Assembly (NCBI GenBank): GCA_018263435.1
Contig: JAANXD010000071.1
Span: 2,063 to 36,236, forward strand
From: Candidatus Scalindua arabica
GTDB taxonomy: Bacteria > Planctomycetota > Brocadiia > Brocadiales > Scalinduaceae
DNA length: 34,174 bases
Direction: 5' to 3'
Shown here: positions 1 to 34,174 of the stretch, piece by piece
How positions within the stretch are numbered: position 1 is the stretch's first letter
Layout: every line of letters starts with the position of its first letter
Translations under genes and position numbers: made by a program
The notes under the pieces: model-generated
Told to the model about the DNA's origin: nothing
The model's input: only the letters and a program-made list of their open reading frames with translations
The model's database searches: none

Positions 1-330
1 TCTAATGACGTTAAATGTAGATTTGAGAGATTTGAAGAAATCAACAAACTCGATTCTGATATTCTCATAAATACTACACCTATCGGTATGTTTCCAAATA
101 CCGGTGAAACACCTGTTCCTAAGAAAGTACTAAAGGAAGGTATGATAGTCTTTGATGCTGTTTACAATCCAATTGAAACAAAGCTGCTCCAAGACGCCAG
201 GGAAAGAGGGTGCCACACGGTTAATGGGCTCACTATGTTCATTAATCAGGCGGCTGAGCAATTCAGGCTCTGGACAAATATCGATCCACCGGTAGAATTA
301 ATGAGTAATGTAGTAAGGGAAATATTATGA
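1..330 (+). CDS. aroE: Shikimate dehydrogenase, C-terminal part (5' end outside window)
   Basis: The reading frame is open from base 1 and ends at the TGA at 328-330, so only about 109 C-terminal residues are visible. The window-edge frame contains the AroE motif INTTPIGM followed by PNTGETPVP. The C-terminal region holds YNPIETKLL and the NGLTMFINQAAEQF helix, which are typical of shikimate dehydrogenase. This enzyme reduces 3-dehydroshikimate to shikimate with NADPH in aromatic amino acid synthesis. The next gene, shikimate kinase, starts at 327 through an ATGA overlap, so the two consecutive pathway steps are probably translationally coupled. An internal ATG at 88 is not the start, because conserved AroE sequence continues upstream of it. 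The N-terminal substrate-binding domain cannot be judged here. Confidence 0.93.
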   Translation, partial: SNDVKCRFERFEEINKLDSDILINTTPIGMFPNTGETPVPKKVLKEGMIVFDAVYNPIETKLLQDARERGCHTVNGLTMFINQAAEQFRLWTNIDPPVELMSNVVREIL

Positions 331-851
331 ACATAGTTTTAATCGGTTTCAGAGGAACCGGGAAAAGTACAGTTGGTAAACTCTTAGCGAATCGCTTAGA
401 AAGGGATTATATTGATTCAGACGAATATATCGAAAATTCTACCAAGAAAGCTATTAAGCATATATTCGAAGAAGATGGTGAGGAGGGCTTTCGTAAGATA
501 GAAGCGGATGTTATTGCAGAATTAAGCAGAATGGACAACAAGATAGTAGCAGTAGGAGGAGGAGCTATCCTTAGAGAAGATAATGTAAGAAATCTAAAGG
601 ATAACGGATTCCTTATCCTCTTAGAAGCTACTCCGGAAATAATCCATAACCGCATAACACAAGATGAGAAAACAACACAACAAAGACCGTCACTAACAGA
701 CAAAAAACCCCTGGACGAAATCAAACATTTGCTTGAACAACGAGAACACCATTATAAAAACGCAGCAGACTACACAATAAACACATCCTACGTTGCATGT
801 GAAGATATTGTTAATGAAATAATTACAACAATAAAAAAACAGTTAAATTAA
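327..851 (+). CDS. aroK: Shikimate kinase
   Basis: This 174-residue protein has the normal length for the family. It opens with a P-loop, GFRGTGKSTVG at residues 7-17. DSDEYIE follows at about 30-36 and supplies the aspartates that bind Mg and shikimate. FRKIE at about 55-59 carries the substrate-binding arginine. VGGGAIL lies near 77-83, and the lid arginine is in QQRPSL near 117. It phosphorylates shikimate at the 3-hydroxyl using ATP. The start codon overlaps the aroE stop as ATGA, which fixes the start and indicates an aro operon entering from the left. The gene converges on clpP, with 48 nt between their ends and no clear terminator hairpin there. Confidence 0.95.
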   Translation: MNIVLIGFRGTGKSTVGKLLANRLERDYIDSDEYIENSTKKAIKHIFEEDGEEGFRKIEADVIAELSRMDNKIVAVGGGAILREDNVRNLKDNGFLILLEATPEIIHNRITQDEKTTQQRPSLTDKKPLDEIKHLLEQREHHYKNAADYTINTSYVACEDIVNEIITTIKKQLN

Positions 852-899
852 CAACCCGCACTTAGAAGTTATTAATGAAATATCAAGAACAGAGCTACC

Positions 900-1583
900 C
901 TAATCTTTATCTTTATCTTTCTTCTTGTCCTCTAACGACTCGATAACTTCGTCAACTATTCCATAAACTTTGGCCTCTTGTGCAGACATGTAGAAATCCC
1001 TGTCAAAATCTTTTTCTATTTTCTCAATTGGCTGATTACTGTGTTTGACCAGTATTTCATTAAGGTTTTTCTTCATAAACATTATCTCTTCTGCCTGTAT
1101 ACTTATGTCAGTAGCCGTTCCAGTAGTACCACCCCATGGCTGATGCAGCATTATCCTTGTATGTGGCAGGCTGAACCTCTTACCCTTTGTCCCTGCGGCC
1201 ATTAGTACCGCACCCATACTATAAGCAGAGCCGATACAGAAAGTAGCAACATCACAATGCACAAACTGCATTGTATCATATATCGCAAGACCTGCCGTGA
1301 TCGAACCTCCGGGAGAGTTTATATAAACATTAATGTCCTGATTCTTATTGTCATTTTGCAGAAACAACATCTGTGCAATTACAATGTTTGCAACATTGTC
1401 GTCTATCGGGCTCCCAATAAAAATAATCCGATCTTTAAGCAACCTTGAAAAGATATCATAATGCCTTTCCCCATACCCTGTTTTCTCCACAACGTATGGC
1501 ACATATACATTTCCATAGCTCCCGTTAGATATATAATCAAGCTCATTACGTGCACAACTGCTCATATTAGCGTCATCAGTCAC
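900..1583 (-). CDS. clpP: ATP-dependent Clp protease proteolytic subunit
   Basis: This 227-residue serine peptidase has the ClpP triad Ser122 (GSAYSMGA), His147 (MLHQPWGG) and Asp196 ([11 protein letters not shown]). The spacings of 25 and 49 residues equal those of E. coli ClpP. The oligomerisation and substrate-binding segments YINSPGGS and IGSPIDD are present. The start is GTG at 1583, supported by a very purine-rich AGGAGGAGGAG ribosome-binding site a few bases upstream; an ATG at residue 7 is a weaker alternative. The N-terminus is about 20 residues longer than a minimal ClpP and may be a processed propeptide. The C-terminus ends in a Lys/Asp-rich low-complexity tail encoded by short ATCTTT-type repeats. 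It lies downstream of tig, as in many bacteria, but clpX does not follow: the next gene is convergent aroK. Confidence 0.95.
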
Positions 1584-1622
1584 TTGCTCCTCCTCCTTAC
1601 TAAAAAGACTTTCTGAAATTCT

Positions 1623-1644
1623 ACAAAGCTGAGCTTAGCTCTGT
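1623..1644. promoter_or_regulatory. Near-perfect 22-bp palindrome upstream of clpP
   Basis: The arms ACAAAGCTGAG and CTTAGCTCTGT form a near-perfect dyad about 40 bp upstream of the clpP GTG. It could be an operator or an mRNA leader hairpin. No matching -35/-10 pair is obvious next to it, so a regulatory role is only a suggestion. Confidence 0.3.
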
Positions 1645-1688
1645 AACTTATCGTATTAAAGAGTATATCTTTTAAATAAATTTCAATA

Positions 1689-1850
1689 CACAAACCGCAA
1701 ATTACAAACAAAACACAATTACCAAAATCGCAATGACCAAAAGCATTAAATTTCGCCTGTCTCGTTATATATCAAACATATAACGAGTTGAATAATTTTG
1801 GTCATTTGATATTGTAATTTGTTTGTAATCTGGGATTTGTTATTTGTGAT
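1689..1850. repeat. Long A/T-rich imperfect inverted repeat, copy 1 (tig-clpP gap)
   Basis: The 321-bp gap between tig and clpP (1584-1904) holds no gene. Its main feature is a long inverted repeat with arms rich in ATTACAAACAAA and AATGACCAAAA. A perfect 10-bp stem, CTCGTTATAT/ATATAACGAG, sits at the centre (1761-1770 with 1778-1787, 7-nt loop). Two related elements lie at 4002-4165 and 11600-11720. Just after the tig stop, small dyads such as CCGCTAAGCGG (about 1874-1884) add further structure. Nothing encodes a transposase, so it looks like a non-autonomous or REP-like intergenic element. It could also affect tig-clpP cotranscription. Confidence 0.65.
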
Positions 1851-1904
1851 TTAACAACCCAATTGTGAGCCCCGCTAAGCGGAGTAAGCTGAGCGAACTA
1901 AGTT

Positions 1905-3215
1905 CTATTTAACTTCTTCTTTCGTTTCTCCTTTAACCTCTTCTATAGTTGCTTCCTTTATCAAAAGATTTAGCGTTTTGTGCTCCTTCAACTGATGTCT
2001 CAAGTTTGACATACCATTTATCCTCTCAAGCTGTTTTTTCATGGCGGCAGGCTCAATACCATACATCCCTGCCATTCCGCTTATCCTTTGATTAACATCG
2101 TTTTCTGTTACAAATATTTTTTCCTTTTCTGCGATACGATCAATGACCATTGACATCTTAAAATCCTTGACCACAGATTCTTCTGAAGCATTTTTCAAAT
2201 CATCTATATTCTTTTCTACCTCATCCACTGGAGTACCTTTGTTTATAAGTTCCATCTGGTACCTGCGAAGTCTTTCGTTTGATTGATGGGCAATCATATC
2301 TTCAGGTAGATCAAAATCCGCCATCTCTATGAGTTTGCTGTAAATTTGCTCATGCACTTCGCTTTCTACCTGATTCTTCTTCTCTACCTCCAGCCTCTTT
2401 GACAGAAACTCCCTTAATTCGCCAAGTGTATCGTAACCAACCTGTTTTGCCAATTCATCATTTATTTCAGGACTAGCAGGTCTTTTAATTTCCTTTATAG
2501 ATATTTCCATCCTGGCAGACTTATTTCTGTGTTGTTCTACAGGAAAGTTGTCTCCCAGTTCGACATCCATATTAAGCTTGTCTCCGGATTTCGCACCTAC
2601 AAGATTAGTCTTCAGATCAGGTACGTTAATATTAGCCACGCTGGAGCCAGAAACCATAACTTCCAATTCTTCGTCATTCCAGATTATCTCATCATTAATA
2701 CCGACCTCACAATCACATATAATATAATCTCCGTCCTTTACTTTACCTTTATTCACAATGGTAAGTTGGGTTTTCTGATTGCTTACAGCTTTCAATGCAT
2801 TTTCTATATCTTCATCAGTAACTGAAACAGGTTTCCTCTTTAGTTTCATCCCTTTGTATTCTCCCAACTCAAATGTTGGCAAGACCTCCAATGTAATCTC
2901 GAATTTTAACGGTTTGCCCAACTCAAGGTCAATATCTCCAACATCCGGTTCACCGATAGGTGATAATTTGTTCCCTTCCAATGCTTGCTGGTATGACTCG
3001 CTGACAACTGCCCGCTTGACATCATCTATAATTCTGTCACTAAACTTCTTCTCAAGAAGTTTCCTGGGAGCTTTACCTTTTCTGAAACCTGGCAACTTGG
3101 CCATCCTGGATACTTCGTTTAATTGTTTTTGCCACTCATCTTCTATTCTTTCCTTTGGTATCTCAATCTTAAGTGATTTCTTACATGGTCCTACTTCTTC
3201 TATCTCTATATTCAT
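1905..3215 (-). CDS. tig: Trigger factor (ribosome-associated chaperone)
   Basis: The protein begins MNIEIEEVGPCKKSLKIEIP, a typical trigger-factor start. It carries the ribosome-docking signature GFRKGKAP at residues 43-50, giving 436 residues and the usual domain order: ribosome-binding tail, PPIase insert, long helical chaperone arms. I chose ATG at 3215; an in-frame TTG at 3227 adds four residues without family support. The PPIase insert (about residues 155-250) is degenerate: where active proteins have a F-x-P-G-F-E segment this one reads INVPDLK, so prolyl-isomerase activity is doubtful while the chaperone role should remain. The C-terminus is Lys/Glu-rich. Two tRNA genes lie upstream on the same strand and clpP lies downstream, 321 bp away. 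Confidence 0.93.
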   Translation of the reverse strand: MNIEIEEVGPCKKSLKIEIPKERIEDEWQKQLNEVSRMAKLPGFRKGKAPRKLLEKKFSDRIIDDVKRAVVSESYQQALEGNKLSPIGEPDVGDIDLELGKPLKFEITLEVLPTFELGEYKGMKLKRKPVSVTDEDIENALKAVSNQKTQLTIVNKGKVKDGDYIICDCEVGINDEIIWNDEELEVMVSGSSVANINVPDLKTNLVGAKSGDKLNMDVELGDNFPVEQHRNKSARMEISIKEIKRPASPEINDELAKQVGYDTLGELREFLSKRLEVEKKNQVESEVHEQIYSKLIEMADFDLPEDMIAHQSNERLRRYQMELINKGTPVDEVEKNIDDLKNASEESVVKDFKMSMVIDRIAEKEKIFVTENDVNQRISGMAGMYGIEPAAMKKQLERINGMSNLRHQLKEHKTLNLLIKEATIEEVKGETKEEVK

Positions 3216-3298
3216 TGTTTTATTCAAACCGTTTCTATATATTTCATTTAGTCTTCAAGCTATACATCACTCCTGATTTGACAGCAAGACCAATAAAA

Positions 3299-3373
3299 TG
3301 GAGCGGGTGATGGGATTCGAACCCACGACATTCACGTTGGCAACGTGACGCTCTACCACTGAGCTACACCCGC
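3299..3373 (-). tRNA. tRNA-Gly (anticodon GCC)
   Basis: The reverse complement folds as a standard tRNA. The acceptor stem is GCGGGTG/CACCCGC. The D arm contains AGCTCAGTGGTAGAGC, and the T arm contains GGGTTCGAATCCC. The anticodon loop TTGCCAA gives GCC. The discriminator base is T and the 3' CCA is encoded (bases 3299-3301 on the plus strand read TGG). It lies about 72 bp upstream of tig on the same strand. Confidence 0.97.
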
Positions 3374-3417
3374 TTACTATAAGTTAAGCCTTCAGCAACT
3401 TTTACAAGGAGTCAACC

Positions 3418-3480
3418 CCTTCCGACGATCGAGGCTTACATGCCGTTATGGGTGCTACTCGCCGTCGGGAGACGGATCCT
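3418..3480. other. GC-rich structured spacer between two tRNA genes
   Basis: The 175-bp gap between tRNA-Leu and tRNA-Gly contains a block clearly richer in G+C than its surroundings. It includes a perfect small hairpin, CCGTC-GGGA-GACGG (3462-3475). It is probably part of the tRNA-tRNA-tig transcript on the minus strand. I do not recognise an RNA family and see no complete tRNA fold. Confidence 0.35.
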
Positions 3481-3549
3481 ATCAAAAAGATTAAATTACC
3501 AGACTTTTAATTATAATTAACCGATAAGGATTTACAATAGATTTTTATT

Positions 3550-3634
3550 TGGTGCGAGAGGGGGGAGTCGAACCCCCATACCTTGCGATACTAGATCCTA
3601 AGTCTAGCGCGTCTGCCAATTCCGCCACCCTCGC
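3550..3634 (-). tRNA. tRNA-Leu (anticodon UAG)
   Basis: The reverse complement gives an 85-nt class II tRNA. The acceptor is GCGAGGG/CTCTCGC, with one G-U pair. The D arm includes GGCGGAATTGGCAGACGC. The anticodon stem CTAGA/TCTAG surrounds loop CTTAGGA, giving anticodon TAG. A variable arm is followed by T arm GGGGGTTCGACTCCCCC, and the 3' CCA is encoded. The long variable arm and the anticodon both agree with leucine. Confidence 0.97.
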
Positions 3635-4001
3635 CCACATCAATTTATTAATGATTCAGAAATTCCTGAATTATTTTGCCCACCTGCCAATTAACCTGTT
3701 AACAGGCTTATGCAACCATTTTTTGCCACATCTATGCCACAATATTCACCTAGATAGCTTTTACCAATTTTCAAGTTTTGTTTCAAGTACTATATTTTGC
3801 AATCATTTAATAATCACAGATAATTCTAAAATCACTTGCGCTGCAAAAGCCTATATGATAGGATTTTCACGAACTTCTGAAGCTATTTCAGAAGCAACTT
3901 TACAGCTTAGAGTGTTATAAGCGATCTAATTTTTTTAAGACAAGCTTTAGAAAAAAAGTTGCTTTCAGCGAGAATACTTTCTTATTATGGTTTGATAGAA
4001 T

Positions 4002-4165
4002 AAATTCGAAGCACGAAATCCGAAATTAGAAACAATTTTCAAATCACCAAAATTCCAATTTAAAAAACGAAAGAATTTAAGTCCACAAAATATCTTTTGT
4101 TTTGAGCATTTAGTAATTCGAATTTTGGATTTGTTTCGTACTTCTATATTCTTGTTTCGAATTTT
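4002..4165. repeat. Long A/T-rich imperfect inverted repeat, copy 2
   Basis: The left arm begins AAATTCGAAGCACGAAATCC and the right arm ends TTCTTGTTTCGAATTTT. Both arms are built from variants of GAAATCCGAAA and ATTCGAATTT. The structure matches the elements at 1689-1850 and 11600-11720 in size and arm composition. It has no coding capacity. Confidence 0.65.
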
Positions 4166-4189
4166 AACTAATGAAGCTTCAACAACTTA

Positions 4190-4214
4190 CCTGCCCGAAT
4201 AGGTACAGGCGGGC
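4190..4214 (-). repeat. CCCGCCTG/CGGGCAGG repeat, copy A
   Basis: On the minus strand this reads CCCGCCTG, 8-nt spacer, CGGGCAGG. The two arms are not reverse complements of each other. CCCG can pair with CGGG and CCTG with CAGG, which is a pseudoknot order. Other copies lie at 10284-10309 and 32772-32798. Confidence 0.75.
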
Positions 4215-4312
4215 AAAACATCAACAACATGTTGGTAGTTTTGGCGCTTTAAGCGCCTGATATGTACTCAAAAAGTGTCATCCATTATAGTTATTATTGA
4301 TAGAAAGGATAA

Positions 4313-5050
4313 ATGATGAAAGGTGTTGTTCTTGCCGGTGGTCTTGGTACTAGATTATTGCCTTTAACAAGGATTACAAACAAACATCTATTACCTATTT
4401 TCGACAAACCAATGATTTACTATCCTTTGCAAACCTTAATAAATGCCGGAATTGATGATATTATGATTGTTACTGGAGGTAATAATGCAGGTGATTTCCT
4501 CAAGCTTTTAGGTAATGGAAGGCAATTTGGCCTGAAAGATATAAGCTACACATACCAGGAAGGAGAAGGTGGAATCGCAGAAGCACTGGACCTGACCAGG
4601 AACTTTGCAGATGGTGAAAAGGTTTTGATTGTCTTGGGAGACAACATTATTGAAAAGAACGTAATCAAAGAAAAGAAAGAATTTGAGAAACAAAAGGAAG
4701 GCGCCAAGATATTAATAAAGAAAGTCCCGTATCCATCAAGTTTTGGTGTTCCAGAACTTGATGGGAATAAGGTGATTGGCATTGAAGAGAAACCTGAAAA
4801 CCCCAAAACAGACCATGCAGTCATAGGCATTTATATGTACGATAGCCGTGTATTTGATATCATCGAAACACTTGAAAGGTCAGACAGGGGAGAATTAGAG
4901 ATTACTGACGTCAATAACGCTTACATAAAAGACGGAACGATGACATGCTCTGTTTTAGACGGTTGGTGGATAGATGCTGGCAGTTCACCGGAGAATTTAG
5001 CGGAGGCAACACAACTTGTTATCAGAACAGGCGCTAACAATTTAACATAA
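4313..5050 (+). CDS. Sugar-phosphate nucleotidyltransferase, RmlA-like short form
   Basis: This 245-residue protein has the nucleotidyltransferase signature GGLGTRLLPLT at residues 9-19, with K32-P33 in FDKPMIYYPLQ. EGEGGIAEAL follows at 83-92, and the metal-binding aspartate is in VLGDNII (D110). These match glucose-1-phosphate thymidylyltransferase (RmlA/RfbA), which makes dTDP-glucose for surface polysaccharides. At 245 residues it lacks much of the C-terminal extension of the roughly 290-residue tetrameric RmlA, so nucleotide and sugar specificity is uncertain. Two adjacent ATG codons at 4313 and 4316 follow an AGAAAGGAT ribosome-binding site; the second is also possible. It stands alone between repeat elements, without rmlB, rmlC or rmlD nearby. 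Confidence 0.85.
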   Translation: MMKGVVLAGGLGTRLLPLTRITNKHLLPIFDKPMIYYPLQTLINAGIDDIMIVTGGNNAGDFLKLLGNGRQFGLKDISYTYQEGEGGIAEALDLTRNFADGEKVLIVLGDNIIEKNVIKEKKEFEKQKEGAKILIKKVPYPSSFGVPELDGNKVIGIEEKPENPKTDHAVIGIYMYDSRVFDIIETLERSDRGELEITDVNNAYIKDGTMTCSVLDGWWIDAGSSPENLAEATQLVIRTGANNLT

Positions 5051-5072
5051 ATCAAATAGCACACTGATTTTT

Positions 5073-5154
5073 CACAGATACACGCAGATAAAAACTTTAT
5101 TAAATTCAGTTCCTTTGTAAAGAACTAAATCCTTATAATCTGCGTTTATCTGTG
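5073..5154. repeat. Inverted repeat of the CACAGAT-ACGCAGAT type
   Basis: The left arm CACAGATACACGCAGATAA and the right arm, ending TCTGCGTTTATCTGTG, pair with about one mismatch over roughly 17 bp. The element separates the nucleotidyltransferase from rsmD. It reaches the GTG that would be the most upstream start of rsmD. Confidence 0.7.
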
Positions 5155-5169
5155 TCCAAACCGACACTT

Positions 5170-5769
5170 ATGCGTATTATTTCAGGCAAATCAAAAGGTG
5201 TACGACTATCAGCATTAAGCAGTAAACGAACCAGACCAATATTGGACAGAGCGAAGGAATCCCTGTTTAATATTTTAGGAGACTCTATACTTGATAGTGT
5301 TGTTCTGGATTTATTTGCAGGTACCGGATCACTAGGAATAGAGGCTCTTAGTCGAGGTGCAAAAAGATGTTTATTTGTAGATAATAGTACAAATGCAATT
5401 CCGGTAATTAAGAAGAATCTCCAGGATGCAGAATTTCTAGAGAAATCTGTTGTTCTAAAAATAAACGTTTTTAGATTATTAGGGATATTAAAGAATAAGC
5501 ATCTAAATTTTGACATTCTGCTGGTAGCTCCTCCATATAAATTATTAGATTTAGATTGCAGAGACAGAAAAAGAATCTTTTCTATACTGGATGAGTGCGT
5601 TTCCAGAAAATTCATAAACGAAACAGGAGTCATTGTGCTTCAACATCATAAAAAGCAAACGGTCAGTCAGGAAAGTTTCAAACAGTTGAAAGTAATTGAT
5701 GAAAGACGGTATGGCGCTACACAGTTTACTTTCCTAAGAACAAACTCAAGCTCAAATCCTGAGACGTAA
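5170..5769 (+). CDS. rsmD: RsmD-like 16S rRNA guanine-N2 methyltransferase with altered catalytic motif
   Basis: The 199-residue protein starts MRIISGKSKGVRL and continues TRPILDRAKESLFNIL, which are RsmD signatures. The SAM-binding motif DLFAGTGSLGIEAL is at residues 47-60 and the acidic FVDNS at 69-73. RsmD methylates N2 of G966 in 16S rRNA. Motif IV should read DPPY but is VAPPYK here, with Ala120 (codon GCT at 5527-5529) in place of the catalytic Asp/Asn. Activity may be reduced or lost, although the frame is intact. I prefer ATG 5170 because family members start at MRIISG; GTG 5152 lies inside a repeat. No clear ribosome-binding site is seen for either start. Confidence 0.85.
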   Translation: MRIISGKSKGVRLSALSSKRTRPILDRAKESLFNILGDSILDSVVLDLFAGTGSLGIEALSRGAKRCLFVDNSTNAIPVIKKNLQDAEFLEKSVVLKINVFRLLGILKNKHLNFDILLVAPPYKLLDLDCRDRKRIFSILDECVSRKFINETGVIVLQHHKKQTVSQESFKQLKVIDERRYGATQFTFLRTNSSSNPET

Positions 5770-5774
5770 AAATC

Positions 5775-5889
5775 GTGCGCGGCATAGCCGCAACCAAGTT
5801 TGAAGTGCCTTAAGTGAACTAAAGTGCCTAAAGTTAAAAAAAATCCACAACTTTAGCTCACTTCAAACTTTAGGCACTTTTAACTTTTT
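5775..5889. repeat. Inverted repeat of the AAGTTTGAAGTGCC family, copy 1
   Basis: It starts with the small dyad GCGGCATAGCCGC. Arms built on AAGTTTGAAGTGCC, AAAGTGCCTAAAGTT and their complements follow, around a short A-rich centre. The end of the element at 10311-10461 carries the same GTGCGG-GCCGC block and arms in inverse orientation. It fills the gap between rsmD and ispE and contains no gene. Confidence 0.65.
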
Positions 5890-5961
5890 CTGAGACTCAA
5901 AAAATTTCCTAAAGCTTGTCCTCATAATTCCACTTGATATTGGGTAATACTCGCAAAGAAT

Positions 5962-6846
5962 GTGAATAAAAACAATTGTAAAATAAACAGAATTAGCCTT
6001 AAGGCACCTGCTAAGATAAATCTTTTCCTGGAAATTTTAGGTAAAAGAGATGATGGTTACCATGAGATTGAAACAGTAATGCAGGAAATTGATCTTGTGG
6101 ATAATCTTCAGTTTGAAGAAATCCAGGAAGGCGTGAGGCTTAAATGCAACGACAAGAATATTCCCTCAGATGAAAACAATCTTGTATGCAGAGCCGCAAA
6201 TCTTATTCTAAATGAGTGCGGAATCAAAAAGGGCGTATCTATAAGTTTAGAGAAGAATATACCTGTGGGAGCTGGTCTGGGTGGCGGCAGTAGTGATGCA
6301 GCCGCGACCCTTAAGGCATTGAATTTACTCTGGAAGATCGGACTTAACGATACCGAGCTAATGGAATTTGCCGCAAAGCTGGGATCTGATATTCCTTTCT
6401 TCATAAAGGGCAAAACTACGCTATGCAGTGGGAGGGGAGAAAAGATAACTCCGATTGAAGTGAAAGGTGAAATGAACTATCTTATCATTTTCCCGCGTAT
6501 CAATATCAGTACAACAACGATCTACAGAAACCTGAAAATTGACTTGACAAAAAAAATAATAGATGTAAGCTTTTTTCTGAATGCTCTAAAACATCATAAA
6601 GTTTCTGGTATCAGTAAGTTGCTGTTTAACCGTTTAGAAGAAGTAATCTTCGCAACATATCCTGATTTGTTAGATGTAAAAAAGGCTTTAGCGCATTATG
6701 ATTTTTGCGGTTTGTCAGTTTCTGGTAGTGGGTCAGCCTTCTTCGGTCTGTGCAAAGATAGGCAACAAGCGGAAGCAATCAAAGATAAAATAGAACTAAG
6801 CAATATAGGAAATGTATTTGCGGTAACAAATGTTTTAACACCATAG
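5962..6846 (+). CDS. ispE: 4-diphosphocytidyl-2-C-methyl-D-erythritol kinase
   Basis: This 294-residue GHMP kinase has APAKINLFL at residues 15-23, with Lys18, then DDGYHEIETVMQEIDL. The glycine-rich ATP loop PVGAGLGGGSSDAA is at 101-114. LGSDIPFF (Asp143, catalytic) and the C-terminal VSGSGSAFFGLC motif follow. The enzyme phosphorylates CDP-methylerythritol in the MEP isoprenoid pathway. The start is GTG at 5962 and its ribosome-binding site is weak. spoVG follows 33 bp downstream, the same ispE/spoVG neighbourhood known in Firmicutes and some other phyla. The absence of a break suggests cotranscription. Confidence 0.95.
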   Translation: MNKNNCKINRISLKAPAKINLFLEILGKRDDGYHEIETVMQEIDLVDNLQFEEIQEGVRLKCNDKNIPSDENNLVCRAANLILNECGIKKGVSISLEKNIPVGAGLGGGSSDAAATLKALNLLWKIGLNDTELMEFAAKLGSDIPFFIKGKTTLCSGRGEKITPIEVKGEMNYLIIFPRINISTTTIYRNLKIDLTKKIIDVSFFLNALKHHKVSGISKLLFNRLEEVIFATYPDLLDVKKALAHYDFCGLSVSGSGSAFFGLCKDRQQAEAIKDKIELSNIGNVFAVTNVLTP

Positions 6847-6879
6847 ACAACGAGACTGGAAGGAGAACTTATTATTACT

Positions 6880-7350
6880 ATGAATATTACTGAAGTCAGA
6901 GTGAAACTAACTGAGGCAAAAAAGAATCGATTACAGGCTTTCTGCAGTATTACAATTGATAACGACTTTGTAGTTAGAGACCTGAAAATTATAGAAGGAT
7001 ATAAAGGAGCTTTCGTTGCTATGCCGAGCAGAAAGCTCGCTGATAAGTGCCCTAAATGCAATTCCAAAAACCACCTTCGCGCACGCTTTTGTAATGATTG
7101 TGGCGACAAACTAGATGACAAACGTGCATTAGGGGAATCCAGAGGTGAAACAGGGGAAGAATCCAAGGGCAAATTCAAGTTATATGCGGACACCGCTCAT
7201 CCAATAAATTCTAATTGCCGTGATGAAATTGAACAAAAAGTACTTGCTGCATACAAAGAAGAAACTGAAAAAGCCAAGCAGCCAGGCTATAAACCTCCTG
7301 TGATGGGAGAACCTGATTCAGATGATGATTTCGACGACGAAAACAGCTAA
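6880..7350 (+). CDS. spoVG: SpoVG-family RNA/DNA-binding regulator with zinc-ribbon insertion
   Basis: The N-terminus [10 protein letters not shown] and [17 protein letters not shown], then [10 protein letters not shown] (43-52), are the SpoVG core. The closing SpoVG segment ADTAHPIN with an amphipathic helix appears only at 103-126. Between the two lies an insertion of about 50 residues with C57-x2-C60 and C71-x2-C74, a zinc ribbon, followed by a charged linker. The tail after residue 135 is Pro/Asp-rich and ends in an acidic stretch. Common SpoVG proteins are 85-100 residues, so 156 is long. SpoVG binds nucleic acid and regulates division and other processes in bacteria. An AAGGAGAA site precedes the ATG. 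It is probably in an operon with ispE. Confidence 0.88.
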
Positions 7351-7426
7351 TTAATTTTAAGAGGATCATCCATAACAAATAAACGCAGGAATACCTTCAA
7401 GTCAATTCAAATAACTGATCTTCCAA

Positions 7427-7455
7427 TTGACATATCTTAAAACACACGCTATACT
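7427..7455 (+). promoter_or_regulatory. Sigma-70-type promoter for ilvB
   Basis: TTGACA at 7427-7432 and TATACT at 7450-7455 are separated by exactly 17 bp. Transcription would begin near 7462 and leave a leader of about 200 nt before the ilvB ATG. It lies in the 318-bp gap between spoVG and ilvB. Confidence 0.75.
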
Positions 7456-7513
7456 TATCTAAAGAAGTAATTCTTTTACAATAAATCTATGCCTTGACGG
7501 CTGAAGACAGCTG

Positions 7514-7540
7514 AAATAAACCAGCAACTTTGGTTTATTT
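7514..7540 (+). promoter_or_regulatory. ilvB leader hairpin 1
   Basis: The arms AAATAAACCA and TGGTTTATTT form a perfect 10-bp stem with a 7-nt loop, inside the leader made by the promoter at 7427. A short T-rich stretch follows. It could be a terminator or attenuator. No leader peptide rich in Leu, Ile or Val codons was found. Confidence 0.5.
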
Positions 7541-7587
7541 TCTAAAGCTTTGAAAGAGAGTTCTATATATATTATCTATTTTTTCAG

Positions 7588-7620
7588 GCTGGCAAACTAA
7601 AGAACTTCTAATTTGCCAGC
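7588..7620 (+). promoter_or_regulatory. ilvB leader hairpin 2
   Basis: GCTGGCAAA and TTTGCCAGC form a perfect 9-bp stem with a 15-nt loop, about 50 nt before the ilvB ATG. A T-run precedes the hairpin rather than following it. A protein or RNA-structure control site is more likely than a terminator. Confidence 0.45.
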
Positions 7621-7668
7621 TTAAAAACAATCTAAACTCCCAAAAACCTGGTTTAACAAAAAATAAAA

Positions 7669-9348
7669 ATGGAAAAAACTGGTTCACAGATTTTACTTGA
7701 CGCCTTAAAAAAAGAAAATGTTGAATACATTTTTGGCTTACCTGGCGGTGTAGTCATACCACTCTTTGATACACTCTTTGACGATTCAGACTTAAAGTTC
7801 ATACTGACACGACATGAACAGGCGGCAGGCCATGCGGCTGATGGATATGCCAGAGCTACAGGAAAAGTAGGTGTTTGTATCGTTACATCCGGTCCCGGCG
7901 CAACAAATTTAACAACCGCTATTGCTACCGCTTATATGGACTCTATACCCATAGTTGCCATAACCGGACAGGTCAAAACACATCTTATAGGCAGTGATGC
8001 ATTCCAGGAAGCAGATGTAACCGGTATAACTCGCCCTATATCAAAACATAATTATCTTGTTAAAAATATAAAAGAACTGGGAAAGGTAATTAAAGAGGCG
8101 TTTTATATTGCATCAACTGGTAGACCAGGCCCTGTTGTTATTGACCTCCCTGTAGACGTAACCACAGATAAATGGGATGGAGATATTCATGAAAAAATAA
8201 ACCTTCCCGGGTATAAGCCATCATATGACGGTAATATAAGGCAGATAAAAATAGCAGCAGAGGCAATAAACAGATCTAAAAGGCCGGTAATTTATGCAGG
8301 TGGTGGTGTTATATTATCAAATAGCTCAGAGCAACTTGTCGAGCTTGCAGAAAAAGCCAACTTACCGGTAAACACGACGTTACTGGCACTGGGAGTATTT
8401 CCTGAAGACAACGAAAAGGCACTGGGAATGATAGGAATGCATGGAACGGTTCCTGCAAACTATGCCGTTCATGAAGCAGATTTGTTAATTGCAATTGGAG
8501 CGAGATTTGATGACAGAATTACTGGCAAGATAGATGAGTTTGCTCCCTGTGCAAAGGTTATCCATATAGACATAGACCCAACTTCTATCAGTAAGAACAT
8601 CAGGGTTGACATCCCGGTTGTTGGTGATGCCAACAATATTCTTACTGAATTGATAAAACACGTAGATTATGCTGAAAGAAAAGAGTGGTTTGAAAAAATT
8701 GCTGAATGGAAGAAAAAATACCGCTTGTCTTATGATAACACAAGTGATGTTGTAAAACCACAATACGTAGTTGAACAAATTTGCCAGGCGACTAAAGGCA
8801 AAGCAATTATCACAACTGAAGTCGGCCAGAATCAGATGTGGGCTGCCCAATATTATACCTATACAAATCCCAGAAGTTTCTTGTCTTCCGGCGGCTTAGG
8901 TACTATGGGATTCGGATTCCCTGCCGCAATAGGCGCCCAGCTTGGATGCCCCGACAAAATCGTTATTGACATTGCAGGTGACGGCAGTATTCAAATGAAT
9001 ATTCAGGAACTTAGCACTGTTGTTAAATATAAACTGCCAGTTAAGATTGCTATCCTGAACAACGGTTACCTTGGAATGGTAAGGCAGTGGCAGGAGCTGT
9101 TTCATGACAAAAGATATGCACATACACTGCTTGACGGCAATCCTGACTTTGTACAGGTAGCAAAGGCCTATGGTGCAGATGGTTTCTTGGTTGAAAAGAA
9201 AGAAGACGTCAGACCAGTAATTGAAAAAGCAATCTCAATAGACGGTCCTGTCGTAATTGATTTTAGAGTAGACCCGGAAGAAAATGTATTTCCAATGATT
9301 CCGGCAGGCCAAACCATTAGTCAGGTCAAGGGGGTTGAATTAATCTGA
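7669..9348 (+). CDS. ilvB: Acetolactate synthase, large (catalytic) subunit
   Basis: This 559-residue ThDP enzyme has [12 protein letters not shown] at about 23-34 and the catalytic glutamate in [14 protein letters not shown] (Glu50). TSGPGATN and the ThDP/Mg motif beginning GDGSIQMN at 437-444 and ending in [12 protein letters not shown] complete it. The enzyme joins two pyruvates, or pyruvate and 2-oxobutyrate, in valine, leucine and isoleucine synthesis. It has its own promoter at 7427 and a structured leader. The regulatory subunit gene ilvN and also ilvC, which often follow, are absent: rsmE comes next, 133 bp on. Catabolic acetolactate synthase is a less likely reading, since the sequence has the extended IlvB/IlvG arrangement. 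Confidence 0.94.
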
Positions 9349-9369
9349 AGAATGGCATGAATACCTATT

Positions 9370-9404
9370 AGGTTTTCCAGGAGATTCCGTCTCTTGGAAA
9401 ACCT
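9370..9404 (+). terminator. Hairpin after ilvB
   Basis: AGGTTTTCCA and TGGAAAACCT form a perfect 10-bp stem. An inner GAGA/TCTC pair shares the same axis. It sits 21 bp after the ilvB stop. No T-run follows, so it may act as an mRNA-stabilising 3' structure or a weak terminator. Confidence 0.45.
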
Positions 9405-9481
9405 GCATATCAAATATATCAAACCATAAATCAAGAGCACCTTTTTTAGTTTTCTTCATAATAAGGGCCAAAGAATTAAGT

Positions 9482-10210
9482 ATGAATCGTTTTTATGTTC
9501 CATTTCAGGCTGAGTTGAAAAATATATGGATTGATAGTTCAGAAAGCCATCACATTATACATGTTAAAAGATTAAAAATCGGTGACAATATCGTCCTGTT
9601 TAACGGTACGGGAATGGAGTGTAATGCCAAAATCATCGAAATAGATGGAAATAAAGTTAGAGTAGAAGCTAATCAGTACAAAACTGTCAATAAAGAAAAT
9701 ACGGTAGGCGTCGACATAGCATTTGCTGTTCCCAAGGGAAAACGTTCTCACTTCCTAATACAAAAATGTACCGAGCTGGGAGTTCGCAAATTAATTCCAA
9801 CAAATTACACACACAGTGTGGTAAAGCTTAAGGCCGAATCTTCTGAGAAAATTGAGAAGTGGCGCAAAATTGCTATTGAGGCATCAAAACAGTGCGGCCG
9901 CAATACGATAACAGAAATTAGTGGCGTTGTAGACTTTCACAATATCCTCAAAAAATTAGATATTTATGATCTTCCACTCCTCGCCTTCAACCAGCCTGAT
10001 TCAAATAATCTGAGAAATACGTTGCAAGAACACCCGAAACCAAATAATATAGTAAGTTTTATTGGTCCGGAAGGAGGATTTACATCGAACGAGATAGAAA
10101 TGGCAAAGGAAGCCGGATGTAAGTTCGTCAGCCTGGGACAAAGGACCCTTCGAGTGGAAACTGCCGCAATTGCAGTTTCTGCAATCCTTTCGTATCACTA
10201 CTCAGTATGA
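9482..10210 (+). CDS. rsmE: 16S rRNA (uridine1498-N3)-methyltransferase
   Basis: The 242-residue protein begins MNRFYVPFQ and has SHHIIHVKRLKIGD (22-35), the RNA-binding PUA-like region. The SPOUT methyltransferase part shows EASKQCGR (133-140), FIGPEGGFTSNEIE starting at 193, and LGQRTLRVETAAIA (218-231). Together these define RsmE, which methylates U1498 in the decoding centre of 16S rRNA. Length and motif order are normal. The start is ATG 9482. It stands between two hairpins with no clear operon partner. Confidence 0.95.
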   Translation: MNRFYVPFQAELKNIWIDSSESHHIIHVKRLKIGDNIVLFNGTGMECNAKIIEIDGNKVRVEANQYKTVNKENTVGVDIAFAVPKGKRSHFLIQKCTELGVRKLIPTNYTHSVVKLKAESSEKIEKWRKIAIEASKQCGRNTITEISGVVDFHNILKKLDIYDLPLLAFNQPDSNNLRNTLQEHPKPNNIVSFIGPEGGFTSNEIEMAKEAGCKFVSLGQRTLRVETAAIAVSAILSYHYSV

Positions 10211-10228
10211 GTTCGTAGTACTACTTGG

Positions 10229-10255
10229 AAGAACTTCTTTCTTTATGAAGTTCTT
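10229..10255 (+). terminator. Hairpin after rsmE
   Basis: AAGAACTTC and GAAGTTCTT form a perfect 9-bp stem with a 9-nt T-rich loop, starting 19 bp after the rsmE stop. The T content downstream is modest, so termination is plausible but not certain. Confidence 0.5.
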
Positions 10256-10283
10256 TCGTGTCATGAAAAGCTAAAAGTGTCTA

Positions 10284-10309
10284 CCCGCCTGCCAATCAGT
10301 TCGGGCAGG
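10284..10309 (+). repeat. CCCGCCTG/CGGGCAGG repeat, copy B
   Basis: CCCGCCTG at 10284-10291, a 10-nt spacer, and CGGGCAGG at 10302-10309. It lies directly before the left arm of the AAGTTTGAAGTG-type element. Confidence 0.75.
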
Positions 10310-10310
10310 A

Positions 10311-10461
10311 AGTTTGAAGTGTGCTAAAGTAATGGATAATAAAGCACTTTCTAAAGAGATTGAAGAACGCATACAGAAATTTGTTGTTTAAATATCACAT
10401 TAACTTCAGGCATTTTAGTTCACTTTAGTCACTTAAAACTGGTTTGCGGTTTTGCCGCACT
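10311..10461. repeat. Inverted repeat of the AAGTTTGAAGTGCC family, copy 2, enclosing an ORF remnant
   Basis: The left arm AAGTTTGAAGTGTGCTAAAGT and the right-side arm ACTTTAGTCACTTAAAACT flank a 60-bp reading frame. The right end, GGTTTGCGGTTTTGCCGCAC, is the inverse of the left end of the element at 5775. The terminal block, arm sequences and palindromic layout are therefore shared by two sites 5 kb apart. Confidence 0.6.
10332..10391 (+). pseudogene. Possible 5' remnant of a four-helix-bundle (S23/bAvd-like) gene
   Basis: An ATG directly after the left repeat arm opens a 19-residue frame, MDNKALSKEIEERIQKFVV, ending in TAA. The LSKEIEERIQKF pattern resembles the start of four-helix-bundle proteins related to 23S rRNA intervening-sequence proteins. 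I judge this from memory of the family, not from a search. The rest of such a gene is missing, so it would be a fragment. Chance similarity is possible with so few residues. Confidence 0.3.
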
Positions 10462-10473
10462 ATGAGGTTATTT

Positions 10474-11550
10474 ATGTTATATGCCGTAATTATGGCAGGC
10501 GGCTCTGGTACCAGATTCTGGCCGTGGAGTCGAAAAAAAACACCAAAACAACTCTTGAAGATTACTGGACAAGATACTATGATTAAGCAAACTGTTGATC
10601 GCATTATCGGTGAAATACCTGCAGAGAATATTTATGTTGTAACAACGTCTTGCCTGGCTGACAGTATTAAGGGGGAACTGTCACAGATACCGGCAAAGAA
10701 TATTATATCAGAACCATTTGGCAGAAACACGGCTGCATGTATTGGTCTTGCAGCAACCATAATTTCCAATAGAGATGCCGATGCCACCATGGCAATTATG
10801 ACGGCAGATCATATAATTGAACCCCCCGATCTCTTTCTAAAAGCATTAAAATGTGCAGAAAAACTCTCAACTGAAACAAACGCTCTTATTACGTTTGGAA
10901 TTAAACCAACTGAACCATCTGTAAATTACGGATATATACAAAGAAGCGAAGATTGGATTAACCTTCAGGATTTCAAGATTTATGATGTAAAATGCTTCAC
11001 TGAGAAACCGGATCGTGCTACAGCCGAAGGCTTTGTGCAGAGTGGTAAATATTACTGGAACAGTGGTATCTTTGTCTGGTCTGTTAGTACAATACTTGAA
11101 AACATAAATACTCTCATGCCTGAATTGTCGAAGGGCCTGGCGAGAATTGGAAAGTCAGTAGATACACCTGACGAATCAAACGTTATTTACAATGAATATG
11201 AAAAGTTTGATAACATATCAATAGATTATGGAGTGATGGAAAAGGCTTCAAATGTAAAAGTAATCGAGGCAGATTTTAAATGGGATGACGTTGGTTCCTG
11301 GCTTGCTATAGAACGATTGAACAAATCAGATCAGGACAACAATACCATATTAGGCGAACATTGCGGATTTGACACACAGGGAAACATAATAATCGGAGAC
11401 AAAGGGCACTTAACAACAACTATAAACGTGTCAGACATGATTATAGTAAGCACAAAAGATGTTACCATGGTATGCAACAAAAACAATGCTGAAGATATTA
11501 AGAAATTAACCGACCTCTTAAAAGAGAGAGGCTACGATAGCTATCTGTAG
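10474..11550 (+). CDS. manC: Mannose-1-phosphate guanylyltransferase
   Basis: The 358-residue protein opens MLYAVIMAGGSGTRFWPWSR, with the GDP-mannose pyrophosphorylase signature GGSGTRFWPWSR at 9-20, then KTPKQLL. Further motifs are EPFGRNTAACIGLAA, MTADHII, FTEKPD, YYWNSGIFVW and DFKWDDVGSW. It makes GDP-mannose from mannose-1-phosphate and GTP for glycan synthesis. The start is ATG 10474, preceded by GAGG at a spacing of 7; an upstream TTG at 10444 lies in repeat sequence and adds residues without family support. The C-terminal phosphomannose-isomerase domain of bifunctional ManC proteins is absent, so this is the monofunctional form. Confidence 0.92.
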   Translation: MLYAVIMAGGSGTRFWPWSRKKTPKQLLKITGQDTMIKQTVDRIIGEIPAENIYVVTTSCLADSIKGELSQIPAKNIISEPFGRNTAACIGLAATIISNRDADATMAIMTADHIIEPPDLFLKALKCAEKLSTETNALITFGIKPTEPSVNYGYIQRSEDWINLQDFKIYDVKCFTEKPDRATAEGFVQSGKYYWNSGIFVWSVSTILENINTLMPELSKGLARIGKSVDTPDESNVIYNEYEKFDNISIDYGVMEKASNVKVIEADFKWDDVGSWLAIERLNKSDQDNNTILGEHCGFDTQGNIIIGDKGHLTTTINVSDMIIVSTKDVTMVCNKNNAEDIKKLTDLLKERGYDSYL

Positions 11551-11599
11551 TATCACTTTGTAAAATATTTTATTGAGATATTAAACTTTGTTACAGACC

Positions 11600-11720
11600 T
11601 AAATCCGAATAAAGAATTTCGAAATCTGAAACAAATTCTAAATTCTAATGTTCAAAACATATCAATGTATCGGCCATTCGATTTTAGTCATTCGTATTTG
11701 TTTCGGATTTCGAGTTTAGA
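11600..11720. repeat. Long A/T-rich imperfect inverted repeat, copy 3
   Basis: The left arm contains GAAATCTGAAACAAATTC and the right arm TTTGTTTCGGATTTCGAG, with ATTCTAATG opposite CATTCGATT. It belongs with the elements at 1689-1850 and 4002-4165. It fills the gap between manC and the NnrS-like gene. Confidence 0.6.
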
Positions 11721-11799
11721 CTATTAGTTATGGCTATGCCACATTATGATTTTTCTAGCTTGTTTGTACCCAAGAGAGGGGGTTTAAACTAAAAGTGTT

Positions 11800-13536
11800 A
11801 TGGAAATTAATAGAAATACGATAATTAAAAATCTGGTCAAGAAGCACCCGGAAACTCTGGCAGTATTCAGGAAATATAATCTTGTTGTAGCCGGAGGTGT
11901 AAGAGGGCCTAATGAACCCCTGGCATTCTTTGCAAAGGCTCATGAGGTAGATTACGACGAAATACTTAAAGAATTAAAAGAAGCTATTGAAAAGGGTGTA
12001 GACGAAAACACTGAGACGGTAGAGCTGGTAGAAGACAAGGTATATGAAAAATTCTTTAAGACAGCTATCTTAATGGCACTAACAATAGGTGTGGCAGTTG
12101 GCGCAATAGTATTAACTTATATAGGTAAAACCCAGAATTTCCATTATGTACTTCATAAATTTGTCCAGACACATGGACATGCTCAATTGTTTGGATGGGT
12201 GGGTCTTTGTATCATCGGTTTTGCATATTATATCGTTCCCCGGGTTAAAAACGTAGAACTCAAATATCGAGAATTAACAACCACCTGCTTCTGGCTGATA
12301 GTCACAGGAACCGTTATAAGGATATTTGCCCAACCTTACGCTAATGAATCAACAAACGTACTCCTACCAATATCAGGGTTATTAGAATTTATGGCAGTCG
12401 CGTTGTTTGCCTTCATTATTCTCAGTACCGTCCTTGCAAGTCAGGAAAAGAAAGAACCATACGACAAATTTATAGTGGCAGGGGTATCATGGTTTCTGGT
12501 TTGCGCTTTTATGAACCTTATTATGGATGTCGTTATGTTTTTCACAAATACAAATGAAATTGCAAGAACATTTTACAGCCCTTTTGTACACGTATTTCTC
12601 CTAGGTTTTACTTTCATGTTCATATTTGCAGTAAATATAAGGACGGTGTACGCCTTCCTTGATGTTGGAACAGCAAGGGTACGTGCCATAAATACTACAT
12701 TCTGGCTGCTAAATCTAACTCTTCCCATATACTTTATTGCTCATTCTTTTAATTATAACTCTCCATTTTTGTTGAAAGTCTCATACCTTACGATTTACCT
12801 GGTAGCGTTCAGCATTCTACTATTTGTTTACGGTATCAGGATCTTTGAGAAGTCTACAAAGGAACTCGATGATGTTGTAATGGATAGAAGTTATTCAAAG
12901 ACTATCAGAACTGCTTATGTCTGGTTGATTATTGGTGTGCTTATACTTGGGGCAAAACCTTTCCTTAAGGCATTTTCGGAACCTCAGTATCTGTTTCATG
13001 GTGCAGCCAATCACGCCATTGCCGTTGGATTCGTAACTTTGATGATTATAGGATACGCATCAAAGATGGTTCCAACTTTTAAGGGTGTTGGCATGTACAG
13101 CATAAAACTTGCAGATTTATCATTTTATCTTATAAACATTGGCTGTTTTCTCCGGGTTTCTACTCAGATAATGATTGGACTATCAAATGATTCTTATTAT
13201 TCTCTCATTGGGTTTTCAGGCTGGATCGAGTTTACGGCAATCGGAATATTCGGTTACAACGTATGGAAGACGATGAACGCAGAGGATGAAGATGAAATTG
13301 AAGAACCACAGGAAGCTTTAACTGAGATTACAGCAGACACAAATATTGCTAATGCAATAGATCAATATCCAGAAATACTGGATGTGTTCCTGGAATTTGG
13401 GTTTAAACAACTTGGTAACCCTGTTGCACGGAAGACTGTTGCAAAAATGTTTACCATTAAACAGGCAACAAAGATACATCCGGTTGAGATAGATACTCTA
13501 CTCAAAGCCCTGAATGAAAAAATTAAAAAATCGTGA
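11800..13536 (+). CDS. NnrS-like multi-helix membrane protein flanked by DUF1858-type domains
   Basis: Residues 1-66 resemble the DUF1858/ScdA_N helical domain (NLVKKHPETLAVFRKYNL, then FAKAHEVDYDEILKEL), but glycines replace its usual cysteines. About 12 membrane helices follow (88-485). They carry HGHAQLFGW (His125, His127), FVHVFLLGFTF and NHAIAVGFVTLMIIGYASKMVP; the histidine placement resembles NnrS and, more distantly, heme-copper oxidase subunit I. Residues 505-578 form a clear second DUF1858 domain (LGNPVARKTVAKMFTIKQA). NnrS proteins are linked to nitric-oxide metabolism and metal/heme binding, so a nitrogen-oxide role is an inference. The stop overlaps the next gene's GTG (GTGA), so the TPR protein is probably a translated partner. 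An unknown oxidase-like role remains possible. Confidence 0.72.
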   Translation: MEINRNTIIKNLVKKHPETLAVFRKYNLVVAGGVRGPNEPLAFFAKAHEVDYDEILKELKEAIEKGVDENTETVELVEDKVYEKFFKTAILMALTIGVAVGAIVLTYIGKTQNFHYVLHKFVQTHGHAQLFGWVGLCIIGFAYYIVPRVKNVELKYRELTTTCFWLIVTGTVIRIFAQPYANESTNVLLPISGLLEFMAVALFAFIILSTVLASQEKKEPYDKFIVAGVSWFLVCAFMNLIMDVVMFFTNTNEIARTFYSPFVHVFLLGFTFMFIFAVNIRTVYAFLDVGTARVRAINTTFWLLNLTLPIYFIAHSFNYNSPFLLKVSYLTIYLVAFSILLFVYGIRIFEKSTKELDDVVMDRSYSKTIRTAYVWLIIGVLILGAKPFLKAFSEPQYLFHGAANHAIAVGFVTLMIIGYASKMVPTFKGVGMYSIKLADLSFYLINIGCFLRVSTQIMIGLSNDSYYSLIGFSGWIEFTAIGIFGYNVWKTMNAEDEDEIEEPQEALTEITADTNIANAIDQYPEILDVFLEFGFKQLGNPVARKTVAKMFTIKQATKIHPVEIDTLLKALNEKIKKS

Positions 13537-14777
13537 AGATATTAAAGAAAACCATATTTCTTGTAATGTTCAGTTTGTTGTTATCTAATCTTTGTGTTGC
13601 TCAAGAGGCAGAAGAACATTTCAAGAGAGGAGTCGGTTATTTTGAAACAAGACTCATAGACAAGGCGATTGCTGAATTCAAAAAGGCCCTGCCTCTATTT
13701 ACAGAAGATCAAAAATTGATGAAGGCTGAAACATATGTGACACTTGCAAATGCATACAACAGGAAAGGTATACACAAAGCGGCAATTACTGCGTGTAAAA
13801 AAGCAATAGGAATTAGTCCAAACCTTGCCAATGCACATTATAATCTGGGATTTGCCTATAGAGAAGAGGGTAAAGACAAACTGGCAAAGCAAGAATTTGC
13901 ACTTTATGATGAACTATTAAAGCAAGAGGGTGAATATATAGAAATCCCGGAGAAACCAACCTCAGAGGAAATTGAGAAATATATTACCCTTGGTGACAAT
14001 TATTTTAAAGAAGGCAAGTTTGATGAAGCTATTGCCGAATACAAGAAAGCCATGGAAATAAAACCTCGTGATGATATTCTTAATAAACTTGGACAGGCTC
14101 ATCAACAAAAGAGATTAGCAGGCAAACCTGAAGGACAGCCTGCGAAAATAGACACATTTACAAGCAAAAAGGCATTGGACGAAATGCCAAGGCTGGAGAG
14201 AGAACAGGAACTCTCAATAGAAGAGCTCTATGACAGAGGAATTTCATATTACGATAAAGGAATGGTTGACAAGGCAATTGAAGAGTTCAAAGAAGTACTT
14301 GAGCTTGACCCGGAGGATGCTGAAACTCATTATAATCTTGGTAATGCCTATGCAGATAAATTAATGTTTGATGAGGCAATGGAGGAATATAAAAAAGCAA
14401 TAGATATAAAACCTGAATTTATAAATGCATATTTAAGCCTGAGCACACTGTACTTAGATATGGACATGGTCGATGAGGCAATTTCCCTATGCAATCAGGC
14501 CATAAGTGCAAATCCAGAGGATTCATTTTTATGCTTCCACCTTGGGGAAGCATATGCCCGAAATGAACAACACGAAGAAGCTATAACAGCGTTTAACAAA
14601 GCCATTTCCATAAACCCCATGGATCCGGAAACACAGTACCAGTTAGCGGAGTCTTATTATGAAACCAAACAGTACGACCTGGCGTTAAAGCACGCAACGC
14701 AAGCCGAGGAACTGGGATACATCACTGATCCGACATTTATGACTGATTTGAAGAAAAATGCCACAACTGAACAGTAA
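13533..14777 (+). CDS. Exported TPR-repeat protein
   Basis: The gene starts with GTG at 13533, overlapping the preceding TGA. The first 24 residues form a signal peptide (hydrophobic IFLVMFSLLLSNLCVA, cleavage near A-Q). About nine TPR units follow, for example AHYNLGFAYREEGKDKLAKQ, YFKEGKFDEAIAEYKKAMEI, HYNLGNAYADKLMFDEAMEE and LGEAYARNEQHEEAITAFNK. The mature protein should lie outside the cytoplasmic membrane and act as a scaffold. Translational coupling to the NnrS-like membrane protein suggests they work in one complex. Partner and exact function cannot be read from the sequence. It converges with the TIR-TPR gene, with 63 A/T-rich bp between the ends. Confidence 0.85.
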   Translation: MKILKKTIFLVMFSLLLSNLCVAQEAEEHFKRGVGYFETRLIDKAIAEFKKALPLFTEDQKLMKAETYVTLANAYNRKGIHKAAITACKKAIGISPNLANAHYNLGFAYREEGKDKLAKQEFALYDELLKQEGEYIEIPEKPTSEEIEKYITLGDNYFKEGKFDEAIAEYKKAMEIKPRDDILNKLGQAHQQKRLAGKPEGQPAKIDTFTSKKALDEMPRLEREQELSIEELYDRGISYYDKGMVDKAIEEFKEVLELDPEDAETHYNLGNAYADKLMFDEAMEEYKKAIDIKPEFINAYLSLSTLYLDMDMVDEAISLCNQAISANPEDSFLCFHLGEAYARNEQHEEAITAFNKAISINPMDPETQYQLAESYYETKQYDLALKHATQAEELGYITDPTFMTDLKKNATTEQ

Positions 14778-14840
14778 AACGTCTACGCAATTCCATAATG
14801 TTTAATCGAAAATATTTAATATTTAATATTCAATCTACTA

Positions 14841-17084
14841 TCATCTTTTCAGTCTTTCCAGCAAGAACAAGATCTCGGCAGTATCAGTATAATCCAATCC
14901 CACATCAGAGGCCAATCCCACCTCACGAGAACCTGCAAGGATAGCCTGTAATTTCGAAACCAGCAATTTTCCTGACTCAGGTATGTTCGGGTCACTGGCT
15001 ACCTCGTCCAATTGTTTTTTTATCTCCTCCGGTCTCTGTTGCTTCAAGGCATTTTCAAACAAGGCACATAACCTGGCACTCGGACTTTGATCTTCACCAC
15101 CATCGCGGCGGCAGACAAGATATAATTGAATTGCCTGCTCCCGTGCTCGTGCGGCAGCTTCTTGATTACCATCAGCCAGTTCAATATCACGCAGTTTGTC
15201 CCATGCTCTCCATGGTTCGACATGATGACCATAGGGCTTGAAGCATTCAATAGCCCTCTGGATTTCCTGCCTTGCTTCATCATAGCGTTTAAGCATAATC
15301 AAGGTAATAGTAAGATTACCACGGATGCGCCCCTCATTTGCCATGTCATTGATCTCTGTATATTTTTCTGCTGACTGCCGGAAGGAAATCACTGCGTCCT
15401 CTGACCGCCCTATTTTAGCATAAAGGTTTCCAAGCCGCCCCAGACTCCTGGCCTCATCCAACGGACTTCCCTGCTGTACATTAACGGCAAGTGATTGTTG
15501 AAATGCCTGCTCTGCCTCTTCAAATTGACCGATTTCCTCAAATACCACACCCTGCTGCTGCAAGGCAACTGCGGCCATATTTAGCTCTCCAAGATTCTCA
15601 AATATTTCCCTGGCCTCGTTATGTGCCTTGATGGCGTCTTCGTACCGTCCCTGAGAAAAACGTACTGTACCTAGTTGGCCTTTTCCTACTGCAATATGCC
15701 TTTTATTCTTTAATTCTTCAGCTATTTGTATGCTTTCTTCATAGGCAGCTGCAGATTCTTCTAAACGGCCAAGATCCAACAGGCACTCTCCTTTTTTAGC
15801 AAGTGATGCGGATACCATTTTTCTGGCAGCATTACTATCTGCCTCACCGGCTAGTAAGCTAAAGTCCTTGTGTGCCGCATTGATTGATTTAAGCGCATCG
15901 TCAAAAGCGCCTCCCATTCTCAGTACACGCCCAACCAGTAAATTGGCTACCGCGATATCATAATCTGCACCCTCGTATACTTCTTCGCCTGCCTTTATAC
16001 ATTTATCCAACAGTATCTGCGCAACGCTTAATGCCTGTGGAAAATTCCCGGCATCCAATAATCTTTCAACCCTCATACTCAAGATTTCAAATCTGGCATG
16101 CTCCCAACCCGCCGACTTTTTCTCTTCCTCTTCTATAATCGCCTTTACTTTTGCCAGGGTTTGAGGTTTGTCCAATTGCATAGTCAATTGCTCAAGTATT
16201 ACCGCCCTATCCAGAGTTATCTCAGGGATTCCCTGTGCCTGTATATGTTCCAGAGATTTTATCAAATTAGGCAGTTCCAGAAGTGTGAGTGAATCCGCAA
16301 GCCGTGAATCCTCAGATTGTTGCTTATACAGAAACTCACTCAACTGCCGCAAACTCTCAGCCCATCTGGCCTTGTTTGTGTCAAGTACGGCTTCATCCAA
16401 TTCCTGATACAGGTAAGAACACAAGGCAGGATGAAAGCGCAGGAAACCATAAGGCATTGGTTCTGCCAGGCCAGTCTCCAGTAATTTACTAACCAGTAAA
16501 TCCCTTTCATCTTCATTTAACTCTAAAACGTTTGTTATATTTGAAATACTGCTGCCTCCCTGAAACACGCCCAGAGGCTTGATTTTCTCCCGGATTTCAG
16601 GTGACAGCCGACGCAGCGAGTTTTCCACACCATCAAAAAGCGATCTTTTCTGTTTATCAGACAGGCGCTCTCCCAATGCAACAAATATTAGCGAGGTAGC
16701 TTCACTCACGCCACCCGAACCAATCTGAATCTTTGTTCCAATCGGTTCCTTCCCGAAAAACGTACTTAATATTGCAGGCTCAACACCTTCCCTAATTAGT
16801 GGAATCACTTTGTAATTGTTCCCTCCTTTATTACTTACCTCCAGCGCATATTTTGTCTCTTTCAAAACACTGAGAGAATTTATCGTCTCGGGACCAATCG
16901 CAACAATAAAAGCACGGGCTTGTTCAATAGCCTGCTTTGTTTCACATTCTAACTTATCACCAGGGGCTGACTCACGTGAATCAGTACGGATGTTCAATCC
17001 TTCGTTTTCTAAACCCTTGCGTAGAGCGTTTACAAACTCACCGTCTTGGGTACTGTGTGAAATAAAGATATAATTGCTTTTCAT
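14841..17084 (-). CDS. TIR domain protein with winged-helix and TPR regions
   Basis: Residues 1-105 form a TIR-type domain. Box 1 is YIFISHSTQD. Box 2 includes TDSRESAPGDKLECETKQAI and ARAFIVAIGPET. A glutamate in SVLKETKYAL (Glu76) sits where NAD-cleaving TIR enzymes have the catalytic Glu. Residues 145-235 (SLRRLSPEIREKIKPLGVFQ, then PYGFLRFHPAL) resemble the winged-helix part that follows the NB-ARC ATPase in large STAND proteins, but no Walker A or B motif is present. From about 340 to 690 there are TPR repeats. Bacterial TIR proteins include phage-defence NADases and scaffolds, so defence is an inference. It starts at ATG 17084 with an AGAAAGG site. The gene looks richer in G+C than its neighbours, which could indicate transfer. 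Confidence 0.75.
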   Translation of the reverse strand: MKSNYIFISHSTQDGEFVNALRKGLENEGLNIRTDSRESAPGDKLECETKQAIEQARAFIVAIGPETINSLSVLKETKYALEVSNKGGNNYKVIPLIREGVEPAILSTFFGKEPIGTKIQIGSGGVSEATSLIFVALGERLSDKQKRSLFDGVENSLRRLSPEIREKIKPLGVFQGGSSISNITNVLELNEDERDLLVSKLLETGLAEPMPYGFLRFHPALCSYLYQELDEAVLDTNKARWAESLRQLSEFLYKQQSEDSRLADSLTLLELPNLIKSLEHIQAQGIPEITLDRAVILEQLTMQLDKPQTLAKVKAIIEEEEKKSAGWEHARFEILSMRVERLLDAGNFPQALSVAQILLDKCIKAGEEVYEGADYDIAVANLLVGRVLRMGGAFDDALKSINAAHKDFSLLAGEADSNAARKMVSASLAKKGECLLDLGRLEESAAAYEESIQIAEELKNKRHIAVGKGQLGTVRFSQGRYEDAIKAHNEAREIFENLGELNMAAVALQQQGVVFEEIGQFEEAEQAFQQSLAVNVQQGSPLDEARSLGRLGNLYAKIGRSEDAVISFRQSAEKYTEINDMANEGRIRGNLTITLIMLKRYDEARQEIQRAIECFKPYGHHVEPWRAWDKLRDIELADGNQEAAARAREQAIQLYLVCRRDGGEDQSPSARLCALFENALKQQRPEEIKKQLDEVASDPNIPESGKLLVSKLQAILAGSREVGLASDVGLDYTDTAEILFLLERLKR

Positions 17085-17240
17085 AATGCCTTTCTAAATT
17101 TAAATTAATTTATATATTTTAAAGTACTGATGATACCACACCACGAATAATGTCTCATGTGGCACAAATGACAACACATCATACAAAATATTTTAACATC
17201 TTACCCCTCAAAAATGGTAACTTAAAAGTCGTAACTTTAA

Positions 17241-17268
17241 TTGACATATCCGTAATCATCACTATAAT
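17241..17268 (+). promoter_or_regulatory. Sigma-70-type promoter for the cysteine synthase operon
   Basis: TTGACA at 17241-17246 and TATAAT at 17263-17268, both perfect consensus hexamers, are 16 bp apart. They lie in the 303-bp gap between the divergent TIR-TPR gene and the cysteine synthase. Transcription would start near 17275 and leave a leader of about 110 nt. Nothing else in the gap looks like a gene. Confidence 0.8.
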
Positions 17269-17387
17269 ATGGGTTTACAAATTTAGTGGCCACTTCAGGT
17301 GTTATATGGCGAGCTGCAACAAACATCAGGAGAGAAACTTAATATTATTAAAAATGTTTACAGCAAAATTTATAGAAAACATAAATA

Positions 17388-18326
17388 ATGAGTGGAGAGA
17401 TTGAAAGTCTGGATATTGACGAAATTATAGATAATACCGTTTTGAGGTACGTAGGGAATACGCCCTTAATAAATATCAAAACTCCCCAAAACATATCCGA
17501 TAAAGTAGAAATATACGCAAAACTCGAGTATCTTAATCCTGGAGGCTCTGTAAAAGATCGTCCGATATTACGGATGATAAAGGAGGCAATAAAATCCGGA
17601 GAACTGACTCATGACAAAGCTATTCTGGATTCTACCTCCGGAAATGCGGGAATCGCATATTCAATGATAGGCGCTGCGCTGGGATATGAAGTGGATCTGG
17701 TTATACCGGGTAATGCAAGCGAAGAGAGGAAACGGAGCATCAGGGCTTACGGGGCAAGGATTATCACTACTGATCCAATAAAGGGATATGACGAAGCGAT
17801 AAGAAAGGCACACGAGATATTAGAAGAAAATCCGGATAAATATTATATGCCTGATCAATATGCAAACAAATATAATCCAATAACCCATTATGAAACAACA
17901 GGCAGGGAAATCCTGGAACAAACCGAGGGCAAGGTTACACACTTTATTTGCGGTATTGGTACAGGCGGTACTGTAATGGGTGTTGGAAGAAGGCTGAAGG
18001 AACACAATCCCGATATAAAAATTCATGTCATTAAGCCTGAAGACTTCCCGGGAATTGAAGGACTGAAGCCAATGGGAGCAGATTATATAAAACCAAAGAT
18101 TTACAATGAAGACTTTATAGAAGACCAAACTTTTTTTATAACCTCTGAAGAGGCAAAGGACACATGTTGTACTTTGGCTAGAGAAATGGGACTCTTTGTC
18201 GGGCAGTCCTCTGGTGCATTTATGAAAGGTGCATTAGAGTTAGCTGGGGAAATTAATGAAGGTATGATTGTCACCCTTTTTCCTGATACCGGCAACAGAT
18301 ATTTCAGTACACAATTATGGGACTAG
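17388..18326 (+). CDS. Cysteine synthase (PLP-dependent, CysK/CysM type)
   Basis: The 312-residue protein belongs to the fold-type II PLP family. NTPLINI lies near residues 24-30, and the Schiff-base lysine in NPGGSVKDRP (Lys56). The substrate loop is STSGNAGIAY and the phosphate-binding loop GIGTGGTVMGVGRRL. The ending FPDTGNRYFSTQLWD is usual for cysteine synthases. It makes cysteine from an activated serine, usually O-acetylserine, and sulfide. CysK, CysM and thiocarboxylate-using variants cannot be separated by eye, so I give no symbol. It has a strong promoter at 17241 and is followed 5 bp later by a TPR lipoprotein gene, so the two are probably cotranscribed. A bare CBS-like enzyme without the regulatory domain is the alternative. 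Confidence 0.9.
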   Translation: MSGEIESLDIDEIIDNTVLRYVGNTPLINIKTPQNISDKVEIYAKLEYLNPGGSVKDRPILRMIKEAIKSGELTHDKAILDSTSGNAGIAYSMIGAALGYEVDLVIPGNASEERKRSIRAYGARIITTDPIKGYDEAIRKAHEILEENPDKYYMPDQYANKYNPITHYETTGREILEQTEGKVTHFICGIGTGGTVMGVGRRLKEHNPDIKIHVIKPEDFPGIEGLKPMGADYIKPKIYNEDFIEDQTFFITSEEAKDTCCTLAREMGLFVGQSSGAFMKGALELAGEINEGMIVTLFPDTGNRYFSTQLWD

Positions 18327-18331
18327 AAATA

Positions 18332-19042
18332 ATGAAAACAAATTTTATAGCAATTCTATGTATCCTGGTATTATCGCTTGTGTTTATTACACTGAACTCA
18401 GGCTGCAGCGGCAAGCTGAGAGATGCTGAAGAGCATTATGACATCGGTACTATTCATTGGAAACAGGGACGGATCGATGACGCTATCGAGGAATACAAGA
18501 AGGCTACAAACATTTTCCCTAATTTAGAAAAAGCACACTTTAATCTGGGTTGTATATATACTCAGAAAGCAAACTTAGGCCTTGCTATAGAGTCTTTCAA
18601 AGAAGCGTTGGAAATCAAACCGGATTGGATAGAGGCACACACAAATCTTGGTGCTGCATATGAAGCTAATGATATGCTTAATGATGCTATGGAAGAATAC
18701 CAAAAGGCGTTAGGACTTAATCCCGGTATTCCGGTATCTCATACAAACCTGGGTAATCTCTATTTCAAGACGGAGAAATTTGATGAAGCCATGGAGGAAT
18801 ACAAAAAGGCTATTAAACTTAAACCTGACTTCGCGGAAGCTTACAACAACCTTGGCTATGTCTATTTCAAACAAGGTAAATACAGCTTTGCAATTAATGA
18901 GTTTAAGAAAGCTATAGAACAGAAGCCTGGTTATATAAGCGCACACAATAATCTAGGTCAGGCATATATAAATGTCGGCTTACGCGATAAAGCAAGGGAA
19001 CAATATGATATTGTCAGTAAGCTTACCGGCAAAACTAGATAA
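18332..19042 (+). CDS. TPR-repeat lipoprotein
   Basis: I chose ATG 18332, which gives MKTNFIAILCILVLSLVFITL then NSGC (Cys25) as a somewhat atypical lipobox; position -3 is Asn. The earlier ATG at 18317 overlaps the cysteine synthase gene and would lengthen the signal peptide. The 236-residue product has about six consecutive TPR units, such as HFNLGCIYTQKANLGLAIES, HTNLGNLYFKTEKFDEAMEE and YNNLGYVYFKQGKYSFAINE. It is probably membrane-anchored outside the cytoplasm and acts as a protein-protein scaffold. The unit is distinct from, but built like, the exported TPR protein at 13533. Its link to cysteine synthesis is only by position. Confidence 0.85.
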   Translation: MKTNFIAILCILVLSLVFITLNSGCSGKLRDAEEHYDIGTIHWKQGRIDDAIEEYKKATNIFPNLEKAHFNLGCIYTQKANLGLAIESFKEALEIKPDWIEAHTNLGAAYEANDMLNDAMEEYQKALGLNPGIPVSHTNLGNLYFKTEKFDEAMEEYKKAIKLKPDFAEAYNNLGYVYFKQGKYSFAINEFKKAIEQKPGYISAHNNLGQAYINVGLRDKAREQYDIVSKLTGKTR

Positions 19043-19141
19043 ACTTTTAAGCAACCTTCTAATAAATCAAAACATGCCCTTAAGAAAATACCATACCTAA
19101 ATTATTCTGGAAGCTACAAGAATATAATGGCATAGTCTATA

Positions 19142-19723
19142 ATGAATGTTTATGAGGCCATAATAAAGAGACGTACTATCCGGCGGTTTAAACAAAAAAC
19201 AATTCCGTTCGAAACCTTGAAGAAACTTGTCAATGCGGGAAGACTGGCTCCTTCCAGCGCCAATTTACAGCCAATCGAATATATAGTTATAGACGGCTCT
19301 GATCAGGTTGAGAAGGTATTCGGAACACTGAAATGGGCCGGATACATTTCTCCGGCTGGGAATCCTCCGCCGGGAGAGAAACCGGTAGCTTATATCATAG
19401 TACTCGCTAACAAAAAAAAGAATCCCGGTAACTGTGAAAGAGATGCTGCCGCAGCTATTGAGAATATGATACTGGTTGCCATGGAGGAAGGTATTGGAAG
19501 CTGTTGGTTAGGATCTATAGACTTTAATAAGTTAACAGACATCCTTGAACTTCCCGAACATATCAAGATAGATTCTGTCCTTGCACTTGGGTATAGTAAT
19601 GAATCTCCACGAATAGAGGAAATAAAGGACTCAGTCAAATATTGGAAGGATGAAACAGGTACACTTCATGTACCTAAAAGAAAGATTAACGATGTACTTT
19701 TCTACAATAAATATTCGACATGA
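19142..19723 (+). CDS. Nitroreductase-family FMN oxidoreductase
   Basis: This 193-residue protein starts MNVYEAIIKRRTIRRFKQK, the usual FMN-phosphate-binding arginine cluster. LAPSSANLQPIEYIVI (36-50) follows, then AAAAIENMILVAMEEGIGSCWLGSID, the core helix of the nitroreductase fold. It would reduce nitro compounds, quinones or other acceptors with NAD(P)H through bound FMN; substrate cannot be inferred. It is a single-domain cytoplasmic enzyme of normal length. It follows the TPR lipoprotein by 99 bp and is followed at once by a large palindrome, so it is probably the last gene of its transcript. Confidence 0.88.
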   Translation: MNVYEAIIKRRTIRRFKQKTIPFETLKKLVNAGRLAPSSANLQPIEYIVIDGSDQVEKVFGTLKWAGYISPAGNPPPGEKPVAYIIVLANKKKNPGNCERDAAAAIENMILVAMEEGIGSCWLGSIDFNKLTDILELPEHIKIDSVLALGYSNESPRIEEIKDSVKYWKDETGTLHVPKRKINDVLFYNKYST

Positions 19724-19726
19724 CAA

Positions 19727-19776
19727 GCCTCTCTTTCGAGAAGATTCCAGATTTGGAATCCTCTCGAAAGAGAGGC
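19727..19776. repeat. Perfect 15-bp palindromic repeat with inner stem
   Basis: GCCTCTCTTTCGAGA (19727-19741) pairs perfectly with 19762-19776. Inside it ATTCC and GGAAT pair again. The CCTCTC-TTTC-GAGAGG unit recurs at 31632-31647. It lies between the convergent nitroreductase and mqnD genes and may end transcription in both directions, although no long T-run follows. Confidence 0.7.
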
Positions 19777-19816
19777 CATTCATGCTTGTGTAACAAATAA
19801 TAGGTTGGCTTAGAGT

Positions 19817-20641
19817 CTAATAAGCAAACAACGACTTCACATCACCAGATTCTGGTGCAATCAACCGCTGTAACTGCTTTACAGCGACCTCTCCCTTATC
19901 TCCCATATGCGCAGAGAAATCATTCACATACAGTCCTATATGAGACATAACAACACTCTCTTCCGTCTCCTGAGCATGTTCCTTAATAAAAGATTTTGAC
20001 TCTTCAGGATTTTCCCAGGCAAGCTCAACACTCTGACGAATTAACCCATCCACATTTCTGGCTACATCCGTTCCTAAATCTCTGCGGATTACAATCCCGC
20101 CAAGTGGTATTGGGGCCTCCGTATTTTTCTCCCAATACTCACCTAAGTCACAAATCAGATACAACCCGTCCTTCTCATAGGTGAATCGATTTTCGTGGAT
20201 CACCAGGCTCTGCGCCCTGTTCCCATTCAACAAATCACGATACAATTCATCAAAAAATGCATACTCCGCTTTAAATGACACACCCTCGCCCTCGGCCCAA
20301 AACCGGAGAAGGGCATCTGCCGTCGTATTTTTACCTGGGACTCCAACCGGAATATCTGAGTCAAAACTATTCGACCTGGTAGAAAGTAAAAGAGGGCCGC
20401 ACCCATACCCCATAGCGCCGCCAGAATATAAAAGGCCATATTTATCCTGTACATTCCAGAGATTCCCATAAGAGATTTTTACAATATCAAAATCACCGGA
20501 CTGAGAGCCCTCATTCAGGCTCTGCACATCAGCGAAAGTCGTCTCAAACTCAAATGAACCCACATCCACCAGACGCTTCAAAAGTGCATGAAAAATAAAT
20601 GTGTCATTAGGACATGGAGAAATTCCAATCTTCAACTTCAC
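19817..20641 (-). CDS. mqnD: 1,4-dihydroxy-6-naphthoate synthase (futalosine pathway)
   Basis: The start is GTG 20641, giving MKLKIGISPCPNDTFIFHAL, the typical MqnD N-terminus. Its GTGA overlaps the mqnB stop. The open frame extends 18 codons further upstream, but that part overlaps mqnB. The 274-residue protein has the periplasmic-binding-protein-like fold of MqnA/MqnD, with KISYGNLW and GAMGYGCGPLL (substrate pocket) and the internal LGGIVIRRDLG. It converts cyclic dehypoxanthinylfutalosine into 1,4-dihydroxy-6-naphthoate for menaquinone. The coupling to mqnB puts two pathway steps in one unit. mqnA, mqnC and mqnE are not in the window. Confidence 0.93.
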   Translation of the reverse strand: MKLKIGISPCPNDTFIFHALLKRLVDVGSFEFETTFADVQSLNEGSQSGDFDIVKISYGNLWNVQDKYGLLYSGGAMGYGCGPLLLSTRSNSFDSDIPVGVPGKNTTADALLRFWAEGEGVSFKAEYAFFDELYRDLLNGNRAQSLVIHENRFTYEKDGLYLICDLGEYWEKNTEAPIPLGGIVIRRDLGTDVARNVDGLIRQSVELAWENPEESKSFIKEHAQETEESVVMSHIGLYVNDFSAHMGDKGEVAVKQLQRLIAPESGDVKSLFAY

Positions 20642-21312
20642 AATAATACTCCACACAAATCTCTCAGGGACTTTAACGCACCGGCAATATCCCAACTCTC
20701 CCTGTTCCTGGTAGTAGCAATATTGGAAATGCTTCGAATCTGCAAGACCGGAATCCCAAAGTCATTACCAAACTTCAATGCTCCCGCCCCCTCCATGGAC
20801 TCAACCTCGACTCCGTATTTCTCAGTCCGTAAAGTACCGGTCGCCTCTTTTCCGGTAGCAGTATTCACCGTTGCCCCGGTAACAACGGGAAGGGCCTTTA
20901 AAGAATCCCCAAATAAATCATTGAAAACCGTTATATTCTTACTCTCATAATACTCAATCTCTCCCAAGTCCAAATCATTCAGGCTTAAGAAAGATCCGGA
21001 ATCTTCTGCTCCAAGATCAGCCATAACCTCTTTCTCAATAATAACAGGAGCACCCAGCACTTTCACATCTTCCCTTGCATCGGCATAAGCTCCAGCAATA
21101 CCAACTTGCAAAACCCTGTCAACAGGAGTATTCAGGTGGAACCTTACCAGAGAGGCATAAGTGTTCAACACCCCTATTCCTGTCTCCAGAAAAAGCATAT
21201 TCCCCTTTTCAAATCCGGTGCCAACATTCTCAATATCTGACGAGCTTATAGAAGGAAAAATCCCCATAAGTTCTAGAGAAGTGGCTGTACAAATAAGTGT
21301 TTTCATATCCAT
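20638..21312 (-). CDS. mqnB: Futalosine hydrolase
   Basis: The 224-residue nucleosidase-like protein carries CTATSLELMGI at the start, ETGIGVLNTYASLVRFHL, and VLQVGIAGAYADARE. The late motif VESMEGAGALKFGNDFGIPV leads into QIRSISNIATTRNRESWDI. These identify a nucleoside phosphorylase/hydrolase fold in the MqnB branch. It removes hypoxanthine from futalosine in menaquinone synthesis. Its ATG shares one base with the vapC stop (TAATG) and no ribosome-binding site is visible, so translation may depend on vapC. A second ATG two codons later is possible. mqnD follows with a GTGA overlap. Confidence 0.9.
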   Translation of the reverse strand: MDMKTLICTATSLELMGIFPSISSSDIENVGTGFEKGNMLFLETGIGVLNTYASLVRFHLNTPVDRVLQVGIAGAYADAREDVKVLGAPVIIEKEVMADLGAEDSGSFLSLNDLDLGEIEYYESKNITVFNDLFGDSLKALPVVTGATVNTATGKEATGTLRTEKYGVEVESMEGAGALKFGNDFGIPVLQIRSISNIATTRNRESWDIAGALKSLRDLCGVLL

Positions 21313-21707
21313 TAGATTTGTACGGTTTTTAAGTTAAGATATTTTTCTAATGGGACGAAATCTCTATCATCGTGTAGAAGTGAAAAGTTGTTATGAATAC
21401 AGAAACTACCAATAATTACATCTATTGTTTTACGTATTGTAACCCCTCTTTTTCTGAGTCGACGGTAATTTAAAGCGCTTTTAATTGCCATCTCCTGGCC
21501 CAGCATCTCCATTACAGGGAAATCTAGAAGTAAACTTTTGGCAGCTTTAAAGTCTTTATCATTTTGAAAACCTTGAAGAACTTCAGTTAATATAATATCT
21601 CCTATTAGAATAGATTGGTTTCCAAGAGCTGAATCTAACCAATCAGTTTTTGGAGTTGTTCTACCATTGAAATAATCAATCCAAACAGAAGAGTCTATTA
21701 AAATCAT
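21312..21707 (-). CDS. vapC: VapC-type PIN-domain toxin ribonuclease
   Basis: This 131-residue PIN protein has the acidic active-site set: Asp5 in LIDSSVWID, Glu42 in ILTEVLQGF, Asp96 in KTIDVIIGSFC, and the DDRDF segment at 113-117. VapC toxins cut tRNA or rRNA and are held in check by VapB. The gene starts with an ATGA overlap of the vapB stop, as usual in vapBC operons. Unusually, its own stop overlaps the start of mqnB, so the toxin sits first in a transcript that also encodes menaquinone enzymes. All active-site residues are present, so the toxin looks intact. Confidence 0.92.
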   Translation of the reverse strand: MILIDSSVWIDYFNGRTTPKTDWLDSALGNQSILIGDIILTEVLQGFQNDKDFKAAKSLLLDFPVMEMLGQEMAIKSALNYRRLRKRGVTIRKTIDVIIGSFCIHNNFSLLHDDRDFVPLEKYLNLKTVQI

Positions 21708-21898
21708 TTGTCTAACCGCATCTTGTCAAGATTTCCAACCCATTTTAATTTGCCGCGAAAATTTCTGACCTTGGCCTGTCGTTTAAACTCTACTAATAAT
21801 TTCAGTCCAGCTTCAATTGTATCTCTTTTTGTTTGAAACCCTGACAATTTAAGAGCTGTTTCCATTAATTTATCATCAATCACAACATTTGTTCTCAT
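21704..21898 (-). CDS. vapB: VapB-type antitoxin
   Basis: The start ATG 21898 is set by an AGGAG site just upstream; a longer open frame from 21964 would run through the promoter and operator. The 64-residue product begins MRTNVVIDDKLMETALKLSG and continues TKRDTIEAGLKLLVEF, a ribbon-helix-helix DNA-binding domain of the common VapB type. The C-terminal part (RNFRGKLKWVGNLDKMR) should wrap the toxin. It binds and neutralises VapC and represses its own promoter, for which an operator is visible at 21918-21945. Confidence 0.92.
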   Translation of the reverse strand: MRTNVVIDDKLMETALKLSGFQTKRDTIEAGLKLLVEFKRQAKVRNFRGKLKWVGNLDKMRLDK

Positions 21899-21917
21899 TT
21901 GCAATCTCCTATTAATA

Positions 21918-21964
21918 TGTGTATATTTAGTAAGTATTATACACATAGAAACAGATAATAACAA
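21918..21964 (-). promoter_or_regulatory. vapBC promoter with operator palindrome
   Basis: On the minus strand TTGTTA (21959-21964) and TATAAT (21936-21941) are 17 bp apart. A perfect inverted repeat, TGTGTAT with ATACACA (21918-21924 and 21939-21945), overlaps the -10 box. That is where VapB repression would act. The antitoxin start is about 20 bp further on. Confidence 0.75.
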
Positions 21965-22095
21965 GCTCGTATTTAAAATAACAAATAAAAATCTTCCGAA
22001 AAATATACTATATTAATTGCAGTGTTATTCAGTTATAATAATTCATCAAACTTTGAACGTAAGATAATTATTTTTTATGTATAGAAAGGAAATAC

Positions 22096-24321
22096 ATGCA
22101 AAGAGCATTTTCGACGATATTATTTGTAATTATTTTAATAACATTATTTACAGGGAATCTGAGGTCTCTTTCCTCAAATTCTGAGATAAAAGATATGAAA
22201 CATAAATCCGCAAACAGCGATATTAAGAAAAACCACAACAGGCTTATACACGAAAAGAGCCCTTATTTACTACAGCATGCAGATAACCCCGTAGATTGGT
22301 ATGCCTGGGGACCGGAGGCTTTTGGGAAAGCCAGAAAAGAAAATAAACCTATTTTCCTTTCTATTGGTTATTCAACATGTCATTGGTGCCACGTAATGGC
22401 ACATGAGTCTTTCGAAGATCCTGAGGTTGCCAGACTGATGAATGAGGTATTTGTCTGCATCAAGGTCGACAGAGAAGAACGCCCTGACATAGATAATATT
22501 TACATGCGTGTCTGCCAAATGATGACTGGCAGCGGTGGGTGGCCTCTTACTATACTCATGACACCTGACAAGAAACCATTTTTCGCCGGTACATATATCC
22601 CCAGGGAAAGTCACCACGGACGGCTAGGTATGATGGATTTGGTACCACGCATCAAAGAGGTCTGGGACACACAACACGCCGATATCCTGAAAACCGCTGA
22701 TCAGATTACGGCCAGTCTTAATCAGCTATCTCAAGGCTCCACCACAGGAGATGAACTTGACAAGTCAACCTTAAAGACAGCGTATGAACAACTCTCCAGT
22801 CGATTCAGTGAACAGTACGGTGGCTTCGGTAATGCACCAAAATTCCCAAGCCCTCAGAACCTTCTATTTCTACTACGCTACTGGCAGAGTACGAATGACG
22901 AGAAGGCCTTGAGGATGGTGGTAAAAACCCTTCAATCCATGCAGGATGGTGGTATATATGATCATATCGGATTTGGTTTCCATAGATATTCTACAGATTC
23001 CCATTGGCTCGTCCCGCACTTCGAAAAGATGCTTTATGATCAGGCAATGCTGGCAATGGCGTATATAGAGGCATATCAGGCGACAGGAAAGAAAGAATTT
23101 GAAGAAACCGCAAAGAAGATTTTTACTTACGTCCTGAGAGATATGACAGACCAGAAAGGCGGATTCTACTCCGCTGAGGATGCTGACAGTGAAGGTGTGG
23201 AAGGAAAGTTTTATGTCTGGACGGAAGATGAAATTCGCAAAGTCTTGAAAGGTGAAGAGGCAGACCTGATTATAAATGTGTTTAACGTTAAAAAATCAGG
23301 AAATTTCAGTGACGAAGCATCCGGGGAGAACACAGGTACTAATATCCTGCATCTTGAAAAAACCCTTACAGAGGTCGCCTTTAAGAATAAGACATCTGTA
23401 GGTGAACTCAAAGAGCATGTTGAAACCGCCCGGCAAAAACTATTTATATCCCGCAATAAAAGAATCCATCCGCACAAAGATGACAAAATATTAACAGACT
23501 GGAATGGATTAATGATAGCCGCTCTGGCGAAAGGTGCTCAGGTATGCAATGAGCCGGAGTACGCGGATGCGGCAAAGCGTGCGGCTGACTTCATTCTTAC
23601 GGATATGCGCAGACAGGATGGAAGAATTCTTCACCGTTACCGGGATGGACATGCTGCAATACTTGCCAATGCAGATGATTACGCCTTCCTGATCTGGGGA
23701 TTACTGGAACTCTATGAAACAGTCTTCGACGTACATTACCTTCAGACAGCACTGAACCTGAACAATGAAATGATAAAATATTTCTGGGATGAGCAAAATG
23801 GCGGTTTTTATTTTACCGCAGACGATGCAGAAGAACTGATAGTCCGGCAGAAAGATGTTTATGATGGTGCCATACCATCCGGGAATTCCGTGGCAGTCTT
23901 AAACTTACTCAGGCTGTCCCGAATCACTGCAGACCCTGATTTTGAAGATAAGGCAAATAAGATAATGATTGCCTTTTCCGAAGATGTGAAGAGTGTACCT
24001 TCCGGTTATACACAGATGATGGTTGGTCTCGACTTTGGAATAGGACCTTCCTACGAAATTGTCATAGTCGGCAAACCGCAGGCGGAGGACACGAAGGAAA
24101 TGCTTAGCTCCCTCAGGAAACACTTTATACCCAACAAGGTCGTACTCTTAAGGCCGTCTGATCAGGAAGCACCGGATATTATCCACCTTGCCAAATTTAC
24201 AGAATATCAATCAAGCTTCGACGGTAAAGCCACTGCATATGTATGCCTTGACTACGCATGCAAGATGCCAACAACAGATACTGAAGAAATGCTTAAACTG
24301 CTCAATGTATCTTCTGAGTAG
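22096..24321 (+). CDS. DUF255 thioredoxin-fold protein (YyaL/SSP411-like) with signal peptide
   Basis: This large protein (741 residues) has the DUF255 core: [18 protein letters not shown] (55-72), then [16 protein letters not shown] with a C95-H-W-C98 pair, then [12 protein letters not shown]. After the thioredoxin domain comes a long region like a glycoside-hydrolase (alpha/alpha) barrel: [47 protein letters not shown]. This matches YyaL and human SPATA20-type proteins, whose reaction is unknown. A hydrophobic N-terminus ([16 protein letters not shown]) suggests export, which is unusual since many homologues are cytoplasmic. A GAAAGGA site precedes the ATG. The next gene starts 55 bp later, so a loose operon with the aldolase and ribD is possible. 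Confidence 0.88.
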
Positions 24322-24376
24322 TGAGTTCGGAGGCTGGAGTTCGGTGAATAGTCAAATATGTGAAAAAGCGAACAAG

Positions 24377-25264
24377 ATGAAACTTGAAGGAATTTTCTCA
24401 CCTGTCACAACTCCTTTTGATGATAATGGCTGCATAGAACATAACCATCTTGTTAGAAATATTGAAAGATGGAATGAATCTGAGATTTCAGGCTATCTTA
24501 TTTTGGGTTCTAACGGTGAATCTGTTTTCTTAAGCGAAGAAGAGAAACTTGAGATCGTCAATACGGCGAGAAGGGCAATCCCATCGTCTAAGAAAATGCT
24601 TGTTGGTACAGGTTTAGAATCTACTAAAGGTACCATAGAATTCACAAGAAAAGCTGCCGATTGCGGAGCTGACCTTGCCGTTGTTATCACGCCAAACTAT
24701 TTCAGGGATGATATGTCTCATGAAGCATTCCTGAAACATTATCTGAATGTGGCCGATAATTCTCCAATTCCCATACTGCTTTATAATGTACCTCCGTTTA
24801 CAGAAGTTAATTTAGAAGCTAAGACTGCGGATGCACTCTCATCACACGAAAACATAATCGGGATCAAGGACAGCTCCGGAAACGTCGAACAACTTTCTGA
24901 AATTATTAATTTGACAAATGGTGAGAATTTCAGTGTTCTAACAGGCAGCAGTATAGTACTCTATCCGTCCCTGTGCATTGGCGCCGCAGGCGGCATTATG
25001 GCAATTGCCTGTATATTGCCGGAAAGATGCACGGACATGATAAGACTATACAAAGATGGTAATCACGCGGAAGCAAAGGCATTGCAGATGCGGCTGATCG
25101 AACCAACTATCGCCATAACATCACGATATGGGATATCCGGACTGAAAGCAGCAATGGATTTATTCGGGTATCACGGAGGGAAGTCAAGATTACCGCTCTT
25201 ACCGGTTACTGATGCAGAAATTAATAATATAAAAGATACCTTTACAAGTTCCGGTTTTCTATGA
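24377..25264 (+). CDS. DHDPS-family aldolase resembling 4-hydroxy-2-oxoglutarate aldolase
   Basis: The start ATG 24377 gives MKLEGIFSPVTTPFDDNG, the family N-terminus; an open frame back to 24188 overlaps the previous gene and is not supported. The 295-residue TIM-barrel protein has the Schiff-base lysine in IGIKDSSGN (Lys164) and Tyr136 in LLYNVP. Where DapA has GTTGE it reads GSNGE (44-48). The C-terminal RLIEPTIAITSRYGISGLK and FGYHGGKSRLPL resemble the HOGA1 type more than classical DapA, as I recall those sequences. It is therefore a pyruvate-dependent aldolase, possibly for 4-hydroxy-2-oxoglutarate; a DapA role cannot be excluded. It overlaps ribD as ATGA. Confidence 0.82.
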   Translation: MKLEGIFSPVTTPFDDNGCIEHNHLVRNIERWNESEISGYLILGSNGESVFLSEEEKLEIVNTARRAIPSSKKMLVGTGLESTKGTIEFTRKAADCGADLAVVITPNYFRDDMSHEAFLKHYLNVADNSPIPILLYNVPPFTEVNLEAKTADALSSHENIIGIKDSSGNVEQLSEIINLTNGENFSVLTGSSIVLYPSLCIGAAGGIMAIACILPERCTDMIRLYKDGNHAEAKALQMRLIEPTIAITSRYGISGLKAAMDLFGYHGGKSRLPLLPVTDAEINNIKDTFTSSGFL

Positions 25265-26379
25265 ATAAAAAAACTCTCGATGACAATTATTACATGAGAA
25301 TGGCAATCCGTCTGGCCGGGAAAGGCATTGGCAAGACCAACCCGAATCCCATGGTTGGTGCCGTAATTGTGAAGGATGGAAAGATCATCGGCCGGGGCTA
25401 TCACAAAAGATGTGGTGATTACCACGCTGAGATAAATGCAATAAATAATGTTAAAGGCAGTAATAGTATTATCAAGGGTTCAACTTTCTATATTACCTTA
25501 GAACCGTGTAGCCACTATGGACGAACTCCTCCCTGTGTTGACACATTAATCAAGAAGGGTTTGAAAAGAGTAGTTGTCGGGACATCTGACCCTAACCCCG
25601 AAGTAAATGGTAAAGGTATTAAAACCCTCAGATCAAAAGGTATAAAGGTTGATGTTGGGATACTTGGCTCTGAATGCAGGCAGTTAAATGAGCACTATTT
25701 TAAATTTATCAAAACAGGAATTCCTTACATAACCGTAAAGTATGCTCAGACACTGGACGGGAGGATTGCAACAAAGACCGGAGACTCTCAATGGATAAGC
25801 TCTGAAGCATCTCGCAAATATGTTCACGTCCTTCGCAGCATAAATGACGGAATTATGGTTGGCGCAGGAACTGTTACTGCCGACAATCCACAATTAACAG
25901 TTAGACACGTAAATGGGAAGAATCCCCTACGCATAATAGTCGACAGCAAACTTTGCATACCCATCAAGTCATCTGTACTGACAGATGGCAATCCATACCA
26001 GACAGTAATTGCCACCACATCCAACGCCCCTTCCAGAAAAACAGCAGCAATCAAGAAGTTGGGAGTGGAAGTATTGGTAGTACAAAAAGAGAGGAATGGC
26101 AAGGTCAGTTTCTCAAGCCTTCTGAAAGAACTTGGCAAAAGAGAGATTATGTCCGTACTGGTAGAGGGTGGCTCTGGAATGATCACCGCTCTACTCAAAG
26201 TAAATCTCGTAGACAAAATGATAATACCAATATCACCCAGGATCCTGGGAAAAGGCTTGGAAGCAATAGGCGACCTCAATATAAACAAGATAAAAGACGC
26301 CATTAAATTTTCATCGTTCAAGACAATGAAAAAGGGTAACGACATAATATTTGAGGGTACGATATTGAAAAAAATCTAA
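25261..26379 (+). CDS. ribD: Bifunctional riboflavin biosynthesis deaminase/reductase
   Basis: The 372-residue protein has both RibD halves. The deaminase part shows NPNPMVGAVIV, the zinc ligands HAE (55-57), and PCSHYGRTPPC (82-92). The reductase part begins near 150 with VKYAQTLDGRIAT and DSQWISSEASR, and continues with the NADPH region and EGGSGMITALL. It deaminates and then reduces the pyrimidine intermediate of riboflavin synthesis. The ATG overlaps the stop of the aldolase gene (ATGA), so the two are translated together. No other rib gene is close by. Confidence 0.95.
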   Translation: MNKKTLDDNYYMRMAIRLAGKGIGKTNPNPMVGAVIVKDGKIIGRGYHKRCGDYHAEINAINNVKGSNSIIKGSTFYITLEPCSHYGRTPPCVDTLIKKGLKRVVVGTSDPNPEVNGKGIKTLRSKGIKVDVGILGSECRQLNEHYFKFIKTGIPYITVKYAQTLDGRIATKTGDSQWISSEASRKYVHVLRSINDGIMVGAGTVTADNPQLTVRHVNGKNPLRIIVDSKLCIPIKSSVLTDGNPYQTVIATTSNAPSRKTAAIKKLGVEVLVVQKERNGKVSFSSLLKELGKREIMSVLVEGGSGMITALLKVNLVDKMIIPISPRILGKGLEAIGDLNINKIKDAIKFSSFKTMKKGNDIIFEGTILKKI

Positions 26380-26481
26380 TAAATATATAATGTTGAATTA
26401 ACAATTAAGATGCAAAACAATGCTTTCATGATCTGAAACACCAAGTAATTATATAATCAATGGGTAAATGGGAGGCAATAT

Positions 26482-26790
26482 ATGGATATAGTAAAATCAA
26501 TAAACAATGTTCCCATTAGACTAACTGATGAAAGATGGGTTCACATAATTGAAAACCATGATGACCTGGCTGGATATTATGTTGAAATCCTTGGAATTGT
26601 TGAGTATCCTGATTATGTAATAAGGGGGTATGAGGGCGCACTTATTGCGTTGAAGCAGGTGGGAACTGAGAAGTTTCTGTCAGTAGTTTACAAGGAAATT
26701 AGTGACAGTGACGGTTTTATTATAACTGCATATTTTACAAGTAAAATAGAACTTGAAAGAGAGGTCGTAATATGGAAACTGCAAAGATAA
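26482..26790 (+). CDS. Small BECR-fold (PBECR-like) putative nuclease
   Basis: This 102-residue protein follows a strong GGGAGG ribosome-binding site. Its sequence (RLTDERWVHIIENHDDL, YPDYVIRGYEGALIALKQ, SVVYKEISDSDGFIITAYFT) matches, from memory, small proteins assigned to the phage Barnase-EndoU-ColicinE5/D-RelE-like (PBECR) nuclease folds. A conserved His-x5-His-like start, a central Arg and a Lys/Thr-rich late strand could form an RNase site, but I cannot assign catalytic residues. The DUF2283 gene overlaps its 3' end by 19 nt. The pairing suggests a toxin and its cognate protein. Confidence 0.6.
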   Translation: MDIVKSINNVPIRLTDERWVHIIENHDDLAGYYVEILGIVEYPDYVIRGYEGALIALKQVGTEKFLSVVYKEISDSDGFIITAYFTSKIELEREVVIWKLQR

Positions 26791-27011
26791 ACAATATATT
26801 GAGTGAAGTAAATGGTCTCGTTTCTCATTTAATAAAATTACCGGAAACTAAAATATGGACAGATTACGATAAAGAGGCAGACGTACTATATATAAGCTTT
26901 AATAGGCCACAGAAGGCAACAGATTCAGAAATGCTGGATAACGGTGTGCTACTTAGATACAAAGATAAAGATCTTGTAGGAATAACTATATTGAACGCCT
27001 CAAAGAGGTAA
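26772..27011 (+). CDS. DUF2283-family small protein, possible antitoxin
   Basis: The 79-residue product has IWTDYDKEADVLYISFNRP, then MLDNGVLLRYKDKDLVGITILNASKR split over residues 55-79. This is the DUF2283 pattern of a short strand-rich domain. The ATG lies inside the end of the preceding nuclease-like gene (19-nt overlap), so expression is probably coupled. DUF2283 proteins often neighbour small nuclease-like genes, and an antitoxin role is an inference from that. A weak terminator hairpin follows at 27055. Confidence 0.7.
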   Translation: METAKINNILSEVNGLVSHLIKLPETKIWTDYDKEADVLYISFNRPQKATDSEMLDNGVLLRYKDKDLVGITILNASKR

Positions 27012-27054
27012 AATAAGTAAACAAAGCAGTTACAATTCACTTTTACCACATTTT

Positions 27055-27080
27055 AACTATCTATTCAAAAAGATAGTTTT
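27055..27080 (+). terminator. Intrinsic terminator after the BECR/DUF2283 pair
   Basis: AACTATCT and AGATAGTT form a perfect 8-bp stem with an 8-nt loop, followed by TT and T-rich sequence. It lies 44 bp after the DUF2283 stop. The low G+C of the stem makes it weak. Confidence 0.5.
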
Positions 27081-27175
27081 ACTTGTTTATACGAGTAAGA
27101 TTTTTCATATACATTTATAATAGCAGGCGCTGTCCCCATTTAAACTATTCCAGGTTTTGTCTATAACAGATAAAC

Positions 27176-28150
27176 TTATTTAAATCTGTATTTTGTATTA
27201 ATATTTTCTCCTGTTTTTTCTAAGAGTCCATTCCTGACCGCAAAAGCCAAATCTTTGGTTGCCGTTTGTGGAGAAATTTCGTTATGTATTTCCAGGAAAT
27301 CTTTTCGCCTGAACAGCGTTTTTCCAAAATGCTCTTTAGCCATATTTAACCTGATTTCTGTAGATTGACGGGCAGGTTTGATTCCCCTTGTAAATTGAGT
27401 AGTTGCCTGTTTTATTGTTTCAAGCATGAATTTAATAAATTCAGTAGATTCCCCTTGATCAGTTGATTTCTGTATAGCCTCGTAATATTCCATCTGACGG
27501 CGTTTAATAATTATTTCCACCGGAATGTATTCAAAAATTTTATCGTATCTATACAAAATAACCGATTGCCATAACCGGCCTATACGGCCATTACCATCCA
27601 TAAAAGGGTGGATAAATTCAAACTCATAATGAAATACACTCGATTTTATGAGTGGATGAAGTTCTTTTTCTTCCTTCATGAAAGTAAAGAGATTATCCAT
27701 CAACTTTGGAACCAGGGTAAACTTCGGAGCGGTGTGGACAACTCCTGATTCTGACCGCACTCCTACATTACCGTTTCTTAACTTGCCAGCATCTTTTACC
27801 AAACCGTCCATTAATATCTTATGAGCTTTGAGTAATGATTTTAAGTTATCAGGTTTATACTCATGAAGCAAATCATAGACTTTAACAGCATTCTTGACTT
27901 CAAGAATATCTTTCTTTGGACCGATTACCCTCTTGTTATTAATAATGTCTGTGACTTGTTCTGTAGAGAGGGTGTTTCCCTCAATAGCAAGACTGGATTG
28001 TATTGAAACTATCCTGGTATGTCTACGTAACTTTGGTTTGGGCGTAGGCAGGGTTAAACCTTCATACTTACCAATTAAACGGGTTATTTCCGCACAAAGA
28101 TTATTGATTTTCTCTGTAATTTTAAATGGTGGTTTCATCGTTACACACAT
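27176..28150 (-). CDS. Fic-family AMP-transferase, autoinhibited class
   Basis: The 324-residue protein has the canonical Fic motif HPFMDGNGRIGRLW at 181-194 (His181 nucleophile base, Asp/Asn/Arg for Mg-ATP). Upstream, SLAIEGN at 53-59 is the N-terminal inhibitory motif S-x3-E-G-N (Glu57), placing it with self-inhibited Fic proteins. The C-terminal part (after about 260) looks like a winged-helix DNA-binding region. Such proteins transfer AMP from ATP to target hydroxyls; the target is unknown. The start is ATG 28150, with another ATG at 28138. It follows the RND permease gene on the same strand by 73 bp. No separate antitoxin gene is seen, in line with built-in inhibition. Confidence 0.9.
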   Translation of the reverse strand: MCVTMKPPFKITEKINNLCAEITRLIGKYEGLTLPTPKPKLRRHTRIVSIQSSLAIEGNTLSTEQVTDIINNKRVIGPKKDILEVKNAVKVYDLLHEYKPDNLKSLLKAHKILMDGLVKDAGKLRNGNVGVRSESGVVHTAPKFTLVPKLMDNLFTFMKEEKELHPLIKSSVFHYEFEFIHPFMDGNGRIGRLWQSVILYRYDKIFEYIPVEIIIKRRQMEYYEAIQKSTDQGESTEFIKFMLETIKQATTQFTRGIKPARQSTEIRLNMAKEHFGKTLFRRKDFLEIHNEISPQTATKDLAFAVRNGLLEKTGENINTKYRFK

Positions 28151-28223
28151 TTCTTATGCCATCATATATATAGCATAAATATAATGCCATAATTGTGGAT
28201 ATTATCATATCCGGAAAAAAACT

Positions 28224-31200
28224 TCAAGCATTAAAATGCGGTGCTCTTTCGTGTCGTAAACGCTCTTTAATATCCATGACAAGACTGAAAACTGCGGGGA
28301 CTAAAATCAGCGTAAAGATAGTAGACACTATAAGACCGCCTAAAACCACACTGCCAAGACCGCGATAAAGTTCACTCCCTGCTCCCGGGAATACAACTAA
28401 CGGCAGCATGGCAAACACGGTTGTCGCCACGCTCATAAATATTGGCCGGATACGTGTCCTCACACTCTCTATAAGTGCCTGACGGGATTCCATTTTCTCT
28501 TCCCGCATGTTATTAAGAGTCTGGTGCACGATCAGAATAGCATTGTTTATAACCGTACCTATCAAGATAACGAAACCCAACATGGTAAGTACATCCATAG
28601 CCTGTAACGTAAACAGGTTCAAGAATGCAAGTCCCGCAAAACCTCCAACAGCGGCTAAAGGGACACTGAACATTATGACTATTGGATAGAGGAATGACTC
28701 AAAGAGTGCGGCCATTAGTAGATATGAAATCCCAATAGCCAGGATAAAGTTCCATTGCAATGACTCACGCGCCTCTTGAAGCTTGTCAGCTGTACCTGAA
28801 AGATTGGCCTTATAAAGACCGCCCAGCAAACCTTTCTTCATCATCGGTTTTATTATCTGCGTATCTATTGTATCAAGCGCTCTTTCCAGCGGCATTGTAC
28901 GCGGCGGTATTACCTGTATTACTATAGAGCGCTCCCTTTCAATGTGATATATCGCTTCCGGCCCAACATCTATCTGTATATCTGCTACCGTACTTAGAGG
29001 CACATAATCACCTGATGGTGTATAAATGAATATCTGCTCCAGATCCTGAGTTCGTTCGATATATTTATTCTGTCCAAAAATAACAAGGTCTATTTTGTCA
29101 CCCTGGTGCCAGTAATCACCCGCATAAGCGCCATCCACAAGGACATCGGTAATATATCCTATGTCAGAGGCCGTTAATCCTAACTCGGTCGCATGTTCTA
29201 ATAGCGGCCTGACCTGTAATTCAGGACTCCCAAGCTCAAGGCTGGGCACAGGACGAGCCTGTGTACCTGGAGGAAGCACCTGCCTTACCTGTCCAAACAC
29301 CTGCGCACCATAATACACTAAACGATTCAAATCAGGCCCGGTAAGTTCAATGTCTATTGCACGCCCACCGCTTAATGCCCGCTCAAACAAGCTTGACTGC
29401 TGAGCTATTGTTATCATTCCCGGAATCTTACCGCATACACGCCTGAGAACAGGTATCAGTTCTGCAACCCTTGCAGGTTCGGCAGATATCATACCCATAA
29501 AGACAGACCTTCCACGAGAAACATAAAATCCATGCTTAATAGGAGGTCCATCCAGCATCTCTGCTTCCTTAGTCCCCTTTCTGGCAAGCCAGTAAGGACG
29601 AAGCTCCTTTTCCAAAACCAGCCCGATAGCCCTTTGCTCTTCAAGACTATATCCAGGGGGAGGCAGCATAATGACCATAATCATATTACGATTGCCCTCC
29701 GGCAAATACTCCATTTCAGGAATCATCCACCAGGTAAGAAATATCGATATAAATATCAAGGCAAAGATCGTTATTAAACGTCTTTTTAAAGTGTTCGTTA
29801 AGTAATCTACTACTTCAACAATTTTATCAGTTAAATTGCGTCCGAGTGAAACCAGTTTACTGCCACTACTTAATGACTGTTCACTGTGTGCAGTCTCACT
29901 CTTCTTTCTGCGTGAAAGAACCCTGGCTGCCGTAGTTGGTATTACTGTAATAGCAACAATAAGTGACAAGCATACAGCAAAACTTATTGCCAATGCTATG
30001 TCCCTGAACAGTTGTCCAACTTCCTGTTCGACAAGTATTACTGGAATAAAGACTCCTATGGTAGTCAGCGTAGAAGCTAAGACAGCCCCCCATACCTCAG
30101 CAGTACCTTTGTATGCAGCCGCAAATGGATCCTCCCCGGACTGCCAGTGGCGATAAATATTTTCCAGGACGACGATGGCACTGTCAACCACCATCCCGAC
30201 TGCAAAGGCTATCCCTGCCAGACTAACCACATTAAGCGAACGCCCCAGAAGTGTAACCATTAGAAACGTGCCTACGGCGCTGATAGGTATCGCCAGTCCG
30301 ATTACAAGTGTGCTTCGCCAGCTTCTGAGGAATAACAAGAGTATCATGACCGCCAGAAGGCCACCAACTACGATATTCTGTCTCACAAGGCCTATTGATG
30401 ATTTTATATATTCAGTCTCGTCATAAACCTGTTCCAGCACCAACCCCCTGCCTCTCAACAGGTTCTCATTTAACTCACGGCACGCCTCCCTTAACCCTTT
30501 CATAACCGTCAGTACGTTGGCACCAACCTCCCTCTGTGCATTCACGGCAATGGACGGTTCATTCTTCTGCCTGACAAATGCCTCGAGTTTCTTGTATCCA
30601 AGTTTTACTTCTGCTATGTCCCTTACATAAACAGGAATATCATCCCGCTTTGCAATAACCAGATTTTCTATTTCCTCAACAGACCTAAACTGTCCCAACG
30701 TTCTGACCACAAACCTGTTCTTACTCTCATCTATATCTCCACCGCTTATATTTACGTTAGTAGAGATGAGAGCCCTGCGTACATCTAGAATTGTCAATTG
30801 GGAACCGGCTAACGCATGAGGGTCTATGACAACCTTCATCTCTCTCTCTGCACCTCCATGAATATTACTGTTGGCAACTCCCGGCACCCTCTCCAACCTT
30901 GATTCAATATGATCTTCAACAAAATCTCTCAAGTCAGTAACATCAATATTTGTTCCCGGAAGTGCCCGCAGAGTAAACCATGCAATAGGCCGGTCGCCGG
31001 TATTTACAGTACTTATAACCGGCTCATCAACATTCTCCGGGTACTCCTGCACCTGGTCCAGTTTATTCGCCACGTCCAGAAGGGCGGTGCTTTTGTCCGT
31101 ACCAACTACAAATTCCAGTAATATTTCCCCGCGTCCGTTGAAACTCTTGGAGGTTAATTTACTCAGGTTTTCAACACTCTTCAGCATCTCCTCCTGTTCA

Positions 31201-31394
31201 TGAATTATCTCCTGTTCAACTTCCTGAGGACTTGCCCCGATCCAGCGGGTTTCTACCGTTATCTGTGGTTTCTCAACATCAGGAACGAGCTGTACAGGAA
31301 TGCGGAATAAAGCAAGGAGGCCAAAGAGTAATACAAATATCGCTCCTACTGCTACTTTTACTGGATTGTTTGTTGAATATTTTATAATCTTCAT
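28224..31394 (-). CDS. RND-family efflux pump inner-membrane permease
   Basis: The 1056-residue protein has the AcrB-type layout: a first helix (VAVGAIFVLLFGLLALFRIP), a large periplasmic loop, helices 2-6, a second helix near 540-560 (RRLITIFALIFISIFL), a second loop, and a final helix bundle. The motif FAVGMVVDSAIVVLENIYRH (397-416) contains the transmembrane proton-relay aspartate Asp404; the neighbouring AcrB aspartate is Ser here, as in a number of RND proteins. The adaptor and MarR genes lie upstream, but a 311-bp gap with two palindromes separates them. Substrates cannot be read off. No outer-membrane channel gene is in the window. Confidence 0.93.
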   Translation of the reverse strand: MKIIKYSTNNPVKVAVGAIFVLLFGLLALFRIPVQLVPDVEKPQITVETRWIGASPQEVEQEIIHEQEEMLKSVENLSKLTSKSFNGRGEILLEFVVGTDKSTALLDVANKLDQVQEYPENVDEPVISTVNTGDRPIAWFTLRALPGTNIDVTDLRDFVEDHIESRLERVPGVANSNIHGGAEREMKVVIDPHALAGSQLTILDVRRALISTNVNISGGDIDESKNRFVVRTLGQFRSVEEIENLVIAKRDDIPVYVRDIAEVKLGYKKLEAFVRQKNEPSIAVNAQREVGANVLTVMKGLREACRELNENLLRGRGLVLEQVYDETEYIKSSIGLVRQNIVVGGLLAVMILLLFLRSWRSTLVIGLAIPISAVGTFLMVTLLGRSLNVVSLAGIAFAVGMVVDSAIVVLENIYRHWQSGEDPFAAAYKGTAEVWGAVLASTLTTIGVFIPVILVEQEVGQLFRDIALAISFAVCLSLIVAITVIPTTAARVLSRRKKSETAHSEQSLSSGSKLVSLGRNLTDKIVEVVDYLTNTLKRRLITIFALIFISIFLTWWMIPEMEYLPEGNRNMIMVIMLPPPGYSLEEQRAIGLVLEKELRPYWLARKGTKEAEMLDGPPIKHGFYVSRGRSVFMGMISAEPARVAELIPVLRRVCGKIPGMITIAQQSSLFERALSGGRAIDIELTGPDLNRLVYYGAQVFGQVRQVLPPGTQARPVPSLELGSPELQVRPLLEHATELGLTASDIGYITDVLVDGAYAGDYWHQGDKIDLVIFGQNKYIERTQDLEQIFIYTPSGDYVPLSTVADIQIDVGPEAIYHIERERSIVIQVIPPRTMPLERALDTIDTQIIKPMMKKGLLGGLYKANLSGTADKLQEARESLQWNFILAIGISYLLMAALFESFLYPIVIMFSVPLAAVGGFAGLAFLNLFTLQAMDVLTMLGFVILIGTVINNAILIVHQTLNNMREEKMESRQALIESVRTRIRPIFMSVATTVFAMLPLVVFPGAGSELYRGLGSVVLGGLIVSTIFTLILVPAVFSLVMDIKERLRHERAPHFNA

Positions 31395-31452
31395 AACTCA
31401 GTTTACTACCCGGAAAATACCATCTCGTAATACTTCAAAGGGAAAAAAAGAG

Positions 31453-31553
31453 TTCTCACGCAAAGCCGCAGAGATCACTAAGAAAATACAATAAAGAAAT
31501 TAAAAGATAAAAGCCTTTTTTCCCTTTGCGTTCTTAGCGGCTTTGCGTGAGAA
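31453..31553. repeat. Inverted repeat with perfect 17-bp arms
   Basis: TTCTCACGCAAAGCCGC (31453-31469) pairs perfectly with 31537-31553. It occupies the gap between the RND permease and adaptor genes (31395-31705), which has no gene. Transcription of the pump would have to pass through it. Confidence 0.75.
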
Positions 31554-31601
31554 ACATAGAAGGAAACATAAAAATGAATAAATCCCTTCTTGTTTTACAA
31601 T

Positions 31602-31654
31602 CTGGATTCCCTGCGAAAGCAGGGTGGTTTTCCTCTCTTTCGAGAGGAGTCCAG
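31602..31654. repeat. Branched palindromic repeat (two hairpins within an outer stem)
   Basis: CTGGATTCC (31602-31610) can pair with GGAGTCCAG (31646-31654), and this encloses two hairpins: CCCTGC-GAAA-GCAGGG and CCTCTC-TTTC-GAGAGG. The second hairpin unit is also in the palindrome at 19727-19776. The two together, with the element at 31453, fill the spacer before the permease gene. Confidence 0.65.
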
Positions 31655-31705
31655 TTTGTTTTATAAAGCTCAAGCCTGAATACATAAATCGTAATTCCGA
31701 AATCC

Positions 31706-32836
31706 TCAATCGTCAATCTCCCCGGGATCCATCCTTCCGGTTATCTGGATATCCTGTCCATTACGCAACCTCTCATTACCTCTTACAATCACATCTATTC
31801 CAGGCTTTACATTGCCGATAATCTGGATTAAATCTTTGTGAGCAATACCGGCCTGAATAGGGACTTCTGCAACCTTTCCATCTACTGCCAAATAAATAAA
31901 CTCCATACCTCCACGCCTTACTATACCATCCTTCAAGATCATTGTTGCCGATAATAAAGAACCTGTTTCAAAGGTTGCCTCTGCAAACATGCCACTTTTA
32001 ATTGCATCATCTTTATTATCTATTTTGACATAAACAGGAAATGTTCTGGCACGTTTGTCTGCCTGAGGTACTATGTGAACAATATGACCGGTCCTTTTCA
32101 TGTTCCCCAGCGCCGGAAAGATGACTTCACTCTCATCACCCACCTTCATATACTGAATGTATTTTTCCGGAACAGGAACTCTCACCTTCACATAGTTTAA
32201 TTGTAACATGGAAACAACGCTGTCTCCCTTTTTAAGCCATTGACCTACCTCAGTATGTTCTTCAGTAATCCGTCCGTCAAATGGCGCCTTAATCGTACAC
32301 TTTCCAATGTCATCTTCAATGCCTTCTACATTCGCTTCTTGTGCGATTAACTTAGTCTCAACCTCATCTAATTCCGAATGGGAAATTGCATCACCTTCAT
32401 AGAGTTCCTTCGCACGCTCATATTCTATGAGGGCGAGATGTTTATCTGCCTTCGCACCTTTAAGTCGTATTTTCAGGGATGTTGTGTTGAGTTCTGCCAA
32501 TACCTGCCCCTTTTTAACATAATCACCTCTTTTAACAGGAAATTCAACTACCAACCCCTCTATTGAACAAGCAACAATACTCTCCCTGAGTGGAAAGGCA
32601 GTTCCCACCATTTTAACCGGCTGACGCACATCCATTTCAATGATGCGTGACACAACTACAGGCGCTTTGAACGTTTGTTCCTGTGCCAGACTCCTGCCAC
32701 ATATAAAGAACAAAGCAATCGTGTAGAAAATCAGGATTCCGGTACATAAAAATAAATAGTATCGTTTCTTACCCGCCTGAAAGACATAGTCGGGCAGGTT
32801 GTAACTACACAGAGTTTTCAGTCCCGAATTGTCCAT
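31706..32836 (-). CDS. RND efflux pump periplasmic adaptor (membrane-fusion protein)
   Basis: The 376-residue protein has an N-terminal membrane anchor or signal (YLFLCTGILIFYTIALFFIC) starting near residue 27. A lipoyl/barrel-sandwich domain follows (GLVVEFPVKRGDYVKKGQVL, later CTIKAPFDGRITEEHTEVG), then a short coiled-coil hairpin, and a beta-barrel (RVPVPEKYIQYMKVGDESEV). It should bridge the permease and an outer-membrane channel. The ATG overlaps the marR stop by 32 nt. Residues 13-24 (NLPDYVFQAGK) are encoded by a copy of the CCCGCCTG/CGGGCAGG repeat, so the N-terminus before the signal may be an insertion. It lies upstream of the permease gene, which is separated by 311 bp. Confidence 0.9.
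   Translation of the reverse strand: MDNSGLKTLCSYNLPDYVFQAGKKRYYLFLCTGILIFYTIALFFICGRSLAQEQTFKAPVVVSRIIEMDVRQPVKMVGTAFPLRESIVACSIEGLVVEFPVKRGDYVKKGQVLAELNTTSLKIRLKGAKADKHLALIEYERAKELYEGDAISHSELDEVETKLIAQEANVEGIEDDIGKCTIKAPFDGRITEEHTEVGQWLKKGDSVVSMLQLNYVKVRVPVPEKYIQYMKVGDESEVIFPALGNMKRTGHIVHIVPQADKRARTFPVYVKIDNKDDAIKSGMFAEATFETGSLLSATMILKDGIVRRGGMEFIYLAVDGKVAEVPIQAGIAHKDLIQIIGNVKPGIDVIVRGNERLRNGQDIQITGRMDPGEIDD
32772..32798 (+). repeat. CCCGCCTG/CGGGCAGG repeat, copy C, inside the adaptor gene
   Basis: CCCGCCTG (32772-32779), an 11-nt spacer and CGGGCAGG (32791-32798). The adaptor frame crosses it and remains open. It matches copies at 4190 and 10284 in both arms, with a different spacer length in each. 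Confidence 0.75.
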
Positions 32837-33260
32837 TCAGATTCTCCCTTATTTTTCCTAAAAGTCTTTGCAAATTTGCAACATCTTTAGACGAAATACC
32901 TTTAACGGCTCCATCTCTTACTCCATGGGCACATTCAGTCATCTTCTTCCATACTCCTTCTACCTTCTTTGTCGGTGAAATTAATTTCTGCCGTCTATCT
33001 TGAGAAGACACCTTCCGCTTGATCCAGCCCTTCTGCTCCATTCTGTCAAGTATCCTGACCAGCGTAGGTCCTTCTACACCGAGCAGTTCTGCCAGCTTAA
33101 CCTGAGAGATTTCACCCTCCAGAGCCAGGCCTGCGAGGACCTGCCATTGGGCGAACGTAATCCCGTAGTGCCTCAGTTCAGCATCTAATGCCTTCCTTAA
33201 AGCCCGATTTACCATTGCAACGGAGTAACCAATACTTTCCTTAAAATCGTATTCTAACAT
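32805..33260 (-). CDS. MarR-family transcriptional regulator
   Basis: The 151-residue protein has the MarR layout: an N-terminal helix with SIGYSVAMVNRALRKAL, then FAQWQVLAGLALEGEISQVK. The winged helix-turn-helix is LAELLGVEGPTLVRILDRME (residues 57-76), with KGWIKRKVSSQDRRQKLISP as the wing. Such regulators repress efflux genes and respond to small phenolic or hydrophobic ligands. It heads the marR-adaptor-permease set, and its stop lies 32 nt inside the adaptor gene. A 14-bp palindrome at 33280 is a candidate self-operator. Confidence 0.92.
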   Translation of the reverse strand: MLEYDFKESIGYSVAMVNRALRKALDAELRHYGITFAQWQVLAGLALEGEISQVKLAELLGVEGPTLVRILDRMEQKGWIKRKVSSQDRRQKLISPTKKVEGVWKKMTECAHGVRDGAVKGISSKDVANLQRLLGKIRENLNGQFGTENSV

Positions 33261-33279
33261 AATAGATAGCCTGCTATTT

Positions 33280-33321
33280 AATAGTATACTATTATTCTAT
33301 CTGTTTAGCACCAGAAATCAA
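33280..33321 (-). promoter_or_regulatory. Candidate marR promoter and operator
   Basis: The perfect palindrome AATAGTATACTATT (33280-33293) lies 20 bp before the marR ATG. On the minus strand TTGATT (33316-33321) and TAGAAT (33294-33299) are 16 bp apart, so the palindrome sits directly after the -10 box. This arrangement fits autorepression of the pump operon. Confidence 0.55.
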
Positions 33322-33421
33322 GACATAATTAGTTTTTGCAGACGAAAGAGAGGGATTTTAAAGTAATTAATGAGGAATTGATTAAGGATATGCATGTATT
33401 GCGAGACAGCCTTAAAATAAA

Positions 33422-33461
33422 AAAAGGGAACTTGCGTTATATAAACGATAAGTTCCCTTTT
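33422..33461 (-). terminator. Strong intrinsic terminator downstream of the prepilin gene
   Basis: AAAAGGGAACTT (33422-33433) and AAGTTCCCTTTT (33450-33461) form a perfect 12-bp stem. On the minus strand the hairpin is followed by an unbroken T-run. It lies about 50 bp past the prepilin stop and would end that transcript. Confidence 0.75.
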
Positions 33462-33467
33462 ATTATA

Positions 33468-33495
33468 GTAGGGGCGTATGGCTATACGCCCCTAC
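33468..33495. repeat. Perfect 12-bp palindrome GTAGGGGCGTAT/ATACGCCCCTAC
   Basis: The two 12-base arms (33468-33479 and 33484-33495) pair perfectly around GGCT. It lies between the prepilin stop and the terminator. It resembles a common interspersed palindrome in bacterial genomes rather than a gene-specific site. Confidence 0.7.
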
Positions 33496-33513
33496 TTCTA
33501 AAACTAAAGATTA

Positions 33514-34167
33514 TTAACCATCATGCTCAATGTATGTATCGGTTCCACCTGTAACTGCAGTATTATCCACATAGATGTTATCTCTCGTAGTACCATCACT
33601 TGAGTACCAACCGGCAAGTGGAGAATTAACAAATTCCACATGGCCATCGACGTAAACTACGTTTTGACCTCTGCCGTTATGGTTTTGAGTGCTCGCCGTT
33701 GCGCTCGGTGTAGAAGGAGGACGATCAGCAGCGATTGCAACATCTGCATCATCTGCCTGTGTGTGTAGCCTGTCATATCCATAACTACTCTGCGTTGAGG
33801 TAAAGTATTCTGAACCGCCACTTGTAGCGGCTGACATACCTGCATTAGAAGCATTGGTTACAGTGGTATCACTTGGACAGTTAAACACTTTATTATCACT
33901 TACGTAAGTGTCGTATATCCGGTTAAATGCAGTCATTGCCGTGTTTGAACCCGCTGTACTTGAAGGAAATGATTCACTATTCTCATTCGCATACATTATC
34001 AGGCCCATACCTATCTGTTTTACATTACTCATGCATTGAGTCTTACGTGCTGATTCTCTGGCTCGGCTTAGTACCGGAAGCAGGATTCCGGCAAGAATAC
34101 CAATTATTGCAATCACAACCAGTAATTCAATGAGAGTAAAACCTCTGTTTAATTTAGGAATCCTCAT
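33514..34167 (-). CDS. Prepilin-like protein with H-X9/10-DG C-terminal box
   Basis: The start ATG 34167 gives a short basic leader and the type IV prepilin site [20 protein letters not shown] (cleavage after Gly9, Glu14 at +5). A TTG six bases upstream is weaker. The 217-residue protein then has [20 protein letters not shown] and, near the C-terminus, a His-x10-Asp-Gly box ending YVDGHVEF, the signature of DUF1559-type prepilin proteins. The spacing is one residue longer than the usual H-X9-DG. This family is greatly expanded in Planctomycetes and related phyla. It is exported and probably part of a pseudopilus or surface structure. A terminator follows at 33422. Confidence 0.88.
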
Positions 34168-34174
34168 TCGCAAA

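Follow-up and report, generated by a model that had tools for sequence, protein, structure and literature searches.

On the prevailing view, a STAND receptor depends on its NTPase as an on/off switch. The window analysed here, the whole stretch of 34,174 nucleotides from Candidatus Scalindua arabica, carries a gene (14841..17084, minus strand) for a protein that joins a TIR domain to a STAND-like winged helix and tetratricopeptide repeats (TPRs) with no NTPase between them, and so raises the question of how such a protein arose and what its TIR domain could still do. The gene is an intact ORF of 747 aa with an ATG start, four bases 5' of which lies a probable ribosome-binding site, GAAAGG (17089..17094). 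It is a single gene: the cysteine-synthase-like gene upstream is divergent and the TPR gene downstream is convergent.

All features of the protein are encoded on the minus strand. The TIR domain occupies residues 1-140 (16665..17084) and is recognised by Pfam as TIR_2 at residues 6-104 (1.7e-16, above the cut-off). The stretch of residues ~141-149 (16638..16664) is the junction at which, in the alignment to a long relative described later in the text (P0002), the TIR tail joins the NTPase/winged-helix boundary. The winged helix itself covers residues ~143-228 (16401..16658); it has no Pfam match and is assigned by its homology to the post-NTPase region of relatives and by a confident structure model. 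It is followed by a helical connector and TPR superhelix (residues 229-660; 15105..16400), with multiple TPR families detected over residues ~384-654 (TPR_12, 1.6e-29), and by a conserved helical C-terminal region (residues 661-747; 14844..15104) that has a mean identity of 75% among the short forms and is kept in the long forms too. The region of winged helix and TPRs is 39-42% identical to the long forms. No NTPase family matches the protein in Pfam at E<=0.1, a CHAT peptidase domain is likewise absent in Pfam, the P-loop is absent and no part of the protein is left in which an NTPase could hide.

For residues 1-335, a model based on an alignment of 65 sequences (mean pLDDT 90) replaces an earlier full-length model from five sequences that was poor over residues 140-330. 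In it the TIR fold leads at once into a helix, next comes a winged helix that includes a beta hairpin (strand 177-179, helices 180-187 and 191-204, hairpin 207-210/214-217), and then come helices leading into the TPRs, so that the TIR runs straight into the winged helix without a P-loop NTPase of the NB-ARC/NACHT type. The best structural matches of the TIR model are SPARTA TIR-APAZ and plant RUN1 TIRs (VIA-align Z 16-17), and it superposes on 8ifl with Z 16.7 and an rmsd of 2.7 over 128 aligned residues. Foldseek matches at E<=0.001 include the STAND-TPR protein 6mfv, CED-4 and the apoptosome, as a winged helix of STAND type would lead one to expect. The likeness of the TPR arm to LGN/Pins (Z ~32) is one of shared fold only. 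An earlier note, made from the letters of the window alone, had read the protein as a TIR with a STAND-like winged helix and TPRs lacking the NTPase; Pfam, homology and model bear this out. The structure prediction and Foldseek search that it proposed found TIR and winged helix, and the hidden divergent ATPase that it named as a refutation was found neither by Pfam at E<=0.1 nor in the model.

Full-length orthologues with the same domain order and length occur in 12 of the 17 Scalinduaceae genomes searched, and all are frame-intact. The same intact layout in 12 separate genomes rules out an assembly or frameshift artefact. A 13th genome of the family has only a 48-aa C-terminal fragment. The best-matching named records are from Candidatus Scalindua, and among the genomes listed in the phylum sample no other member of the order gave a match at E<=1e-20. 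Searching with phmmer and the window protein alone returned mainly TPR chains; a plasmid search gave only partial, TPR-driven matches, and the viral contigs and phages searched held no relative. Beyond the Scalinduaceae, the same C-terminal half sits in proteins of ~1270-1680 aa from many phyla, typically with the order TIR-CHAT-STAND NTPase-winged helix-TPR in ~1450 aa. An N-terminal TIR was detected in 32 long relatives, 29 of which have a canonical P-loop motif that no short form has. Pfam analysis of four relatives (P0002-P0005) gave TIR, CHAT, STAND/AAA-type NTPase and TPRs in three full-length examples, and CHAT, NTPase and TPRs in the fourth, in which the start of the protein is not resolved. 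The FxSxx-COOH TPR family NF040586 scores below its cut-off on the long relatives.

Against the 1484-aa P0002, the window protein aligns to residues 18-156 and 882-1481 and to nothing between them, and the gap falls exactly on the CHAT domain and the NTPase. Aligning whole short proteins with whole long ones misplaced the second half of the TIR, setting it against the NTPase, so the comparison was made domain by domain. A maximum-likelihood tree built from 51 rows of the winged helix and TPR region, and rooted at the midpoint, places all 12 short forms in one clade (100/100) nested among the long forms, with long forms from Aminicenantes as its successive sisters (99/93, then 100/99). Common descent with the TIR-CHAT-STAND-TPR receptor family follows from this position of the short clade, and one loss accounts most simply for a clade nested in this way. 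These comparisons show that the ancestor of the window gene encoded a receptor with the order TIR-CHAT-STAND NTPase-winged helix-TPR, from which one ancestral in-frame deletion in the Scalinduaceae took out ~725 residues (CHAT and NTPase), bringing the TIR tail up against the winged helix. Short sequences of PD type lie at both edges of the gap, in the TIR tail (ALGERLPDD in L044) and at the NTPase end (YPDERERSLF in L045), and it is possible that the deletion took place between such microhomologies. Of the two origins offered in the earlier note, deletion of the ATPase or a distinct TIR-TPR class, the former is well supported, as one old and fixed event; the alignments also support loss of the CHAT protease-like domain together with the ATPase, which lay beyond what that note could see.

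Two apparent NTPase-less forms outside the Scalinduaceae were rejected: L044 is a long form interrupted by a stretch of N, while L073 (Methylobacter sp. KS41) is missing its N-terminal part and has transposase-like sequence immediately upstream. None was confirmed by our pattern-based scan, which is incomplete, so such forms may exist. The Competibacteraceae loci (L068-L094) form a distinct branch of TIR-CHAT-STAND-TPR proteins, in most of which C replaces the TIR serine (IFICH), and three of them (L074, L080 and L089) have no canonical P-loop match. One Scalindua genome (G395) has, in addition to its short form, a long form as a separate gene (L136; G395:C52:9000-21433, minus strand). The TIR of this long form retains SPWVKKE, and its TPR part contains one in-frame TAG, which is either decay or an assembly error.

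The possibility that the lost domains are supplied in trans, the window protein being half of a split system, is very improbable. The CHAT and NTPase part of P0002 matches nothing in the window genome, and the TIR-CHAT-NTPase part of L045 finds there only TIR. NB-ARC is absent elsewhere in this 102-contig draft, in which absence is not absolute, and no NTPase gene is adjacent. What speaks for a split system is the co-occurrence of long and short forms in one Scalindua genome and a partial CHAT protein in the window genome, located where a contig ends (L144:3-587, G000:C24). This C-terminal part, the remainder of which is missing from the assembly, is unrecognised by the CHAT of the relatives and could be from a TPR-CHAT or other caspase-like protein.

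The earlier note described the gene as isolated and higher in G+C than its neighbours, which is correct as stated, and suggested that it may be an acquired defence or signalling gene. Its G+C is ~45% against a window norm of ~38-40%, but other genes of the window reach 45-47% and the 12 orthologues lie at 42-47%, so the raised G+C is no sign of acquisition. In 10 of the 12 genomes its neighbours are the cysteine-synthase-like gene and the TPR gene (immediately adjacent in nine, 3 kb off in one), and with locus and G+C both shared a recent acquisition can be set aside. A defence role finds no support in the setting either. The flanking genes are rmlA-like, ispE, spoVG, ilvB, rsmE, manC-like, nnrS-like, a cysM-like synthase, futalosine hydrolase and VapC, and PADLOC run on ten neighbours gave only one weak, TPR-driven match; the neighbourhood is one of housekeeping genes and not a defence island. 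The VapC-family toxin (21312-21707, minus strand; NF047959, 1.3e-49) overlaps a small upstream ORF (21704-21964, minus strand) that may encode its antitoxin. The gene at 11800-13536 (plus strand) encodes an unusual fusion of an NnrS/COX1-like membrane protein and a DUF1858 domain that scores twice.

Whether the TIR could still cleave NAD depends on its active-site residues. In AbTir, S140, D167, W204 and E208 are all required for NADase activity, whereas TcpC depends on the Asp and Glu and can do without the Trp, its W240A mutant staying active; the Trp is required for the cyclic product 2'cADPR, as reported from Manik et al. (PMC11374754). In SARM1, W638 and E642 mutants lose activity, mutation of W638 cutting it (PMC8266388), and SPARTA TIRs hydrolyse NAD(P)+ via Glu77 (PMC11156904). 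The glutamate proposed as catalytic in the earlier note, Glu76 (16857..16859), is the counterpart of AbTir E208 and SARM1 E642; it lies in a well-conserved helix alpha-C and is invariant in 12/12 short and 31/31 long forms, so the absence from homologues that would have told against the proposal is not seen. Ser9 is present in all 12 short forms. Asp35 (16980..16982), the counterpart of AbTir D167 and SARM1 D594, is kept in the window copy and in all 31 long forms but in only 7/12 short forms, the other five having Val; its spacing to Glu76, 41 residues, is that of D167 to E208 in AbTir. The Trp of the WxxxE motif (position 72; 16869..16871) is present in 31/31 long and 0/12 short forms and is Ser in the window copy, and the Trp at position 33 (27/31 long, 0/12 short) is replaced there by Arg. 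Loss of the WxxxE Trp is no proof of a dead enzyme, as the feature is not universal: the SPARTA TIR 8qlo aligns a G at this position, yet SPARTA TIRs are active. Cyclic-ADPR production by the short clade is nevertheless unlikely, and the five orthologues without Asp35 are probably impaired NADases, while the window copy, with Ser9, Asp35 and Glu76 kept, may retain some NAD chemistry.

Substitution rates single out the same domain. Mean identity among the short forms is 58% in the TIR, the least conserved part, against 73-75% elsewhere, and the sensor arm of winged helix and TPRs is the most conserved. The ratio of dN in the TIR to dN in the C-terminal region is 1.80 (IQR 1.58-2.00) in short forms and 1.01 (0.91-1.17) in long forms, values from non-independent pairs that serve as descriptions rather than tests; identities compared at matched C-terminal divergence differ in the same way. 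Among short forms, dN/dS has a median of 0.28 in the TIR and 0.15 in the remainder of the protein, so both parts are under constraint, and 22 TIR columns besides Glu76 are invariant. Taken together, these comparisons show that the TIR changed alongside the deletion and that the product was retained intact under purifying selection, for the most part at a single locus. Conservation of the sensor arm is easier to reconcile with a stable ligand from the host than with a target in an arms race.

The best explanation overall, held to be about as likely as not, is that an old deletion gave rise to a TIR adaptor or assembly module that works without NTP, under control of the TPRs, and whose NAD chemistry is weak or altered. 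Without NTP switch and protease, the winged helix/TPR arm would bind a stable host partner and itself directly control, without nucleotide, the ability of the N-terminal TIR to associate. The TIR would act mainly by assembly with itself or other TIR proteins, and across the clade its NAD chemistry would probably have disappeared or have dwindled to a slow hydrolysis that yields no cyclic product; partner, ligand and assembly are all putative. The adaptor reading is favoured by change specific to the TIR, namely the dN ratios and the losses at Trp72 and Asp35 given above. Counting against it are the invariant Glu76 and Ser9 and the conserved alpha-C helix, which fit retained catalysis, and the activity of SPARTA TIR-APAZ and TcpC W240A without the Trp.

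These last points make an active NADase the main rival, since the active SPARTA TIRs also lack the Trp, although on balance it seems rather unlikely. Binding of a trigger by the TPRs would lead to TIR assembly and hydrolysis of NAD+ to ADPR with no NTPase switch, as in SPARTA after guide-target binding. The direct effector-sensor fusion that the earlier note envisaged stands as a layout, and the Ser9, Asp35 and Glu76 of the window copy, the closeness of the model to SPARTA TIRs and continued purifying selection on the TIR are all consistent with activity. A working NADase is made doubtful by the loss of Asp35 in five orthologues and of Trp33 and Trp72 in all, by a TIR that is the fastest-evolving part, its dN nearly doubled in short forms only, by a housekeeping neighbourhood without defence genes and by a sensor arm that is conserved rather than diversifying. 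The low identity and eroding motifs of the TIR might instead suggest that it is vestigial and slowly eroding, selection acting on a winged helix/TPR region that works alone. This is improbable given a dN/dS still at ~0.28, 23 invariant columns including Glu76, an intact TIR in 12/12 members over deep divergence and no TIR-less orthologue found. More tentatively than the adaptor reading, we suggest that the protein is a domesticated NLR-like immune receptor, fixed as an NTPase-free TIR-winged helix-TPR family protein in which the TIR is an adaptor or altered enzyme in normal physiology. If true, bacteria would have in it a counterpart of the scaffold TIRs and of the truncated NLRs of plants.

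The family offers a natural, long-lived loss of the STAND switch that can be traced to one origin and set beside long-form relatives, and that is matched by a change in the active site of the effector. It allows a direct test of what a winged helix and TPR arm can do without nucleotide, and of whether loss of the switch forces taming of the effector. Our literature search, largely without subscription papers, found no paper treating Scalindua and TIR domains together. Surveys of prokaryotic conflict systems include TIR, caspase-type and AP-ATPase-TPR effectors in the relevant passages (PMC7159879), and a CHAT+TIR protein is among those reported (PMC10907252); these passages of the two papers describe no NTPase-free derivative. 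PDB entry 9m0n (chain A, 824 aa), named 'tetratricopeptide repeat protein', starts with a TIR domain and has no accompanying paper that we could find; it is possibly a TIR-AP-ATPase-TPR structure useful for comparison.

Among known systems, the nearest are the long TIR-CHAT-STAND-TPR proteins of Aminicenantes (L045), Planctomycetota (P0002) and Scalindua (G395:C52), which have the same order at both ends and the same descent. The window protein is 42-59% identical to long relatives in the TIR and 39-56% in winged helix and TPRs, but these are proteins of ~1450-1650 aa with CHAT, P-loop NTPase and WxxxE, whereas it has neither domain nor the Trp. With the TIR NADases AbTir and SARM1 the window copy shares the TIR fold, the catalytic Glu and the counterparts of Ser9 and Asp35; it differs in Ser for the WxxxE Trp and Arg at position 33, a Trp in most long forms. 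SPARTA TIR-APAZ, the closest TIR by structure, likewise lacks this Trp and has no NTPase in the TIR chain, but is activated by APAZ and a short Argonaute without winged helix or TPRs; the window protein has no APAZ, and there is no Argonaute among its annotated flanking genes. The TIR-NB-ARC-TPR/AP-ATPase conflict effectors, as described in survey passages (PMC7159879), likewise combine a TIR effector, a winged helix and a TPR sensor, but unlike the window protein they have their own ATPase switch and lie in conserved conflict operons.
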